Translations under genes and position numbers: made by a program
Notes under the pieces: generated by a model
Database searches by the model: none
Told to the model about the DNA's origin: nothing
The model's input: the letters and a program-made list of their open reading frames with translations, nothing else
Assembly: GCA_029213025.1 (NCBI GenBank)
Contig: JARGOZ010000017.1
Span: 1 to 64,000 of the forward strand
Direction of reading: 5' to 3'
DNA: 64,000 nucleotides
From: Verrucomicrobiales bacterium
Lineage (GTDB): Bacteria; Verrucomicrobiota; Verrucomicrobiia; Verrucomicrobiales; DEV007
Part shown: positions 1-64,000 of the stretch, piece after piece
How the letters are laid out: every line of letters begins with the position of its first letter
Position numbering within the stretch: the stretch's first letter is position 1

Positions 1-700
1 TGATGTGTTGGATCAGGTCGAGCGGAATATTGCGGATTACGGAGTGGTTCCGATCGAAAATTCCACCGAGGGCGCGGTGACTCACACCCTTGATTTGTTC
101 GCTGATTCCCCGTTGAAAATTTACGGTCAGGTCAAGCTTTCCATCGAAAACAATTTGATGGCGAAGTGTAAGCGCGAGGATATCAAAAAGATCTATACTC
201 ATCCGCAGGTCATTGCGCAATGTCGAGGCTGGCTGCATAAGCATTTCCGGGATATCGCTGTGGTGGAAAGCTCCAGCACAGCTGCGGCGGCAAAGATCGC
301 TGCGACAGAAAAGAACTCTGCCGTTCTCGGCGGGAAACTGCTGGCGGAGATGTACGAACTTGATCTTCTCGAGCCTTCCGTTCAGGACATCGCCGGGAAC
401 ACAACTCGTTTCCTCGTGATCAGTCACCGGACCTGTCCTCCGACCGGTGATGACCGGACTTCGATCATGTTCTCTGTAAACGACGAGCCGGGCTCTCTTC
501 ACCGGGCTCTGGAGCCTTTTGAGAAATTTGCGATCAACATGTCGAAGATCGAAAGCCGCCCGTCCAAGCGCCGGGCCTGGGAATACTTCTTTTTCGTCGA
601 TGTCGCCGGGCATTGCGAAGACAAAGAGATCAAAGATGCCCTCAAACAGCTGACGACAAATTGCAGCTTTATCAAAGTGCTGGGTAGCTATCCGGCGTAG
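1..700 (+). CDS. pheA: Prephenate dehydratase, C-terminal part (5' end outside window)
   Basis: Converts prephenate to phenylpyruvate in phenylalanine biosynthesis. The reading frame is open from base 2, and the encoded protein starts in the middle of the dehydratase domain, so the start and any chorismate mutase domain lie outside the window. Visible family motifs are VVPIENSTEGAV near the start and the catalytic TRF motif in GNTTRFLVI. A C-terminal ACT domain carries the phenylalanine-binding ESRP motif (KIESRPSKRRAWEY), which implies feedback inhibition. A GTG at base 5 can be read as a start but would remove the first part of the catalytic domain, so I treat the gene as truncated by the edge. 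Confidence 0.93.
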   Translation, partial: DVLDQVERNIADYGVVPIENSTEGAVTHTLDLFADSPLKIYGQVKLSIENNLMAKCKREDIKKIYTHPQVIAQCRGWLHKHFRDIAVVESSSTAAAAKIAATEKNSAVLGGKLLAEMYELDLLEPSVQDIAGNTTRFLVISHRTCPPTGDDRTSIMFSVNDEPGSLHRALEPFEKFAINMSKIESRPSKRRAWEYFFFVDVAGHCEDKEIKDALKQLTTNCSFIKVLGSYPA

Positions 701-933
701 GGAGGAAGGCAATACACATTACGACTGATCCCTGTTTGACATGATCATGGGACTTGGATGCCATGAGAAATTTCTTTCGAAGTTTCATAGAAAAGGTGGG
801 TTTCACAAGGGGGGAGACTCGTTATCGCCTACTTTTAAGAAGTTTACGTAGCCGGTATGAGAACAAAAATCCAGCCGATATGAATATCTCTCTCAAATTT
901 GCGTCTACAAAATAGAATTAGCCCACTACGCAA

Positions 934-1959
934 ATGGATTTTTTAACCCCTCTCTTTCCCAAAAATAAACCCAAGGTATTTTTCTCTCATCACAGTTCGA
1001 ATAAGCCTGCCGTCCGGGAGCTGATTCAACTGTCAAAATCGAAGATTGAGCCGTATATCGACGAGCAATTTTTGAAGACAGGCATGGATCTGGAAGGGCA
1101 TATTCACGATGTGATTCGGCATTGTGACCACATTGTCGCTCTTCTGGATGCTCAAGCGTTAGAGAGCGAATGGGTACGAAATGAATTAAGATATGCTTCT
1201 ACCTTTGAGGGGAAAAGTGATTCTCCGTTTTTGATTCCTGTCTTGCTTCCCGGTCTTTCAGAAGAAGACCTGCCCGAAGATTGCGATGGAATTAAAGCCT
1301 ACAAGTTAAACGATCTAAATCACGAAAGCATTGTCTCACTGGCAGATCACATCTCAGATATTGTAAAGATTAGCAATAAGCCGAGTGTAAAAGTATCACT
1401 CTTCCCGGCGCTTTCCCTGTGTGCGGCCGTGCTTCTCTTTATCTTGTCATTCCTTGTTGTTTCTCAAAAATCGAATCGTGAGGAATTAATTTTTGAGTCG
1501 TGGAAATATTCTCCCGTCGAAGCAGAGGCTAAATGTACAATAGCAAATTCTGAACTGCTGAAGCTGGATACCAAATATTATCTCGTCGCTTTGAGAAACA
1601 CTACATTGTCATCACAGGATGAAGCTGAACATGTAATCTTTTCAGGCGTCTTCAAGCGCCCTGAGAGTTCAGACGGCGAGCGGGAGATCAATATGGATTG
1701 TTCAAGTATTTGCGAAGATTGGAGTATCGGCGACACGTTGCGTTGGACGATCGTGCAGATCAGCGAGCCTCCCTCAATTGTACAAGGCATTACGACTACT
1801 TCCGATTTACTCGGCGTGAATCAAAATTTCGCTGGCCGTTGTTTCCAGCAAATTTCAGTTTGGTCAGTCGATGATAAATCACTGGCCTGGTTGGCTAAGC
1901 AGGCAGAAAATGCCAGAATGAAGCTTCAAACATCAGCATCGCTTCACGGTGTGAAATAA
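934..1959 (+). CDS. TIR-domain protein with transmembrane anchor
   Basis: 341 residues. A TIR domain occupies roughly residues 14-145: it opens with KVFFSHHSSNK and contains SEWVRNEL, where W80 and E84 fit the WxxxE pattern holding the catalytic glutamate of NAD-consuming TIR proteins. One hydrophobic segment follows at about 156-177. The remaining ~160 residues match nothing I recognise and would lie on the far side of the membrane. Bacterial TIR domains often hydrolyse NAD+ or make signalling nucleotides in phage defence, but no defence partner is adjacent, so that role is inference. The region looks AT-richer than pheA and aroA. An unexplained 233-bp gap precedes it. Confidence 0.8.
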   Translation: MDFLTPLFPKNKPKVFFSHHSSNKPAVRELIQLSKSKIEPYIDEQFLKTGMDLEGHIHDVIRHCDHIVALLDAQALESEWVRNELRYASTFEGKSDSPFLIPVLLPGLSEEDLPEDCDGIKAYKLNDLNHESIVSLADHISDIVKISNKPSVKVSLFPALSLCAAVLLFILSFLVVSQKSNREELIFESWKYSPVEAEAKCTIANSELLKLDTKYYLVALRNTTLSSQDEAEHVIFSGVFKRPESSDGEREINMDCSSICEDWSIGDTLRWTIVQISEPPSIVQGITTTSDLLGVNQNFAGRCFQQISVWSVDDKSLAWLAKQAENARMKLQTSASLHGVK

Positions 1960-1996
1960 GAGAGGGAAAATTAATCAGCAAAGGGACGTAAGCCTT

Positions 1997-2185
1997 TTAT
2001 CCGTTTCCGCTTCCGCCGCTTTGTCCCCCACCATTTCCGTTGCCACTGCCGCCTCCCGGATCTGCTTTCAGCATCGTGACTGAGTCCTTCACCTGATGCC
2101 CTTGAGCTATGTCCGGTTTATAGGCTATCGCAAAAAAACTACAGCAGAGAGCGACTACCAATACCAATTTCGAGAAGGTATCCAT
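1997..2185 (-). CDS. Small exported Gly-rich peptide
   Basis: 62 residues. The N-terminus reads as a signal peptide or membrane anchor (KLVLVVALCCSFFAIAY), and the last ~20 residues are almost entirely Gly, Asn and Ser. It is convergent with the TIR gene and ends 37 bp from it. Function unknown. The reading frame could be spurious given its length, but a hydrophobic N-terminus after a charged start together with a low-complexity exported tail is a common pattern for real small secreted proteins. A longer protein at 28977-30041 also carries Gly/Asn-rich stretches. Confidence 0.45.
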   Translation of the reverse strand: MDTFSKLVLVVALCCSFFAIAYKPDIAQGHQVKDSVTMLKADPGGGSGNGNGGGQSGGSGNG

Positions 2186-2279
2186 ATCGAACCTAAAGGT
2201 AAAAAACGATTCAATTCAAGTGAAACTGCAGCAAAAGCAGTGTTCAACTAGATTGGGCTTAGGGGAATAGCAAGTTTTC

Positions 2280-4529
2280 CTAAACCGCCACAGCACTGAC
2301 CGACAGGCTGTGGACAAAGCTGCCGAGGCGGTCGCTGACGGATTCAAAGGAAATCAGTTCGCTGGCGAGATTTTGGGCCTGCTGAATTGTTTCGTCGTAG
2401 GCTCCGCGATCAGAATGCAGTCTGGTGGCATTCTTCAGGGCCGATTCGATTTCGTCGGCTTTGATGCAGGAATCCGGGAAAAGAAGCTGGTCGTTGACCC
2501 GGTTGAAGTCCGCTCCGACGAAGACTGTTCGCGACAACATGGCGTCGCCGAGGATGTCGCCTCCGTCGAGATTTTTGCCGAATCCGGTGACGAAAGAATG
2601 TTCTCTCATGAAAGCCAGGCATTCGCTGTATTTCAATGGCGTCGCGATTTCCGTGATCCGGTCCGCCGGGATTGTCAGGTTTTCGAGCACGCCGGGTTCC
2701 GGGAAATACAGGGTCACTGTGGTCCCGGTTTCAGCGACGAGACGGTTGAGAAGTTCGAGACGGCTGCGATGAAGCTTCGATTCAGGATCAAATCCACTCA
2801 CTGAGACAAATATCCCGCGCGGGCGTATAGGTGTCACTGACTCGGGATTCCACTCCGGAATTTCCACCGGGCAGGGCAGGGGAACGCTGAGATGGGGACG
2901 ACCGATTTTTAATTCATCGATGATCTCAGCCGTTCGCGAATCGACGGAAACTATACCGGAAGAAGCTCCGAGAAGCAGGTTGATCTGCCTTGAGTCCGGT
3001 GCGTTTTCCGCAAAAAGGGCTTCCAGTTGTCCTTCGCGCCAGCAAACCAATACGTCGCGGTTGGGCATATCGCGGGTAATGGCGGCGACGAGATTTTTGT
3101 CCTTTTCCATATCGCCGTGGAGCAGAACGAGTACCGGATCATCCCCTGAAGGAACGGTATCAGCATCGCGATGCATACTGCCGCGGGTGCAGGCGGCGAG
3201 CCCGTAATAACCGATCGGATTGACCCGGTCCTGATCGGGTATGCCGGCTCCGTGCTGGAAATATTGCACCAGGGAGCGCATCGCCGGGTTGATAACCCGC
3301 AGAGGCGGGCAGGTGATTTCCGCCTTTTCCTCTTCGCCGTTTTTCAGCGCTTCGAATTTGTCTTTGAGACGATGCAGAACCGCTGTCTTTCCGCTGATCA
3401 GATGGGAAAGGGAGATGCTTTCATCGTGAAGTGATTCCTGGGTTTCTTTGGACCGGGACACTTCGGCGATCTCTTTCTGGAGAGTCAGTTCCATTTTCTC
3501 CAACATCTCGCGGGATGCGTTGATGTGAGAATTGTTTTCGTTGATGATCCGCGACAGTTCTTCGGCAACCCGGTGTTTGGTCTCCAGAGTATGATCCAAC
3601 TCCCTGAGCGTTTCTTCCCGCGCGGCGATGTTTTGTTCGAGAATTTTTTGATCTTCGTTCCGCGCCACGATTCGGGTACCCAATTCCTCATAGGAGTTTT
3701 TCAAGTTCTGCAGGCCCAGTTCGAATTCATTCATTCGCGTCCGAATCGCCTTCGCTTCTTCGATGACTGCGCGGGCTTCGATGTGGCTCTGCCGGCAGTC
3801 GTTGAGAGCATTTTGCTCCTCCTCGATTTCTTTGCGCAGGACTTCCAGTTCTGCATTTAACTCCTCTTTCAGCCGGCTGGAATTTTCGTTTGCGGTATGC
3901 ACCCGCCGGTATTGGTGCTGAAGCTCGGCGCGGTCTTTTTGTAATTCTTCCAACTCCTTTTCCCCGGATTCCAGGGAGGCCAGCAGGTCGGTCTGTCTCT
4001 GTTGGGTATTTTGCAGTTCGGTTTGAACTGCCTGCAGCCTGTTTTTTTCCGATTCGTGGTGATGTTCCAGTTCAGCGATGGCTCTTTCGAGTTGCTTGAG
4101 CTCGCTTTTGCTCTCCGGAATCGCATTCAGGTCATTGGTGCGGATTTCGATCGCTTCCTCCAGCTTCGCCAGTTTTTCCGATTTGGAACTGAGGTCTTTT
4201 TCGACTGTTTCGCGCAGCAGTTTGTCCTCGGCACTTTCGCTTTGGTCAACAAATGCGGCGTTTACCGCTCCGAATTTGATTTGATCCCCGTCTTTCAAAG
4301 GGGTTTCATCGATCAGCTTACCGTTCACCGCCGTTCCGTTATCGGAATCGAGGTCGTTCAACTGGTACATGCCCTCCTCGATCCGAACCAACTCAGCGTG
4401 GTATTCCGAGACGCGGGCGTCCATGAGAGCAACGTCGTTATCGGCGTTTCTCCCGACAGTCGTTTTGCGGGTCAACAAATTATAAATTTGAGGATAACCG
4501 TTTTCGACATTGAAAATCAATTGAGGCAT
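2280..4529 (-). CDS. FHA domain / coiled-coil / glycosyltransferase-like protein (copy 1)
   Basis: 749 residues in three parts. An N-terminal FHA phosphothreonine-binding domain (about 1-95) shows TTVGRNADNDV, VSEYHAEL and DSDNGTAVNG. A long acidic coiled coil follows (about 100-400; heptads rich in Glu, Lys, Leu). The C-terminal ~330 residues have no firm assignment. Their sequence order (SFVTGFGKNLDGGDILGDAM, then a conserved FPD) resembles the nucleotide-sugar end of GT-B glycosyltransferases. No signal peptide or membrane segment is seen, so it is probably cytoplasmic. A full-length paralogue with the same architecture lies at 50394-52622. FHA suggests response to Ser/Thr phosphorylation, but no Ser/Thr kinase gene is in the window. 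Confidence 0.88.
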   Translation of the reverse strand: MPQLIFNVENGYPQIYNLLTRKTTVGRNADNDVALMDARVSEYHAELVRIEEGMYQLNDLDSDNGTAVNGKLIDETPLKDGDQIKFGAVNAAFVDQSESAEDKLLRETVEKDLSSKSEKLAKLEEAIEIRTNDLNAIPESKSELKQLERAIAELEHHHESEKNRLQAVQTELQNTQQRQTDLLASLESGEKELEELQKDRAELQHQYRRVHTANENSSRLKEELNAELEVLRKEIEEEQNALNDCRQSHIEARAVIEEAKAIRTRMNEFELGLQNLKNSYEELGTRIVARNEDQKILEQNIAAREETLRELDHTLETKHRVAEELSRIINENNSHINASREMLEKMELTLQKEIAEVSRSKETQESLHDESISLSHLISGKTAVLHRLKDKFEALKNGEEEKAEITCPPLRVINPAMRSLVQYFQHGAGIPDQDRVNPIGYYGLAACTRGSMHRDADTVPSGDDPVLVLLHGDMEKDKNLVAAITRDMPNRDVLVCWREGQLEALFAENAPDSRQINLLLGASSGIVSVDSRTAEIIDELKIGRPHLSVPLPCPVEIPEWNPESVTPIRPRGIFVSVSGFDPESKLHRSRLELLNRLVAETGTTVTLYFPEPGVLENLTIPADRITEIATPLKYSECLAFMREHSFVTGFGKNLDGGDILGDAMLSRTVFVGADFNRVNDQLLFPDSCIKADEIESALKNATRLHSDRGAYDETIQQAQNLASELISFESVSDRLGSFVHSLSVSAVAV

Positions 4530-4631
4530 ACAAAGGGCGGTACGTCTGAGTCAGATAGAACGTTAATTGGAGCCGAAACGATAGAGCCAATTGGGAGCAA
4601 TCTCAAATGCGGAAGGTTCAGTTTGCGGGAC

Positions 4632-4697
4632 TGTACCCTGTCAGGTCTCCGACTGTACCCTGTTGAATCCGAAACTGTACCCTGTTAGGTCCCTGCA
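4632..4697 (-). repeat. 22-bp repeat cluster, three units
   Basis: On the + strand TGTACCCTGT recurs at 4632, 4654 and 4676, an exact 22-bp period. Read on the minus strand this is the core AACAGGGTACA (the 4632 unit reads GACAGGG) with an 11-bp semi-conserved spacer. The cluster lies between the 3' end of aroA and the 5' end of the FHA gene, both on the minus strand. It belongs to the family also seen near 16.0, 23.2, 33.9, 38.8, 49.1 and 61.3 kb. Confidence 0.9.
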
Positions 4698-4720
4698 TTT
4701 TGTCATCAGGATGTTCTTTT

Positions 4721-5986
4721 TTACCGGACCAAACTGACTCCGAGGGAAGCGAGGTCATTCCAGTATTCGGGATAGGTTTTGGCGACGCAACCGGGATCGA
4801 GGATGGTGATGCCCTCCATCAGCAAACCGGCGAGGGAAAACGCCATGGCGATCCGGTGGTCATGGTAGGTTTCGATCTGTGCATCAGTTTTTCCGCCGAT
4901 GAGTCCGGGATCGGAATGCACGAGCAACTCGGCTTGCTCCTCTCCGGCCAGTCTGGGTTTGATGCGGTTGAGTTCGTTGCAGCAGGCGCTGATCCGGTCA
5001 CATTCTTTGACCCGCAGATTCTCGATGCCGACAAAGCGAACCGGAGTTTGGTTAAAGGCAGCCATCACCGCGAGGGTCGGGATGGCATCCTGTATCTGGC
5101 TGCCTTCGATCTCGCCGGGCATATGCGGCCAGGCTTGGATGATGTCCCAGGCCTGGGCATCCGGTTGCATCATTGACTGCGGAGCAACTCCCAGATCGAT
5201 TTTTCCATTGGTGAGTTTTTCCGCCGCCCACAGATAGGTCGCGGCGGAGGCATCGGGCTCGATGTGATAAGTCGGCACGGGTTGATACCCGGTAGGCTGA
5301 ACTACCCACAGACCTTCGTTGATCTGAGCCACCTCCGCTCCGAAGGCGCGCATCACACTGAGCGTGATTTCGATATATCCTTTGGCCCCGATATCTGTGC
5401 CGGTCAGCTGGAGCTGGAAAGCTTCGGAGTGCAGCGGCCCCGCCATGAGCAGGGCGGAAATATACTGGCTGGAGAGGCCGGCATCGATTTCCACTTTCGA
5501 AGCGCCGAAGCCTCCGGGGCTGGTGATTTCCACCGGCGGGCAACCCGTATCAGTCCGGGCGGAGATGCCGAGGCGGGAAAGGGCATCCACCAGCGGCGCG
5601 ATGGGGCGTTTTTGCATATGTTCATCGCCATCGACGATAAACGTACCCTTTTGCGTTGCCAAAGCAGCAGTGAGAAAGCGGGTTGCAGTCCCGGCATTAC
5701 CAAGGAACAAGGGGCCCACCGGTTCAGTAAGAAAGCCTTCGCTCACGACCCGGAATTCGCTCGGGGAAGGGGACTCAACCGTGACACCCATAGCGAGAAG
5801 AGCTTCGCTCATGTGGCGCGTGTCATCGCTGGCGAGAGCGCGGAGGAGCCGGGATTCGCCTTTCGCCAGAGCGGCGAGTAGCAACGCCCGGTTGGTGATC
5901 GATTTGGATCCCGGTAGACACAGGCTGCCGACAATCGGAGCCTTGCAGGGATTCAGAGAAAGTGATGGTGCCGTAAGATAATTCAT
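4721..5986 (-). CDS. aroA: 3-phosphoshikimate 1-carboxyvinyltransferase (EPSP synthase)
   Basis: 421 residues, the usual length. Transfers enolpyruvyl from PEP to shikimate-3-phosphate in the shikimate pathway. Signature segments are clear: LPGSKSITNRALLLAAL, LFLGNAGTATRFLTA, DGDEHMQKRP and YHDHRIAMAFSLAGL. The longer frame could start at 6058, but I chose the ATG at 5986. It begins MNYLTAPSLSLNP, places the PGSKS motif at the usual position, and has an AGGAAAG ribosome-binding site just upstream. The gene diverges from the coiled-coil protein at 6124. It is followed on its own strand by the 22-bp repeat cluster and the FHA gene. Confidence 0.97.
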   Translation of the reverse strand: MNYLTAPSLSLNPCKAPIVGSLCLPGSKSITNRALLLAALAKGESRLLRALASDDTRHMSEALLAMGVTVESPSPSEFRVVSEGFLTEPVGPLFLGNAGTATRFLTAALATQKGTFIVDGDEHMQKRPIAPLVDALSRLGISARTDTGCPPVEITSPGGFGASKVEIDAGLSSQYISALLMAGPLHSEAFQLQLTGTDIGAKGYIEITLSVMRAFGAEVAQINEGLWVVQPTGYQPVPTYHIEPDASAATYLWAAEKLTNGKIDLGVAPQSMMQPDAQAWDIIQAWPHMPGEIEGSQIQDAIPTLAVMAAFNQTPVRFVGIENLRVKECDRISACCNELNRIKPRLAGEEQAELLVHSDPGLIGGKTDAQIETYHDHRIAMAFSLAGLLMEGITILDPGCVAKTYPEYWNDLASLGVSLVR

Positions 5987-6123
5987 GGGCGGCTTTCCTA
6001 TCTCATAAGATGGAAATTGAAGCAACCGCCCGTCTGGCGGGAAAACGGTCCGAAACACAAATTCAGGCAGATGTTCAGCAATCCGTGCGAAGCTTTCATT
6101 GGCCGGGGCAGTATCGAATAGCG

Positions 6124-6690
6124 ATGAAAATGATTAAAAAACTTCAGCAGAGAATTGACGAGTGCATTGTCCAGACCGAACTCGGAAAGCGCGAAGCCGT
6201 CGACTATGTCGAAGAATCGAAAGAGAAGCTTCACGATTTCGTTGAGAAACTGGTCCACTCCGGTAACGAATCCCTCAAGCCGGTAAAAGCGAAGATGGAA
6301 GAGCTTCAGGTTCAGTTGAAACTGGGCCGGATGGAAACGAAGGATACTTACAACGAGCAGCGTGAGAAAATTGAGCAATTGGTCGGCAACATCGGCCCGG
6401 CGATGAAAGAGAGTAAGCATCAGGCGGCGGATGAGTTTCACGATCTATCCAATACTCTGAGTGACCGGATGCATCTGTTGGCTCTCAATGCCGAACTCGC
6501 CGGTGAGCAGGCCAAAGATGAAGCTGAGATCCTGAAAACGGAAACCAAAGAAAAGCTCTCCCGGATGAAAAAGAAACTGCAGGAGAGTTCCGAGCAGGCC
6601 GGGGAAAAAACGCACGAAGCAGCGGATGAAACGAAAGCCGCCTTTACCGATATTCGCTCGAATTTGAAAACGCTTTTCAGGAAAAGCTGA
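6124..6690 (+). CDS. Soluble coiled-coil protein
   Basis: 188 residues, almost wholly charged helix (Glu, Lys, Gln, Ala repeats) with no signal peptide or membrane segment. The pattern, such as TKEKLSRMKKKLQESS, resembles LEA-like or apolipoprotein-like helical proteins, but no family is certain. The frame extends up to 6010; I prefer ATG 6124 (MKMIKKLQQRIDEC) because the first 38 residues of the longer version differ in composition and would crowd the divergent aroA start. A strong hairpin (6703-6732) follows the stop. Role unknown. Confidence 0.7.
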   Translation: MKMIKKLQQRIDECIVQTELGKREAVDYVEESKEKLHDFVEKLVHSGNESLKPVKAKMEELQVQLKLGRMETKDTYNEQREKIEQLVGNIGPAMKESKHQAADEFHDLSNTLSDRMHLLALNAELAGEQAKDEAEILKTETKEKLSRMKKKLQESSEQAGEKTHEAADETKAAFTDIRSNLKTLFRKS

Positions 6691-6702
6691 AGCAAAGACA
6701 GA

Positions 6703-6732
6703 CGCCGTTTTCTCCTTAAGGTGAAAACGGCG
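6703..6732 (+). terminator. Hairpin terminator candidate
   Basis: CGCCGTTTTC (6703-6712) pairs perfectly with GAAAACGGCG (6723-6732). The loop contains CCTTAAGG, which extends the stem with one mismatch. It lies 12 bp after the stop at 6690. There is no T-run after it, so it is either a factor-assisted terminator or an mRNA 3'-end stabiliser. Confidence 0.6.
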
Positions 6733-6788
6733 CAGGGAATTGAGGATATTTGGGCTGGCCTGAAAAGTTCTGACTATGAAGAAGTAAT

Positions 6789-6837
6789 TTGCACCTCGTC
6801 ATTCTGTATACTATAATTACCATAATTATACAGAATG
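6789..6837 (+). promoter_or_regulatory. Sigma-70-like promoter overlapped by an inverted repeat
   Basis: TTGCAC (6789-6794) and TATAAT (6812-6817) are separated by exactly 17 bp, a near-consensus housekeeping promoter. An inverted repeat with perfect 11-bp arms, CATTCTGTATA (6800-6810) and TATACAGAATG (6827-6837), spans the -10 element and ends on the start codon at 6835. The predicted transcript would have a leader of only about ten bases with no Shine-Dalgarno site. The palindrome is positioned as a repressor operator; it could also fold over the start codon. The positions are seen directly; the function is inferred. Confidence 0.65.
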
Positions 6838-9240
6838 AGCCCGTTTTTTGTTGAGCAATCCAAAGTGATTGTAAAAGATTCAGGATATGAGGTTGTCGAG
6901 TCGGCGATACCTCCAAATTTCGCCCACTTTGTCGTGCAAAAAAACGGGATTCAGGGAAGCGTTGTATGCGTCGACGATTCGAGGTGCATTACTGCTGCAA
7001 ATCTGGTTTTGGCTCAGAACCGAGCCAGGCAATCCGGAGCAGAGGTGAAAGTGATAGTTGCGAAAGTGGGAGACTTTTCCCCTGAAGTTTTACAGACCGC
7101 TGATGAGCTGGATATTCGACTAGTCAGGGCATCAGCAGTCAGAAGGGCTGAGAAGACATCTCCGGCCGACTCGCCACTGACTGAATGCAAAGTGGAAATT
7201 CCCCCTTTACGGAAAGCGTCGTCAAATTCTTCCGGTTGGAAGAAGAGGTTGGAAAAAATACCCGTGATGCCTGGGGTAGTGGTTGTCGGTTTGGTAATAG
7301 CGATTGCGATTTTCTCAGCTGTTATTTTTCGTTTGCCCCGAAGCATGGATGCCGGGAATTCAGGGGACGCGCTCTCCTTGAATAGGGCTTCAGAAGAGAA
7401 TCGTAACCTCGAACCCGGGAATTCGGCTTTGGATCAAGTTGAACAGGTAACTGTCGCCGTTAACCCACTTCAATCGACGAAAAAAAAATCGGTTCAGTCG
7501 GATTCCGGTAAACTCGATTTTTCCGATCTGAAGCCTTCCCAATTTGCTTCTAAACTATCAGAGATTTTTGATGAATCAGACGAAATGGGATTCAATTTTG
7601 TTGAAGAATTTGGAAACGATGTGAACAACATAGTTTCTGCGATATGTGAAGGTTCGTATATAAAAGATCCCACAAACCCGCACTACCTGAAAAAGGTGGG
7701 CGGAAACTTCGAGTTTAATTCCTCTTTGCAATATAATACGGCGCAATTTCTGTTACTGAAGGATAATAAACTGGTCTATATACCGGATCGTGATGAGTGC
7801 ATGCGATTGAGAGTAGAGAGGGGGGCTCACAAAAGAATAGAATTACCTGTACCTGCCGAATTACCGGGTTTGTTGAAGGACAGGGAAGGGTCTGGGAAAC
7901 GGCCTGCAACCGGTTTTTCAAGTTATCCATTGCCGATTACTGAGGCGACGCCGAATCATGCCAATTCGCGGATAGAAAAACTGAAGAAATACTACGAAAA
8001 GAATTTGCGGGTTGAAAGTCTATATATCGAGGACAAAGAGCTCGCTAAAACTCTCATCCGAATTCTGGTAAATGAGATTCCAAAATATGAATTGAGTAAA
8101 ATTGTTCCGCGATTAAACAAAATTGCGCTGACCAGAACTGATGAAGTGCCGGCGTTCGTTCTGGGGATGCTTCCCTGGATCGACAAAGATATTGCAATCG
8201 ATGCGGCCGAAGAATTGGAGCAGCACCTGGAAAGGTATTCAGATCCGCTTCTACATTTCCACCTGCAAAGTTGGAGGGCGAAAATAAAACCTTACGGCAG
8301 TTTTAAGCAGTTTAAGGATGCTGCTGTCGAACTGGTAAACCGGACCCGAGGTTTCAAAGCCTATGACGATGACGAGATAATGTGGTTGTTTTACAACGAT
8401 TTTCATCCTTCAGAGAAAGGACGGGTTTATTCGAATGTTTTCACTGACGCGCTAATATCATACAAGGAATTGAGGCCCTGGTTATTAAATTTCGCGGTAG
8501 GCGAACACCTGTCTGTCTGCTCCAGATGCCATATGCCATGGTGGGAAGATCATACGATCCAGGATTGGATCCGTCCGTTGCTGTATGCGCAGCGGGCTAA
8601 AGTGGTGTTAGAGAAAGCATGGGAATTAAAACCCGATTTGCCTGCTATCGCCGCTGCTATGATATCAGTTTCGTCGTGTTGTAGTGAAACCCCGATAAAA
8701 GACATGCGCTATTGGTTTGACCAATGTGTCGCGTTACGGTCGGACTACAGCAGGGCCTACAAATATTATATCGAAGGGATAGATCCAAAGATGCATGGAA
8801 GTATTGACGAACTTTGGGATTTTGCCCACCTGTGTGTCGGGGCGGGTCTATTTAAAACATCTATTCCAGACCAAATTTTTGAAATACAAAAAGGACTGGT
8901 TTCTGCAAAAAGAACCGATTTCCCTACTTTCTGGCGGAATATGACAGACTCGGAGATGGAATTGTTTGATGCATACTACGCCGGGAAGGCTTTCAAAGGT
9001 GTTGAGAGTTTCCGGAATGTAATTTGCTCCCATGCAACAGTCTTCTTTTATCGGTGTGGAAATGATGATTTGATGTTGAAGTGGTTCAAGCTCACCGGAG
9101 GGAATTTAGACGATGATGTTCTTTTGGAGACGGGAGAAAGTGGCTTCGGGATTATGATGAAAATTCAGGAGGTCATTTCGAATAAGAACATTGAGCAACC
9201 TGGTGAAATTTCGACCGGGCTCGAAGGGTTTACTGCTTAG
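6835..9240 (+). CDS. Membrane protein: REase-like N-domain plus DUF4034-like helical C-domain
   Basis: 801 residues. Residues ~1-105 look like a small alpha/beta domain of the Mrr/restriction-endonuclease-like fold (SGYEVVESA, then a VVCVDDS strand, then KVIVAKV), but I see no clear D/E-x-K catalytic pair. A single transmembrane segment follows at ~145-165 (MPGVVVVGLVIAIAIFSAV). The large C-terminal part is helical with a CSRCHMPWW cysteine motif and a PKMHGSIDELWDFA stretch reminiscent of DUF4034 proteins; that assignment is tentative. The next gene has the same N-domain/TM plan. Together they form an AT-rich cassette under the promoter at 6789. Biological role unknown. Confidence 0.75.
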   Translation: MSPFFVEQSKVIVKDSGYEVVESAIPPNFAHFVVQKNGIQGSVVCVDDSRCITAANLVLAQNRARQSGAEVKVIVAKVGDFSPEVLQTADELDIRLVRASAVRRAEKTSPADSPLTECKVEIPPLRKASSNSSGWKKRLEKIPVMPGVVVVGLVIAIAIFSAVIFRLPRSMDAGNSGDALSLNRASEENRNLEPGNSALDQVEQVTVAVNPLQSTKKKSVQSDSGKLDFSDLKPSQFASKLSEIFDESDEMGFNFVEEFGNDVNNIVSAICEGSYIKDPTNPHYLKKVGGNFEFNSSLQYNTAQFLLLKDNKLVYIPDRDECMRLRVERGAHKRIELPVPAELPGLLKDREGSGKRPATGFSSYPLPITEATPNHANSRIEKLKKYYEKNLRVESLYIEDKELAKTLIRILVNEIPKYELSKIVPRLNKIALTRTDEVPAFVLGMLPWIDKDIAIDAAEELEQHLERYSDPLLHFHLQSWRAKIKPYGSFKQFKDAAVELVNRTRGFKAYDDDEIMWLFYNDFHPSEKGRVYSNVFTDALISYKELRPWLLNFAVGEHLSVCSRCHMPWWEDHTIQDWIRPLLYAQRAKVVLEKAWELKPDLPAIAAAMISVSSCCSETPIKDMRYWFDQCVALRSDYSRAYKYYIEGIDPKMHGSIDELWDFAHLCVGAGLFKTSIPDQIFEIQKGLVSAKRTDFPTFWRNMTDSEMELFDAYYAGKAFKGVESFRNVICSHATVFFYRCGNDDLMLKWFKLTGGNLDDDVLLETGESGFGIMMKIQEVISNKNIEQPGEISTGLEGFTA

Positions 9241-9280
9241 TCAAGTCTTGTCTTTCTTATATTTTTTCGGTTACATATTG

Positions 9281-10897
9281 ATGCAAAAGAATTTTTCAGA
9301 AGAAGAGGTAAAGCAAGTATATCGGGCGGGCGGATATGATGTGTTTGATGCACCGCCCGAAAGTGGATTCAGTCTGATCTGTCGGCCACGGCAAGCGGGT
9401 GCGTTGAAAAATATAGCAGTGCTGTTGATTTGCCGAAGAGAGGTAATGCCTGGATTGGAGAAGTTGAAATCCCTGTTGCATGTAGCGAAAGCCAACGCCG
9501 GGAGTGTTGATCTGGTGAGTTTCCTTCCGCTGTCGAAGGAGATTCAGGCGTTTGCTGAGAATGAGGCAGATTTGACGATAGTGGAATACAAAACTCATCC
9601 GGATCCGTTAGGGTCGAATGTTGCGGGAAATAGTTCAATGGCACATCAACTGCCTGATTCAAATATATATCAAAATTCAGAATGTCCGACCGGGCAACAA
9701 AAGGGGGATAGAAACAGGGATAGTAAGAGAGGCGTGTCCAAAATCCATATCGCTATGGCCGGGGCTGCGGCCGTATTGGTTGCAGCCTTATTTGCGGTTG
9801 CTCACCATTTTTTTAATACGGGAACAAATTTGGTGGAAGTCAAAAGGCCCAAAGGGCCTTTGATTAAGCAGGCTGATGTAGTTTTACCGGAATCCGGATA
9901 CTTCACAGTAACCGAGGTCTTTTCCGACAGCATGTATCGCGACTATCCGCCACGGAGGCAGTCGCAAATCTTCTACCAGTCGATGCTTGCACTGAAGGAA
10001 AAGGGGCACCTCTTCATTAAGGCTCCCCGGTCTATGGATAAAAACACTCAAAACGCGATTTTTTCGTTTCAGGGAATGGAACAGATATCTGAGTCGGGGA
10101 AATTGGATGATTATATGATGCATCTTTTAGGATTGGTCGATCTGCCTCTGCAATACGTGGCGACTCTCAATGAGAATTTTGTGAATCAATTGGAATCGGA
10201 AATGATTTGGGTCCCCCCTGGAACATTCGTCATACATGAATCGAATCCACCGGTGGAAGTTACCCTGACCAGAGGATATTGGATTGGATCAAAGGAAGTG
10301 ACCCAGAGAGAGTGGAGTATGATCATGGGGACATCTATTGATGAATTGTCCGCAGGCTCCCATCAATCCCATAGACCGGACGAAGTGGGCGGAGATTTCC
10401 CTGTTTCATTCGTCAGCTGGGATGATGCAAAGGAATTCTGTCGAAAACTAACGGAGGAATTACAAGGTGAAATTCCGGAAGGCTGGTGTTATGACCTGCC
10501 GTCAGAAGCGCAGTGGGATCGTGCGCGTTATGCGGAGTCTGTTTATTCATACAAAAAAACTCAAGGCTGGACCAGCGAAAATTCAGAGAAAAGGATCCGT
10601 CCGGTGGGAACTCTGGAGCCGAACGCATGGGGGATTTATGATATGTTAGGGAATGTTTCCGAATGGGTGGCGGATTACTACATATATTCCCTGGATAAAG
10701 AGTCGCCCCTGATTGATCCATTCATTGATAAGCCGGAGATTCAATATGTGAACGGGAATCCTTATGAAAATCGGGACAGAGTTTACCTGGGAGGTTCGGT
10801 TGATAAGTATCCTTCCTCACGTTTGAGCGGCCATCCGGAAGTGCGGGAGCGGGAAATAGGGTTTCGGGTTGTCCTGATTCCGCGAAGGAATAGCTGA
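9281..10897 (+). CDS. Membrane protein: REase-like N-domain plus formylglycine-generating-enzyme-like C-domain
   Basis: 538 residues from ATG 9281. A longer frame to 9191 would overlap the previous gene by 50 bp and add an unrelated hydrophobic stretch. The N-domain (YRAGGYDVFDAPP, VLLICRRE) aligns by eye with that of the upstream protein. A transmembrane segment (~residues 160-185, HIAMAGAAAVLVAALFAVAH) follows. The C-terminal ~230 residues are an FGE-sulfatase/SUMF1 fold: MIWVPPGTFVI, GYWIGSKEVTQREW, YDLPSEAQWDRARY, WGIYDMLGNVSEWV, GFRVV. The catalytic cysteines of true formylglycine-generating enzymes near the C-terminus are absent (the stretch reads GGSVDKYPSSRLSG), so it is probably a binding or sensing domain. 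Confidence 0.85.
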   Translation: MQKNFSEEEVKQVYRAGGYDVFDAPPESGFSLICRPRQAGALKNIAVLLICRREVMPGLEKLKSLLHVAKANAGSVDLVSFLPLSKEIQAFAENEADLTIVEYKTHPDPLGSNVAGNSSMAHQLPDSNIYQNSECPTGQQKGDRNRDSKRGVSKIHIAMAGAAAVLVAALFAVAHHFFNTGTNLVEVKRPKGPLIKQADVVLPESGYFTVTEVFSDSMYRDYPPRRQSQIFYQSMLALKEKGHLFIKAPRSMDKNTQNAIFSFQGMEQISESGKLDDYMMHLLGLVDLPLQYVATLNENFVNQLESEMIWVPPGTFVIHESNPPVEVTLTRGYWIGSKEVTQREWSMIMGTSIDELSAGSHQSHRPDEVGGDFPVSFVSWDDAKEFCRKLTEELQGEIPEGWCYDLPSEAQWDRARYAESVYSYKKTQGWTSENSEKRIRPVGTLEPNAWGIYDMLGNVSEWVADYYIYSLDKESPLIDPFIDKPEIQYVNGNPYENRDRVYLGGSVDKYPSSRLSGHPEVREREIGFRVVLIPRRNS

Positions 10898-11216
10898 ATG
10901 CCCGACCGCTGAGACGGTAAAAAACCGGGAATGTATAATTTGCAAGGTGGAACTTCTACCCTGCAAAACTCAGGGGAGGGAGGGCTATTCACCCTGCGAA
11001 TTTGGATTCTGCTCGTGTTTGGAGTTTTCCTCATCAAAGTTTTTGCGGTAGACCGAGGTTTTCCAAATTCCCGCAGTTATAAAAGCGATGTAGCTGTTTT
11101 CCGGGGCGTCGTTGCATGACCCGCTCGAATTTGATCGGGATTCCCTGTCATAATCGGTCTTCATTCATCCCCGGCCCTTGCCCCGGACGTGATAGCGAGT
11201 AAAGTCCGGGGATTTT
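10898..11216. other. 319-bp intergenic stretch
   Basis: Between the FGE-like gene and the DUF6580 gene. A 62-codon frame at 10931 has no family resemblance and I do not accept it. The stretch contains an imperfect stem (GCAAGGTGG/CTACCCTGC, around 10941-10963) and a TATAAT at 10934 with no convincing -35. At its end is the CCCCGGAC/GTCCGGGG hairpin described separately. I do not recognise a known riboswitch class in it. Confidence 0.5.
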
Positions 11217-11219
11217 ATG
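11181..11219 (+). promoter_or_regulatory. Hairpin sequestering the ribosome-binding site of the DUF6580 gene
   Basis: CCCCGGAC (11181-11188) pairs perfectly with GTCCGGGG (11204-11211). The GGGG that would act as the Shine-Dalgarno sequence, 5 bp before ATG 11217, is inside the right arm. A second CCCCGG copy at 11169-11174 could pair with the same arm, so two alternative stems are possible. Such an arrangement suggests translational control. Confidence 0.45.
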
Positions 11220-11813
11220 AATTCCGATTCTTCTTCAGCACCACGTTTTCAGCCCAAAGTCGTTTGGGCTCTGCTCCTCTTTACGGTGGTCTACCGCATC
11301 ATTGCCTCACAGATCCCTGCGTTGAGCAATACCTCTCCTGCTATGGCTCTCTGCTTCGGCGGCGGTCTCCTTCTGGGCAGGAAATTTTGGTGGATTCCGG
11401 CGGTGCTCATGCTCGGCAGCGATCTTTTGATCGGTTTTCTCAATGGCGGCGGGGGAATTGGTTCCTACACAGTGATGACGATTTTGCTGTTTTGCGGAGC
11501 GGCCTGGCTGGGCTCCCGTTGCGCCGGGTGGTCAGGGAGAACATGGCCGACTATGTGGTGCGGGGTGCTTCTCTCCAGTGTGGTCTTTTACGCTGCGGCC
11601 AATACTTTCGCCTGGATTGGTGCACCGGAGTATTCCAAATCGCTCGCGGGATGGTGGCAGAGCCAAACGGTGGGCCTGCCGCAATATCCGCCGTCGTGGC
11701 TGTTTTTGCGGAATGCGCTGATCGGTGATTCAATCTGGTGCGCGCTGGCGGGATTTGTCTTTTTCTTCCAAAAACACGGCGTGGCGCAAACCGCGACGCC
11801 GGAGTCGGTGTAA
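11217..11813 (+). CDS. DUF6580-type integral membrane protein
   Basis: 198 residues with about five hydrophobic segments and short loops. Features typical of DUF6580 proteins are the early PKVVWALLLFTVVYRI segment, NTSPAMALCFGGGLLLGRK, and LIGDSIWCALAGFVFFF near the end. The overall plan resembles the S-component-like membrane proteins of ECF transporters, so a small-molecule uptake role is possible, but no ECF energising subunits are nearby. The gene is followed 18 bp later by the DUF1802 gene on the same strand, so the two may be cotranscribed. The start ATG 11217 sits just after a hairpin that covers its ribosome-binding site. Confidence 0.8.
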   Translation: MNSDSSSAPRFQPKVVWALLLFTVVYRIIASQIPALSNTSPAMALCFGGGLLLGRKFWWIPAVLMLGSDLLIGFLNGGGGIGSYTVMTILLFCGAAWLGSRCAGWSGRTWPTMWCGVLLSSVVFYAAANTFAWIGAPEYSKSLAGWWQSQTVGLPQYPPSWLFLRNALIGDSIWCALAGFVFFFQKHGVAQTATPESV

Positions 11814-11831
11814 CTTTTTCCCTGAAAAACA

Positions 11832-12407
11832 ATGCCGGAAGTTGAGTCAGACTGGAAACCGGTCGCTTTTAAAGAATGGCAGGTCGTGTGCGATGCCATT
11901 GCCGAAGGCGGGCAGAGCGTAATTTTGCGGAAGGGCGGGATTTCTGAAGGCAAACATGGTTTTCAATGGATCCATGATCGCTTTTTTCTTTTTCCGACTC
12001 TGTTTCACGAACAGGGCCAACACGTCCGACCGGGGGAGGACGGATCGCAGCGAACTTTTGAGGAGTGCGATGAACACGACCGGGAGATCCCTTTTTCCGT
12101 CTACGTCGAAACGATTGCCACCGGCCGGTTAACCGACTGGGAGGAGATTTGTGCTCTGGAGCCCTATCACATCTGGACCCGCGATTGCATTCGTGAACGT
12201 TACGACTGGGGTGATGAACCGGGCATCAGTTATGCGGTGGTGCGCGCTGCCGTGTTGACGGAGCCTTGGATTCTGCCTGACAGGAAGGGATTCGGGGGCT
12301 GTCGTTCGTGGATTGGCCTTCCCGAAAGCGAAAACGGAGGTTTTCGGGAGAAACTCGCCCCGGCCGACTGGGTAACGCCGACCTGCGGAGTTCCGGAGTT
12401 GATTTAG
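11832..12407 (+). CDS. DUF1802 family protein
   Basis: 191 residues, soluble. The opening WKPVAFKEWQVVCDAIAEGGQSVILRKGGI, then FFLFPTLFHEQGQ, and the final W.G..ES pattern are characteristic of DUF1802 proteins, which occur in cyanobacteria, archaea and PVC bacteria and have no established biochemical function. It starts 18 bp after the DUF6580 gene. Its stop codon forms the left edge of an inverted repeat shared with the convergent SGNH hydrolase gene. Confidence 0.85.
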   Translation: MPEVESDWKPVAFKEWQVVCDAIAEGGQSVILRKGGISEGKHGFQWIHDRFFLFPTLFHEQGQHVRPGEDGSQRTFEECDEHDREIPFSVYVETIATGRLTDWEEICALEPYHIWTRDCIRERYDWGDEPGISYAVVRAAVLTEPWILPDRKGFGGCRSWIGLPESENGGFREKLAPADWVTPTCGVPELI

Positions 12408-12432
12408 CTGTTAGAGAAGAAGCTAACAGCTA
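12405..12432. terminator. Bidirectional terminator-like hairpin
   Basis: TAGCTGTTAG (12405-12414, including the DUF1802 stop) is complementary to CTAACAGCTA (12423-12432), with an 8-bp loop. The right arm is repeated once more at 12431-12439 and contains the stop of the convergent gene. It occupies the whole 29-bp gap between two converging genes. Confidence 0.6.
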
Positions 12433-12436
12433 ACAG

Positions 12437-13204
12437 CTACTCTGCCATCAGTTCATCGACTTTGGCTTTGATTTCTTTGGCCCAGATCTCATAACCGGCT
12501 GCGTTCGGGTGGAGAAGGTCGGGCATGATCTCTTTGGACAGAGTTCCGTCCTCTTCGAGAAACGCTTTGTTTATGTCCAAAAAGTAGACGTGCTCGTTGT
12601 CGGCCAGTTTGGAGATCAGTTGGTTAGTGGCCTGGTTTTGCTTACGCATCGGATCGCTGTTGTCAGCTCCTCTTGGGAAAATGGCCAGTAGCAGAATTTT
12701 CATCTGAGGCTGCTTTTCGCGCAGGGTTTTGATGATCTCCTCGACGCCTTTGGCGGTTTCCTCTGCCGTACTGGTGTAAACGGCTCCCTTGTGCTCTTTC
12801 ATGGCCCGTCCCTGATGACCGGTATTGTTAGTCCCGATCATAAGCACAGTAAGCTTTGGCTTGAGGCCTTCGTAGTTGCCGTTTTGGAGGCGCCACAGGA
12901 TGTGTTCCGTCCGGTCGCCGCCGATGCCGAAATTGGCCGCATCAAGAGGGGCCCAGTATTTTTCCCAGACTTCGAGACCTCTGCCGTTCCATCCGGCCGT
13001 GATCGAATCGCCGAGGAAGACGAGGGGTGCGACACCACGGGCTGAGATTTCGTTGAACTCCTCGTGTTGGGCCTCTTTGCCCGGATGAGGGGCCGGTGTC
13101 AAAGCGAGTGGTTTAGCGGCATCCTGCGCGGTTGCGGTGACAATTATTCCCAAAACGGACAGTGATGATAAAACTGATCGAAATCTCATTCTGAGATAAC
13201 GCAT
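12437..13204 (-). CDS. Exported SGNH/GDSL hydrolase (PAF-acetylhydrolase-like)
   Basis: 255 residues with a signal peptide ending near ATAQDAA. All four SGNH blocks are visible: Ser in VFLGDSITAGW, Gly in FGIGGDRTEHILWRL, Asn in MIGTNNTGHQ, and the Asp/His pair in DLLHPNAAGY. The spacing and the RLQNG context match the PAF acetylhydrolase beta/gamma-like group common in Verrucomicrobia and Planctomycetes, which often act as carbohydrate or acyl esterases. The substrate is unknown. An alternative ATG at 13189 would shorten the n-region by five residues. Confidence 0.92.
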   Translation of the reverse strand: MRYLRMRFRSVLSSLSVLGIIVTATAQDAAKPLALTPAPHPGKEAQHEEFNEISARGVAPLVFLGDSITAGWNGRGLEVWEKYWAPLDAANFGIGGDRTEHILWRLQNGNYEGLKPKLTVLMIGTNNTGHQGRAMKEHKGAVYTSTAEETAKGVEEIIKTLREKQPQMKILLLAIFPRGADNSDPMRKQNQATNQLISKLADNEHVYFLDINKAFLEEDGTLSKEIMPDLLHPNAAGYEIWAKEIKAKVDELMAE

Positions 13205-13246
13205 TTCCCGGGCGATGAGGCAAGCACAGGATTGCGTCCGGTGTCG

Positions 13247-13621
13247 TTACGCCCGCGTGTCTTCTGATTGATCGGCAATCCAGCTTTCCCAGTCCTGTCC
13301 TTCGACAGGTTTTGCGGTTTTTCCCCGGCCCGCCGGGGTGTCCGGGAGCTGTTTCCCATCGGGATAAGGGGTTCTGGAACGGTGCCCGATTTCACAGTGA
13401 TGCCAGTCGTGCAGGTCGATACACTCCTGGAAAGTCAGATCTTTGATTTTTGTCTGATCAAAGAGATGTTTCGAATCGTGTTCCAGATGATCGCGGAGAG
13501 ATTTTTCCGACCAACGGCCCGGCCAGTAAAATTTGGCGAGTTCCCCGAAAGCCACGCAACGTCCTGCCAGGGTCGCGATGAGGCAACCTGCCATAGTCCT
13601 GAAAGAGGTCCTTCTTTTCAC
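13247..13621 (-). CDS. Hypothetical protein, DLHDWHHCEIGH motif
   Basis: 124 residues from a GTG at 13621; an ATG at 13594 would give 115. The N-terminus is basic followed by a weak hydrophobic stretch, possibly an export signal. The middle has a His/Cys-rich motif (CIDLHDWHHCEIGHRS) that could bind a metal, and the C-terminus is polar. I do not recognise the family. It ends 42 bp before the SGNH hydrolase start on the same strand, so the two could share a transcript. Confidence 0.6.
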   Translation of the reverse strand: MKRRTSFRTMAGCLIATLAGRCVAFGELAKFYWPGRWSEKSLRDHLEHDSKHLFDQTKIKDLTFQECIDLHDWHHCEIGHRSRTPYPDGKQLPDTPAGRGKTAKPVEGQDWESWIADQSEDTRA

Positions 13622-13793
13622 AACATCAGTAATTTGCCAATAAATCGAACGTCTGTCCAGGTGGATTTTCGAAGCAGGTGGACCGGAAACTGCTTCGATG
13701 ATTTCAACAGTCAGGTTTGATGAACCATGGTCAAATTTATAAAAGATTTATCGATTTTTCGGGTTACAATGGCTGAGGTCCAGTGATTACGTT

Positions 13794-15338
13794 TTGCGTT
13801 TATTCAATCCCATATCATCTGTCCGTTCTGTCTGGATATGTCTCTGGTTGTTAACCGGCGCATCGTTATTGCAAAGTCTGAAAGCCGATGATCCTTTCGG
13901 CATCCGGGTCGGCGAACCGAGGATTCGCATTCCGTTTCGCGGCAACCAGACAGTCCGGAGTTTGCCTGTCTCCGATTTACCGCAAACCTTCACCTATCCT
14001 CGCGATAAAGTCTCTTTACTTGCGGACTTCAAAAAACATGAAAACAACCGAGTTCCTGTCTATCTGATTAATGCCGGCGAAAAAAATTATCGCATGGAAA
14101 CGGTGGCCATGGAGATCCCCATAGTGCTTGAAGCCTATCTTGGGAATGGACACTGGGAGCGGGCTGAATCTCAAAATGCCTACGGTTTTCTATCCACCCG
14201 CAAAGAGGAATTTGTCTCGGCCTCAACCTTTCGGGTAAAAAAGGCCCGGCACTGGTCGGAGGGCGAACCAGCTACGCTCCGCTATGCACTGTATCAGGAC
14301 GGCAAAGCCGCGATTTTCACCGAAGCTTTCCAGGGAAAACTTCCCATCGGTGAGATTGATAAAGCCCGCCATGATCTGATGACGGCTTCCCTCGTCCCTG
14401 AGCCGATCCGGATCAGATATTTTCCCGGACAAACCTCTCTCGAAGAGATCGAAGACGAATGGTATCACAAACTGACTCTGCTGCGTTCTTTCGGTCCCTG
14501 CTATGTCGATCTCGAGGAAGCGCAGAAGTGGGCCGCATTTGTTCACGAAAATCCGGTGTCCTCACGGCAAGAACGCGATTTGGCCGTGCGACTCCAGCTG
14601 GAGATGCTGAAAAAATGGCCTGCCAAATATGATTTGTCCGGTCTGCATAAGCGGTGTCGTGCCATTCTGAAAGAAGGCGCACCCGGAACGCAGGCCCTCC
14701 GTCCTCTGTGCTGGCGAATTCTGCGGGCGGAATCGGAAGAAAACTCTGAGTTGAAAGATCCGGCACTGGTTAAAGTGGCATGGGAAACGATTCAAAGTGA
14801 GTCAACCTTGTCGGAGCTGGAGGCGGCGACTGATTTTTTGTGCGTCAATCATATCGCTTCGAATTTCAGTCCAATCCTCGAATACAAAGATCACGAAAAG
14901 TTACTCGATCACAGCAATCCCTATGTCAGAATTACTGCGGCACACCTTCTGCTGTCGAAAAAGAAAAATACCGCTCTGGTTCTCAATCACTACCTGGAAA
15001 ATGAAGAAAAGGTCGGGGCTTATGAACTGGTGAGAATTTTGCATTTCGACCGGCTCTATAACCCCTACGAAAAACCGAACTGGACGCTTTGGGAGCGCGC
15101 TCTGGAAAAGGATACTGAATATACCATTTCCCAACTCTCGCTCCTGTTTGAATCGGACAATACACCGACAAAATTGCGTAAATTTTCCCAGTCGTCAGTA
15201 TTGCCTGCTTCAATCCGGCAGCGACTTGTGAAGTATAGCGAGGGAGCACCTAACGGTCCCAAAAAACAGGCGATCCAGCGATTGCTTGACGATGTGAATA
15301 CCAGTCAGAGTCGCTTCTTTCAGCGCACTTTTCTGTAG
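13794..15338 (+). CDS. Exported protein with helical repeats, function unknown
   Basis: 514 residues starting at a TTG. The start is supported by a good signal peptide immediately after it (VWICLWLLTGASLLQSLKA before DDPFG); nearby ATG and GTG codons are out of frame. Residues ~30-200 look beta-rich, and ~240-510 are helical with HEAT-like spacing (YVRITAAHLLLSKKKNTALV). No catalytic motif is evident. The stop at 15338 is 7 bp before the M23 remnant, suggesting a former operon with a secreted peptidase. Confidence 0.72.
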   Translation: MRLFNPISSVRSVWICLWLLTGASLLQSLKADDPFGIRVGEPRIRIPFRGNQTVRSLPVSDLPQTFTYPRDKVSLLADFKKHENNRVPVYLINAGEKNYRMETVAMEIPIVLEAYLGNGHWERAESQNAYGFLSTRKEEFVSASTFRVKKARHWSEGEPATLRYALYQDGKAAIFTEAFQGKLPIGEIDKARHDLMTASLVPEPIRIRYFPGQTSLEEIEDEWYHKLTLLRSFGPCYVDLEEAQKWAAFVHENPVSSRQERDLAVRLQLEMLKKWPAKYDLSGLHKRCRAILKEGAPGTQALRPLCWRILRAESEENSELKDPALVKVAWETIQSESTLSELEAATDFLCVNHIASNFSPILEYKDHEKLLDHSNPYVRITAAHLLLSKKKNTALVLNHYLENEEKVGAYELVRILHFDRLYNPYEKPNWTLWERALEKDTEYTISQLSLLFESDNTPTKLRKFSQSSVLPASIRQRLVKYSEGAPNGPKKQAIQRLLDDVNTSQSRFFQRTFL

Positions 15339-15345
15339 TTCGAAT

Positions 15346-15830
15346 ATGTGCCGGTTAGCGATGGTTTTATTCGCCTTGTTGATTGGCTCGGTAGCGTTTT
15401 CCGACGATCGTTTTATCGCAGTGAATTCGAGTGACCGACCTTCCGGGGAATTTGAGATATATGTAAATAACCGGAGTGCATCCGATATCACGATCTCGTT
15501 TGAACTCGATTTGGTGAACATGAAAGTGAATGGAGGGTTGAAGCCTGCCTATGTAGTGCCAAAGGGGCGGCATATACAGGTCATCGTCGGCAGAAAGATC
15601 CGCGATGCGGAAAAGATGGTGTAGTCGTAGAGCCGGGGCAAAAAGTCCGGGGTGGTGATTTGCTCGGGTACTCGGGCAATACCGGATATTCGACCCAGCC
15701 TCATCTCCACTTCGATGTCAGCTACCCGGTGGACGGGATGAACAGGCAGACAATTCCCGTTGTGTTTCGGGCCGCCCGCGGCAACCTGGCCGAGCTGAAG
15801 GAAGGAGAGCGCTACACGGCCGTCCGGTAG
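15346..15830 (+). pseudogene. Broken secreted M23 metallopeptidase
   Basis: 15346-15624 encodes a signal peptide (LAMVLFALLIGSVAFS) and the beta-rich N-domain usual in exported M23 peptidases (FEIYVNNRSASDITISFELD), ending at a TAG. From about 15615, in another frame, the sequence continues as the end of the peptidase domain: VEPGQKVRGGDLLGYSGNTG, then PHLHFDVSYP with the HLH zinc motif, to a stop at 15828-15830. The section carrying the first zinc ligands (HxxxD) is missing. The simplest reading is an internal deletion of about a hundred codons with a frameshift. An intact peptidase by recoding is unlikely because half the active site is gone. Confidence 0.82.
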
Positions 15831-15865
15831 CGGGAGTGGGCCATACTCGTTTGTCCCTGGAATGA

Positions 15866-16021
15866 TTCGCTAAGAAACAGCATAGTTGTCGGTGTATGTG
15901 ATGCGGATATTGTCCGCGACTCGCTGAACTGAACCTGTGATGGCCAAGGCATCGGGGGGGGCTTGCGGACAGAAGTGTCCGCATCACGGGAATGGCCCGT
16001 ATCCGGGCCATTCTTAGCGAA
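15866..16021. repeat. 156-bp palindrome-rich element bounded by 11-bp inverted repeats
   Basis: TTCGCTAAGAA (15866-15876) and TTCTTAGCGAA (16011-16021) are perfect inverted repeats. Between them are a degenerate GCGGATATTGTCCGC hairpin (15903-15917), a full TGCGGACA/TGTCCGCA hairpin with GAAG loop (15964-15983), and a 10-bp stem GAATGGCCCG/CGGGCCATTC (15990-16013). Related GCGGACA hairpins occur near 54.36 and 62.79 kb. It looks like a small non-autonomous repeat element; no target-site duplication was identified. Confidence 0.55.
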
Positions 16022-16028
16022 GTTCGAT

Positions 16029-16061
16029 TGTACCCTGTTGAGTCCGCAACTGTACCCTATG
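16029..16061 (-). repeat. 22-bp repeat cluster, two units
   Basis: TGTACCCTGTT at 16029 and the degenerate TGTACCCTATG at 16051, 22 bp apart. The core therefore reads AACAGGGTACA on the minus strand. It lies downstream of the sigma factor gene (minus strand, stop at 16473), beyond the 102-bp tandem repeats. Confidence 0.85.
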
Positions 16062-16081
16062 GCAAGGTCTCATGGTAGAAG

Positions 16082-16408
16082 AATCCTGTCGCTTGCGAAG
16101 CCCATCGGCCAATGCCGTTGACGACAGGATTGTCGTCATTCCCTGGGCGAAAAGTAGAGCGCGGAGCTTCAAGGGGTCGCGACAATCCTGTCGCCTGCGA
16201 AGCCTATCGGCCAATGCCGTCGACGACAGGATTGTCGTCGTTCCCTGGGAGAAGAAAAGAGCGCGGAGCTTCAAGGAGCCGCGACAATCCTGTCGCCTGC
16301 GAAGCCTATCGGCCAATGCCGTTGACGACAGGATTGTCGTCGTTCCCTGGGAGAAGAAAAGAGCGCGGAGCTTCAAGGAGCCGCGACAATCCTGTCGCCT
16401 GCGGAGCC
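16082..16408. repeat. 102-bp tandem repeat with nested hairpins, three units plus a partial
   Basis: AATCCTGTCGC starts at 16082, 16184, 16286 and 16388, an exact 102-bp period with only a few substitutions between copies. Each unit carries CGACAATCCTGTCG and, about 31 bp further, CGACAGGATTGTCG. These 14-bp arms are mutually complementary, and each is itself a 5-bp stem with a 4-base loop. Because 102 is divisible by three, long open frames exist on both strands across the array. They are repeat artefacts rather than genes. Confidence 0.92.
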
Positions 16409-16472
16409 TCGGTAAGTGCGAGATATCAGGCCCTGTCAGGTCCCGGGGGGGCGGGTGATCCATTTCTGATTT

Positions 16473-17072
16473 CTACCTCGAGAGAGGGTTATCGAAATTT
16501 TCCCCGAACCACTCCTCCTGCAGTTCGGTTCGGAGCAGCTTTTTTGCGCGGTGAACCATTACCCAGAGGTTGGTGGGTGTGATATTCAACCGGGCAGTTA
16601 CTTCCTCTGTCGGTTTCTCATCGAGAACCGAAAGCCGGTAGGCAGTCGCCATTTTTTCGGGGAGTTGCCCGATTGCACGATCCAGGTCGAAGAGGAAATC
16701 CTGCTTCAGGAGAGTTGTCGCCGGTGAGCTGTTATTCGCGTTGCCCGCCCGGTTTTCGATCCAGCTTTCCATTTCTTCTGTGTCGTTATTTTCGATCTGC
16801 GAAACCGGGACAACGGGGCGTCGACCTCTTTTGCGATAGAAGTCGATGATCTTGTTCTTTAAAATGCCGGTGAGGAATGTTTTCTCTGAACATTCTCCGC
16901 GGAAACGGTCGCTGGATTTCCACGCAGAGAGAAAGGTGTCCTGCACGATGTCCTCGGCTGTGTGGTAGTCATTCACTTTAGTCATCGCAATCTGGATCAG
17001 AAGAGAACGGAAATTTTGATTCCAGTTTTCCGGTTCCAGAGTGTGGAAGTGGAGGTTGTTTAACATTGTCAT
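16473..17072 (-). CDS. ECF-type RNA polymerase sigma factor
   Basis: 199 residues from ATG 17072; a TTG at 17078 is also possible. Region 2 is recognisable in DYHTAEDIVQDTFLSAW and in ILKNKIIDFYRKRGRR, and region 4 in QLPEKMATAYRLSVLDEKP followed by LWVMVHRAKKLLR. The start lies 8 bp after the stop of the anti-sigma-like gene, so it is very probably the last gene of a sigma/anti-sigma/sigma operon. It belongs to the TIGR02943-like branch by appearance; that is tentative. Confidence 0.9.
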   Translation of the reverse strand: MTMLNNLHFHTLEPENWNQNFRSLLIQIAMTKVNDYHTAEDIVQDTFLSAWKSSDRFRGECSEKTFLTGILKNKIIDFYRKRGRRPVVPVSQIENNDTEEMESWIENRAGNANNSSPATTLLKQDFLFDLDRAIGQLPEKMATAYRLSVLDEKPTEEVTARLNITPTNLWVMVHRAKKLLRTELQEEWFGENFDNPLSR

Positions 17073-17080
17073 AATCAATT

Positions 17081-17845
17081 TTACCCAAGGGGAAGTAATT
17101 TGCGCAGATCACGATCAGCAGCGTTTTTGGCGGCGATGAAATAGACCTGCTCGCCGCTTTTCCATACTGTGGAGGACCACTCATTTTGCGAAACGATGGT
17201 GCTTTCCTGCTCCTGATATTCTTTGATAGCATCGGCATGAATCGTCATCACATGTAGTTCCGCGCCTTTACCGCTGTCCGGATCATCGAAGCATATCAGC
17301 GTGACTTTGTGGCCATGCCATTTCAGTACTTTGCAGCCGATCAAGACATTGTTTTCGATCCTGGCCGGCATCGCAAAGTCGGGGGGAACTCCATGTCCTG
17401 CCAGGTAATTCGTGACGATTGCGGGATCACCCGACCGTTGGTCGATTGACCGGAGCTGTTTGAGTTGCTCGAGCATTCCGTTGTGGAACTCGGTTATCGA
17501 AATTTTTTCTTTCTCTACCGGGGCGAAAGTCTGCCATAGAGCAAGGCCGGTCAGGAAGATAACCGCGGCGGCAGCGAGCCACAGGCTTCGACGGCGCCTC
17601 GCTTTCGGGACCTGGGAAACTTTGATTCCGGTGAGAATATTTGATTTCAGATCCTGTGGAACCGGTATGTCCTGCAGTTTGCTTTTCATCAGGGAATCGA
17701 ATTCCTGAATTTCCTGAAACCACTGCCCCAACAGCTCATCTGATTCCGCCATCTTCAATGCTTCGGCGATTTTTTTATCATTGTCAGTGCCGATATCATC
17801 GGATTTGACTGCTGATAAAATGAATTTTGCTTCCTCTCTATCCAT
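17081..17845 (-). CDS. Membrane-anchored anti-sigma factor (FecR-like)
   Basis: 254 residues. The cytoplasmic N-terminal ~85 residues contain FDSLMKSKLQDIPVPQDLKS, the helix-turn segment typical of verrucomicrobial anti-sigma factors. There is no HxxxCxxC zinc site. One transmembrane segment follows an RRRR stop-transfer-like run (SLWLAAAAVIFLTGLALWQ, ~88-106). The periplasmic domain of ~145 residues carries two Cys and is probably the sensor. It sits between two ECF sigma genes, 32 bp after the first and 8 bp before the second. One anti-sigma serving two sigma factors is an inference. Confidence 0.82.
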   Translation of the reverse strand: MDREEAKFILSAVKSDDIGTDNDKKIAEALKMAESDELLGQWFQEIQEFDSLMKSKLQDIPVPQDLKSNILTGIKVSQVPKARRRRSLWLAAAAVIFLTGLALWQTFAPVEKEKISITEFHNGMLEQLKQLRSIDQRSGDPAIVTNYLAGHGVPPDFAMPARIENNVLIGCKVLKWHGHKVTLICFDDPDSGKGAELHVMTIHADAIKEYQEQESTIVSQNEWSSTVWKSGEQVYFIAAKNAADRDLRKLLPLG

Positions 17846-17877
17846 GGTAGGTGATTGCTCTTTTTGGTATATATTTT

Positions 17878-18444
17878 TCAGCCATTTTTTCGGGGCGCAT
17901 CTATAGGTAAAATGTTGTCGGGCAGACTGTCCGAATCGACTCTGTTCAACAGACAGGTGCGCAGTTCAATTCTGCCCCGTGAAAGTCGCGACATAACAGT
18001 TCCTTCCGGTATTTGGAGAATTCTTGCGATTTCGCGGTAGCTGAAATCCTCGAAGTAAAACAGGGCCAGAGGGACCCGGAAAACTTCACTGATTTCGTTC
18101 AGACTTTCCATAATCATCCGGGCGTCTGCGTTTTTCAGCACTTCAAATTCGACATTTTCGGGAGCCTCAATCTCGGTGAGGGGGAATTCGTGATCGTCGG
18201 GTTCAATCGAAGCGTATCTTCCGTTTTGGCGGCGCAGCGCATAAAATTCTCTTCGTAAACTGGTAAAAAGCCACGATTTCGCTTTGGAAAGGTCCCGGAT
18301 CTGGCTGCCTTTCGATGCGAGCAGCAGAAAAGTCTGCTGGGTGAGATCGGACGCTTCGGCCTCATTTTTGGTGAGGCTCAAGGCAAATCGGAAGAGATTC
18401 CCGTAGTTTTTGTCTACGATATCTTCTAGCAGTGTCCGGTTCAT
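17878..18444 (-). CDS. ECF-type RNA polymerase sigma factor
   Basis: 188 residues from ATG 18444; the frame runs further upstream but the extra 54 residues are basic and low complexity, so I rejected them. Region 2: GNLFRFALSLTKNEAEASDL, TQQTFLLLAS, SWLFTSLRREFYALRR. Region 4: VPLALFYFEDFSYREIARIL followed by PEGTVMSRLSRGR, the strongest helix-turn-helix in the operon. It is the first gene of the sigma/anti-sigma/sigma unit and lies about 110 bp after the NDH-2 gene on the same strand. Confidence 0.92.
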   Translation of the reverse strand: MNRTLLEDIVDKNYGNLFRFALSLTKNEAEASDLTQQTFLLLASKGSQIRDLSKAKSWLFTSLRREFYALRRQNGRYASIEPDDHEFPLTEIEAPENVEFEVLKNADARMIMESLNEISEVFRVPLALFYFEDFSYREIARILQIPEGTVMSRLSRGRIELRTCLLNRVDSDSLPDNILPIDAPRKNG

Positions 18445-18553
18445 ACGTTTTTCCAGTCCGGCGCAGCCTTCTTCAGCAACGCGGCTCAGGGAAGAGGGTT
18501 CCCGGCTGTGTTTTATTCCCCGAAATGTTGTTTTTTTTCGGCGGGGCGGTTTT

Positions 18554-19816
18554 TTATCCCATTCCTGTGATAATTCGGGCCCCCCGGCGGTAGCGGACGT
18601 AGGCATAGAACCACTGGATCAATACGGCGATTTTGTTGCGGAAGCCGACGAGAAAGAGCAGATGAATGAAGAGCCACATGAGCCAGGCGATAAAGCCGTC
18701 AAATTTCATGCCGGCGCTTTCCGCGACGGCGGCAGATCTTCCGATGGTAGCCATACTGCCTTTGTCAAAATAACGGAACTGCTTGCGGACCGGGTAATTT
18801 CCTGAACCGGGATGGTTGATGTCCGCCTCGATGACTTTGGCTGCGTGTTTTCCCATTTGAATCGCAGCAGGGCAGAGTCCGGGAACCCGTTTACCTGACT
18901 GATCGATGCAGTGCGCGATGTCTCCCACTGCGAAAGCTTCGGGATGACCGGGAATACTAAGATCGCCGTCGACGATGATTCGCCCGCCGGGATCAGTTTC
19001 GACGCCGAGACAGCGGGTCAGGGCAGGGGCTTCCACCCCTGCGGCCCAAATGATATTTTCCGCTTCGATTACCTCGTCTCCCAGCTCCACTTTACCTTCG
19101 CTGATCGATTGTACCGGCGCATTGACCTTTACGGTGACTCCCAGTGAAGTGAGTTTCTTTTCTGTGTAGTTGGAGAGCTTTTCATCATACATCGTGAGCA
19201 GGCGCGGAGCGGCTTCCACGAGATAGATTTTTGCTGTGCTGGTATCGATATTCCGGAAATCACTTTTCAATACATGCCGGGCGATTTCCGCAAAGGCACC
19301 GGCTAACTCCACTCCGGTGGGACCGCCTCCGATGACGACCGATGTCATCAGTCGGTCGCGTTCTCTGGTGTCGGTAGCTTTTTCCGCTTTCTCAAAGGCG
19401 AAAAGTATATGGCGACGGATCTTTGTTGCGTCATCCAGTGACTTGAGGCCGGGGGCGTATTTTGCCCATTGATCGTTGCCGAAATAGCCGGTTTTCACGC
19501 CGAGACCAATGACGAGGTAGTCATAGGCCAGGCTGCCGCCTTCTTTGATATGGACCGTTTTGTTATCGAGATCGATGGACGAGACTTCATCCATGAGCAC
19601 ATCCACATTCTGCTGTTTGGAAAATATACTTCGAATCGGATGGGCAATTTCCGGAGCGGCGAGGCCGGCGGAGGCTACCTGATAGAGTAAAGGTTGGAAC
19701 AGGTGGTGGTTCTGCCGGTCAATCAACGTGATGTCGGCGGGGCAGTCCTCGAGTTCCTTGCAGAATTCGATGCCCGCGAAGCCGCCTCCGAGGACGACGA
19801 TATGTGGTTTGGCCAT
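18554..19816 (-). CDS. ndh: Type II NADH dehydrogenase (NDH-2)
   Basis: 420 residues. Oxidises NADH and reduces quinone without pumping protons. FAD-binding GxGxxG is seen in VVLGGGFAGIEFCKELED, the NADH-binding repeat in VVIGGGPTGVELAGAFAE, and the conserved IIWAAGVEAP and FAVGDIAHC segments follow. The C-terminal ~60 residues hold a hydrophobic hairpin (FIAWLMWLFIHLLFLVGF) that anchors it to the inner membrane, as is usual for the family. It follows lpdA on the same strand with a gap of about 80 bp. Confidence 0.93.
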   Translation of the reverse strand: MAKPHIVVLGGGFAGIEFCKELEDCPADITLIDRQNHHLFQPLLYQVASAGLAAPEIAHPIRSIFSKQQNVDVLMDEVSSIDLDNKTVHIKEGGSLAYDYLVIGLGVKTGYFGNDQWAKYAPGLKSLDDATKIRRHILFAFEKAEKATDTRERDRLMTSVVIGGGPTGVELAGAFAEIARHVLKSDFRNIDTSTAKIYLVEAAPRLLTMYDEKLSNYTEKKLTSLGVTVKVNAPVQSISEGKVELGDEVIEAENIIWAAGVEAPALTRCLGVETDPGGRIIVDGDLSIPGHPEAFAVGDIAHCIDQSGKRVPGLCPAAIQMGKHAAKVIEADINHPGSGNYPVRKQFRYFDKGSMATIGRSAAVAESAGMKFDGFIAWLMWLFIHLLFLVGFRNKIAVLIQWFYAYVRYRRGARIITGMG

Positions 19817-19894
19817 TTCAACAGGTAGTTACGTTCGGGACAGGCGCACGGGCCGTGTCCCGTAGTACGAAACTACATCTATTGAAGAAATACA

Positions 19895-21286
19895 CTAAAT
19901 ATGTATGGCGTGGCCGAACGCATCACTGGTCGCTTCGTGGATGGCTTCCGCGAGCGTGGGGTGAGCGTGGATGGTCGCTTCGATATCTTCGAAAGTCGAC
20001 TCTGTGGTAATGGCGAGTCCCATCTCAGCGATCAATTCTGTCGCACCGGAGCCAATGATGTGAGCTCCGAGGATTTCGCCGTATTTGGGATCGATCAAAA
20101 TTTTGACAAAGCCCTCGTCATCGGCCACGGCCTGAGCGCGCCCGCTGGCTTGAAAGGGGAATTTGCCTACTTTGTATTCGAGGCCCTTTTCCTTACAGGC
20201 TTCTTCGGTGAGTCCGACGCTGGCCACTTCCGGATGGCAATAGGTACAACCGGGGAAGATGCTGACTTTTTTCGGGGTAAATTCGCTGTCGAACATGCCT
20301 TCCACGGCCTGAATCGCTTCAAAACTGGCTGTGTGCGCCAGCCAGGGCGGGCCGATGATATCGCCTACCGCATAGACATTGGGAATGTTTGTTTCGTAGC
20401 GGTCGCCGATATTGATGAAGCCCCGTTCCAGCTTGAGCTGCTCAGCATTAGCAGGAAGGACCGGGGCCACTCCCACTGCGACGAGACATACTGCGGCCTC
20501 GACCGTTGAGGATTTCCCGGAGTCAATATTTTCCACTGACAGGGAAACACCGTTGTCACCGACTTTCGCTTCGGTGGTTTTTGTGCTGGTGAGAATTTCG
20601 ATGCCCTGCTTTTTGAAAGATTTTGCAAGAGCAGCACTTACATCGCGGTCCTCGACGGGAAGGAGCCGGTCTTCCATCTCGACGATGGTGACTTTGGTTC
20701 CAAAGGCGTTGAAAAAGTAGGCGAACTCGACTCCGATGGCACCCGCTCCGATGATCACGATAGACTCCGGTTGTTCCGGAATCATCATCGCTTCTTTGGA
20801 GCCGATCACTTTTTCTTTATCGAAAGGCAGGAACGGCAGTTCCCGGGAGACACATCCGGTTGCGATGAGGATATTGTCGGTCGAATAGAGTTCTTTTTTT
20901 CCGTCCGCATCGGTGACCTCCACCTTGCCGTTTGCGGCGAGACCGCCGGTTCCCCGGATGTAGTCGATCTTGTTTTTCTTAAATAGAAATTCGATGCCAC
21001 CGGCCAGTTTGTCGGATACACTGCGCGAACGTCCGATCACTTTGTCCCATTCGTAGCTGAGTCCTTCGATTTTCAGGCCGAAAAGATCGGCCTTCTGAGT
21101 CAAAGTCTGATAGAGCTCTGCATTTTTGAGGAGGGCTTTGGTCGGGATACAGCCCCAGTTGAGGCAGGTTCCGCCGGCGCGATCATTTTCCACGCAGGCA
21201 ACTTTTTTGCCCAGTTGTGCGGCACGAATTGCGCCAACATATCCGGCAGGTCCGCCACCGATCACGATTAAGTCGTATGAAGCCAT
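19895..21286 (-). CDS. lpdA: Dihydrolipoyl dehydrogenase (E3)
   Basis: 463 residues, typical length. Re-oxidises dihydrolipoamide in 2-oxoacid dehydrogenase or glycine cleavage complexes, passing electrons through FAD to NAD+. The redox disulfide motif GGTCLNWGCIPTK, the N-terminal VIGGGPAGYVGAIRAAQ, the NAD fold VIIGAGAIGVEFAYFF, YAVGDIIGPP, and the C-terminal HAHPTLAEAIHEA with the catalytic His/Glu pair are all present. No E1 or E2 genes are in the window, so it is a detached E3. There is no N-terminal lipoyl domain. Confidence 0.96.
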   Translation of the reverse strand: MASYDLIVIGGGPAGYVGAIRAAQLGKKVACVENDRAGGTCLNWGCIPTKALLKNAELYQTLTQKADLFGLKIEGLSYEWDKVIGRSRSVSDKLAGGIEFLFKKNKIDYIRGTGGLAANGKVEVTDADGKKELYSTDNILIATGCVSRELPFLPFDKEKVIGSKEAMMIPEQPESIVIIGAGAIGVEFAYFFNAFGTKVTIVEMEDRLLPVEDRDVSAALAKSFKKQGIEILTSTKTTEAKVGDNGVSLSVENIDSGKSSTVEAAVCLVAVGVAPVLPANAEQLKLERGFINIGDRYETNIPNVYAVGDIIGPPWLAHTASFEAIQAVEGMFDSEFTPKKVSIFPGCTYCHPEVASVGLTEEACKEKGLEYKVGKFPFQASGRAQAVADDEGFVKILIDPKYGEILGAHIIGSGATELIAEMGLAITTESTFEDIEATIHAHPTLAEAIHEATSDAFGHAIHI

Positions 21287-21379
21287 GATGTCTCTTTTTT
21301 CCTCGTCTTTTAGTGTTGTCTTCCGACGGGTTCCTATCGTATCACACGGCGGTTAGGGCAAGAAGAAATGGCAGGGAAA

Positions 21380-21892
21380 TCAAGACAGCTCTTTCTCCGG
21401 TAGATCCGCCTGCAGCGCTTCGATCACGTCTTTGAAACGTGCCTGGTTTTGTTTACAGACGGTTCCGAGAATGTTGTGGGCGTCCAGCATGACTTTCTGT
21501 TTCGAGATATCGCCGGTGTCCTTTTCCTCAATATCCTGCCATTTGGCGGATTCGTCGATGGATTCATGGGAAAGCCGGAAAAGGCTTTGAATGCCCAGTT
21601 CGTTGAGGGTTGCCATAACGCAGGGCGATACGTTGGTGACTATCAGTGCGTGGCCCTGCTTTTTGAGGCGCAGAGAAGTGTAGGTCAAAACCCCGGCAAA
21701 GGTACTGTCGATTCGGTCACAGTGGGAAAGATCGATCAGAATACTCCCAGTGTGCTCTCCTTCTTCGGTTTCCATCCACTCGTCGGTGAAACGTTGCAGG
21801 ATTGCTCCGGCACGAAAGTTTCCGGCGTTGAAAACCTGAATCTGTAGCTGACCGGGTTTGAGGGCTGCCCGGATGTTGGAATTTCGGTTCAA
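21380..21892 (-). CDS. STAS-domain anti-sigma-factor antagonist
   Basis: 170 residues. Residues ~15-110 form a STAS domain; ILIDLSHCDRIDSTFAGVLT contains the Asp-Ser-Thr position where SpoIIAA/RsbV proteins are phosphorylated. The remaining ~60 residues are a charged extension (KWQDIEEKDTGDISKQKVML) not found in minimal RsbV, and its function is unknown. The gene starts 2 bp after the stop of the PP2C/receiver gene, so the phosphatase that would dephosphorylate it is encoded in the same operon. The matching RsbW-type kinase is not in the window. Confidence 0.85.
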   Translation of the reverse strand: MNRNSNIRAALKPGQLQIQVFNAGNFRAGAILQRFTDEWMETEEGEHTGSILIDLSHCDRIDSTFAGVLTYTSLRLKKQGHALIVTNVSPCVMATLNELGIQSLFRLSHESIDESAKWQDIEEKDTGDISKQKVMLDAHNILGTVCKQNQARFKDVIEALQADLPEKELS

Positions 21893-21894
21893 AA

Positions 21895-23148
21895 CTAAGT
21901 TGGGTTACCTGGTAGGTGCATGAGATCGAGTCCCACCAGGCAGATATCGTCCTCGATCTCCAAAGGTTTGGTGAATTCTTCCACATCTTCGACGAGACCT
22001 TTGATAAATGTTGCCAGCGGTAAATCCGCTCTATTCTTTATAGCGTCACAGAGTCCTGGAATCCCCAATTGTTCTCCCTCTGCGTTTTCGGGTTCATGGA
22101 GACCGTCGGTGAAGAATACGAGGCGATCACCCGGTTGCAAATCGAATTTCGCATTGGTGTATTCCCGACTTTCGAAGATACCCAGCGCCGGTCCCCGGGG
22201 CGCGGCGTCTGATTTCATCGGCACCGGGCCTTCTGCGCCTTTTCTCATCAACAAAGGGTGAGGGTGCCCGGCGTTGGCGAGGGTCGCTTCACCGGTCGAG
22301 AGATCGATTACCATGTAAGCCAGAGTCACGAATATGACCCGCTCGGGAGGGTTGAATAAATTGACGAGGCCTTTGTTCAGTCCTTTCAGAACCTGATCGG
22401 GCTGCCGGTTTTTGATCCGGTGTTCTTCGAGCAGGCCGCGCGCCACAGCCGCGACCAGGGCGGCCCGGACTCCGTGTCCCATCACATCGCCGGTGAGAAT
22501 GCCTATCTTGTTTTTTGATAACAACGATATATCAAAAAAATCTCCGCTCAGAGTATCGCAGGGCCGGTAAACATACTCGATTTGTATATTTTCCCGGTGC
22601 GGGGAATCAGCGAGTAGATTTTTGCTGTCCGGCACAAGGGATTCCTGGATTTCTTTTGCCAGCAGCAGATCCTCGGCCATCTCACTGTTGCGGGCTTTCA
22701 GTTGGCGGCTCACCTTCAACAGACTGTTGGAGAATTCCGCCATAGCCAGAGCATTTTTCTTTCGTTCGATCGCGTAGAGAATGGAACGGGTCAAAAGGGC
22801 GGAGTCGACCGTTCCTTTGATGAGATAATCCTGGGCACCTTCGGTAACAGCTTTGACTCCGATTTCCTCATCATCAATCACGGTGAGCATAACCACCGGT
22901 GGGGCCGATTCCGCTTTGCTTTTGGTAAATTCCCGCACGATTTCGAGGCCGTCAGCATCGGGTAAGCGGTAGTCGAGAAGGACACAGTCAAATGACTGTT
23001 TTTCCAGCGCTTCAAATCCGGAAGCACGGTCCACAGCTTCGTGAATTGCAAATTTACCGGGGTCACTCTTCTTTAGTAGACGGGTGACTTCCATCCTGTC
23101 CGCGGAATCATCATCGATGAGCAGGATTTTGAGAGGAAAATCGTTCAA
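21895..23148 (-). CDS. Response regulator with PP2C-type (RsbU/SpoIIE) phosphatase domain
   Basis: 417 residues. A receiver domain (~5-125) shows ILLIDDDSAD, the phosphoacceptor Asp in CVLLDYRLPD and the conserved Lys in YLIKG. A linker coiled coil (~135-175) leads to a SpoIIE-type PP2C phosphatase domain with the metal-binding motifs SGDFFD, GILTGDVMGHG and FFTDGLHE. Phosphorylation of the receiver probably switches the phosphatase toward the STAS protein encoded immediately downstream, releasing an alternative sigma factor or controlling another output. No cognate kinase is adjacent; the PAS kinase at 27417 is a possible but unproven partner. Confidence 0.93.
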   Translation of the reverse strand: MNDFPLKILLIDDDSADRMEVTRLLKKSDPGKFAIHEAVDRASGFEALEKQSFDCVLLDYRLPDADGLEIVREFTKSKAESAPPVVMLTVIDDEEIGVKAVTEGAQDYLIKGTVDSALLTRSILYAIERKKNALAMAEFSNSLLKVSRQLKARNSEMAEDLLLAKEIQESLVPDSKNLLADSPHRENIQIEYVYRPCDTLSGDFFDISLLSKNKIGILTGDVMGHGVRAALVAAVARGLLEEHRIKNRQPDQVLKGLNKGLVNLFNPPERVIFVTLAYMVIDLSTGEATLANAGHPHPLLMRKGAEGPVPMKSDAAPRGPALGIFESREYTNAKFDLQPGDRLVFFTDGLHEPENAEGEQLGIPGLCDAIKNRADLPLATFIKGLVEDVEEFTKPLEIEDDICLVGLDLMHLPGNPT

Positions 23149-23246
23149 AACAGAGCGAGTGGGTTTTGTGCTACAGCACGCCGAAACGTTCGCTCCTGCT
23201 CCCGCCTGGTCAAGGAAATATGGGGCAAATCCCTAAGCCCCTGTAT

Positions 23247-23312
23247 AACAGGGTACAGTCCCGGATTCAACAGGGTACAGTTTGCGATTTAACAGGGTAC
23301 AATCCGCGTTTT
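23247..23312 (+). repeat. 22-bp repeat cluster, three units
   Basis: AACAGGGTACA begins at 23247, 23269 and 23291, spaced exactly 22 bp, with spacers of the form GTCCCGGATTC. It occupies the 285-bp gap between the 5' end of the RsbU-like gene and the 3' end of pgm, both on the minus strand. This is the one cluster whose core reads against the neighbouring genes. Nothing else was seen in the gap. Confidence 0.92.
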
Positions 23313-23433
23313 GGAAGGATTGTATCTGTCTGGAGGCGAACTGTTTATGGGAGGGGTTTCGGTGTAATGATCCTTGCAACCCGGTGAGGGCAGACTCTTC
23401 ACGCCGCGCCAATAACCTGCAGATTCTGCGGGT

Positions 23434-25074
23434 CTATTTGAGTGCGTTGGACACAATTTCTCTCGCTTCGGTTTGAATCTGCTGCAGATGTTCGGGGCCT
23501 TTGAAGCTCTCGGCATAGATTTTATAGATATCTTCGGTCCCTGAAGGGCGGGCGGCAAACCAGCCGTTTTCCGTGCAGACTTTCAATCCGCCGATGGCGG
23601 CACCGTTGGCGGGAGCTTCGGTCAACTTTGCGGTAATGGGCTCTCCAGCCAGGGTTTCTGCTGTCACTTGATCGCCGGAAAGGGCGGCAAGTTTGGCTTT
23701 TTCCTCCCGGTTGGCGGGGGCGTCGACCCGGGCGTAGACGGGATTGCCGAATTTTTCCACCAGGTCTTTGTAGTGCTCACCGGGATCTTTCTTTGTTACC
23801 GCTAAAATTTCGCAGGCGAGCAGGCTGAGAATGATGCCGTCTTTATCGGTGGACCAGACTGTGCCGTCTTTTCGCAGGAAGGACGCACCGGCAGATTCTT
23901 CTCCACCAAAGCCGTAGGAACCATCGACCAGCCCGTCGACAAACCATTTGAAGCCCACCGGAACCTCTTTCAAATTCCGACCAAGATCTTTGGCAACTCG
24001 ATCAATCATTGATGAACTGACAAGGGTTTTACCGATTGCGGCGTCTTTTCTCCACTCCGGACGATGAGTGAACAGATAGTTAATCGCAACGGCGAGATAG
24101 TGGTTCGGATTCATCAATCCGGCCGATTTTGTCACGATCCCGTGGCGGTCGAAATCCGGATCGTTGCCAAAGGCGATATCGAAGTCGTCTTTCAGGTCGA
24201 TCAGGCTTGCCATGGCGTAGGGAGAGGAGCAATCCATCCGCACCTTTCCGTCTCCGTCCACGGTCATGAAACTGAATGTGTAGTCGGCGAAATCGTTGCG
24301 GATTTTCAGGTCGATTCCATACTTCCGGGCGATCGGTTCCCAGTATCTGATTCCGGCTCCACCCATTGCGTCGGCGCATATTTTTAAACCGGCTCCGGCG
24401 ATGGCCTTCATGTCGACTACATTTTCGAGATCATCTACATAAGGAGTGATGAAGTCGTGAGCAACTGTGGTATCGGCTGCGACGGCGTCGGCATAGGAAA
24501 TGCACTTTACCTCTGCGTTGTTCCCTTTGAGCAGTTCATTGGCGCGATTGGCTATCCAGCTTGTCGCATCGGTATCGGCCGGGCCGCCGTGAGTGGGATT
24601 GTATTTGAAGCCGCCGTCGACCGGCGGGTTATGCGACGGGGTGATAACTACGCCATCGGCCAGGTCTGCGGTACGGTTTTTGTTGTAGGCAAGAATCGCA
24701 TGGGAAATGACCGGGGTAGGGGTGTAGCCGCCGTCTTTATCGATTTTAGCGGTCACGCCATTGGCTGCGAATACCCGAAGAGCGGTCTTTTCCGCCGGGG
24801 TGGAGAGGGCGTGAGTGTCTTTGCCGATAAACATCGGGCCGGTGATGCCCTGCGCTTTTCTATACTCGCAAATCGCCTGTGAAATCGCTGCGATATGTTT
24901 TTCTGTAAAACTGTTTTTCAGCGACGTCCCGCGGTGGCCGGAAGTCCCGAAGGCTACTTTCTCATCCGGGTTCTCCGGGTCGGGGCTGGACTCGTAATAC
25001 AGACTGAGCAGTTCCGCTACATCGGTAAGGGAATCTTTAGGAACGGGTTTTCCGGCGTTGGGGTGAGTGGACAT
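23434..25074 (-). CDS. pgm: Phosphoglucomutase, alpha-D-glucose specific
   Basis: 546 residues, the usual length for the bacterial Pgm. Interconverts glucose-1-phosphate and glucose-6-phosphate for glycogen and sugar nucleotide metabolism. Visible are [17 protein letters not shown], the catalytic phosphoserine loop [18 protein letters not shown], the metal-binding DPDFDRHGI loop, the sugar-binding [15 protein letters not shown] and the phosphate-binding [12 protein letters not shown]. It starts 21 bp after glgB on the same strand, which makes a glgB-pgm operon very likely. Confidence 0.97.
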
Positions 25075-25095
25075 GAGACAGTTTGGATTCGAATT

Positions 25096-27339
25096 TTACT
25101 GCAGTTTAAACAGCACGGTAGCCAATGGCGGGAGTTGAATAATGATAGAGTGTTCCCGGTTGTGGGAAGAGACTCCTTCGCTCTCCACTCCGCCGGCATT
25201 GCCGAGGTTGGCACCGCCGTAGATTTGGGCATCGGAGTTAAAGATTTCTTTGTAGTAGCCGGATTGAGGAACACCGATTCTGTAGTTCTCGCGAACAACC
25301 GGGGTGGCGTGTATGATTACCAGAATGGTTTCTCCTTCCAGACCTCTGCGGACGAAGGAAAAGACGCTGTTCTCGGCATCGCTGTGGTCGATCCACTCGA
25401 AGCCGCCCGGTTCGTGATCAATCTGGTTGAGAGCCGGCTCTGATATATAAAGATGGTTCAGATCCTTCACCGCATTGTGTATCCCGATGTGCTGGTCATA
25501 TTCGAGGAAATGCCAGTCGATACTTTTTTCGTGCTGCCATTCATCGGTCTGACCGAACTCGCATCCCTGAAACAGCAGTTTCTTACCCGGGTGGGCGAAC
25601 ATCCAGGCGTAGAACATGCGCAAGTTGGCCAGCTGCTGCCATTTGTCGCCCGGCATCTTATTGATCATCGACTTCTTCCCGTGAACTACTTCGTCGTGGC
25701 TGAGCACGAGGATGTAGTTTTCATGGTAGGCATAGATCATCGCGAAGGTCGCTTCCCCGTGGTGATATTTGCGGTGGATCGCCTCTTTGCTCATGTAGCT
25801 GAGAGAGTCGTTCATCCAGCCCATATTCCATTTGAAACCGAAGCCAAGCCCTCCCTGGTCGATCGGGCGGGACACGCCGGGGAAAGCGGTTGATTCCTCT
25901 GCGATGGTGGCCACTCCGGGGCACTCCTCGTAGCAGGCGGTGTTGAGTTGTTTGAGGAATTTGATCGCACCAAGATTTTCGCGACCGCCGAATTCATTGG
26001 GAACCCATTCGCCGTCTTCTTTGGAGTAATCGAGGTAAAGCATGGAAGCTACGGCATCGACCCGGATTCCATCGATGTGATATTCTTTTAACCAATAGAG
26101 TGCATTGGCGACCAGAAAATTGCGCACTTCGTTGCGGGAATAATTGAAAATCAGTGTTCCCCAGTCGGCATGTTCGCCCTGGCGTGGATCCTCGTGTTCA
26201 TAAAGGCCGGTACCGTCGAAGCGGGCGAGCCCGTGGGCGTCTTTGGGAAAGTGCGCGGGAACCCAGTCGATAATCACGCCCAGCCCTTTCCGGTGGCAGG
26301 CGTCGACAAAGGCGCGGAATTCATCCGGTGTGCCAAATCGGCTCGTCGGAGCGTAGTAGCCACAGACCTGATAGCCCCATGATCCGTCAAAAGGAAATTC
26401 AGAAACGGCCATCAGCTCAATGTGAGTGAAGCCCATATCGACAGCGTAATCGACGAGGTCGGTAGCGAATTCCAGGTAGGTGAGGAAGCGGTTGTCTTCC
26501 TCTGTTTTGCGCTTCCACGAACCGAGATGGACTTCGTAAATTGACATGGGAGAGTGATAGAGATCGTGAGTCTCTCTTTTCTTCATCCACTCACTGTCGC
26601 CCCATTCGTATTCGTTCAGATTGTAGACAATACTGGCGGTTTCTGCGCCGTTTTGGGAGAAGAAGGCCACCGGATCACTTTTCGCGAAGAGATTGCCATC
26701 TCTTCCGATCAATTCGTATTTGTAGAGTGTTCCGGGTTCGATTTCCGGGATGAAAAGTTCCCAAACGCCGTTGCGGTTACGCATCGGGTGAATTCGCCCG
26801 TCCCAGTTGTTGAAGTTGCCGATTACGCTGACTCGTTGTGCGTTGGGGGCCCAGACGGAAAACCGGGTTCCGGCCACTTCGCCTTCTGACTGATCGACGG
26901 CGCGGCAGGACATGGTGTGGGCGCCGAGTATATTCCAAAGCCCGCGATGCGTGCCTTCGCCGAAGAAATACAAGTCATCATCGGGAATGGTGGAGGGGAA
27001 CTGATATGGATCACGGGTTGTTTTTTCGTTCCAGTCGTAGTCGGTAACTTTAAATTCGTAGTCAAAACGCCCGGAGCGATCAGGAAAAACAGCTTCGAAA
27101 AAACCGGTACCATCGATTTTTTTCATTTCGTGTTCTTCGTTGCCAACGACAACAGAGATCTTCTGTGAATGAGGCTGGAAACTGCGGATTACCATGCCTT
27201 TTCCCTCAGGAAGATTGTGAAGTCCGAGGAAACCGAAGGGATCCATGTGTTTGGCATTGAGTATCTTTTTGATCTCAGCCGAACTGGTAGTTTCGTTGAC
27301 GGACGATTCTGTCGAACTGGTTTTATCTGATTTTGTCAT
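25096..27339 (-). CDS. glgB: 1,4-alpha-glucan branching enzyme
   Basis: 747 residues, full-length with the long N-terminus. Introduces alpha-1,6 branches into glycogen. Two N-terminal beta modules (the second CBM48: FSVWAPNAQRVSVIGNFN) precede a GH13 barrel. Catalytic features: nucleophile Asp in DGIRVDAVASMLYLDYS, acid/base Glu in IAEESTAFPGVS, and LVLSHDEVVHGKKSM, which is typical of branching enzymes. The C-terminal all-beta domain ends at LPPLATVLFKLQ. Immediately upstream of pgm; no glgA, glgC or glgP is in this window. Confidence 0.97.
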   Translation of the reverse strand: MTKSDKTSSTESSVNETTSSAEIKKILNAKHMDPFGFLGLHNLPEGKGMVIRSFQPHSQKISVVVGNEEHEMKKIDGTGFFEAVFPDRSGRFDYEFKVTDYDWNEKTTRDPYQFPSTIPDDDLYFFGEGTHRGLWNILGAHTMSCRAVDQSEGEVAGTRFSVWAPNAQRVSVIGNFNNWDGRIHPMRNRNGVWELFIPEIEPGTLYKYELIGRDGNLFAKSDPVAFFSQNGAETASIVYNLNEYEWGDSEWMKKRETHDLYHSPMSIYEVHLGSWKRKTEEDNRFLTYLEFATDLVDYAVDMGFTHIELMAVSEFPFDGSWGYQVCGYYAPTSRFGTPDEFRAFVDACHRKGLGVIIDWVPAHFPKDAHGLARFDGTGLYEHEDPRQGEHADWGTLIFNYSRNEVRNFLVANALYWLKEYHIDGIRVDAVASMLYLDYSKEDGEWVPNEFGGRENLGAIKFLKQLNTACYEECPGVATIAEESTAFPGVSRPIDQGGLGFGFKWNMGWMNDSLSYMSKEAIHRKYHHGEATFAMIYAYHENYILVLSHDEVVHGKKSMINKMPGDKWQQLANLRMFYAWMFAHPGKKLLFQGCEFGQTDEWQHEKSIDWHFLEYDQHIGIHNAVKDLNHLYISEPALNQIDHEPGGFEWIDHSDAENSVFSFVRRGLEGETILVIIHATPVVRENYRIGVPQSGYYKEIFNSDAQIYGGANLGNAGGVESEGVSSHNREHSIIIQLPPLATVLFKLQ

Positions 27340-27416
27340 GGTACGTTTTCGCGCGGACTATAGGGATAAATGTGAAATTAACATCTCTGAATTGGAAAAA
27401 ATCCAAAATAGTTTCT

Positions 27417-28895
27417 TTATACTTTTTTCGGCCAGTGAAAGGTAACGATACAACCACGTGGTGAGGCTTCTCCGATACTCAGTTTTCCTCCGAGGTTTTC
27501 CACAATTTTTTTCACAAAAGCAAGTCCCATCCCTGAGCCTTCGACCTCGTCCCTTGGTTTCAGTGTCTCAAACATTCGTTGCACAGTTTCGCGATACTGT
27601 TCGGGAATGCCCGGCCCGTCGTCTTCCACCGAGAATTCATACTGCTCCTGCTTTTCGGTACAACGAATGCGGATTTTTACAATGTCCCCGTCATGGTGCT
27701 TGGCGGCATTTTCGATCAGATTATGGAAAACCCGCTGGAGCGAGATTTGGACGGTTTTAAAGACCGGCAGATTGTCACATTCCATTTCGACCGGGCGCAG
27801 AAATGTGCCCTGTCCCACCATGTTTTTCAGCATTTCTTCGACATCCACTATCTCCGCACCGGAGCGGTCTCCACCAAAGCGGGAGAATTGGAGTAGATCG
27901 GTTAACAGCTTGTTCATCCGTGCGACGCGCTGCCGCAACATGCGAAGATGCTCGCGGCTTTCGTCGGGCAGGAGATCGTTCAGGTCTTCCTCCAGCCAGT
28001 GGGAAATGTTGTCGATCGCCCGGAGCGGTGCTTTCAAATCATGCGAGGCGGCGTGAGCAAATTCATCGAGTGCTTCATTGGACCGCTTTAACTCCGCGAG
28101 AGTATCGGTCAGTTTCTGCTCTGCATTTTTTCTCTCCGTAATATCCTGATCAATTCCCCGCAGGTGGGTGACAATGCCGTCTTTGTCGAGAATGACCTCG
28201 CCGTGGACCTGAACATAGCGGACTGATCCGCTGATCGGCACGGTTCTGAACCGGAATGGTTTGAAGTGCCCCTTTTTGAGACTTCTCTTCAGGGCCGCGG
28301 CGACGTGCTTTCGGTCGTCCGGGTGAACCCGGGCTTCGAAGCTGGTATAGGAAGGCTCTATGCCTCCTTCACGCTCCAGTCCAAGAACCCGGAACATTTC
28401 ATCCGACCAGCGGATCCGGTCGGTTGCCACATTCCATTCCCAGGCACCGAGTCGTCCGATCTTTTCGGCCCGCCTCAACAAGGCTTCGCTGTTGCGGAGG
28501 CGGGCTTCTGCCCGGTGCTGACCGGTGATGTCAGCGGCAAATATGACGATTCCGGTGACGTTTCCCTCTTCATCCTTCCTCGGGATACGATCAATCCTCA
28601 GCCACAGTTTTTTGCCATCGCCCGCAGTAACGGATTCTATGGAGCCAAGGATGGATTCCCCGCTTTCGATTACTTTTAGATCATTTTTATGCAGGTAGTC
28701 GGCGTCGTTTGGGAGGATGTCGGAAAGCGGGCGGTTTATCAGGGCTGTGGCTTCCGCTCCGATGGCGAGCGCGGCCGTCCGGTTGACCCGGAGAATGTTG
28801 TTTTCCTTATCCTTAAAAACAATCAACAACGGGATGGAGTCGAGGATGTTCTGATCCGGTTCGAACCAGTCCGGAATGGGTGTTGATGTTTCCAT
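27417..28895 (-). CDS. PAS-domain sensor histidine kinase
   Basis: 492 residues from ATG 28895 (METSTPIPDWFEPDQN); the frame could extend to 28961. Two PAS/PAC modules (~5-130 and ~140-260) are followed by a HisKA dimerisation helix with the phosphoaccepting His in DEFAHAASHDLKAPLRAI. The ATPase domain then shows the N-box NLIENAAKHHDG, VEDDGPGIPEQY and GSGMGLAFVKKIVENLGG. No transmembrane segment, so it is cytoplasmic, of the bacteriophytochrome-like kinase group. No response regulator is adjacent; the receiver/PP2C protein at 21895 is the only receiver-containing protein nearby. Confidence 0.93.
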   Translation of the reverse strand: METSTPIPDWFEPDQNILDSIPLLIVFKDKENNILRVNRTAALAIGAEATALINRPLSDILPNDADYLHKNDLKVIESGESILGSIESVTAGDGKKLWLRIDRIPRKDEEGNVTGIVIFAADITGQHRAEARLRNSEALLRRAEKIGRLGAWEWNVATDRIRWSDEMFRVLGLEREGGIEPSYTSFEARVHPDDRKHVAAALKRSLKKGHFKPFRFRTVPISGSVRYVQVHGEVILDKDGIVTHLRGIDQDITERKNAEQKLTDTLAELKRSNEALDEFAHAASHDLKAPLRAIDNISHWLEEDLNDLLPDESREHLRMLRQRVARMNKLLTDLLQFSRFGGDRSGAEIVDVEEMLKNMVGQGTFLRPVEMECDNLPVFKTVQISLQRVFHNLIENAAKHHDGDIVKIRIRCTEKQEQYEFSVEDDGPGIPEQYRETVQRMFETLKPRDEVEGSGMGLAFVKKIVENLGGKLSIGEASPRGCIVTFHWPKKV

Positions 28896-28976
28896 GAAGA
28901 ATCGATGGTCAAAAACGCGTACTAATCTGTCACGGTCTTCCCCTGAAAGACAACAACTCAATAGGGAGAGTTAACA

Positions 28977-30041
28977 ATGATTACGAAAAAGATTGGCGTA
29001 GTTGTCGGAGCCGCATGCTTAGGTTTTATATTGGGTTTAAGTTTTTATGGATTACCCGGATTTTTTCAAAAGCAGCCAACTGTGATTTCTGAATCCGACC
29101 GGATGCTGCCAACGAATCCGCAGGTTGCACAGGAGAAATCCGATACCGTTCCGGAACAGGCTCCTGTTGTGGCGGAAATATTTACAATGCTTCCTGTCGG
29201 CAAAACCCCGGAACCTGAGACGGAGATTGCCGCCGTGGAAGCGGAGCAACCGGTCGCGACAGAGGAACCGGCAGATCCGGAGGAAAAGCAGCCTTCGGGG
29301 CAGGAGCTGGCTTACACCGCCGGCGAGAATCCTTCGCCGACACCGCCGGATCTTGTCTCGGAGAATGACATCGATTTTCGGGGGATGAGCGAGCGGATTC
29401 GAAGCCAACTGGATGACGGTAATTCATCAGGCGGAGGTCCGGGAAACAATGGCGGCGGTGGAAACACGGATCCGGATGATCCGGAGGTTACGCCAGGAAG
29501 ACAGGTTGTTTCCTTAGCCGAGGTACAAATTGAAGCTGAAACCCCGGCTGGTTCTGTGGAATCCAATGTGAATGTCGAGTCGGTGGAGCAGGAAAATCAA
29601 ATCGCAGTGGTCACCGATATCAAAGCTGATGCAGCCTCGGCGGCAGTAGCTGACAGCCGTTCGGGAGTTGAGGTAACTCCTCCGGTAAATGCTCAACCGA
29701 ACTGGTATTCCAATGCGATTGCCGGCAGTGTCACCGGATTGATCGGAGGGGTCAGTAATTCACCTGCCGGTTCCGGGGGCGTCTCTTTCCGGAATAACGG
29801 TCGGGTGGTGATTCGCAACGGCGGTGATTCGGTAACTTCACAGCGGCTGAACACTTCGTCATCCTCGTCATTCCCGACCGGCACAGTCGGAGGTACTATC
29901 GTGACCACCGGCGGATCGAATGGTGGAACCGTGATTCCCGGAGCTTCCTCACCACCGGTATCCATTCCTTCGACAACCAATTCACTTATAAACGGCACGG
30001 GTGGTCTCGTTCGGGGAGTCACCGGTATTAATCTTCCGTAG
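28977..30041 (+). CDS. Exported or membrane-anchored low-complexity protein
   Basis: 354 residues. The N-terminal IGVVVGAACLGFILGLSFYG is a signal anchor. The rest is low complexity: a Pro/Glu-rich section, a Gly/Asn block (~150-165), then Ser/Thr/Gly-rich sequence to the end. No domain is recognisable. GGGAG-like ribosome-binding sequence GGGAGAGTTAACA precedes the ATG. It diverges from the histidine kinase gene and overlaps the convergent LysR gene by 14 bp at their 3' ends. Possibly a periplasmic linker or surface protein. Confidence 0.7.
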   Translation: MITKKIGVVVGAACLGFILGLSFYGLPGFFQKQPTVISESDRMLPTNPQVAQEKSDTVPEQAPVVAEIFTMLPVGKTPEPETEIAAVEAEQPVATEEPADPEEKQPSGQELAYTAGENPSPTPPDLVSENDIDFRGMSERIRSQLDDGNSSGGGPGNNGGGGNTDPDDPEVTPGRQVVSLAEVQIEAETPAGSVESNVNVESVEQENQIAVVTDIKADAASAAVADSRSGVEVTPPVNAQPNWYSNAIAGSVTGLIGGVSNSPAGSGGVSFRNNGRVVIRNGGDSVTSQRLNTSSSSSFPTGTVGGTIVTTGGSNGGTVIPGASSPPVSIPSTTNSLINGTGGLVRGVTGINLP

Positions 30042-30912
30042 GGCTTTTTTGACCGCCTGAATCGGAAAAGAGAATGGCATTTACAAACTCGGAGAAGTGT
30101 TTGGGTTGCTCCCGTGATTTCCGTCCGGCGATGATGACAGTCCGGGAAAATACAGGATCAATGTCGTGCCGTATCACTTGTTTCCTTTTGCCGTAGACGG
30201 CCAGAGCCCGCCGCGGAACCAGGGCCGAGCCCAGCCCCAGCGAAACGAGGTTGATCGCGAGGTCGAATGTGTCCACCTCGATCTGAATCTCACTTCCAGG
30301 TGCGTTTTGCTCCACCCAGCGGGACAGTTTCCGACCGGTTTCCAGTTTGCGATTCAAACTGATGAATGACTTGCCTGATATGTCAGAGGAGTTGGAAGGT
30401 GAAATCAAAATAAACGGATCGTCGTACGTGCGGAGGATCTCGATATTCTGAGGCATCGTATCGAGTTGAGAAACAATGGCGAGGTCGAGCTCAAATTCTG
30501 ACAGCTTTTCCAGGAGGGTTTCATCCCGTCCGGTAGAGATTTCCAGCTTCACCGATTTTCTGCCGAAAAGAACGCCCGGCAAATGGGCGTAGGGAATCGT
30601 TTCGCCCAACCCCAGACGAATAGTGGGCAGATCGCTGCCGTAAATTTCCCGAAATTCGCGAACCGATGTATCCCTTTGGTTCAACATGAGGGTCGTTTCC
30701 CGAAGCCAGTGTTCCCCGGCGGTTGTCAGCGAGACTCGTCGCGTCGTCCGGTCGAGAAGCCGAATCCCGAGGGACTTCTCCAGATCCTGAATCCGCCTCG
30801 AAACAGCGCTTTGGGTGAGTCCGGTGGCCTTTCCGGCATCGGTAAAGTTCCGGTGCTCCGCTACGGCGGAAAACACTTCGAGTGTGTGAAAATCTATGGG
30901 AAGTCCGTTCAA
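30028..30912 (-). CDS. LysR-family transcriptional regulator
   Basis: 294 residues. The N-terminal helix-turn-helix is classic: FHTLEVFSAVAEHRNFTDAG, then TGLTQSAVSRRIQDLEKSLG and LLDRTTRRVSLTTAG. The C-terminal two-lobed substrate-binding domain (~90-290) ends at about FVNAILF. It is transcribed away from a 78-residue ferredoxin gene, and the 78-bp gap holds two copies of TGATGTGATTA 21 bp apart. That layout suggests it regulates both itself and the ferredoxin. Effector unknown. Confidence 0.95.
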   Translation of the reverse strand: MNGLPIDFHTLEVFSAVAEHRNFTDAGKATGLTQSAVSRRIQDLEKSLGIRLLDRTTRRVSLTTAGEHWLRETTLMLNQRDTSVREFREIYGSDLPTIRLGLGETIPYAHLPGVLFGRKSVKLEISTGRDETLLEKLSEFELDLAIVSQLDTMPQNIEILRTYDDPFILISPSNSSDISGKSFISLNRKLETGRKLSRWVEQNAPGSEIQIEVDTFDLAINLVSLGLGSALVPRRALAVYGKRKQVIRHDIDPVFSRTVIIAGRKSREQPKHFSEFVNAILFSDSGGQKSPTED

Positions 30913-30917
30913 TTGAT

Positions 30918-30949
30918 TGATGTGATTAGATCATTAAATGATGTGATTA
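30918..30949. promoter_or_regulatory. Paired direct repeats, likely LysR operator
   Basis: TGATGTGATTA occurs at 30918-30928 and again at 30939-30949, 21 bp or two helical turns apart. It lies in the gap between the divergent LysR and ferredoxin genes. Same-face spacing and the divergent layout fit binding by a LysR-type tetramer. The match is exact over 11 bp. Confidence 0.6.
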
Positions 30950-30990
30950 ATGAATTTCACTTAAAGCATCGCCGCAACATCTTTCTGGTG

Positions 30991-31227
30991 ATGAATACGC
31001 CCACTCAATTATCCGACCGCCTTCCTGAAAATGTACCCGGCCCCTGGTTTATTACTGACGCCTGCATTATATGCGGACTGTGCGATGAACTGGCTCCGGG
31101 GATTTTTCGACCGCTGGAAGATTTCAGTTTTAATCATGTCTACCACCAACCTGTGAATGATGAAGAGGAAGAACTGGCCCGCGAAGCCGCGGAAAGCTGC
31201 CCGGTGGAGGCGATCTGTCGGGAATGA
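30991..31227 (+). CDS. Small [4Fe-4S] ferredoxin
   Basis: 78 residues from ATG 30991. A frame running up to 30583 passes through the LysR gene on the other strand and is not credible. One cluster site is formed by CIICGLC at residues 25-31 with the fourth cysteine in CPVEAIC near 70-76, the single-cluster ferredoxin pattern. The middle is acidic (NDEEEELAREA). It probably donates low-potential electrons to an unidentified partner. Expression is likely controlled by the divergent LysR protein. Confidence 0.9.
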   Translation: MNTPTQLSDRLPENVPGPWFITDACIICGLCDELAPGIFRPLEDFSFNHVYHQPVNDEEEELAREAAESCPVEAICRE

Positions 31228-31259
31228 CAGGAAAATAGCAGGCTTGCTCTGATTTCCGG

Positions 31260-31784
31260 TTAGTTCCGGGGAGCAGGAGGAAGCTTTTTCCTGATTTCTT
31301 TTACCCAGTCTTGGTAAGTCGCTTCGCCGACTTTTTCGAGCCACTCTCCGGCTTTTTCGTGGCTGCCCCATCTGGCTTCGTTTTCTGCGAGGGACAGCCG
31401 TATCATTTCCCGGGGAACAGCGTGCGCATCGTCATCGGGAAGTTTTTCCAGCCAGTTATTGTATAGAGAGATTCTTTCTTCGAAGTGTTCCTCATCTTCG
31501 ATTTGATGTCGACCCAAAGCGGCAACCCAGAAGGCGCGGGATGGTAGCGGCGCTTCGCTGTTTTCTATATAGGCAAGAACATCTGTTACGGTAAAGCATC
31601 GCTTGAAGTATTCCTGCAGGGTTTTGTAGTCGCCGTATTCCTGTTCAAGAAACGAAAGGTTTGAAAAGTATCGCTGGAAAACCGTTTGCCGATATGCTTT
31701 TCCGCGATCCGGGCCCTGCGACCAGCGCGGGTCGTTACTAATCATCGAAAGAAACAACAGATACCCTGGAGTATGTTTATTCAT
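31260..31784 (-). CDS. Hypothetical helical protein
   Basis: 174 residues, no signal peptide, helical and acidic with TPR-like spacing near LYNNWLEKLPDDDAHAVPRE and EARWGSHEKAGEWLEKVG. It overlaps the stop of the large upstream gene (31781-33790) by 4 bp on the same strand, so translation is probably coupled. It converges on the ferredoxin gene. Family unknown; a shared function with its upstream partner is likely. Confidence 0.7.
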   Translation of the reverse strand: MNKHTPGYLLFLSMISNDPRWSQGPDRGKAYRQTVFQRYFSNLSFLEQEYGDYKTLQEYFKRCFTVTDVLAYIENSEAPLPSRAFWVAALGRHQIEDEEHFEERISLYNNWLEKLPDDDAHAVPREMIRLSLAENEARWGSHEKAGEWLEKVGEATYQDWVKEIRKKLPPAPRN

Positions 31785-33790
31785 TCTCTGAGTCGTTCGG
31801 CTTTTTGCGCCGGAATATCAGCAAGCCATTGTTCAAAAGTTTGCGAGTTCCCCTCTTTCACTTCCAGCAGTCTGGCATAGGCGCAGGCGCGGCCGCGGCA
31901 GGTCCAGTCGGCGTTTCGAGTCATCGTGCTGATCGCGATGGCGAAATCTTTCCAGAACCGGGCTGCTTCCTTGTAGTCGTGACCGTCTTCCTCGACGAGT
32001 TGGTCGAGAACGATAGGATTGATCCGGCTTACGATTCTTGAAATGATGCCTTCGCATTCTCTGCGGTATTGGCTTTTGTTTAGCTCGGTTAATTCAGCAG
32101 TCAACTGCCGACAAAGATCCAGGTCTTCCCGGTAGTAGGCCGCTATAAACCGGGTCGTCCAACTGTTGATCCGGTGAAAAAACGCTCTTTCCCCGGGCAC
32201 GGCCCCGCCATACAGTTCGATGAGAGGGAAATTCAATTGATACGATTCATATTGGTCAGCAAATGTGGCGATGTGAGTGGGGTGTTTCGACATCCCGCCC
32301 ATGATGACGACCTGCTGCTCGATATCGAGTTTCTTCATCTGTTCGAACAACGGTGTAAGTAGATCTTCCCGGTCGAGCAATCCCTTTTCGGTCGGGCGGT
32401 AATCACCGAAAGCATCCCTCATTAATCCGGGAATTCCGGCTTCGATCTGCAGCTGCAGAGCCGGGTCATTTATGGCTTCGTAAAATTCCGGGAGTCGCTC
32501 GATCAATTTGGGGCGGAGCCCTTCGCCCCGCCATGAGATAACTTTTTCCCCTTTGCCGGGAAGCATTTTCAAAGCCCTCTGCAAATCACCAATTTCGACG
32601 AGGGCGAGAAAGATATCGGGATCCAGCCGGTGATGCCGGTTCACAAAGGTGGCCGCAATCTCCCTGGCTTCGGAATCGCGGTCCGCCATGGAAAGGATCT
32701 TCAAAGATTCGCTGAGCATATTGCTACCCATCACAGCGGGAGGAAAGCCGGGAGGGGGAGGTAGTTTTTGCCGGTCAATCCATTCCACTATATGTTCCGC
32801 TGCCATCTCCAGAATCTCACGATCACCACAACGCAGTGCGGTTTGGTTGTGGAGGTGAAAGCGCCACCAGCGGACCGGAGGAGTTGTGTAGTCCGTTTCC
32901 AGGGCTCGGTTCAGGTCATAAATCTCGCGGGCGAACTGCGGGCAGTTAATTAACCCTCCCGATTCAAATAGCAGTTTGTTGGCTGCCGAGGCCCGGATCA
33001 TCACCGGGATATCCTTGTTACCGATGATTTTCATAATCTGCCGGTCGTATTCTTCGAGTGGCCAGGTAGAGCTGTCCGGTTCGAGATGGTGATAGAGATT
33101 ACGCGATTCGCGGATAATTCCGGTGATGTTCAGACAGTCGGAAATCAGTGGGTAGTTGCTGCGAGCCTCTACCAGTCGCTGCATATGGCGGAGATAGGCA
33201 AAACCCTTTTTCTCCTGAAGATTAATCATCAAACCCGACATGATGAGAGCCTGCCCGGCGGGGGAAAGGGTTTCGTATTCATCGAGGAATTTCCCGGTAA
33301 AACCGCCGGGATCATTTTTATATCTCACCTCGAGTTTCTTTCCGATCATCTCGACCAGTCCACTCAAGTGATAGCCTTCGCCCTTTCGTTCGTCGCTGAA
33401 AAGATTTCCAATCACATCGCAAAGAACCGTGAGATTTTCGTCTTTGGTATCGCGGATTCTGTGCTCAAGGAAACGGTCCCACGGCGGGACATAGATGCTC
33501 GATCTGCCCGAGAGGACAGGCGGGGTGGGGGATCCTTCCTTTTGATATTCCTTCTTTGCTTTTCTCAAATACACTTTCAGGACTTTATCAGCGCCCTCCC
33601 GGTCACCTTCCGCGATACGCTCATGAAATCGTTTCGCCTCTTTTTCATCCAGCGTCCGGAACTCGATACCGAAAAACTGAGCCACTCTGTCGCGGAGGGA
33701 TTCTGCGCCAATTGATTCCCCGGACGAAAAGAAAAACAGAGCACAGCAAAAGAGAGAGAAAAAAAAAGCGCGACCGGGTAGGGATCTCAT
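31781..33790 (-). CDS. Large exported helical-repeat protein, function unknown
   Basis: 669 residues. Signal peptide (AFFFSLFCCALFFFSSGESIG). The mature part is predominantly helical and looks like a solenoid of irregular repeats, with no enzymatic motif seen. It starts about 140 bp after the 22-bp repeat pair at 33.93 kb and overlaps the following 174-residue gene by 4 bp. The last residues (CRGRACAYARLLEV) contain a small Cys-containing motif. Possibly a periplasmic scaffold; that is inference. Confidence 0.72.
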   Translation of the reverse strand: MRSLPGRAFFFSLFCCALFFFSSGESIGAESLRDRVAQFFGIEFRTLDEKEAKRFHERIAEGDREGADKVLKVYLRKAKKEYQKEGSPTPPVLSGRSSIYVPPWDRFLEHRIRDTKDENLTVLCDVIGNLFSDERKGEGYHLSGLVEMIGKKLEVRYKNDPGGFTGKFLDEYETLSPAGQALIMSGLMINLQEKKGFAYLRHMQRLVEARSNYPLISDCLNITGIIRESRNLYHHLEPDSSTWPLEEYDRQIMKIIGNKDIPVMIRASAANKLLFESGGLINCPQFAREIYDLNRALETDYTTPPVRWWRFHLHNQTALRCGDREILEMAAEHIVEWIDRQKLPPPPGFPPAVMGSNMLSESLKILSMADRDSEAREIAATFVNRHHRLDPDIFLALVEIGDLQRALKMLPGKGEKVISWRGEGLRPKLIERLPEFYEAINDPALQLQIEAGIPGLMRDAFGDYRPTEKGLLDREDLLTPLFEQMKKLDIEQQVVIMGGMSKHPTHIATFADQYESYQLNFPLIELYGGAVPGERAFFHRINSWTTRFIAAYYREDLDLCRQLTAELTELNKSQYRRECEGIISRIVSRINPIVLDQLVEEDGHDYKEAARFWKDFAIAISTMTRNADWTCRGRACAYARLLEVKEGNSQTFEQWLADIPAQKAERLRE

Positions 33791-33929
33791 CCCTAACGAA
33801 TAGAGCAGGTTACGGGTATATTGACAAGGTTGAAAGTGGAATCAGGGTAGAATGCATTTGGTTCTCCGAAAGAGGTCATTTGCAGGCCGGAACGATGATT
33901 CCCTCCCGGGTGTGAAATACCGTGCTGAC

Positions 33930-33967
33930 GGTACCCTGTTGAATGGTGGACCGAACCCTGTTAGGTC
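33930..33967 (-). repeat. 22-bp repeat cluster, two degenerate units
   Basis: GTACCCTGTTG at 33931 and AACCCTGTTAG at 33954 are one 22-bp register apart; on the minus strand the core is CAACAGGGT. It lies between the exosortase gene 3' end (33983) and the exported protein start (33790), both on the minus strand, and is oriented along them. The 192-bp gap shows nothing else. Confidence 0.75.
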
Positions 33968-33982
33968 CGCTGGAGATACCTA

Positions 33983-35290
33983 TCAATGCGTGATTTCCAC
34001 CACGGCAATCCACGGTCCGGAGTTGCGGTTTTTGGAGGCGTGCCAGAACCATTGCGACACGTCGTGCCAGGTCTTTTTCGAGCCGATTTCTTTTTCATAA
34101 ATCGTTTCCTCTATAAATAAACATTCCCCGACCCGGGTAGCTGTGTATTTGCCTTTTCCAAGCGATTCCACGGTATATCCGGTCGCAACCAGGCAGTGCG
34201 ATATGGGATGCAGCCGGCGGGTGGGGCGATGAATTTGCTTGATGATCACTTGTCGACTGCCGGCCCGGAAATTTCCAATATGTCCAGGAAGTGATTTGGC
34301 AAACTCCCGTTCCCGCCTCGGCAGTGGCTCCGGCTCCAGCCATTCGCCCTTCCATTTTTGCGGCCACGCAGGTGTTCCTGATACCGTTGGTTGTTTGGCT
34401 TCAAAGCGGGATTGAAAAAGGGAAAGTAATGCGATCACAAATACACATAGTAAAACCGGTGCCGGCGCCGCCCGTCGTGGAGAAAAGGTTTCGGATTCCC
34501 CGCAAACGGAGACTTTTGAAAATCGAAGCACCAGCCATACCAGCGGAATAAATACCAGAAGCCCGATGCCGGAATGAGTCCAGTCAGGCAGGTTCACGAT
34601 GCCGGCTTCCTTGAAAAACAGCAGGAATACCCGCAGTGTATTGGCAGCCACAGCACAGGCGATCGCCATCAATCCGTAAAGCAGTGTCATGGCGATCCCA
34701 AATCTTTTCCAGGCAGCAAGAGAGATGAATAGAAAGCCTGTCACCCACAGCATATTGAGACCGGCGCACGGCGGATCTACCATGATTGACATACCTTTCC
34801 ATAACAGGGCTGGTCCGCGCACTTCCAGATCGAACCCAAACGACTTTAGTAGCATTCCGGAGCCGGTGGCTGCCGTGATTCTCAAAGGATATCCCAGGTA
34901 GAACTGCAAACTCGCGATAACGGGTAGAGAGAGACACAGAAGCCCGTAAATGCCGGCGTGCCGCGCGCGCAGCCCGAGTAGTGCTCCCGCGCCTCCGATA
35001 TAGAAAGCCGCCTGAATCATCGGGGGTGCGGTAAAGGTAGCGATACCAAAACCTGCCATCAATAGAACTCCGGCGGTATTTGAAAACACATCGGTTCGCA
35101 ACCCGGACCTGCGCAACACGATCAGCGCCGTGGCAAGAGCCAGAGCGAGCAGTCCCATTGAATCATCACCTCCTCCGGAAACTCTGCCCGCATACCAGCT
35201 GCACACCGGCAGTCCTGCCATCAGCAGGAGCCCGGATAATACTATTGTGCGAACTGACATAGCTGAAACAGCCGGTAGCGATTCATCCAA
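33983..35290 (-). CDS. Exosortase/archaeosortase family protein with EpsI-like C-domain
   Basis: 435 residues. Polytopic membrane transpeptidase that recognises a C-terminal PEP-CTERM signal, cleaves it and probably attaches the protein to a surface glycan. The catalytic triad is visible: Cys175 in VDPPCAGLNMLW, Arg220 in AANTLRVFLLF and His239 in DWTHSGIGLLVF. About eight hydrophobic segments fill residues 14-255. The C-terminal ~130 residues form a periplasmic EpsI-like domain (ISHCLVATGYTVESLG). The 5' end overlaps the VIT/VWA gene by 49 bp, or 19 bp if ATG 35260 is used. No polysaccharide biosynthesis locus is adjacent. Confidence 0.9.
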   Translation of the reverse strand: MDESLPAVSAMSVRTIVLSGLLLMAGLPVCSWYAGRVSGGGDDSMGLLALALATALIVLRRSGLRTDVFSNTAGVLLMAGFGIATFTAPPMIQAAFYIGGAGALLGLRARHAGIYGLLCLSLPVIASLQFYLGYPLRITAATGSGMLLKSFGFDLEVRGPALLWKGMSIMVDPPCAGLNMLWVTGFLFISLAAWKRFGIAMTLLYGLMAIACAVAANTLRVFLLFFKEAGIVNLPDWTHSGIGLLVFIPLVWLVLRFSKVSVCGESETFSPRRAAPAPVLLCVFVIALLSLFQSRFEAKQPTVSGTPAWPQKWKGEWLEPEPLPRREREFAKSLPGHIGNFRAGSRQVIIKQIHRPTRRLHPISHCLVATGYTVESLGKGKYTATRVGECLFIEETIYEKEIGSKKTWHDVSQWFWHASKNRNSGPWIAVVEITH

Positions 35291-37602
35291 ACTGCAACCA
35301 GGGCCACTGTGAGGAGGAGTAGATAAAACTCCGGCTCCGGAACGGAAGGCGCTTTGGTTGTCGTCTCGGAATCGACAGCTTTCAAACCGTTGTCGGTGAA
35401 CTGCTGTTTAGTTTCGAGAACGACAGCCCCGGTAAATGGTGTCACCAACTGGTAGAGCGCCGCAAACTCTGTGTCTTCGCGATCCCACGTGTGATTATAT
35501 AGTTCCGACATCACTTTTTGGTAGGCCCAGTATCGGGCTAGTATATTGCTGGATTCGCGGTTTTCAGGTAATGGTCCGGAGGTATCAAGGTGTTTCCATT
35601 GCCAGGCTGAATCGTCCATTCCCCGCAGCGCGGAAATATCCTCCTGTAAATTCCCGACGGGCTGATCGTGCCTCAGGGCGGGGGATTCCATCAGCTTGCG
35701 CAATATGTAGTTCTTTCCTTCGTGAACCGAAAAACTGTGGATTTTGACTTTCGGTTTCACGCTGAGCTGGTTGAGCATTTGTACGACCGAACTGTTCTCT
35801 GAACGCACCGGTTGAGGTCCGTGAATCCAGACAATTTCTGTATGGCGTCCCGGCTTTGCCATTTTGATTGCTTCGACAAGGCCGAAGGCGTTGTCCACGC
35901 CGCCCCGGTATCGGTATTTCTGTACCTTGCTTGCCATGGTCTCCCGGTTCGCGGCGGTTGGGAAATCATATACTTCTCCACCGGTCCGAGTTGCGATCAC
36001 GACTCCGGTATTTTCCGGGTTTGCCGCCCCGTTTCGAATGGCGTCGGCTACGGATGCGGCCTGTTGCTTCATTCCGCCGGATCCGTCGATGACGTAGATC
36101 AAATCAAATTCGGCTTGTTTCGCAACTTGTTCGACAGCTGGCTCCCGAACGAGAATTCTCTTTTGTGGATCCAAATCGTCTTTCGCCCACACCGTTCCGG
36201 CTTGTGTCGAAGCGGTGCCGATCGCTTCGCCGCTGAGAATATCGCGATTTCTCAGTTGCCCCATCAGAACGGTTCCCTGTTTGGGGTGGGGGACGACGTC
36301 CAGATCGTCGGACAGGGAGGCCTGTGTTCCATCCGACTGGAATCGAACGGTGTGATCAAAACTTTTTGCGATCTCGAAATTTCTCTCAAGAAACCGGGGC
36401 GGATATATTTTCCCTTCCTTACCTACCCGGGAAATAAATCCGATACGGTATTTCAGAGAGCCTCCGTTTCGGGGAACGGGGAAACACTGCACAAAAATCC
36501 GGTCCGGACCGGCCCAGCGAACCAGGACCGGGTCGCGCCTCTGCTGCACCGCTACTTTTTGGTAGGCCGCAGTCACCTTCTCCTTTTTCGCGAATGCCGC
36601 TTCTCTCGGTTCGCCGTTTACCCAGAGAGTCAGTCGGGAAACTACGCTGCCTTTCGGTAGTTTGATTAAGGCCCGCCCTTCCCGGTCGACCGGATTGTTA
36701 TTTACCAGGTTCACCGTCCATTCCTGATAGATCAAACCGGCCGCCGACTCAATTTTTGAAGAAATGATCGACTGATCGAGTCGCAATCCGTGCTGAAGCA
36801 TTCCGGTGGTATCGCCGCCGTGATCGTTGTCCCAGTCCCAATTTTCCCGGCGAACTCCAAATCTTTTGGTATAGCCGGATTTGTTTACAGTTTTCCCGGA
36901 GAGGTAATAGTATAGTAACTCGGCGGCTTCGGATTGATTTTGTCCGGAACCACGGCTCATCATTGATGACCATTCAAAGAAAAACTCCACCGGCTCCGCC
37001 GCATGAAAGCTGGACGACGCGCACTGGAGAAAAGCGGATTTTTCCGAACCGATCCTTTCACAGATTTTTACAGCCGACTCGACCGTTTCTCTACTGTCAT
37101 CATTGGCAATCCTGGTGATCTGGGAATACGTCACCCACGATGGACCCTCGGCGAAAAGAACGAACAACGCCCCGAATGCGAGACCTGCAAAGTGACTTCG
37201 TCTCCAGCTTGCCTCCTTGTCCCGGCTAATCACCTTCAGACCGAAGATCAATGTGAACAGAGGAGTCAGCGGAAGCAGCCCCATGCCGAATGCCAGTATA
37301 GCAAACGCACCCATGATCAGCAGAGTGCCGAATACAATACAGTAGTAAAGTGAAAGCGGAACTGTCGCAGCGACAAGAAAATTCACGACGCGCGGTGGGA
37401 GAACCTCAAGTCTGCCAGCCTGTTTCAGCACATGGAGAAGAAAAATAACCGGAACTAAAGCCACCGCGATAATCAGCGGCCAACGCGGGATGGGATCGAG
37501 AAATGTATTGGCGCAAAAGCCGGAGGTAAACTCAATCAGAAACGCAATTGCAGGCAGCACTACGGCAAATGCGATCAACCAGGAATTCGAAGACTGTTTC
37601 AT
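35242..37602 (-). CDS. Membrane VIT/VWA protein with PEP-CTERM sorting signal, cognate exosortase substrate
   Basis: 786 residues. About five transmembrane segments fill the first ~165 residues. A VIT domain follows (~270-400), then a VWA domain (~510-660) opening DLIYVIDGSGGMKQQ; the MIDAS motif DxSxS is incomplete (D-G-S-G-G). The C-terminus is a textbook sorting signal: VPEPEFYLLLLTVALVAVW, then a basic end with NRYR. The exosortase gene overlaps its 3' end. This resembles the dedicated single-substrate systems (XrtN with VIT proteins, XrtK with MSEP-CTERM proteins), and I infer the same here. Substrate function unknown. Confidence 0.88.
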   Translation of the reverse strand: MKQSSNSWLIAFAVVLPAIAFLIEFTSGFCANTFLDPIPRWPLIIAVALVPVIFLLHVLKQAGRLEVLPPRVVNFLVAATVPLSLYYCIVFGTLLIMGAFAILAFGMGLLPLTPLFTLIFGLKVISRDKEASWRRSHFAGLAFGALFVLFAEGPSWVTYSQITRIANDDSRETVESAVKICERIGSEKSAFLQCASSSFHAAEPVEFFFEWSSMMSRGSGQNQSEAAELLYYYLSGKTVNKSGYTKRFGVRRENWDWDNDHGGDTTGMLQHGLRLDQSIISSKIESAAGLIYQEWTVNLVNNNPVDREGRALIKLPKGSVVSRLTLWVNGEPREAAFAKKEKVTAAYQKVAVQQRRDPVLVRWAGPDRIFVQCFPVPRNGGSLKYRIGFISRVGKEGKIYPPRFLERNFEIAKSFDHTVRFQSDGTQASLSDDLDVVPHPKQGTVLMGQLRNRDILSGEAIGTASTQAGTVWAKDDLDPQKRILVREPAVEQVAKQAEFDLIYVIDGSGGMKQQAASVADAIRNGAANPENTGVVIATRTGGEVYDFPTAANRETMASKVQKYRYRGGVDNAFGLVEAIKMAKPGRHTEIVWIHGPQPVRSENSSVVQMLNQLSVKPKVKIHSFSVHEGKNYILRKLMESPALRHDQPVGNLQEDISALRGMDDSAWQWKHLDTSGPLPENRESSNILARYWAYQKVMSELYNHTWDREDTEFAALYQLVTPFTGAVVLETKQQFTDNGLKAVDSETTTKAPSVPEPEFYLLLLTVALVAVWMNRYRLFQLCQFAQ

Positions 37603-37667
37603 AGGCTCTCACTCTGGTTGGCCAAAGTGAGAGAAGTATGAAACGAATGTGAAAAGGCGGTGAAATC

Positions 37668-38264
37668 CTACTTCGTAACTCCGTGCCCGATCATTCTAAA
37701 AAGCGGGTGAACCTCTTCGATGCCCCATTTTTTATGCAGCAGGATCAGATTTTCAAATGGCTCCGGGTCGACCAGAGGTGTACCGGCTTTCCAGGTATCT
37801 CCGGATTCTCCGAGAAGCAAGCCGGATACACTCTTGTGGACCACATGTTGCAAATAATCTCTCGCCAGGGAATCATCGAGCACACCCTGCTTGAGTCCGC
37901 AGGCGACGCCGTCGAGATAGTTTAGAAAAGAGATGACCTGGAAACGATCTTCGTCGCCAAGGAGAGAGTAATCCGTTCCGTTCGGTGATTTGGTTTTTTT
38001 CCAGATATGGCGAACCGCATTTCTAATTTCGGGATCGGACTCGAAGCGCCGCACCGATGCGAGGGTGGATTCTCTTTTTCGCGCTTCATCCGCCAAAGCA
38101 ATGTGATTGGACGCCTCTCGAACCTGTTTTGCGAGGTAATTGATCTTTTTCGGCAACGACATCGCCAGCCACAATGTGCCCAGAGCGATGACGATACAGC
38201 TGCCCGCCACGAGATATTGCGGATCAATCGAGATCAGGGTCTGAAGCAGTTTTTCAAAATCCAT
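37668..38264 (-). CDS. DUF4760-like membrane protein
   Basis: 198 residues from ATG 38264 (a TTG at 38300 is possible). One N-terminal transmembrane segment (YLVAGSCIVIALGTLWLAM, ~18-36) precedes a soluble helical domain. Segments such as FESDPEIRNAVRHIWKK and FLNYLDGVACGLKQGVLDD are typical of DUF4760. Function unknown. It is transcribed toward the VIT/VWA gene, which starts 65 bp later, and away from the globin gene. Confidence 0.75.
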   Translation of the reverse strand: MDFEKLLQTLISIDPQYLVAGSCIVIALGTLWLAMSLPKKINYLAKQVREASNHIALADEARKRESTLASVRRFESDPEIRNAVRHIWKKTKSPNGTDYSLLGDEDRFQVISFLNYLDGVACGLKQGVLDDSLARDYLQHVVHKSVSGLLLGESGDTWKAGTPLVDPEPFENLILLHKKWGIEEVHPLFRMIGHGVTK

Positions 38265-38371
38265 ACGTTCGATTCTATCGTTTTGCCGTTGATCTGACAA
38301 TGATCAATTCGTGCCGACATCCCAACAATCAGTGCGAGGCAATCATTCTGTTCCGGGCAAAGGTTGATTTG

Positions 38372-38755
38372 ATGAGCCAGAATACCAGCGACACCATCTA
38401 CGAAAAAATTGGCGGAGAGAAAACAATCGATTCGATTATCGAGGCATTTTACCCGCGAATTACCGCCGACCCTGTTTTGAGTACCTATTTCAAACATGCC
38501 AACGTCGGGAAAATCATGAGTATGCAGAAGCACTTCTTCACGGCGGCGACCGGCGGCCCCCTGACATATGCGGGCCGTCCTCTCGGAGAGGTGCACCACA
38601 AACTCGGAATCAGCCGCTATGAATTTGACCTTTACGTCAGGCACCTCACAGAGACTCTCAAAGACATTGGACTGACGGAGGAGGATTGTAAGCAGGTGGT
38701 AGCGAGCATAAATATCTACGCGCCGGATATCACGACCGACATTGATGCGGTCTGA
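38372..38755 (+). CDS. Group 1 truncated hemoglobin
   Basis: 127 residues from ATG 38372. The usual trHb1 landmarks are present: IYEKIGGEKTIDSIIEAFY at the start, FFTAATGGP, and the proximal heme His in EVHHKLGISRYEFD. Binds heme and O2/NO; the physiological role in this organism is unknown. The frame extends upstream to 38300 but the extra residues are not globin-like, and an AAAGG ribosome-binding site precedes 38372. A 22-bp repeat pair follows 31 bp after the stop. Confidence 0.93.
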   Translation: MSQNTSDTIYEKIGGEKTIDSIIEAFYPRITADPVLSTYFKHANVGKIMSMQKHFFTAATGGPLTYAGRPLGEVHHKLGISRYEFDLYVRHLTETLKDIGLTEEDCKQVVASINIYAPDITTDIDAV

Positions 38756-38785
38756 CTTCGCTATGCAGGGGACTCCCGGTTGATC

Positions 38786-38822
38786 GTACCCTGTACAGTT
38801 CGGCATTGAACAGGGTACAATC
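38786..38822. repeat. 22-bp repeat core with inverted copy
   Basis: AACAGGGTACA at 38809-38819 is preceded by the inverted core GTACCCTGT at 38786-38794, giving a 9-bp stem with a 15-bp loop. It lies between the globin gene and the CBM6 gene on the plus strand and is oriented with them. Confidence 0.85.
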
Positions 38823-38936
38823 GCGGAATATTACTGCGCCGACTGCCGTGGTGATGCCATATCGATGAGCGAATCTGTTTTCGCAGTGCCTGTCTCCGTA
38901 TCTGGCAAATTGTCGGCCTGCGGTAAATTTCCCTGC

Positions 38937-39536
38937 ATGAATTCGCCTTTTACTCTGAAAGCTTTCGTATTGCTGCTCTTTTCCCTGGCTCACGAGCCGC
39001 TCTCTGGTGATGAGACAAAGCCATTCCAGGGCCGGCTCCATACGACAAAACCATTCCAGGGCAGGCTTCATACGATTCCCGGCCTGATCGAAGCGGAGCA
39101 TTGGGATGAAGGTGCCGCCGACGTCGCTTACTCGGACGTCGATGAAGTCAATAAAGGCGAACCGTACCGGGAAAAAACCCAGGTGGATATTGAGAAGCGA
39201 TCCGATGCTTCAAACGGTCACGGCATTGGCTGGACAAAATCCGGCGAGTGGCTGATCTACACCGTCGAAGTGAAGGAATCCGGCACCTACGACATCCAAA
39301 TGCCGGTCGCATCGAATAAACAGGGCGGGACGTTCCGGATCGAAATCAATGGCACCGACCTGACCGGCGAAATTACCGTGCCCGATACAGGTGGGTGGCA
39401 GACGCTGAAAATGATCACTCACAAAAGTGTGAAACTCACCGCCGGAACTCATAAGATGAAGGTGGTCATGATCAAATCCGGGGAATCAGGAAGTATCGGC
39501 GATATTGACTACTTCCGTTTCATTAGGAAAAGCTGA
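38937..39536 (+). CDS. Secreted CBM6-like carbohydrate-binding protein
   Basis: 199 residues from ATG 38937, chosen because a signal peptide (TLKAFVLLLFSLAHEPLSG) starts there; an upstream in-frame start at 38865 adds unrelated residues. The mature protein is a single CBM6-type beta sandwich: IPGLIEAEHWDEG, GIGWTKSGEWLIYTVEV, TYDIQMPVA and IGDIDYFRF. Such modules bind terminal sugars of plant or algal polysaccharides. No catalytic domain is attached. The linker after the signal peptide holds a 10-residue tandem duplication. The pectate lyase gene follows 72 bp later, suggesting joint action on pectin. Confidence 0.85.
   Translation: MNSPFTLKAFVLLLFSLAHEPLSGDETKPFQGRLHTTKPFQGRLHTIPGLIEAEHWDEGAADVAYSDVDEVNKGEPYREKTQVDIEKRSDASNGHGIGWTKSGEWLIYTVEVKESGTYDIQMPVASNKQGGTFRIEINGTDLTGEITVPDTGGWQTLKMITHKSVKLTAGTHKMKVVMIKSGESGSIGDIDYFRFIRKS
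39015..39074 (+). repeat. 30-bp tandem duplication inside the CBM6 gene
   Basis: 39015-39044 and 39045-39074 are near-identical 30-bp units with three differences. They encode TKPFQGRLHT twice, just after the signal peptide. The duplication is in frame and lengthens the linker only. Confidence 0.85.
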
Positions 39537-39608
39537 ACGCGGCGGAATGACCGTTCAATTGGATTTTTCAAACGGGAAATCTGATGCATTGTTTCGGCCC
39601 GTCCTTTC

Positions 39609-40643
39609 ATGATTCCACGCTTGTTGATCAACTTCTGTTACCTGTTCTTCATTATGGCGGGAATCCCGGCGGGTTCAATTGCTGATGACAGGGATGTCGC
39701 CGTGGCGGAAAAGATTCTGGCCTTTCAGAGGTCCAATGGTGGCTGGCCGAAAAATTACGATTACGATGTGCCGGGGACGAAGGCGGAGCTTGAGAACGCC
39801 ATCTCAGACAGGCAAAAAATCGAAGATGCCACGATCGACAACGGAGCCACATTCAAAGAGATACAGTTTCTGGCAAAGTTGTATCGGAAAACGGAGGATC
39901 CCCGCTATTCAAAAGCGGCAAACCAGGGTGTTGATTATCTGCTTGAGGCCCAATACGAAAACGGCGGGTGGCCTCAGTTCTACCCGAATCTGAAAGGTTA
40001 CTACCGGCGCATCACCTTTAACGACGGTGCCATGATCGGGGTGATGACTCTGTTAAGAGGTATCGTGACGCGCCCCGGTGCCTACCAGTTTGTTACTGAT
40101 AGCGTTCGGGATGACTGCAAGCTGGCGATCGAAAAAGGGCTCGACTGTATGTTGAAGTGCCAGGTGAAAGTTGATGGTCGTCCGGCCGTATGGTGCGCAC
40201 AGCATGACGAAGTGAGCTTTTTGCCTACCAGTGCCCGTTCCTATGAATTGGCCACCTTGAGTGGTTCTGAATCGGTAGGTATCGTACGCTATTTAATGGG
40301 GATTGAGGATCCGGGGCACGAGGTGGTAGCTGCGATCGAGGGCGCTGTAACCTGGTTTGAAAAATCAAAACTAAAAGGCATTCGACTGGAGTCGTTCACG
40401 AACAGGGACGGCGAAAAAGATCTGCGCGTGGTGAACGATGAAAAGGCATCGGCTCTGTGGGCGCGGTTTTATGATATCGATACCAACCAACCGGTTTTCT
40501 GTAGTCGGGATGGTGTTCCGCAAAAGAATCTTGACGCTATCTCCCATGAAAGGCGCAATGGTTATTCGTGGCTCGGAGAGTATGCCCGGGATTTGCTGGC
40601 GAAGGATTTTCCAGGGTGGAAAGCGGAACGTGGATTACAGTGA
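39609..40643 (+). CDS. pelA: Secreted pectate lyase, polysaccharide lyase family 10
   Basis: 344 residues with a signal peptide (LLINFCYLFFIMAGIPAGSIA). Cleaves polygalacturonate by beta-elimination. PL10 landmarks: FQRSNGGWPKNYDYD, TIDNGATFKEIQFL, AQYENGGWPQFYPN, TFNDGAMIGVM, WCAQHDEVSFLPTSARSYE (with the catalytic Arg region) and ARFYDI followed by PVFCSRDG. The length fits the catalytic domain alone. It follows the CBM6 gene and precedes an aminotransferase; no pectin transporter or uronate pathway is adjacent. Confidence 0.94.
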   Translation: MIPRLLINFCYLFFIMAGIPAGSIADDRDVAVAEKILAFQRSNGGWPKNYDYDVPGTKAELENAISDRQKIEDATIDNGATFKEIQFLAKLYRKTEDPRYSKAANQGVDYLLEAQYENGGWPQFYPNLKGYYRRITFNDGAMIGVMTLLRGIVTRPGAYQFVTDSVRDDCKLAIEKGLDCMLKCQVKVDGRPAVWCAQHDEVSFLPTSARSYELATLSGSESVGIVRYLMGIEDPGHEVVAAIEGAVTWFEKSKLKGIRLESFTNRDGEKDLRVVNDEKASALWARFYDIDTNQPVFCSRDGVPQKNLDAISHERRNGYSWLGEYARDLLAKDFPGWKAERGLQ

Positions 40644-40732
40644 TGAAAATCTGTCGGACCGGGCTCATTTTATCAGTCGAGTCTTTTTCCGCTCAACCGA
40701 CAGAAAATAAACTAAATTGAATCAGTAACACG

Positions 40733-41923
40733 ATGTTTGAAAAGGTCACAGAAGCTGCGGCGGATCCTATTCTCGGCTTAACGGAAGCATTTAAAAAGGA
40801 TACGCGTCCGGGAAAAATCAACCTGGGGGTGGGGATTTACAAAAACGAAGAGGGACAAACGCCGATTCTGGCTACGGTAAAAAAGGCCGAAACCCGTTTG
40901 TTAGCTTCGGAAACTACAAAAAGTTATCTCGGCATCGAAGGTGACCCGGCCTACGGGGAAGCCGTCCAGGTGTTACTGTTTGGCAGGAATTGCGAAATTA
41001 TTACCAATCAGCGGGCGTATACAGCCCAGTCGCCAGGTGGCACCGGTGCGCTCAGAACTGCGGCTGAATTTGCGGTCAATCATCTGCCTGCACCGAGAAT
41101 CTGGATGAGCAATCCGACCTGGGCGAACCATGGCAACATCTTTACCGCGGCTGGACTGGAAACGGTGAGTTACGACTACTACAATGCTGCAACACACGAT
41201 CTGGATTTTTCAGCGACGCTGTCTTCACTCCAGTTAGCCCGGCCGGGTGACCTGGTATTGCTCCATGGTTGCTGTCATAATCCGACAGGTATTGATCCGA
41301 CGGAAGAGCAATGGAGAGAGTTGGCAACCCTTTGTGCAGACAAAGGCCTGCTGCCACTGTTTGATTTTGCCTATCAGGGATTCGCCGAAGGTATAGAAAG
41401 GGATGCCTCAGGGCTGCGAATCTTTACGGAAACGGTTCCCGAACTGCTGGTCGCCAGTTCCTTTTCAAAAAACTTTGGCCTGTATAATGAACGGGTTGGC
41501 GCTTTGACTGTTGTGGCGGCCAACAGGGAGACTGCCGGGGTTGTGTTCAGTCAGATTAAAAGTGTCATCCGGGCCAACTACTCAAATCCGCCGGCCCACG
41601 GCGCGGCGGTGGTGACCTCGATTTTGAACGATCCGGATCTTTACGCCGAATGGGAACAGGAAGTCGCCGAAATGCGCGATCGCATTCAGGCTATGCGCAC
41701 GCTTTTTGTCGAAACTCTGCGGAACAAAGGAGTGCCGGGAGATTTCAGCTTTATTGAACGGCAAAACGGTATGTTTTCTTTCTCCGGTTTGACTCCTGAG
41801 CAAGTCGCGACACTGAAAAACGAATATGGTATATATATCGTAGGCTCCGGTCGCATTTCGGTAGCGGGCATGACAAAATCGAATATGGACGCTTTGTGCG
41901 AAGGTATAGCCAAAGTGATATAA
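40733..41923 (+). CDS. Aspartate/aromatic aminotransferase (AspC/TyrB type)
   Basis: 396 residues, class I PLP-dependent aminotransferase. The start [20 protein letters not shown] and [18 protein letters not shown] are typical of the AspC/TyrB subgroup. The PLP Lys is in [17 protein letters not shown], and [15 protein letters not shown] and the GRISVAGM segment near the end (substrate carboxylate Arg) are present. It cannot be told by eye whether aspartate or tyrosine/phenylalanine is preferred. With pheA and aroA elsewhere in the window, an aromatic role is attractive. Confidence 0.93.
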
Positions 41924-41976
41924 AAATATACCGACGGCTTTAGAAAATTCAGCTTTACTGAACACATCGAAAACCT

Positions 41977-42387
41977 ATGAAGACTGCTCTTTTCATCGCG
42001 ACGGCGTTTGCCGCCATAATTCTGTTTCCGGCCTGCGGGGAAAAGAAGGAGCTTATGCCTGTTGTGCCACTCGATTTTTCGGGGAGACCCACCTACAGGG
42101 GCTGCGCTTTGACGACCCCGCTGGCGGGAAGTTGGGAAGCCGGAATCTCCCATGGCTATTTCACCGACGAGGGCAACGAGGATATGGATTTTCTGGAGGT
42201 GACTCTGGAACTTCCGCAGGGTGATGGCAACGTACTCGTTCCTTTTGAAGCGGCTTATTCGTTGAGCGATTTACCTGAGGGTATTCTCACCAAAGACGTG
42301 GACGATCTGGTATCCTTTTCGGGGGAATCAAACACCGTTACTTTTGACCTCGGAACGATCCGGGTCACTACTCAAATTCCACAATAG
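41977..42387 (+). CDS. Putative lipoprotein
   Basis: 136 residues. The N-terminus is a lipoprotein signal: hydrophobic ALFIATAFAAIILFPAC with the lipobox ending in Cys20. The mature part is acidic and beta-rich (FLEVTLELPQGDG). No family recognised. Downstream of the aminotransferase by 53 bp on the same strand and convergent with the next gene. The extreme C-terminus (FDLGTIRVTTQIP) resembles the end of a small protein at 59621-59965 (FDSIRVSLQIP), which may mean a shared ancestry. Confidence 0.75.
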   Translation: MKTALFIATAFAAIILFPACGEKKELMPVVPLDFSGRPTYRGCALTTPLAGSWEAGISHGYFTDEGNEDMDFLEVTLELPQGDGNVLVPFEAAYSLSDLPEGILTKDVDDLVSFSGESNTVTFDLGTIRVTTQIPQ

Positions 42388-42415
42388 ATTGGTATTCTTC
42401 CGGTGTATTGACTCT

Positions 42416-42994
42416 TCAGGTCACCGGAAATTCGAATCCGCCAGGGACTTTCGCCAACGGGCCGTAGGCGCTCAAATCAACGAGGCCGGACACTGCATCG
42501 GTAATGGCCTTTTCATCGCCGTTGTGTTGTTTTTCAATACTGGTGGCCACTTTCAGCGGGTTCACTTCCAGGTCACATTGGAAGGACAACGGCACCTGGC
42601 CAAGTTCCGAATCCGCTTCGATCTCGAAATCCACTTCCGTATCAAAAGTGACCGCAATCTTACCGCCCGAAATTTCCCCGAAATTCAACCGGGTAACATC
42701 CGCCGGATTTTGCACATAAAACAGGTGCACGCCGGCATCAATCGACCCCGGTTTAGGATGCCACGGAAATTCCAGAGTCTGTCCGGCGAGATCGGACCAC
42801 TTTTTCACATCTGCCAGGATCCCGTTTAATCGCAAAATCGGGGACACTTCTTCCGCATCGAGCTCGAAAGGCTTCATCGCAATTTCGATAAAGAATTCCA
42901 GTCGCGGTTCGATTCCCGCCCCCGGATTTTCATAGATCATTTGTCCCAGCTTCCCCGACAGGGGGGTGAATGCGTCTTCCGGTAGTTCGCTCAT
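42416..42994 (-). CDS. Hypothetical protein, probably soluble
   Basis: 192 residues from ATG 42994 (MSELPEDAFTPL); the frame could reach 43030. No signal peptide or membrane segment. The composition is mixed alpha/beta, with a strand-rich end (KIAVTFDTEVDFEIEADSEL). No domain recognised. It is convergent with the lipoprotein gene, 28 bp apart, and diverges from the Pro/Thr-rich exported protein across a 210-bp gap without evident features. Confidence 0.7.
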   Translation of the reverse strand: MSELPEDAFTPLSGKLGQMIYENPGAGIEPRLEFFIEIAMKPFELDAEEVSPILRLNGILADVKKWSDLAGQTLEFPWHPKPGSIDAGVHLFYVQNPADVTRLNFGEISGGKIAVTFDTEVDFEIEADSELGQVPLSFQCDLEVNPLKVATSIEKQHNGDEKAITDAVSGLVDLSAYGPLAKVPGGFEFPVT

Positions 42995-43204
42995 TTGCGA
43001 TGAATAAATCCCGCCTGAAAAGATTCGCAATTCTTATCTCTGAATGGCAAAAACGCAAAAAACAGGTTTGAAGAGTTTGAAATTTAAGAAAATTGAATAA
43101 AATAGAACCAAGTTTTCCTAAGAAATACCCTTTTGACTCGTCCGGGTTGTGGGAAGGGTTGATTTTCTGCCTCTAATCGTGTTACCTGACCTTGCTTACT
43201 GACC

Positions 43205-44083
43205 ATGAAATTTTCAAATTTGCTTCGTTCGATCTTCCTTGGAATTTCGGTAGTGCTAGCTTCCACATCAGCAGTGGATGCCCAGGGTTTATTCAACCGT
43301 AAAAAGAATATCACGCCCTACCAGACCTCCTCAGACCCCTCAGCACCGCAGGAGAGCGCAATTTTTAAATCCGGCCAACCCGAGGACGTGGAGGAAACTT
43401 CCTACTACATTCAGGATGGAGTCAAAGTTCGTAACAACAAGAAGCCCAGGCTGTTCGGCAAGATTTTGAACCGGGGGGATAACGAGGCTTCCGCACCGGA
43501 AATTGATGTTCCCGCATTTGAAACAGCGGCGACAACCCCGGCCCCGACACCTGTAGTGCCTACCCTTGCACCAACTTCTACACCGGCCCCTGAAGTCGCA
43601 CCGGAAATGGCTTCGACCACTCAGACTAACACGGCCCCGCTGCCCACCTCGAAGAGGGAAAGAAGGTTTGGGCTGCCGAACCTGCCTCTGCCAAATCTGC
43701 CCAGACTGCGTAAGGATTCCACGCCGGTCGATCCCGGCCGCGCCGAAGTTCTGGTCAACCAGGGCGGGACTCTTGCTCCAAGCGGTGCTGATCTTTCCGA
43801 GGATTATCGTTTTAAGGCGAAAACAAACTCTTCCGGCGCAACTACCAAGGCTCCGCCAAAGGAAAAAGACGGTTCGATTGTTTACAATTCATGGGACGAT
43901 GTGGTCGCGAAGAAAACCAGCGCTGCAGATTTGATCGTTAAGGACATGAAAGCTCAGGAAGCAGCTCACAAGCGCAAAGTGGAGGCTGCCAAGCGTGAAT
44001 ACGAAGAGAAAATCAAGAAAGCTCAGGCGGATGCCCGCATCAGAGCCATCATGCAGGGTGCCGTGCCTCCGGGAGGATTCTAG
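43205..44083 (+). CDS. Exported Pro/Thr-rich protein with C-terminal coiled coil
   Basis: 292 residues. Signal peptide (FLGISVVLASTSAVDA, cleaved before QGLF). A Pro/Thr/Ala-rich stretch lies around residues 95-145 (APTPVVPTLAPTSTPAPE), and a charged coiled coil fills the last ~50 residues (AHKRKVEAAKREYEEKIK). Probably a periplasmic or surface structural protein; no enzymatic motif. It converges on the DUF2752 gene with a 9-bp gap. Confidence 0.75.
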   Translation: MKFSNLLRSIFLGISVVLASTSAVDAQGLFNRKKNITPYQTSSDPSAPQESAIFKSGQPEDVEETSYYIQDGVKVRNNKKPRLFGKILNRGDNEASAPEIDVPAFETAATTPAPTPVVPTLAPTSTPAPEVAPEMASTTQTNTAPLPTSKRERRFGLPNLPLPNLPRLRKDSTPVDPGRAEVLVNQGGTLAPSGADLSEDYRFKAKTNSSGATTKAPPKEKDGSIVYNSWDDVVAKKTSAADLIVKDMKAQEAAHKRKVEAAKREYEEKIKKAQADARIRAIMQGAVPPGGF

Positions 44084-44092
44084 GCCTGCTGT

Positions 44093-44506
44093 TTACAGCG
44101 TCCGGAGGACATAGATCCAGTTTATCAGCACCAGAGCGACGGCAAAGCTGCAGACAAAATGCCGGTTTCTAAATGGACCGCGCCAATCAATTTTCTTTCC
44201 GAACCCGAATTTCAGGATAAGCAAAAACCCTGAGTAACCCAGGAGAACGGTCACGAGCGGATTGAAAAAGAAAGCTGTCACCGGGTGGCCGGTCAATAGA
44301 TTGATCGAGGCACGGGTTCCCCCGCAGAGAAAACAAGGCTGGTGGGTAACAATTTTGAACAAACAGGGGGTGAACTCCGTCTGGTAATGATGATTGACGC
44401 TGAATGTGGCAAGAACCGCCACAACAAAAAGGGTGCCACCGGCAACAAAAGCCGGAGTCACCCCGTTGAAATTCGGTTTCCGGTCAGTGGGCGCCAACCG
44501 GATCAT
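44093..44506 (-). CDS. DUF2752 membrane protein
   Basis: 137 residues from ATG 44506; a longer frame up to 44623 runs through the upstream gene. The hallmark of DUF2752 is present: KIVTHQPCFLCGGTRASINL, with the CxxC and the following conserved Arg, then LLTGHPVTAFFFNPLVTV. Three to four transmembrane segments. Function unknown. Its ATG overlaps the TGA of the DUF4190 gene as ATGA, so translation is coupled. Confidence 0.85.
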   Translation of the reverse strand: MIRLAPTDRKPNFNGVTPAFVAGGTLFVVAVLATFSVNHHYQTEFTPCLFKIVTHQPCFLCGGTRASINLLTGHPVTAFFFNPLVTVLLGYSGFLLILKFGFGKKIDWRGPFRNRHFVCSFAVALVLINWIYVLRTL

Positions 44507-44790
44507 AAAGTGCCCAACCCGGAGGCAGCACCGGTAGCCGCAGCGGCTCCGAGACTGACAATCATCATCAGAACCCAGGCGATCATTCCCAGTATCCAGA
44601 GAATCGTTGCAATTATCCCGCAAATTTTGCCCACTTTGGTGTTGCCTTCGCCTTCCCGGTCCATTTGCCCGGCGGCCATGGCGGCGAGATCCTTGTTGCC
44701 CATGACCCAGGCGATAATTCCGCAGATCGGACAGGCGACGAGTCCGAGGATTCCTAATACGAGAACAGTGGTTCCTCTGTGTGGTTGCAT
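44503..44790 (-). CDS. DUF4190-type small membrane protein
   Basis: 95 residues with two hydrophobic hairpins: TTVLVLGILGLVACPICGII and KICGIIATILWILGMIAWVL. The NKDLAAMAAGQMDREGEGNT connector is characteristic of DUF4190 proteins, of unknown function. It is commonly found next to DUF2752 genes, as here, with a four-base stop/start overlap. It diverges from the metallophosphoesterase gene across about 100 bp. Confidence 0.85.
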   Translation of the reverse strand: MQPHRGTTVLVLGILGLVACPICGIIAWVMGNKDLAAMAAGQMDREGEGNTKVGKICGIIATILWILGMIAWVLMMIVSLGAAAATGAASGLGTL

Positions 44791-44855
44791 AAGTTTGAAC
44801 GATTTATTGTTGAAGAAATACCAACTTACCCGAAATAATGAGTTACTTCAATATA

Positions 44856-44869
44856 GAAATTATAATTTC
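44856..44869. promoter_or_regulatory. 14-bp AT-rich palindrome between divergent genes
   Basis: GAAATTATAATTTC is a perfect palindrome 26 bp before the metallophosphoesterase ATG. It contains TATAAT (44861-44866) that could be a -10 box, but no good -35 was found at the right distance. It might be an operator for the divergent pair. Confidence 0.35.
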
Positions 44870-44894
44870 CATAAAATAATCCTGTTCTGAATTT

Positions 44895-45677
44895 ATGCCC
44901 AAGGTTGCAATCCTTTCCGATATCCACGCAAATCTCCCGGCTTTCGAGGCTGTTCTCAGGGAGGTGGACAAGTGTAAGGTGGATTTGATCGTTTTCGGGG
45001 GCGACACAGTGGGCTACGGGGCGTCACCCGCAGAATGCGTCAAGATGGTTCGGTCTCTCGGTGGTCACAGCGTGTTCGGAAATCACGAATCGATGACGAA
45101 AATGGTCCAGCAGCAGGGCATCGATAACCTCATTGACGGTTGGGAAATCAATCCGGTCGTCGCCGGGGTGGTTCATACTTTCCGCAGTGTTGCCGAAGAG
45201 GATTTGAAATGGATGTGGGATTTGCCGTGGTTTCTCCCTCTGGACGAGGAATCGATCATCACCCACGCCGGACTCGAAGAACCCAACCGCTGGCCTTATA
45301 TCGACAGTGAGGAATCAGCGGCTCCCTCCATAAAAATTCTGAAGAACCGGGGGCTGAATGTAGGGTTTTTCGGTCATATTCACCGTCTGGCGATCTTTCC
45401 CGGGCTGAAAAAGCTGAAGCAGAAAAAGAAGGAAATCTTCCGGCTGCCGGAAGACAAAGTCACCGCGATAACCGTTGGTTCCGTGGGCCAATCCCGGGAT
45501 AAAAATGACTGGCGTGCCACCTGGGTGTTATGGGATCCGGATGAGCGAACCGTGGAGTTCCGCCGAACCGAATACGACAACAAACTGGCCGCCAAACAGA
45601 TCATTGATGCGGGCTTACCCGAAAAATCCGCGCTGCGGCTGTTTCGTTTGGCTCCTTCATCGGACGATGAATTGTAG
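44895..45677 (+). CDS. Calcineurin-like metallophosphoesterase
   Basis: 260 residues, cytoplasmic. The metal-binding blocks are clear: ILSDIHANLPAFEAVL, VFGGDTVGYGASP, SVFGNHESM and GFFGHIHR, with the usual acidic and His ligands. It resembles the bacterial YfcE/diadenosine-tetraphosphatase-like phosphoesterases of 230-260 residues. The natural substrate cannot be predicted. The next gene is a GT39 glycosyltransferase 62 bp downstream. Confidence 0.9.
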   Translation: MPKVAILSDIHANLPAFEAVLREVDKCKVDLIVFGGDTVGYGASPAECVKMVRSLGGHSVFGNHESMTKMVQQQGIDNLIDGWEINPVVAGVVHTFRSVAEEDLKWMWDLPWFLPLDEESIITHAGLEEPNRWPYIDSEESAAPSIKILKNRGLNVGFFGHIHRLAIFPGLKKLKQKKKEIFRLPEDKVTAITVGSVGQSRDKNDWRATWVLWDPDERTVEFRRTEYDNKLAAKQIIDAGLPEKSALRLFRLAPSSDDEL

Positions 45678-45739
45678 TTCCGTTTTTTCCCATATTTTCG
45701 GTCGCCTCTACAGTACGATCCGGTAAAGTCGGTTTTCTT

Positions 45740-47302
45740 TTGAGCGCGATAAATTCTGCAACTTCCTGGCACCGGAAAGCGATCCTCTTCATTGCGGGAG
45801 CGTTCCTTTTCCGGGTACTGTATTCCCTTTTTTATCCGGTGCACCTCGCCGGGGATGAGGCCTACTACTGGGACTGGGGGCGGCGCCCCGCTCTCGGTTA
45901 CTACTCAAAGCCGGCGATGATCGCGTGGATCTACGCGCTGGTCGAGTGGATCGGTGGAAATCTCTTTGCCGTCCGGTTCACGGCGATTCTTTTCGGCACC
46001 TTGTCGCTGATCATGACCTGGTTGCTGACCCGAAAGCTTTTCGATGCACGAACCGGATTTTTCGCTGTCCTTCTGGCGCTGGCGGTGCCGGGCAACTGCC
46101 TCTTGAATTTTGTACTCACCATCGATGCACCCCTGGTTCTCGCGTGGTCGCTTTCGCTTTGGTTTCTCTGGAAATTTGCCACTGGCGAACAACCGGGCTT
46201 GTCCCTTTTCCTGCTGTTTGTCTGCCTCACGGCGGGCCATCTGAGCAAGCAGATGATGTTGTTTTTCCCGCCCCTCGCATTGGCCTTTCTCGCCACCGGC
46301 GCAGAAACCCGGCCTCTCCTCAAAAAGCCCGGTATCTGGCTGGCTTTGATCGGTTCTTTCATCGGCTGGCTGCCCCTGTTGTACTGGAATTCACAGAACG
46401 GCTGGATCACTTTCAATCACATGAGCAGCCACATCGGCGCTCATGCCGAGCCGTCCCTCTGGGAGACTTTGTATGAGCGGGTTGAGACCTTTCTGGAATT
46501 TTTCCTCAGCCAGCTCGGCGCACTTTCCCCGGTAATTGCGGTGCTCATTTTCATGCTCACCGTACTTCCGTTTTTTACCAAAAGATGGAACCTCGCGCCG
46601 GAATACCGGTTTCTGATCATCTTCTGCGGTGCGCCTCTTCTGTTGATCCTCGTAGCTGCATTTTTCCAGAAAATTCAGCCGAACTGGCCTGCTGTCCTCT
46701 ATCTGGCCGGAATCCCAATGGTCGCCGCCTGGTTTTCCAAAGCCGTCGACTGGTATCCGGTTTCCGATAAATCCCGCGATGTCCTTTGGCGAATCGGGCT
46801 CGGGTTGGGTTTCGCGCTCTGTGCGTTTTTCTACTTCGGACCGGTCGTTTTTGCGTTGACGGGAAATGAGGGAAACACCGCTGATCCAAACCGCCGTATG
46901 ATTGGGAGCGGTCGACTCGGCAAAGCGGTCCACGAAATTCGTCAGACCGTGCCGGGCTGGGAAGATGACTTTATCATTGCCTCCGGTCACCGTTATCAGG
47001 CTGCCTGGTTGGGATTCGAGCTCCCTGATCATCCGGAAGTTTATCGCCTCGCCGGATCCCGGATCGAATCACAATATGAAGTTTGGCCCGGGCCCTGGGA
47101 GGACGGCAAAAAAGGGCAAAATGCTTTTTATGTTACCCGGGGAACCGGTACAGAAGCCGGCCCTCTCGTGGAAAATGCTTTCGAAAAAGTGGAATTTATC
47201 AAAAGCATCGAAGTGAAGTTCGGCTCCGGAATGATGACCTATTCCGTCTTTCATTGTACCAATCTCCGGGCTCAACTGCGTCCTGACATATCAAATCACT
47301 AA
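45740..47302 (+). CDS. GT39-family membrane glycosyltransferase
   Basis: 520 residues from a TTG start; no ATG lies before the first transmembrane helix. Around ten to twelve hydrophobic segments. The catalytic acidic motif follows the first helix: LAGDEAYYWDWGRRPALGYY, as in ArnT/PMT-type transferases that use polyprenyl-phosphate sugars. The C-terminal ~130 residues are periplasmic (IASGHRYQAAWLGFELPDHP). Probably modifies lipid A, a glycan or proteins outside the inner membrane. Acceptor unknown. Confidence 0.9.
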   Translation: MSAINSATSWHRKAILFIAGAFLFRVLYSLFYPVHLAGDEAYYWDWGRRPALGYYSKPAMIAWIYALVEWIGGNLFAVRFTAILFGTLSLIMTWLLTRKLFDARTGFFAVLLALAVPGNCLLNFVLTIDAPLVLAWSLSLWFLWKFATGEQPGLSLFLLFVCLTAGHLSKQMMLFFPPLALAFLATGAETRPLLKKPGIWLALIGSFIGWLPLLYWNSQNGWITFNHMSSHIGAHAEPSLWETLYERVETFLEFFLSQLGALSPVIAVLIFMLTVLPFFTKRWNLAPEYRFLIIFCGAPLLLILVAAFFQKIQPNWPAVLYLAGIPMVAAWFSKAVDWYPVSDKSRDVLWRIGLGLGFALCAFFYFGPVVFALTGNEGNTADPNRRMIGSGRLGKAVHEIRQTVPGWEDDFIIASGHRYQAAWLGFELPDHPEVYRLAGSRIESQYEVWPGPWEDGKKGQNAFYVTRGTGTEAGPLVENAFEKVEFIKSIEVKFGSGMMTYSVFHCTNLRAQLRPDISNH

Positions 47303-47352
47303 GCACCGGATTCCGGATTGACGGGGCGCCGAATATCTCCGAAGGGAACTCC

Positions 47353-48081
47353 ATGAACCTTTCAGGCAAAATTGCAGTGGTCACCGGCGGTGGCAGTGGA
47401 ATCGGACTCGGAATTGCAAAAGCTCTCGCGGCAGAGGGTTGTCGCGTTGTGATCGCAGGCCGAAACGGGAAAAAACTCGAGCACGCTGCTGCAACTTTCC
47501 CGGACAATCCGCCACTCGTCATCGCCTGCGATATATCCGACCGCGCCGCTGCCCGGGAATTGATCGAAAAAACGACGGCCGGGCTTGGTCCGGTCGATTT
47601 CCTGATCAACAGCGCCGGGATCAACATCGCCAAACGAAAAATGATCGATCTCGATCCCGAGGATTTCGACAAAGTCATGGCGGTGAACACCACGGGTTTT
47701 TTCAACATCCTCCACGCCGTACTCCCCGGAATGAGAGAGCGAAAAGACGGGCTGATTTTCAATGTATCCTCCATCGCCGGCAAACGCGCCCTGCCGCTCG
47801 CCGGTCCCGCCTACGCCGCTTCAAAATTCGCCACCACAGCTCTCGGCACCGAAATCGGAACCGAGGAAGCGGAAAACGGTATTCGGATCACTAACATTTA
47901 TCCGGGCGAAGCGAACACTCCGCTCCTGGATGACCGGCCGGTGGAAGTCCCTGCTGACGTGAAAGCAAAGATGGTTCACCCGGAAGACATCGGCGCTATG
48001 GTCGTGGCGATCGCTCAACTGCCACCCCATGTGGTGGTGCCTGAGCTTATTATCAAGCCGCTGTATCAGGAATATCTCTAA
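47353..48081 (+). CDS. Short-chain dehydrogenase/reductase
   Basis: 242 residues, classical SDR. The nucleotide-binding motif is VVTGGGSGIGLGIAKAL. NSAG (FLINSAGINIAKRK) marks the active-site Asn. Ser in IFNVSSIAGKR and Tyr/Lys in YAASKFATTAL complete the catalytic set. NAD(P) preference cannot be decided safely. Substrate unknown. ATG 47353 lies 50 bp after the glycosyltransferase stop. Confidence 0.93.
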   Translation: MNLSGKIAVVTGGGSGIGLGIAKALAAEGCRVVIAGRNGKKLEHAAATFPDNPPLVIACDISDRAAARELIEKTTAGLGPVDFLINSAGINIAKRKMIDLDPEDFDKVMAVNTTGFFNILHAVLPGMRERKDGLIFNVSSIAGKRALPLAGPAYAASKFATTALGTEIGTEEAENGIRITNIYPGEANTPLLDDRPVEVPADVKAKMVHPEDIGAMVVAIAQLPPHVVVPELIIKPLYQEYL

Positions 48082-48158
48082 ACCGGAAATTGCGATTATG
48101 AGTCGACAATGCCTCCCGTTTCTGGCATCTTCTCCAGGTTCCCCCGGATAACTTTGGT

Positions 48159-48515
48159 ATGAGTCAGGAAAACATTGAGGCAGAGCTCCAAACCGCATTA
48201 TTAAACAAAATCCCGCGCTATTTCCGGGCTTCCGGAGGCAGTGCTCACGGCAAAACAGGTGTCCAGGATACCGAAAAATTTGCCGAGCTTCTCATGGTGC
48301 TCCAGGAATGCGCGCTGCTCGTCGGTGAACGGTTGGAAATGAACGCGGTTTCCTATGCGTATATGTATGATGGCGATGAAACCTCCGGGTTTCGTTTTGA
48401 TCAAAGCTCGGATCCGGCCAATCCCCAGGTAGTGGGAGCCATCCAAAACCGCCGGGTTTCCATGCGGGAATTTACCGTGGGTCTCAACGAATACATGGAG
48501 GGCGTTAAGGGGTGA
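48159..48515 (+). CDS. Small hypothetical protein paired with a roadblock-like protein
   Basis: 118 residues, soluble, no recognisable family. It has a central alpha/beta segment (VLQECALLVGERLEMNAVSY) and a Tyr/Asp-rich loop (YMYDGDETSGFRFDQ). The stop overlaps the GTG start of the next gene by four bases (GTGA), so the pair is translationally coupled and probably functions together, perhaps with the downstream roadblock/LC7-like protein in a GTPase-signalling complex; this is inference. Confidence 0.75.
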   Translation: MSQENIEAELQTALLNKIPRYFRASGGSAHGKTGVQDTEKFAELLMVLQECALLVGERLEMNAVSYAYMYDGDETSGFRFDQSSDPANPQVVGAIQNRRVSMREFTVGLNEYMEGVKG

Positions 48516-49108
48516 AGGTGGAGACAATCCAATCAAGTCTCGGCGGTCTCAAGTCGGCAGGATCCGTATTCGGAGTCATTCTGTCGAGAGAGGATTCGGT
48601 CATTTACTCCGACGTTCCGTTCCAGCAGGACCGGGTCAATCACGTCGTCACCGTCCTCGATGATATCGGCTTTTACTTCAAAAAAGAAAACCGCCGGGTC
48701 GACCAGCTCGCGTTCGGGTATGACGGCGGCAACATCGTGGTGGTTATCGACGAATCCTACCGCCTCGTGGTATTTCATTCTCTCAACGACGAAATCGATT
48801 TTATCGCCAAAGCGGCCAAAGCATTCCTCATCGACTACCAGATGGGTCTGTTTGCCGCTGAGTTTGAGCAAGATCTCAACCAGGCGCGGGCTCTCGAAGC
48901 CGTCAGCCCTGAGCCCCGGTCCGTCACGCCGGAAGAGGTCAAGATCCAGGAGCCGCTCCGCCCCGGAACCCAGCGGATCACTCTGCAGGCCGAAAAAGGG
49001 TTCGATAAAACAGAACCACTTCAGCCGAGGACCCAGCGACCTGTTACTACACCCAGCCAGGCGACCGCCACTGCCCAGCCACGACCGAGGGCAAGGCGAA
49101 CCATCTAA
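48512..49108 (+). CDS. Roadblock/LC7-like protein with Pro/Thr-rich tail
   Basis: 198 residues from GTG 48512. Residues ~10-115 have the alternating hydrophobic pattern of a roadblock/LC7 fold (GVILSREDSVIYSDVPFQ, FGYDGGNIVVVIDESYRLVV). The C-terminal ~70 residues are a Pro/Arg/Thr/Gln-rich tail (LQPRTQRPVTTPSQA). Roadblock proteins bind small GTPases such as MglA, but no GTPase is nearby. The stop codon TAA lies inside the first unit of the 22-bp repeat cluster. Confidence 0.65.
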   Translation: MKVETIQSSLGGLKSAGSVFGVILSREDSVIYSDVPFQQDRVNHVVTVLDDIGFYFKKENRRVDQLAFGYDGGNIVVVIDESYRLVVFHSLNDEIDFIAKAAKAFLIDYQMGLFAAEFEQDLNQARALEAVSPEPRSVTPEEVKIQEPLRPGTQRITLQAEKGFDKTEPLQPRTQRPVTTPSQATATAQPRPRARRTI

Positions 49109-49205
49109 CAGGGTACAGTTCCGCATTCAACAGGGTACAATCTGACATTCAACAGGGTACAATCTGACATTCAACAGGGTACAATCTGACATTCAACAGG
49201 GTACA
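49107..49205 (+). repeat. 22-bp repeat cluster, five units (longest in window)
   Basis: AACAGGGTACA begins at 49107, 49129, 49151, 49173 and 49195, an exact 22-bp period. Three spacers are identical (ATCTGACATTC), pointing to recent amplification; the first is GTTCCGCATTC. The first unit overlaps the stop codon of the roadblock-like gene, and the last ends 18 bp before the next start at 49223. Confidence 0.95.
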
Positions 49206-49222
49206 ATACAGTTTTCACACTC

Positions 49223-50389
49223 ATGAAATCTCTACTCACTCTGCTCGCATTTTCTATCGTTTTCACTGCTACACAGGCTGTCGCAGAAGTTCGTGACTGG
49301 ACCAAAGGTGACGTCACGATTCGGGCGGAATACATCTCGCAATCCGACGGCCAGGTAACGATTCGAAAAGAGGGTAGGGAATTCCAAATCGATATAGCAA
49401 CTCTCAGCCAGGAAGACCGGGACTGGCTGAGCAGACAGCAATCCAAATCCGGAGGAAACGGACAGGGGATCTATATCGCAATCGGTAATGGACTGCACCG
49501 CTTGTCTTCGCTCGACGGGCGGGTTTGGACCAATGTAGAAAACGCCGGGAAACCGGGGCACGATCAAAACGACCTGAAATCCATAGCTACAGGAAACAGC
49601 GTCTGTGTCGCTGTCGGTGGGTTTTCGAAGTCGAACATTCTTACCACTTCCGATGGTATTGCCTGGCACAAAAACGAGTTTAATATCGGAGTCCTCAGCG
49701 GAGTAATTTTTACCGACGGACATTTCTTTGCTTTCGGAGAGAGCGGACGGGTTGCCAAATCCCGGGACGGGCTGGAGTGGATTCAGGTCGGCGATGCGAA
49801 ACAGCGCGACCATCTCGCGGCTGAAGCGCAGGAACTCGGGCTCGAAAAACCGGTGAAATCGAATATCAGAAGTTGGCGGTTGGCCAACGGAATATTCACT
49901 GGGTCGGGAGATAATGGCTTTATCGTTTCAACGAAGGATTTCGAGAACTGGACCTTCGCTAAGCGAATCGAACCTCAGTCCCGTCTCTATATAGAAACCG
50001 ACGGCAAAGGCTTCGTCGTGAAAGGCGACAACACTCTTCACTATTCGGAAGATGCGGTAAACTGGACCGATGTCACCCCGCCGGAAGCCCCGGTATCGAA
50101 ATATATGAGGTTGGAGCACGACGGCAAAAGGTATGTCGCAAATGATCGCAAAGGTCAGGGTTGGGAATCAAGCGACGGGCAAAAGTGGCAAAAGATCGAG
50201 GGTGCCACCTTTCCCGGAATCGTATCACTGGTCCGCCCGGATCTATACTACGCCTTCAAAAACTACTGGGAATATACGGAGGAATTCCAGGTTTCCACCG
50301 ATCGGGGGAAATCGTGGGAGAACTGTGAAATTCCCGCTCCGGTAGGCGTTACCCACGTGATCTTCGCCGAAGGATTTCCGGGGTGGTAA
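49223..50389 (+). CDS. Secreted SHD1-domain protein with propeller-like repeats
   Basis: 388 residues with a signal peptide (LLTLLAFSIVFTATQAVAE). Residues ~24-70 match the SLA1 homology domain 1 (RDWTKGDVTIRAEYISQSDG, then REFQIDIATLSQEDRDWL), common in PVC secreted proteins. The rest reads as repeats of a Ycf48/BNR-like propeller (VWTNVENAGK; LTTSDGIAWHKN; AKSRDGLEWIQVG; SSDGQKWQKIEG; VSTDRGKSWENC). No catalytic residues are certain. It converges on the second FHA gene with a 4-bp gap. Confidence 0.85.
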   Translation: MKSLLTLLAFSIVFTATQAVAEVRDWTKGDVTIRAEYISQSDGQVTIRKEGREFQIDIATLSQEDRDWLSRQQSKSGGNGQGIYIAIGNGLHRLSSLDGRVWTNVENAGKPGHDQNDLKSIATGNSVCVAVGGFSKSNILTTSDGIAWHKNEFNIGVLSGVIFTDGHFFAFGESGRVAKSRDGLEWIQVGDAKQRDHLAAEAQELGLEKPVKSNIRSWRLANGIFTGSGDNGFIVSTKDFENWTFAKRIEPQSRLYIETDGKGFVVKGDNTLHYSEDAVNWTDVTPPEAPVSKYMRLEHDGKRYVANDRKGQGWESSDGQKWQKIEGATFPGIVSLVRPDLYYAFKNYWEYTEEFQVSTDRGKSWENCEIPAPVGVTHVIFAEGFPGW

Positions 50390-50393
50390 ATCT

Positions 50394-52622
50394 CTACTTC
50401 GCGGGAAGGGATTGAATAAAGCCGGCCAGCTGATCGCTTACGCTTTCGAATGAGATGAGTTGGGCTGCCATGCTCTGTGAACGTTCCATCGACTCCAGCC
50501 AGGCATTCCGGTCCGAATGCAACTTCAGCGTGTCTTCCAGGGCTTTGTCGATGTTGCCTGCGGCAATGGAGCAGTCGGGAAACAGGAGTTGCTCTACGGT
50601 ATCCTCCGCATCAGCCCCGATAAATACGGTCCGTGTCAGAACCGCATCTCCGATAATATCCGCACCGGCAAAGTTCTTTCCGAAGCCGGATACGAACCGG
50701 TGTTTGCCGACCAGTTTCAGGTAGTCCGTGTAGCTACTGGAAAACTCCGGTTTCCTGACCAATTCGCCCGGGATGCTTAGCCCTCTGAGGCGGTCCCTGT
50801 CTTCGGCGAACAGAGTCACAAAGGAACGGGTTTGTTTGGCAAATTTCTCTATCAGTTCCAACCGTTTGCCATGGACGGGGGAGTTGGGATCAAAGCCGTC
50901 GCCACTGACAAAAACACCGCCCGTTCCCTCTGATGTCGGCTGCGAAAAATCCCAGTCCGGGAAATCGACCGGACACGGCACCGCGATATGCAGAAAGGGA
51001 AGATTGGATTCGCTCTGTTTCAGAAACCGCGCCGTAGCATTATCGGTACACACAATACCGGAAACGCCGTCGGCAAGCAGGGACATATCAAAGCCCTGCC
51101 GAAACTGCCCTTCCGCGGGACAAACCAGAAGCATACTTCCCGGCGCGACCGATGCGATGTTCTGTCGGTCCTTTTCTGTATCTCCGGTGAGCAGCAGGAT
51201 AACCGGATCACCCTCCGATAAAATTGAATCCGCATCCCGGTGCATACTGCCGCGGGTGCAGGCGGCGAGAGCGTGCGGTCCGACCGGCTCGAATTTTTCC
51301 TCTCCCGGCATTCCCGCGCCGTGGTGGAAGTAGTGAACCAGAGAACTCATGCCGGGATTGACAAGGCGCACAGGCGGGCAGGCGGATTCAACCGTTCCCC
51401 GGGTGGAAATTCGATCTTTGAGACGTTGAAGAACTATAGATTTGTCACTGACGATTCGGTTCAATGACAGGCTTTCACTATCCAGAGAATTCTTTACTTT
51501 CAGCGATTTCTCTACTTCGCTGCGACCTGCTTCGATCTTCGCTTCCACCTCGGAAAGCTTACTTCCGGCGGAGCGGATTTGTTCTTCGCTACCGGCTACT
51601 TTCCTGTCGAGTTCTGCAACCGTCTTTTCCTTCCTGCCGATCATTCCGGCCAGCTTTTCGGATTCTGCAATTGCGTCGGTGATTTTGGTTCGATAGTCTT
51701 CCAGAGACTTCTTTCTGTCGGCGATTTTGTTTTCGAGTTCCTCGCAGTCTTTATTTCGTTTTTCCAGTTCAGCTTTCTTATCGCCTATTCCCGTCTCGAC
51801 CATTTTTGCTTCGTGAAAAATCGCTTCCGCCTGTTTCGATTTTCGGCGGTTCTCTTCCAGTTCAGCCTCGGACTTTTTGATTTTTTCCTGAAAATCCGCC
51901 TTTTTCTTTTCGATATCAGCGGATAATTCGGCGATTTCTTTAGTCAGTTTTTCTTTCTGTTTGATCGAGTTATCGAGGTCCAGCTCGCCGTAGAGTTTTT
52001 CGCCGGCGACAATTTTCCGGCTCAGTTCCTCACAGGCATCTTTCCGGGTGTTATATTCGATCTCCAGCTGGTCGGCTTTCTTTTCGAAATCCCGCGCTTC
52101 GGCAATGACTTTTTCCAGCTCCCCGGATTCTTTCCGGTTTTTCCTGAGTTCCTCCTTTGCTGTTTCCAGTTTTTTTATGAGATGCTCCAGTTCCCCGCCA
52201 AGCTCTTTTTTCTGCTTGAAGGCCTTTTCCATCTCGAACCTCGCCATCCGGGTGTCATTCTCGATAAGCTTGAGGTTGTTTCGCTCGATCTCACTCTTAC
52301 GCATCAGGCTTTTTACCCCCTGAGTATCATCCTGCGGGGCTTCGAATACCAGGCGGATCGCGCCCATCTTGATATTGTCGCCGTCTTTTAACACCGCTTT
52401 TTTGATCTTTTCGCCGTTTACGTAGGTGCCGTTTTGGCTTTTTAGATCTTCAATTCGGACCACGCCATCGTCACCTTTTAAAATCTCAGCGTGGAAAGCT
52501 GATACTGACGAGGGCCTTACAACGATATCGTTATCTTTGCTTCTACCGAAGGTGGTTTTACCGATCAACAACTGATGGAATCGAGGATATTCATTTTCTA
52601 CGTTGATGATCAAGCGGGACAT
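50394..52622 (-). CDS. FHA domain / coiled-coil / glycosyltransferase-like protein (copy 2)
   Basis: 742 residues, collinear with the protein at 2280-4529. FHA domain (~1-95: TTFGRSKDNDIVVRP, VSAFHAEIL, DLKSQNGTYVNGE), long coiled coil (~100-400), and the same C-terminal domain (SSLVHYFHHGAGMPGEEKFE, ACTRGSMHRDADSIL, RFVSGFGKNFAGADIIGDAV). The best-conserved C-terminal stretches between the copies are SLVxYFxHGAGxP, LAACTRGSMHRDAD and ISFESVSDxLxxF, which suggests that this domain carries the main function. No neighbour suggests a pathway. An exported GH43/32-like protein precedes it. Confidence 0.88.
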   Translation of the reverse strand: MSRLIINVENEYPRFHQLLIGKTTFGRSKDNDIVVRPSSVSAFHAEILKGDDGVVRIEDLKSQNGTYVNGEKIKKAVLKDGDNIKMGAIRLVFEAPQDDTQGVKSLMRKSEIERNNLKLIENDTRMARFEMEKAFKQKKELGGELEHLIKKLETAKEELRKNRKESGELEKVIAEARDFEKKADQLEIEYNTRKDACEELSRKIVAGEKLYGELDLDNSIKQKEKLTKEIAELSADIEKKKADFQEKIKKSEAELEENRRKSKQAEAIFHEAKMVETGIGDKKAELEKRNKDCEELENKIADRKKSLEDYRTKITDAIAESEKLAGMIGRKEKTVAELDRKVAGSEEQIRSAGSKLSEVEAKIEAGRSEVEKSLKVKNSLDSESLSLNRIVSDKSIVLQRLKDRISTRGTVESACPPVRLVNPGMSSLVHYFHHGAGMPGEEKFEPVGPHALAACTRGSMHRDADSILSEGDPVILLLTGDTEKDRQNIASVAPGSMLLVCPAEGQFRQGFDMSLLADGVSGIVCTDNATARFLKQSESNLPFLHIAVPCPVDFPDWDFSQPTSEGTGGVFVSGDGFDPNSPVHGKRLELIEKFAKQTRSFVTLFAEDRDRLRGLSIPGELVRKPEFSSSYTDYLKLVGKHRFVSGFGKNFAGADIIGDAVLTRTVFIGADAEDTVEQLLFPDCSIAAGNIDKALEDTLKLHSDRNAWLESMERSQSMAAQLISFESVSDQLAGFIQSLPAK

Positions 52623-52744
52623 ACCGAATTAAGATTTAAGCAGTAACGCACCAATCGCGCTCAACTTGTAAAAATCGGTGAAAAAAGGGTAATGGGAAAG
52701 AAAAAACTGATGAAATGCGGAAAGTTACCGAAATAGAAGTCAGC

Positions 52745-54187
52745 CTAACGGAACTGCAATGCATAGAGATCGGCATCATCCATTCGCACCCGCAGGCGAA
52801 TTGTCTTCCCGCGCAGCTGGCTGAGATCGGTGCCTGAGTTCCATTTTACCGTGGCGTCCAACTCATCGCCGAACAACTCAGGCATGTCATCCAAAGCATA
52901 TCCGGGGACGGGTTTTCCGGCTTCATCCTGAATCTCGATTTGAACAAAACCCGCCGCTGAAGTGGCGTAGTTCAATATCAGAGAATCCCCATCGAATTTG
53001 ATCGGATGAGTCGTAAATTCCCCCCGGGATCCTCCGGCATGAACGGAAGCGAATCCCTGCTGCCGGACCGTGAGTCGGCGAATCCGGTTATCCGGGTGCC
53101 GGTAGTGCTCGCTGATGTAGAGAGACCACTCTCCTTCACCGCCGTCGTAGATTCCGCAGGCGGTCATATTGCTGCGGTCCGTCCAGTTTTTCAGATCCGG
53201 ACCGGGCCGAACCCACGCCTCAAGAAAAGGCCGGTCCCAGTTCACTCCATTCCGGCTGGTCATGAAGATGGCATCGGATACACCATTTACCGGATGCTCC
53301 GGAACCTTTTTTCGCGCCGGTTTAAACCGCTTCGGAAACGAAAGAAACAGATGCGGAGCGGTTGGGCAGGGGACTGTTGCGGAAGTATAGAAATGCTCCA
53401 TCGGAACGCCCTCGCCATACTTGTGGGCGATGCCTTCGCTCCAGGTCAAAAAGTCCGGTGAATGGCTGCTCTGTATCGCCCGCAAGCTGTTCTCCGGCGT
53501 AAATATCCGGCTGAAGCAGGCGTAGCGACTCCGTGTCGTATCGTAAAAGGCGAGGTTCTGGGAATCAAAAGCCCCTTTCGTGATCACCGGCTCCTGCCTG
53601 ATTTTATCCCAGTGAATCCCGTCGGCCGAAGCAAACGCATACAGTCCTCCTGCCGTTTCTCCATATTGCCAGTTTTTGCCTGGAGCCGTTACACCTCCGA
53701 GGGCTTTGTATCGTTTTTCCGGTTTTGCATCCGGATTGGTATCGATAAACGGGGCAAAGTTATGAGATTCAACTCCTTTCCAAACTACATTATTTTCTTT
53801 GGAACCATTTACTTCGATAATTCCCAGCTTCGGGCGCGTGAAATGGATACCGTCACGACTCTCGGCGACACAGGTGAGTTGGCTGGCGGAATGGTCGGAA
53901 CCGCCGCCTCCGCCGCGGTAATACAGACGTACATCACTGCCGTCCTGAACGACAGAGAAGTAGGCACAGGTTGGACCCTCCCACGGCTTGTCGGTAACAA
54001 GCACAATTTCCCGGCGCTCGGGTTTGTGTAGTCGCAGTTCAACATTCTTTTTTGAAGCAATCAAATATTCATCAACAAACAACTCCCATCGCGATCCGAT
54101 ATCCAGCGGCTCCGCTACAGAAAAAGAGACAAACAGAACGGATAGAGCTACCGGCAACAGCTTCATTGGAATGCGCTTTACTTTCAT
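52745..54187 (-). CDS. Exported five-bladed beta-propeller protein (GH43/GH32-like)
   Basis: 480 residues from ATG 54187; ATG 54166 is also plausible. Signal peptide LLPVALSVLFVSFSVAEPLD. The propeller blades include LDIGSRWELFVDEYLIASKK, ADKPWEG-like TDKPWEGPTCAYFSV, SRDGIHFTRPKLGI and SADGIHWDK. The FVDEYLI opening is typical of a large PVC family annotated as GH32/43-like or sialidase-like. Whether the acidic catalytic residues are intact cannot be judged by eye. The next gene upstream is the DUF4838 protein, so the pair probably acts on the same polysaccharide. Confidence 0.75.
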   Translation of the reverse strand: MKVKRIPMKLLPVALSVLFVSFSVAEPLDIGSRWELFVDEYLIASKKNVELRLHKPERREIVLVTDKPWEGPTCAYFSVVQDGSDVRLYYRGGGGGSDHSASQLTCVAESRDGIHFTRPKLGIIEVNGSKENNVVWKGVESHNFAPFIDTNPDAKPEKRYKALGGVTAPGKNWQYGETAGGLYAFASADGIHWDKIRQEPVITKGAFDSQNLAFYDTTRSRYACFSRIFTPENSLRAIQSSHSPDFLTWSEGIAHKYGEGVPMEHFYTSATVPCPTAPHLFLSFPKRFKPARKKVPEHPVNGVSDAIFMTSRNGVNWDRPFLEAWVRPGPDLKNWTDRSNMTACGIYDGGEGEWSLYISEHYRHPDNRIRRLTVRQQGFASVHAGGSRGEFTTHPIKFDGDSLILNYATSAAGFVQIEIQDEAGKPVPGYALDDMPELFGDELDATVKWNSGTDLSQLRGKTIRLRVRMDDADLYALQFR

Positions 54188-54354
54188 ATTCAGAGAACAA
54201 GGTTCAGTGTCGGAGAGAATATAGTCGATCAATCTTTTTGCCGTAGTGACGGGATTTGGCTACGCAACCGTGGCGGTTATACTGATTGTGAGGCGCGGAG
54301 TTTGGGTGGAATGCGTGCTGCGAGCACTCCTGTTCGCATTTGATTCAGTAGGCT

Positions 54355-54388
54355 GCGGACAGAAGTGTCCGCGACACAATATTGTGTC
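54355..54388. repeat. GCGGACA/TGTCCGC hairpin plus adjacent palindrome
   Basis: GCGGACAGAAGTGTCCGC (54355-54372) is a 7-bp stem with a GAAG loop. It abuts GACACAATATTGTGTC (54373-54388), a perfect 16-bp palindrome. It lies in the 178-bp gap between the GH43-like and DUF4838 genes. The same hairpin occurs at 15.97 and 62.79 kb. Confidence 0.8.
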
Positions 54389-54410
54389 CTGCATACCGAC
54401 AGCGCACCTG

Positions 54411-57400
54411 TCACAAAGCTGCACGTTTTGCTTCGTTCACAGCTTTAATCGATTTTTCGATGTTCTTCTTCCAGGTTCCCTGTAGTTTTTCGGGGTTGGC
54501 GCGGTTCAGGGTTTCGAGAGCTTTGGCATAGTCGCCGCGTCGTGTATAGATTCGGGCGAGGCCCTGCAGGGCACCGAGTTGGTCGGAACTGCCGATACGC
54601 TCATCGCCGGCTATGATAGTATCGTAGGCTTCGAGCGCTTTTTCATCATTGCCGAGGATGTTTTCGCGATTTTGGCCGAGGGTGAGGAGGACGGAGTCCC
54701 GGACCTTCGCTTCGCTGAGCCAGGATAGCGCGGCACTGAGATCGGCTTCGGCCCGCTCTCCGTTTTTTGTGATAAACCACGCGCGCCCCCGGAGGCGGTA
54801 TCCGTCGCCGCGTTTCCAGAACGGCCAGGTAGAGAAATCTTCCTCTCCAAATAGATCGATGAGTTCAGGCGCTTTTCGCTGAATCAGGAGGAATTGCATT
54901 TGCGCTGCTTTTCTAACCGGCTCCAGCGGGATTTTTTCAACAATGGGCCCTGCCTTATCTCTACTATATAAAGCGGCCATCTCGAGGGCAGTGGATTTCT
55001 GCAGATCGGTAATTTTCTCCATCTCGGCGAGAGCGAGGAAGTCTTCGGCCTTGCGGGTCCGACTGGCTTTGCGAAATTCGATCACGAAGTCGGTCACTTC
55101 CGGGTCGGCTTCGAACTTGTGGGATCTGCCGTCATAAAAGTGAGCAAACTTCATCGGTTCGTGAAATGACCTGGTACCTGTCGGTGAAAGAGCACTGTGT
55201 TCCTGACCGTTATCCCGAATGCGTTGCCGGCAAATATTGATATGCCATGGCAGACTTTGGATCGGTTTCCGGCCAATGACCTGATGGAAGGGATCGTTTT
55301 CATCGGAAGTTACAGGTATGCGGATCTCCAGATTCCAGTGATCATCCTCGATTTGAGTAGCCACTTCCGCCTTTGAACTCCAGCGGAGGGTGCCGCGTTT
55401 TTCCGTTCCCCGGTCGAGATCGACGACATCGCCATCGGGACTGATCGCGATTTGGTAGTAAGAGTGTGTTTCGGTTGCAATTTGCAGCTCGATCGCATCG
55501 CCTTTCCAGAGAGCGGTATCATCTTCCTGCGTCGCTGTATCGACAGGCGGCTCTCCGGGTTTTTCGTTGCAACGGATTGCGAAGTAAAGATTGGTTCCCT
55601 GCCATCCGCTCTTGAATGTAGTTTCGAATGTAGGCCGCTGTCCGGTTTCCAGCTCATACAACCGGCCGGTTGCAGAGACGGGGCACTTTTGCCAATAGGT
55701 TTCATCAAATTTGCCGTCGATTACGATATCTTCCGCAGCGCCGATGAGTCGAACCGAAGGGACCGGTCCGCGTTTCTGGCTGAGTTGGGTCGATTTCATC
55801 CGGAGACCTTTGAGATACTCGTCGATCAGAGCAATTCGTTTTCCATAGATACCGGAAGGATCTACCTTTGCTTTGGCTTTTTCGAAAAGGTCGAGGGCGG
55901 AACGGGTGGTTTCCTGATCAGTTTCCATATCTTTCCAGTTCTCCTCGCAATAGGTAAAGAACGTATGCATTTCTCTTTCGGCCGGGCCGTAGAACAGGCG
56001 GCAGTATTCGTCGAACATCCCTTGTCCTCCCTCTTTCCCGGTCCAGTAGTTCCGCGCCGTGAAGTAGACAAGGAAGTGATTAAATCCGATTCCGTTGGTA
56101 TCAAAATTCCGCCCCGCTGACAGCCAGATATCTTCTCCCATAGAAATGCCTTTGGTCGCATTGACCGTATCAATCAGGGATTTCGGAGCGAAGGTTGGAA
56201 GATACCACCCCCGGTCGGTGAAAGGATAGTTCTCAAAGAAAATGATCGGGTTGTCTGTCATTTTCGACCAACCTTCCCGAAGTCGTGCCGGGGCCGCTTC
56301 GCCTTCTCCTTTGATTCCTGCTTTATTGATCGGGCGGCGACCACCCACAATACAAACCAACACATTCGGCTCCAGTTTCTCTATATTGTCCGGCGGCAAA
56401 GTGTAGACTCCGTAGGCGGCATTGAGCACTTTGGCATCGGGATGGGTTTTGGCGACCTCTTTGGCGACACGATTCACAAAACCCCAGACGTGATTGCTCA
56501 GCCGCCCTCTTTCATGGCGTTCCGGCGAATCTTTGCCTTTGCATTTGTCGCACTGACAGATCGCGGTATAGCCGTCCGGCGGCATCACGGATACACTTTT
56601 AAAAGGGTAGTTATCGAGCATGGTTCGCACATAACTCACCGTCTCGGTAAACAGCCCCTCATCGGAATAGCAGAGCTGGCATTTGGAGTGTCCGGGCCGG
56701 AAATCACGTTTTCCGCCGTATAGAGCAAACCATTCGGGGTGCTTTTCGAATACCGCTTCGTTGTTGGTCATGCCCGCCATTCCGTGAGCCACCTGATAGG
56801 TATTATCGTTTCGGATCCCCAGATGCATGGCCCACATCGAAGTATCATAGCCACTGTTGCTGAACCGGAAATTAAACTGACGCAGAGGGAAATCGGGGAT
56901 CACCGTTTCGTCGATTTTCGGTAGTGGGATTGACGTCATCTCCGGCAGCACTTCGCCCAACTCGCCGGGGAGGTACCAGCGTGCCCCCAGCTTTCGCAGG
57001 TAGCCGCAAACCGCGTTGAAGCTGCCGCGCTCGTCCAGTCCCCATATATCAAACCTCTCGTTTTTCTCCGGTATCTCACCATCCGGTCTGCCGGTGGTGG
57101 CCGGAAGACGCAGCCGGTTTTTGTACAGGCCGCGCGACGGCATGCCGTAGGGAGCGCCTACGATTTTATGCCACTCAGCGGTCGCTCGCGGGATATCACC
57201 GTTGTTTTTTGCAAAAGGTTCAGGCGGAACAAAATCGGTATCGTCACCGATAAACGCAATCCAGTCCGGGCCGGTTTTGATCCGGTAGGCACCTGCTTCG
57301 AGTCCTGCGATATCAACCGGGTTATGTTCGCTTGCACCGATATAGATTTTCACCCCGTCGGTGGGTGGTTGAGTAGAGATCGGCAAACGCGCTCCGCTGA

Positions 57401-57575
57401 TTTTTTCGATCTGCATCCGGAATTCCCCTGCGGCGAGTCGCTGCATTCGCTCCGGCGTTTTGGAAATGATGATAGTCGCTTTGGGGACTCCGTTTTCAAT
57501 AAGGAAGGGTTCGGCTTTGAGGCAGGAAACGAACAAAAACAGAACGGACAGAAAAATTGCGCAGCGGGATATCAT
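54411..57575 (-). CDS. Large exported DUF4838 protein with CBM9-like and TPR-like regions
   Basis: 1054 residues, signal peptide ending near SCLKAEPF. The N-terminal half matches the glycoside hydrolase 67-like/DUF4838 layout: EFRMQIEKISGARLPIS, DERGSFNAVCGYLRKLGARW, YLPGELGEVLPE, PPDGYTAICQCDKCKG (a CxCxxC cluster). Residues ~630-800 look like a CBM9-type beta sandwich (DIVIDGKFDETYWQKCPVS, GDAIELQIATETHS). The last ~180 residues are helical, TPR-like (LQGLARIYTRRGDYAKALET). Probably degrades or binds a glycan outside the cytoplasm; the reaction of DUF4838 proteins is not established. Confidence 0.88.
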   Translation of the reverse strand: MISRCAIFLSVLFLFVSCLKAEPFLIENGVPKATIIISKTPERMQRLAAGEFRMQIEKISGARLPISTQPPTDGVKIYIGASEHNPVDIAGLEAGAYRIKTGPDWIAFIGDDTDFVPPEPFAKNNGDIPRATAEWHKIVGAPYGMPSRGLYKNRLRLPATTGRPDGEIPEKNERFDIWGLDERGSFNAVCGYLRKLGARWYLPGELGEVLPEMTSIPLPKIDETVIPDFPLRQFNFRFSNSGYDTSMWAMHLGIRNDNTYQVAHGMAGMTNNEAVFEKHPEWFALYGGKRDFRPGHSKCQLCYSDEGLFTETVSYVRTMLDNYPFKSVSVMPPDGYTAICQCDKCKGKDSPERHERGRLSNHVWGFVNRVAKEVAKTHPDAKVLNAAYGVYTLPPDNIEKLEPNVLVCIVGGRRPINKAGIKGEGEAAPARLREGWSKMTDNPIIFFENYPFTDRGWYLPTFAPKSLIDTVNATKGISMGEDIWLSAGRNFDTNGIGFNHFLVYFTARNYWTGKEGGQGMFDEYCRLFYGPAEREMHTFFTYCEENWKDMETDQETTRSALDLFEKAKAKVDPSGIYGKRIALIDEYLKGLRMKSTQLSQKRGPVPSVRLIGAAEDIVIDGKFDETYWQKCPVSATGRLYELETGQRPTFETTFKSGWQGTNLYFAIRCNEKPGEPPVDTATQEDDTALWKGDAIELQIATETHSYYQIAISPDGDVVDLDRGTEKRGTLRWSSKAEVATQIEDDHWNLEIRIPVTSDENDPFHQVIGRKPIQSLPWHINICRQRIRDNGQEHSALSPTGTRSFHEPMKFAHFYDGRSHKFEADPEVTDFVIEFRKASRTRKAEDFLALAEMEKITDLQKSTALEMAALYSRDKAGPIVEKIPLEPVRKAAQMQFLLIQRKAPELIDLFGEEDFSTWPFWKRGDGYRLRGRAWFITKNGERAEADLSAALSWLSEAKVRDSVLLTLGQNRENILGNDEKALEAYDTIIAGDERIGSSDQLGALQGLARIYTRRGDYAKALETLNRANPEKLQGTWKKNIEKSIKAVNEAKRAAL

Positions 57576-57674
57576 GATCGTTGTGGCTGAATGTTAGATG
57601 CATACCGATATGGTTTTCCCGTTTCGCCTGCGAGAGCAATTTTTACACGATTCGCGCCACCGGAAGATCTGAGT

Positions 57675-57709
57675 CAGGCGCGCTTGCGCTGCGATTCATG
57701 ACGCGCCTG
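57675..57709. promoter_or_regulatory. Inverted repeat upstream of the sulfhydrylase gene
   Basis: CAGGCGCG (57675-57682) pairs with CGCGCCTG (57702-57709), 34 bp before ATG 57744 in the divergent gap between the DUF4838 and sulfhydrylase genes. It could be an operator or an attenuating hairpin. It does not match a SAM riboswitch class that I can recognise. Confidence 0.35.
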
Positions 57710-57743
57710 CCTTAAAAGTGTATTTGAAATACATGATTTATCG

Positions 57744-58979
57744 ATGAGTTTTGATTTGATGAAAGAAGGTCACTCTGAAAGCATTTTATCCTGCGGGCTG
57801 CAGACCCGGGCGGTTCATGCCGGGGAAAATCCGGATCCGGCGACAAGAGCCTCCTCTCCCAACCTGGTGATGTCTTCCACTTTTCTGGCGGATCCTGATG
57901 CGGCGTTTTCCGCCGAAGGCGAGCACGGGGATGAATTCTTTTACACTCGCTGGAGTAATCCCACGGTGGTGCAACTGGAGGAGAAACTGGCCGCGCTGGA
58001 GGTCGCGGAAGCAGCGATGGCATTTGCGTCCGGAATGGCGGCGGTCAATGCCTTGTTTTTCCACTGTCTCCGGCCGGGGGATCATCTCATTCTCGGAGAT
58101 GTGGTTTATGCGGCGGTTTCCGAAACAGCGAATGATTTACTGGCGGAGTTGGGTATCAAAGTGACGCGGATCGACACGTCCGATATCGATGCGGTCCGGG
58201 AGGCATTTACCGATGATACCCGGCTTGTCTATATAGAATCGCCCTGCAATCCGATATTGCGACTAACCGATATCGCAGCTGTTGCCGGGCTGGCTCACGA
58301 AGCCGGAGCCCGACTGGCGATTGACTCCACTTTTGCCACTCCGGTGGCTACTCAACCCGTCGAGCTGGGCGCTGATTTTGTGATTCACTCCCTGACTAAG
58401 TATTTTGGCGGCCACGGGGATGCCGTCGGCGGAGCGCTGCTCGGGCCGGCGGAAGATATCGCTGAGATTAGGCGAAAAGCGGGCATCCGCATGGGCGGGG
58501 TGATCAGTCCTTTTAATGCGTGGTTGATTCTCCGTGGTCTGGCGACACTGCCAATCCGGATGAAGGCGCATGAGGCTGCCGCGATCGAAGTGGGAAAATA
58601 TCTCGAAGGTCATCCGCTGGTGAAAAGAGTCATCTATCCGGGGTTTGAAACCCATCCGCAATTTAATCTCGCGAAACGGCAAATGAAAAATTTCTCAGGT
58701 ATGCTCACCTTTCAGGCAGAACGCCACGCCGAACTGCCGCGCATTTTTGCCGAACATCTCCGGCTGATTCACTATGCGGTTTCGCTGGGGCATCATCGCT
58801 CGCTCATCTTTAACATCCCTACAGAAGATATACTGAAAACATCTTTCGCGCTGACGGAGAAACAGGAGGCCGGTTACCGTGCATTCGCAGGTGATGCGAT
58901 CTTCCGTCTATCGGTCGGTATCGAAGATCCTGCCGACCTGTGCGCGGATCTGGATCGAGCCTTTGCCGCTTTGGATTAA
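57744..58979 (+). CDS. metZ: O-succinylhomoserine sulfhydrylase / cystathionine gamma-synthase family enzyme
   Basis: 411 residues, Cys/Met-metabolism PLP enzyme. SCGLQTRAVHAGENPDPATR at the N-terminus, YTRWSNPTVVQLEEKLA, MAFASGMAAVNALFF, and the PLP lysine in IHSLTKYFGGHGDAVGGAL are diagnostic. Length and the ARASSPNL-like start fit MetZ, which makes homocysteine from O-succinylhomoserine and sulfide; cystathionine synthase or lyase activity cannot be excluded by sequence inspection. The GST gene follows 12 bp downstream. Confidence 0.88.
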   Translation: MSFDLMKEGHSESILSCGLQTRAVHAGENPDPATRASSPNLVMSSTFLADPDAAFSAEGEHGDEFFYTRWSNPTVVQLEEKLAALEVAEAAMAFASGMAAVNALFFHCLRPGDHLILGDVVYAAVSETANDLLAELGIKVTRIDTSDIDAVREAFTDDTRLVYIESPCNPILRLTDIAAVAGLAHEAGARLAIDSTFATPVATQPVELGADFVIHSLTKYFGGHGDAVGGALLGPAEDIAEIRRKAGIRMGGVISPFNAWLILRGLATLPIRMKAHEAAAIEVGKYLEGHPLVKRVIYPGFETHPQFNLAKRQMKNFSGMLTFQAERHAELPRIFAEHLRLIHYAVSLGHHRSLIFNIPTEDILKTSFALTEKQEAGYRAFAGDAIFRLSVGIEDPADLCADLDRAFAALD

Positions 58980-58991
58980 CTACACAATGCC

Positions 58992-59660
58992 ATGAAACTA
59001 CTATTACATGAAATGCGCCACAGCCCGTACTGTATTCCGGTGCGGCGCGTCCTCGAAGCTTATAAGATTTCCTACACAGTTAATGCTATACCGGCCTGGG
59101 ACCGGAGAGAGCTGATCAACCTGACGGACGGAACCTACTATCAGGTGCCGGTTATCGAGACTGACGGGCGCATCATCTACGAGACGCCGGAGGATCCTCT
59201 GGCCGTCGCCCACTTTCTCGATTCGGAATATTGCGAGGGTACCCTGTTTCCGGCGGATTGTGCCGGGCTTCACGAACTCATTATCGAGCACATCGAAAAC
59301 ACATTGGAAGGGATGGGCTTTAAACTTAGTGATCCTCTTTTTGTGGAGGGGATCAAAGACATCGGCGAGCGCTACATGGTGATTCGTCACAAGGAGCGCA
59401 GTTTTGGTCGAGGTTGCGTGGAGGAATGGAAAAAGCATGCCGCCGGGCTCGCCGAAGTACTGGAAACAGCCCTGGCTCCCTACGAGACCCGCCTCGGCAC
59501 GGTGCCGTATCTTTTCGGAGACGCGCCGGTCTATGCGGACTATGCCCTGTTTGGTGTGGTAGAGAATGCGGAGTTCGGCGGGGCGTACGAACTGGATTCA
59601 TCACTCGCCAACTTGAAACTATGGCAATCGGAACTGGCGAATTATATAGTGGATCGATAG
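58992..59660 (+). CDS. Glutathione S-transferase family protein
   Basis: 222 residues. The thioredoxin-like N-domain reads HEMRHSPYCIPVRRVLEAYK with the position-specific Cys, then YQVPVIETDGRIIYET (cis-Pro and glutathione-binding strand). The C-terminal helical domain ends near SLANLKLWQSELANYIVD. Classical GSTs conjugate glutathione to electrophiles or serve as peroxidases; the true substrate is unknown. It follows metZ closely on the same strand, suggesting cotranscription. Confidence 0.85.
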   Translation: MKLLLHEMRHSPYCIPVRRVLEAYKISYTVNAIPAWDRRELINLTDGTYYQVPVIETDGRIIYETPEDPLAVAHFLDSEYCEGTLFPADCAGLHELIIEHIENTLEGMGFKLSDPLFVEGIKDIGERYMVIRHKERSFGRGCVEEWKKHAAGLAEVLETALAPYETRLGTVPYLFGDAPVYADYALFGVVENAEFGGAYELDSSLANLKLWQSELANYIVDR

Positions 59661-59965
59661 ATCCCCACGCAATCGGGTCCGGTGTTTCGAGAGCGTCAAT
59701 TCAGAGGTTGAGCGGTGCGTTATTGATCTCACTTCGTAACGAAGAGTCGGGTTGGGAGAGCACGTGGGTCATTCCGCCTCCGTGGACGTTTACTTCCTGT
59801 CTACTTTCGGTTTCATCGAACGAAGTTGTTACCGGAACAGGGGAGTCCACACCGGCAGAGGAATTAATCGGTCTCGAAGGAGCACAACTCTCCGCTATCG
59901 AAAGGCAGGGAAAGCGGATCGATCTGGTGTTTGATTCCATTCGGGTCAGTTTGCAGATTCCATAA
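59621..59965 (+). CDS. Small hypothetical protein
   Basis: 114 residues from ATG 59621, which overlaps the end of the GST gene; a shorter start (for example TTG 59722) is possible, and the frame extends unconvincingly to 59414. The core is LLISLRNEESGWESTWVIPP and IDLVFDSIRVSLQIP. No family recognised. It converges on the MFS gene with a 20-bp overlap. The C-terminal resemblance to the lipoprotein at 41977 is limited to about ten residues. Treat as uncertain. Confidence 0.45.
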   Translation: MAIGTGELYSGSIDPHAIGSGVSRASIQRLSGALLISLRNEESGWESTWVIPPPWTFTSCLLSVSSNEVVTGTGESTPAEELIGLEGAQLSAIERQGKRIDLVFDSIRVSLQIP

Positions 59966-61160
59966 GCCGCATCTCCCCTGGGCGTCCCGCAAACCAACCG
60001 GTAACAGCCGCCGCTAAAGCAATGGCAACAACCGCGCCCATAGCTACCGGCCAGCCGCCTGTCGTTTCGCTCAACCAGCCCACGATCCATGGTCCGGGCG
60101 CTGCCAACAGATAGCCCACCGCCTGAGCCATGGATGAAAGACTCGCCGCCGTTCCGGCATCTTTACTTCGCAGAGCAATCAACAGAAGCGCCAGGCCGAA
60201 GGATGAATTTACTCCCAGTCCCAGAGTGATCACCGCCACTCCTGCATATGCCGTTGGTAAGTAGAGAATGCACGGAATACTGATCGCATTTCCCAGCAGA
60301 CATACCAAAATCCAGATCGATTGCGATTCACATCTCCCCGCCAAAGTGGGAACCACGAGGCTGGCGACACATCCTGAAATCTGTAGGGCGGTAACCCATC
60401 CGGCAGCGGTTGTTTCGGACAGGCCCCGGTATTGTAAGATCGTCGGCAGCCACGATACCGAGGAATAGAACACGGCAGACTGGAGGCCCATAAAAATGGC
60501 TACCTGCCAGGCGCGACGTTGGCGGACAAGCTGCAAAATTCCGCTCAGAGGCCGGGCTCCGGAATGGCGGGCAGGCGGGGGCAGCATCTGCGGAATCCAC
60601 AGACACAGTGTAACGGCTGCAAAGACACCCCATGAAGCGAGTGAGGCATTCCATCCGCCAGCCAGGTGATTGGCCAACGGCACCGCCGCCGCAAAACCGA
60701 AGGCAGCTCCCAGATTCATCCCGGTCGAGTAAAGGCTGGTCATCGGTCCGATATGATGGGGAAACCGGCTTTTCACCAACCCGGGCAGCAGCACATTGCC
60801 CATGGCGATTCCGGTGCCGATCAACACAGTGCCGCCGAGGCGCAGCCATATGACGTCGCCCCCGGAAACTGACCGCACAAAGCATCCGAGGCCCAAAACC
60901 AGCAAACCCGCTCCGAGAGACCGGGCCAGGCCGAACCGACTGCCCAGCCAACCGGCCCACAGTCCGACCAGACCAAAAAGCAGCAGAGGGATCGTCGTCA
61001 TGCTGCCGATCGTTTCCCGGCTCAGACCGTCGAGACGCATCCTTTCCGCCAGAGGCGAAATCGACGTTACCGCCGGTCGCAGATTCAAAGCCACCAGCAA
61101 AATACCGGCGACAAGGAGGCAATTCTGCCAGCGGGATGAATGAGAATTCATAGAAGACAT
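59946..61160 (-). CDS. MFS transporter, CynX/NimT-like
   Basis: 404 residues with about twelve transmembrane segments. ILLVALNLRPAVTSISPLAE at the start and WAGWLGSRFGLARSLGAG (the loop 2-3 MFS signature region) fit the cyanate/nitroimidazole transporter branch. The middle loop has RPLSGILQLVRQRRAWQVAI. The substrate is not predictable from sequence; CynX-family members export or import small organic anions. No cyanase is adjacent. Confidence 0.88.
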   Translation of the reverse strand: MSSMNSHSSRWQNCLLVAGILLVALNLRPAVTSISPLAERMRLDGLSRETIGSMTTIPLLLFGLVGLWAGWLGSRFGLARSLGAGLLVLGLGCFVRSVSGGDVIWLRLGGTVLIGTGIAMGNVLLPGLVKSRFPHHIGPMTSLYSTGMNLGAAFGFAAAVPLANHLAGGWNASLASWGVFAAVTLCLWIPQMLPPPARHSGARPLSGILQLVRQRRAWQVAIFMGLQSAVFYSSVSWLPTILQYRGLSETTAAGWVTALQISGCVASLVVPTLAGRCESQSIWILVCLLGNAISIPCILYLPTAYAGVAVITLGLGVNSSFGLALLLIALRSKDAGTAASLSSMAQAVGYLLAAPGPWIVGWLSETTGGWPVAMGAVVAIALAAAVTGWFAGRPGEMRLMESAN

Positions 61161-61314
61161 CTACAGACGGTGTGGAGCCGGTAACCTGTCTGTGTGATTT
61201 CGGATGGTGTCTAAACCGGCAACGCTGTTTAGCTATGGATTCAACAACCACCATGCGTGGCAGCACATGCCAAATGTTCTGGTGGCGACCTGAGTCGACT
61301 GTCCGGCGACATTC

Positions 61315-61345
61315 AACAGGGTACAGTCCGCGATTGTACCCTGTT
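61315..61345. repeat. 22-bp repeat cores in inverted orientation (hairpin)
   Basis: AACAGGGTACA (61315-61325) faces TGTACCCTGTT (61335-61345), a perfect 11-bp stem with the 9-bp loop GTCCGCGAT. The TAA stop of the small minus-strand gene (61345-61347) is formed at the edge of the right arm. It lies in the gap after the MFS gene start. Confidence 0.92.
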
Positions 61346-61662
61346 TAGTCGGTAGTCATCGCATCCAGTCTTTGCAGAAAGACTTCGAGAGTGGTGTCTT
61401 CCTCCAGGTAGGAAACGGGCTCTTTTTGTGCCGGAATGCCTTCGGGAAATTCGAGCCGGATGATCAATTCGTCCAGTGTCTCGTCGGTTTCATCAAACCG
61501 GGGCGGGGGCGGGGGCACAGGGGAGTTTTCGAGGTCGTCGATCAGCGCCGCGAGAGTGTCGGCCAGCTTGCCGTCTTTGCTGTGGGCAAGGGCGCGCTTG
61601 GCTGAATCGAGGCGAACTTTCGCATCGTCGCGGAGTCTTTTCAGTTCATTAATCTGATCCAT
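61345..61662 (-). CDS. Small hypothetical protein
   Basis: 105 residues, soluble, helical N-terminal half (ELKRLRDDAKVRLDSAKRAL) and an acidic C-terminal half with a Pro-rich connector (VPPPPPRF). No family recognised. Ends in the inverted 22-bp repeat, and its stop codon is part of the repeat arm. It diverges from the class 3 lipase gene across ~120 bp. Confidence 0.65.
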   Translation of the reverse strand: MDQINELKRLRDDAKVRLDSAKRALAHSKDGKLADTLAALIDDLENSPVPPPPPRFDETDETLDELIIRLEFPEGIPAQKEPVSYLEEDTTLEVFLQRLDAMTTD

Positions 61663-61782
61663 AACAAATCTCTGTCTGCCGGTGCAAAGGGTAGCATTAT
61701 TTAACTTTCACGAACAGTCCTGTTTTTCGTTGCGGTTTGCTCCTCAGCATCTTCATTTGGGGAAAATTCAGTCAGTAACGGC

Positions 61783-62715
61783 ATGATATTCGATTCTTCA
61801 ACGTTTCAGGACGAAAAATTTTCCTGGAAAGCAGCATATTGCCTCGCTCACGCCAGTTATCTGGCCTATCACGAGGATCAGGAACAGGTAAAAAGTGAAT
61901 TTTGCATGGCTCTGCCCGATGCCATCGAGGTGCAACCCTTCGCTGTCGCAACTACGGAGGGCGTCCTCGTGGAAAAGGAAAAGGCCCTGATTCTCACCTT
62001 TCGCGGCACCAAAGGCAGAGCTGACTGGGTGTACAATTTTAAAACCCGGCAGATTCGTTCGTGGTTCGAATACCCCGGGAAAGTTCACTCCGGTTTCCAC
62101 GAGGCACTCAACCATGTCTGGAAAACGGTCGTGGGACCAGCCATCGATTCCGCCTACCGGGATAATAAAAAGATCTATCTGGCCGGACACAGTTTGGGCG
62201 GGGCTCTCTGTATTTTGACGGCGGCGAGAATTGCGAAGAAATACCGGGCTGATCTGGTGGGCGGAATCTATACCTATGGTCAACCGAAAGTAGGCAATCA
62301 GGCGTTTGTGAATTATTTCAAAAAACACTTTGCCGACCAGTATTTCCGGTTTGTCTATAACAAGGATATTGTGGCGAGGATTCCGCCGAAGGGCTACGAA
62401 CATTGCGGGAATCTCTATCACTTCGGTGAGGACGGGGAACTGCAGCAGACCCGGGGAATGTTTGAATCGATCATCGGGGAAGAGGAATTGACCGAGGAGG
62501 AGTTCACCCGGTTTCAAATCGAAATGCTGGCGGACGATGTTCGTGCTGATATTGCCGCCACGCGCAACTCCGATCTCGAATCCATGCCGTCGCCGTCGCA
62601 GGTCTTCGGGGTCGAAGATCACAGCCTGATCTACAAATACCTGCCGGCGATTCGCGAAATGTACGAGCAAGAAGGACAGGGTGAGGGACCCTTGAGCGAA
62701 ACTGATTTTACCTAG
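61783..62715 (+). CDS. Class 3 lipase-like alpha/beta hydrolase
   Basis: 310 residues without signal peptide. The nucleophile elbow IYLAGHSLGGALCILTA, the preceding LILTFRGTKGRADWVYNFK oxyanion loop, Asp in FVYNKDIVARIPP and His in GVEDHSLIYKYLPAI are as expected for Lipase_3. The C-terminal ~100 residues contain an acidic helical stretch (GEEELTEEEFTRFQIEML). Probably hydrolyses ester bonds in lipids or acylglycerols; substrate unknown. Confidence 0.92.
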   Translation: MIFDSSTFQDEKFSWKAAYCLAHASYLAYHEDQEQVKSEFCMALPDAIEVQPFAVATTEGVLVEKEKALILTFRGTKGRADWVYNFKTRQIRSWFEYPGKVHSGFHEALNHVWKTVVGPAIDSAYRDNKKIYLAGHSLGGALCILTAARIAKKYRADLVGGIYTYGQPKVGNQAFVNYFKKHFADQYFRFVYNKDIVARIPPKGYEHCGNLYHFGEDGELQQTRGMFESIIGEEELTEEEFTRFQIEMLADDVRADIAATRNSDLESMPSPSQVFGVEDHSLIYKYLPAIREMYEQEGQGEGPLSETDFT

Positions 62716-62789
62716 AATGATCGGTAACCTGTCCTGCAACCATTCCAATGCCCCCGGAATGCAGCGAAGTCTGATTCCTCCTCCGTGAT

Positions 62790-62859
62790 GCGGACACTTC
62801 TGTCCGCGACCCGCAAAGCCAGTGCGCAAAGACTTCGTAGAACAGGTTGCCAACCTGTT
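62790..62859. repeat. GCGGACA hairpin and second inverted repeat
   Basis: GCGGACACTTCTGTCCGC (62790-62807) with flanks GTGAT and GAC matches the elements near 15.9 kb, including the flanks. AACAGGTTGCCAACCTGTT (62841-62859) is an additional 8-bp stem. Both lie in the 267-bp gap after the lipase gene, which also holds a lone AACAGGG at 62937. Confidence 0.8.
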
Positions 62860-62982
62860 TGCGGAAGATTTGGGCTCCTGCAATGCTAACAGATTAGCAA
62901 TTTGTTGAAAAAATACAAAATCTAAACTCACAGTATAACAGGGTCGGACTACTCCAATAGAGAATTCTTTGTTTATTAGCCA

Positions 62983-64000
62983 CTACCGAATCTTGGCTAC
63001 CGGTTCGACCGGACGGCTGCGGCGCATCAGCAAAGTTTCGATTTGTTCGTGCAGTGCTTCCCTGCCCAAAGTAAAGAAAAGCTCCTGAATGCCTTTTTGC
63101 ATCCTCGTCAGCTCGTCTTCAGAAGTCTCCCGCTCAATCATTTCGTGATATTCCGCGAGGATGAATCCGATCTTCCTGCGCGCTGCGCTGAACTGCCCCA
63201 GCATATCGGCGTAGCGCTTCGCATCTTCGCTGGCAAAGATCGTATTCGAATAGGCGATCCATAAACCGCCGAGAGCAATCAATGTAGCTTTGATCAGTCG
63301 CATCCAGTTCTCCGAGAGGCCCTCCGCGAGTGCCAGGGAATAGATGATGAAACCCAAAGCGATGCCGCAAAACAGCCGGAATGCCCAGTGGGTAAAAAAG
63401 GAAAATACCTTCAGGTCGTAGGATAGTTTGCGCACACTGGTCTTTTCCCGGAACGAAAACCGGAACCGTGTCTCGCTGCCAATAAAGATCGAAGCGAGCA
63501 CAAACAGAACCGCAGCCCAGATATACCAAATGCTGACACCGTAGTTTCGCAGAGCAAATTCCACAGAGGGTCTGAACTGGGCGAGAAACCCGGCTTCCAG
63601 TATACCTTTTATTGCCATCAGCACCACGCCGGCGGTAAGACAGGTGTATCCCAAAATTCCGAGCACTTCCCGGGTTCTTGATTTCAAATAGGTCTTTCTC
63701 CCCAGAGTCAATACTTCCCGCTTAATCCACAGGTCGAGGATTTCAGAAAAGCGCCGGTGACGTTCCCGATGGCTTTTCAGTTCGTTAAACTCTTTCAAAA
63801 AGCGATCGCAGGGAAAAATCAGCGAATCGATCGCGCTGCGAATCCACGATATGTCGCCGCGCAGTCGTTGCAGGTAGTTGGATGCGACCGATTGAGCCAA
63901 TCCGGCCGATGCCCAGTATGCCTGGACGGTCATTCCTTGCGCGATGGTTCGGTAATCGTCCCGTTTTCGGAAATAGCCGAATACATTTTTGGTAAACCAG
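62983..64000 (-). CDS. Membrane protein, C-terminal part (5' end outside window)
   Basis: The frame stays open from 62983 to the window edge. The residues before the internal ATG at 63933, which include FRKRDDYRTIAQG, look coding, so the gene starts outside the window. About 338 residues are visible. Four hydrophobic segments occur (ILGYTCLTAGVVLMAIKG; VSIWYIWAAVLFVLASIFIG; AFRLFCGIALGFIIYSLAL; LIKATLIALGGLWIAYS). DYRTIAQGMTVQAYWASAGL resembles a conserved stretch preceding the membrane region in DUF4231/SLATT-like or RyR-type multidomain proteins; this is tentative. The N-terminal domain that would decide is missing. Confidence 0.8.
   Translation of the reverse strand, partial: WFTKNVFGYFRKRDDYRTIAQGMTVQAYWASAGLAQSVASNYLQRLRGDISWIRSAIDSLIFPCDRFLKEFNELKSHRERHRRFSEILDLWIKREVLTLGRKTYLKSRTREVLGILGYTCLTAGVVLMAIKGILEAGFLAQFRPSVEFALRNYGVSIWYIWAAVLFVLASIFIGSETRFRFSFREKTSVRKLSYDLKVFSFFTHWAFRLFCGIALGFIIYSLALAEGLSENWMRLIKATLIALGGLWIAYSNTIFASEDAKRYADMLGQFSAARRKIGFILAEYHEMIERETSEDELTRMQKGIQELFFTLGREALHEQIETLLMRRSRPVEPVAKIR

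Follow-up and report, generated by a model that had tools for sequence, protein, structure and literature searches.

Adjacent genes of a Verrucomicrobiales bacterium encode predicted single-pass membrane proteins with a shared, inactive Mrr-type N-terminal domain

Two adjacent genes of a Verrucomicrobiales bacterium were found to encode proteins, P0001 and P0002, whose shared N-terminal domain (hereafter the head) is a divergent Mrr-type PD-(D/E)XK fold, and whose predicted outer parts differ. The reading that we favor, tentatively and at somewhat less than even confidence, is that of a cooperating receptor-adaptor pair with N-in/C-out topology, in which the dead-nuclease heads would bind cytoplasmic partners. 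The genes lie in the stretch of DNA that was analyzed here (64,000 nt, the window); its contig is 65.5 kb long, and the genome has 7.9 Mb. The original prediction for this locus held in part: a pair of proteins that share an inactive restriction endonuclease (REase)-like intracellular domain was upheld, and obligate pairing and a defense role were not.

The gene pair and its shared head

The genes, heads, and transmembrane (TM) segments were assigned as follows (all on the + strand).

6835..9240, +: P0001 gene (gene 1), ORF of 801 aa; dead Mrr-like N-domain, TM segment, pilin-like domain, and alpha solenoid
9281..10897, +: P0002 gene (gene 2), ORF of 538 aa; dead Mrr-like N-domain, TM segment, and FGE-like domain
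6835..7164, +: P0001 N-domain (aa 1-110), PD-(D/E)XK (Mrr-like) with catalytic residues lost; by leave-out HMM, model, VIA-align, and motif columns
9281..9604, +: P0002 N-domain (aa 1-108), same Mrr-like family with catalytic residues lost; by leave-out HMM and motif columns
7273..7329, +: P0001 TM segment (aa 147-165); by hydropathy and charge
9743..9799, +: P0002 TM segment (aa 155-173); by hydropathy and charge

The two genes are co-directional and separated by a 40-nt gap. An alternative start for P0002 (TTG 9191) would give a protein of 568 aa rather than the 538 aa from ATG 9281; the latter agrees with the N-domain start in relatives in the family alignment. Hydropathy gave one clear TM segment in each protein, as originally claimed for two neighboring membrane-protein genes. 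Given that positive charge is greater on the N-terminal side of the TM segment in both, an N-in/C-out topology is predicted, from hydropathy and charge alone. The pair is also AT-richer than its surroundings, as had been noted: GC is 0.451 for P0001 and 0.470 for P0002, against a mean of 0.526 (sd 0.029) for the window genes. These are the second and third lowest values among the 53 window genes, and only a TIR-TM gene at 934-1959 is lower.

The common N-domain was not detected by pairwise BLASTP of P0001 against P0002, and identity between the two domains is 17%. The family alignment was drawn from relatives in the same genus and family, and a leave-out HMM was built from eight relatives with P0001 and P0002 excluded (the PF04471 members L025 and L057 were included). 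With E-values computed for a database size of 10,000, this HMM recovered P0001 at E 9e-4 and P0002 at E 3e-3, the best unrelated ORF standing at approximately 18, and both ranked directly behind the family members and a genuine Mrr protein. The PF04471 (Mrr_cat) profile itself matched neither P0001 nor P0002 at E ≤ 10; relatives L025, L057, L136, and L137 scored above its cut-off. These comparisons point to common descent of both N-domains with the Mrr_cat family, and the claim that the two proteins begin with the same REase-like domain was thus borne out by the HMM.

Modeled with AlphaFold from 16 rows, the P0001 head (pLDDT 81) has the order alpha-beta-beta-beta-alpha-beta-alpha-beta. The highest-Z VIA-align matches of this model were PD-(D/E)XK proteins: AF1548 (Z 11.0), EndoMS (10.1), RPB5 (9.3), AspBHI (9.3), Can2, MspJI, XisH, and FokI. 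Both RPB5 and XisH are members of the PD-(D/E)XK fold class. The predicted head therefore matches the solved PD-(D/E)XK alpha-beta-beta-beta-alpha-beta core, in agreement with the REase-like fold first proposed. Foldseek also gave matches to HIV integrase for this head, which had TM-scores of approximately 0.3 and were set aside.

The catalytic D ... (Q/E)xK is absent from P0001 and P0002, which confirms the earlier remark that no D/E-x-K could be seen. In the aligned motif columns the catalytic Asp position holds N in P0001 and S in P0002, and the D/QxK position reads VCV and LLI, respectively. The QxK lysine is missing in 15 of the 16 aligned sequences; its sole keeper, L134, is an active-type protein (two TM segments, Mrr, Zn-ribbon) encoded in the same genome as the pair, and every relative with the one-TM layout lacks the lysine. 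Heads of the one-TM proteins are acidic (pI 4.2-5.8), so that protein is a more likely head partner than DNA, and the partner is probably a protein on this sequence property. Head-to-head identity across the family is 11-28%, and the P0001 and P0002 heads are not mutual nearest relatives (the tree is poorly resolved). With 17% identity and no nearest-relative link between the two heads, recent tandem duplication was rejected as the origin of the pair, and specific head-to-head contact between P0001 and P0002 is an assumption.

Outer domains and the arrangement of relatives

Three outer domains were assigned beyond the TM segments.

7543..7785, +: P0001 pilin-like globular domain (aa 237-317); by HMM match
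7960..9186, +: P0001 helical solenoid (about aa 376-784), TPR/DUF4034-like; by homologs, model, and the link to L141
10196..10873, +: P0002 FGE-like (C-type-lectin-type) domain (aa 306-531), with no C-x4-C copper site; by PF03781 and PDB matches

The pilin-like domain was overlooked in the original prediction. It was located with an HMM built from the prepilin L110, a canonical prepilin with a leader and an N_methyl match, and two dead-Mrr-TM relatives (L135 and L136); this HMM finds P0001 at E ~1e-6, the next unrelated ORF being at ~6. No N_methyl or prepilin-leader profile matched P0001.

The C-terminal part of P0001 had been described as a helical DUF4034-like domain. Its helical nature is upheld by a model of 22 helices (pLDDT 82), for which TPR proteins lead the Foldseek matches, each weak on its own, and the name by a distant kinship with L141, a protein that scores above cut-off for both TPR and DUF4034; P0001 itself has no Pfam match, is recognized by no TPR or DUF4034 (PF13226) model, and the PF13226 profile has no match in its own genome. 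Scans of the full-length P0001 protein against Pfam, NCBIfam, and PADLOC were uninformative, and a search of the genome contigs with P0001 alone gave no matches. This C-terminal domain is shared with proteins from the same genus and from other families in the order.

The FGE-like assignment of P0002 was confirmed by PF03781 (E 4e-30; 105.6 bits against a cut-off of 23.3). Catalytic FGE binds copper through a cysteine pair. The corresponding C-x4-C pair near the C-terminus is not found in P0002, whose domain cysteines are Cys 387 and Cys 403 only. FGE is a frequent C-terminal module in this genome, where P0002 has 31 matches at E ≤ 1. Two FGE proteins of the same genome (L034, 3680-5941; L035, 2187-5771) appear, on a reading of their sequences, to be TM + caspase-like + FGE and TIR + NTPase + FGE.

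With a threshold of E ≤ 0.001 for a head match, heads were found in 8 of 75 genomes of the Verrucomicrobiales family. The arrangements vary. At the window locus a solenoid gene is paired with an FGE gene; genome G026, from another species, has two adjacent head-TM-solenoid genes, which provides the adjacency elsewhere that the original prediction called for. Genome G005, of the same genus, encodes a single protein of 1263 aa (L025) that comprises dead Mrr, TM, solenoid, and FGE. Single head genes occur in G015, G030 (two loci), G061 (two loci), G063, and G078, the TM segment of the G015 copy scoring under the hydropathy threshold used, and G000:C155 holds one head-gene copy that is broken by the contig end. 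Seven of the 11 loci have a single gene, so that obligate pairing is not supported; because most relatives stand alone, pairing is not required for the module to work. The G005 fusion, together with the adjacent pair in G026, makes the P0001-P0002 partnership well supported and upholds the proposal that the two different outer domains are functionally linked. As sequence evidence, the fusion is the strongest indication of joint action by the outer parts of the two proteins.

The head and TM also precede a transglutaminase domain (L056), DUF4190 (L055), and pilin-like domains (L135 and L136); most relatives have no pilin-like domain. In L135 (5521-9824) a T2SSF gene, a dead-Mrr-TM-pilin-like gene, and an M48 peptidase gene stand in series, the T2SSF gene (PF00482) immediately upstream of the second. 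In another family of the order (L060, 4630-5577), a bactofilin-like domain is attached to an Mrr-like domain. Among 387 genomes drawn from the phylum, matches were obtained in two besides the pair's own, both to active-type 2-TM Mrr + Zn-ribbon proteins, so that the dead form looks confined to the family within this sample. The publicly named relatives are from Verrucomicrobiales MAGs (PAAG01000008 and CAJXQE010000150), which are presumably marine, going by the isolate name NAT23.

Proposed role, alternative readings, and the promoter motif

Under the favored reading, P0001 and P0002 would be cooperating single-pass inner-membrane proteins with the N-terminus in the cytoplasm and the C-terminus beyond the inner membrane. 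In the cell envelope, the solenoid and the FGE (C-type-lectin-type) fold may bind ligands, be they proteins, peptides, or glycans. The heads would no longer cut DNA and would serve as interaction modules, either joining P0001 to P0002 or recruiting a cytoplasmic partner, and binding outside could thereby be relayed or anchored inside. A sensing role is plausible for the predicted pair. The dead-Mrr + TM unit may represent a reusable module of the lineage to which various outer domains are attached. Its broader form, a lineage-specific class of TM receptors in which a dead-REase signaling or adaptor part is combined with exchangeable outer sensors (solenoid, lectin-like FGE, pilin-like, transglutaminase), paired or fused, is possible, and we consider it distinctly more doubtful than an even call.

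An alternative role in envelope assembly or secretion would make the pair part of a type II secretion or type IV pilus-like apparatus. The pilin-like domain would then serve in assembly, and the dead-Mrr head would replace the prepilin leader as a plug or docking domain on the cytoplasmic side. The pilin-like domain of P0001 and the position of the L135 gene (dead Mrr, TM, pilin-like) directly downstream of a T2SSF gene are in its favor, but the genes next to the window pair include none for a T2SS or pilus, the pilin-like domain is missing from most relatives, and FGE and transglutaminase domains would be unusual in such machines. We regard this role as unlikely.

Less likely again is plain anchoring, in which the heads would be vestigial Mrr remains that fix the outer domains in the membrane and pass on no signal. 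The very high divergence of the heads and the many different outer domains found on the dead-Mrr + TM module would suit such remains; however, the fold core is kept despite this divergence (P0001 model pLDDT 81), and a mere anchor would not need that core.

The defense device first suggested for this locus was not supported and is a minority reading. In its explicit form, an anti-phage or conflict system, sensing would fall to the FGE-like domain, and the dead nuclease would act as an immune adaptor or a decoy, a role that has been suggested for inactive enzyme domains of NTP-dependent conflict systems (PMC7159879). Conflict systems do repeatedly contain inactive enzyme domains and FGE-type C-type-lectin folds (PMC7159879, PMC10907252), the distribution among the family genomes is patchy (8 of 75), and a likewise low-GC TIR-TM gene lies 5 kb upstream. 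Against this, PADLOC models matched neither the pair nor three relatives, the relatives have no surrounding defense islands by inspection, and neither P0001 nor P0002 has a recognized NTPase or catalytic effector. A lectin-type sensor beyond the membrane would moreover be blind to intracellular phage events, and there is no sign of a diversity-generating template, since no second copy of the P0002 FGE 3' end occurs within the window. This reading is improbable. Diversification of the P0002 FGE by a diversity-generating retroelement (DGR) was likewise set aside as unsupported, there being no near-repeat of its 3' end in the window. By inspection, the neighboring genes of the pair and its relatives are ordinary, and the sole defense-like neighbor of the pair is the TIR-TM gene. 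This gene (934-1959) has a TIR domain, one TM segment, and a C-terminal part of ~160 aa, and at GC 0.439 it is the most AT-rich gene of the window. Two large proteins of similar layout with an N-terminal FHA domain are encoded 46 kb apart at 2280-4529 and 50394-52622.

Two elements were assigned at the start of P0001.

6800..6837, no strand: imperfect palindrome CATTCTGTATACTATAATTACCATAATTATACAGAATG, which overlaps the start codon of P0001; taken in full, it occurs once in the genome
6812..6825, +: promoter/operator motif TATAATTACCATAA, inside the palindrome CATTCTGTATACTATAATTACCATAATTATACAGAATG; lineage-wide

The motif TATAATTACCATAA ends 9 nt ahead of the P0001 ATG, and the form TTATAATTWCCATAA occurs in the window at 6812-6825 and at 44861-44874. 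Exact TATAATTNCCATAA has 16 sites in the genome, and the looser TATAATNNCCATAA gives just 32 one-mismatch matches there, despite 36 times more one-mismatch than exact forms. Across 34 genomes of the genus, exact TATAATTNCCATAA is present in about 200 copies and a reversed control in 0; where the gene start was recognized, sites lie mostly 15-35 nt ahead of the start codon. The looser TATAATNNCCATAA also stands before head genes in G005, G026, and G030, and precedes 4 of 10 relatives, from four species (binomial ~7e-9 under a rough genome-wide rate). An independent promoter had been claimed for the pair: a conserved, non-chance motif does precede the P0001 ATG, whereas sigma-70-like sites occur at chance level (6 against 6.6). 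TTATAATTWCCATAA is apparently an undescribed promoter or operator element of the whole lineage. Given that genomes in which no dead-Mrr gene was detected commonly have it too, the motif reads as a general regulatory element and gives no evidence of head-DNA binding. The overlap with the P0001 start and the recurrence of TATAATNNCCATAA before relatives had lent appeal to a membrane-tethered, ToxR-like transcription regulator, in which the promoter palindrome would be the binding site of the dead-Mrr head. This reading was mostly dropped and is very improbable: a motif so common where no head gene was detected must be read by another factor or by the polymerase, and the heads, being acidic, also show no helix-turn-helix.

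Comparison with known systems

The closest enzymes are those of the Mrr_cat family (PF04471), including the 2-TM + Mrr_cat + Zn-ribbon proteins L134, L144, and L145 from the pair's own and other phylum genomes, with which P0001 and P0002 have in common the N-domain fold and sequence kinship. They differ in lacking the catalytic Asp, the QxK lysine, and the Zn ribbon, and in having one TM segment after the domain (the 2-TM Mrr proteins have two before it) and large outer domains. NA-iREase1 (PF22722, NACHT-associated inactive restriction endonuclease) is likewise an inactive, REase-like, non-catalytic module; in contrast to it, P0001 and P0002 are predicted to be membrane-anchored and have no NACHT or NTPase partner. 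Its profile matched neither protein, and L137 scored 24.9 bits, under the cut-off of 27.

The outer parts were compared in the same way. The C-terminal domain of P0002 is like FGE/SUMF1-like proteins (PF03781; GldK/PorK, PvdO, and the DGR-diversified TvpA), but it has no copper-site cysteine pair and is joined to a dead-Mrr head and a TM segment; unlike the case of TvpA, no diversity-generating element was seen for P0002 in the template-repeat check of the window. The P0001 solenoid is a distant relative of DUF4034/TPR proteins (PF13226, PF13424) with a TPR-like fold, although P0001 itself matches none of their models. Similarly, aa 237-317 of P0001 resemble the globular part of a prepilin of the same genus, but in contrast to type IV pilins and pseudopilins there is no prepilin leader, and the TM segment follows a cytoplasmic head and stands ~70 aa before the pilin-like domain.

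Inactive enzyme domains and REase-fold domains have been described in cytoplasmic conflict systems, but in the papers searched here we found no account of a single-pass membrane protein whose inner half is a dead Mrr-type domain. If the head is a signaling or adaptor part, the pair would represent a new design of bacterial transmembrane receptor, for which the pair, the tandem pair, the fusion, and the single genes would offer a ready set of variants for experiments.
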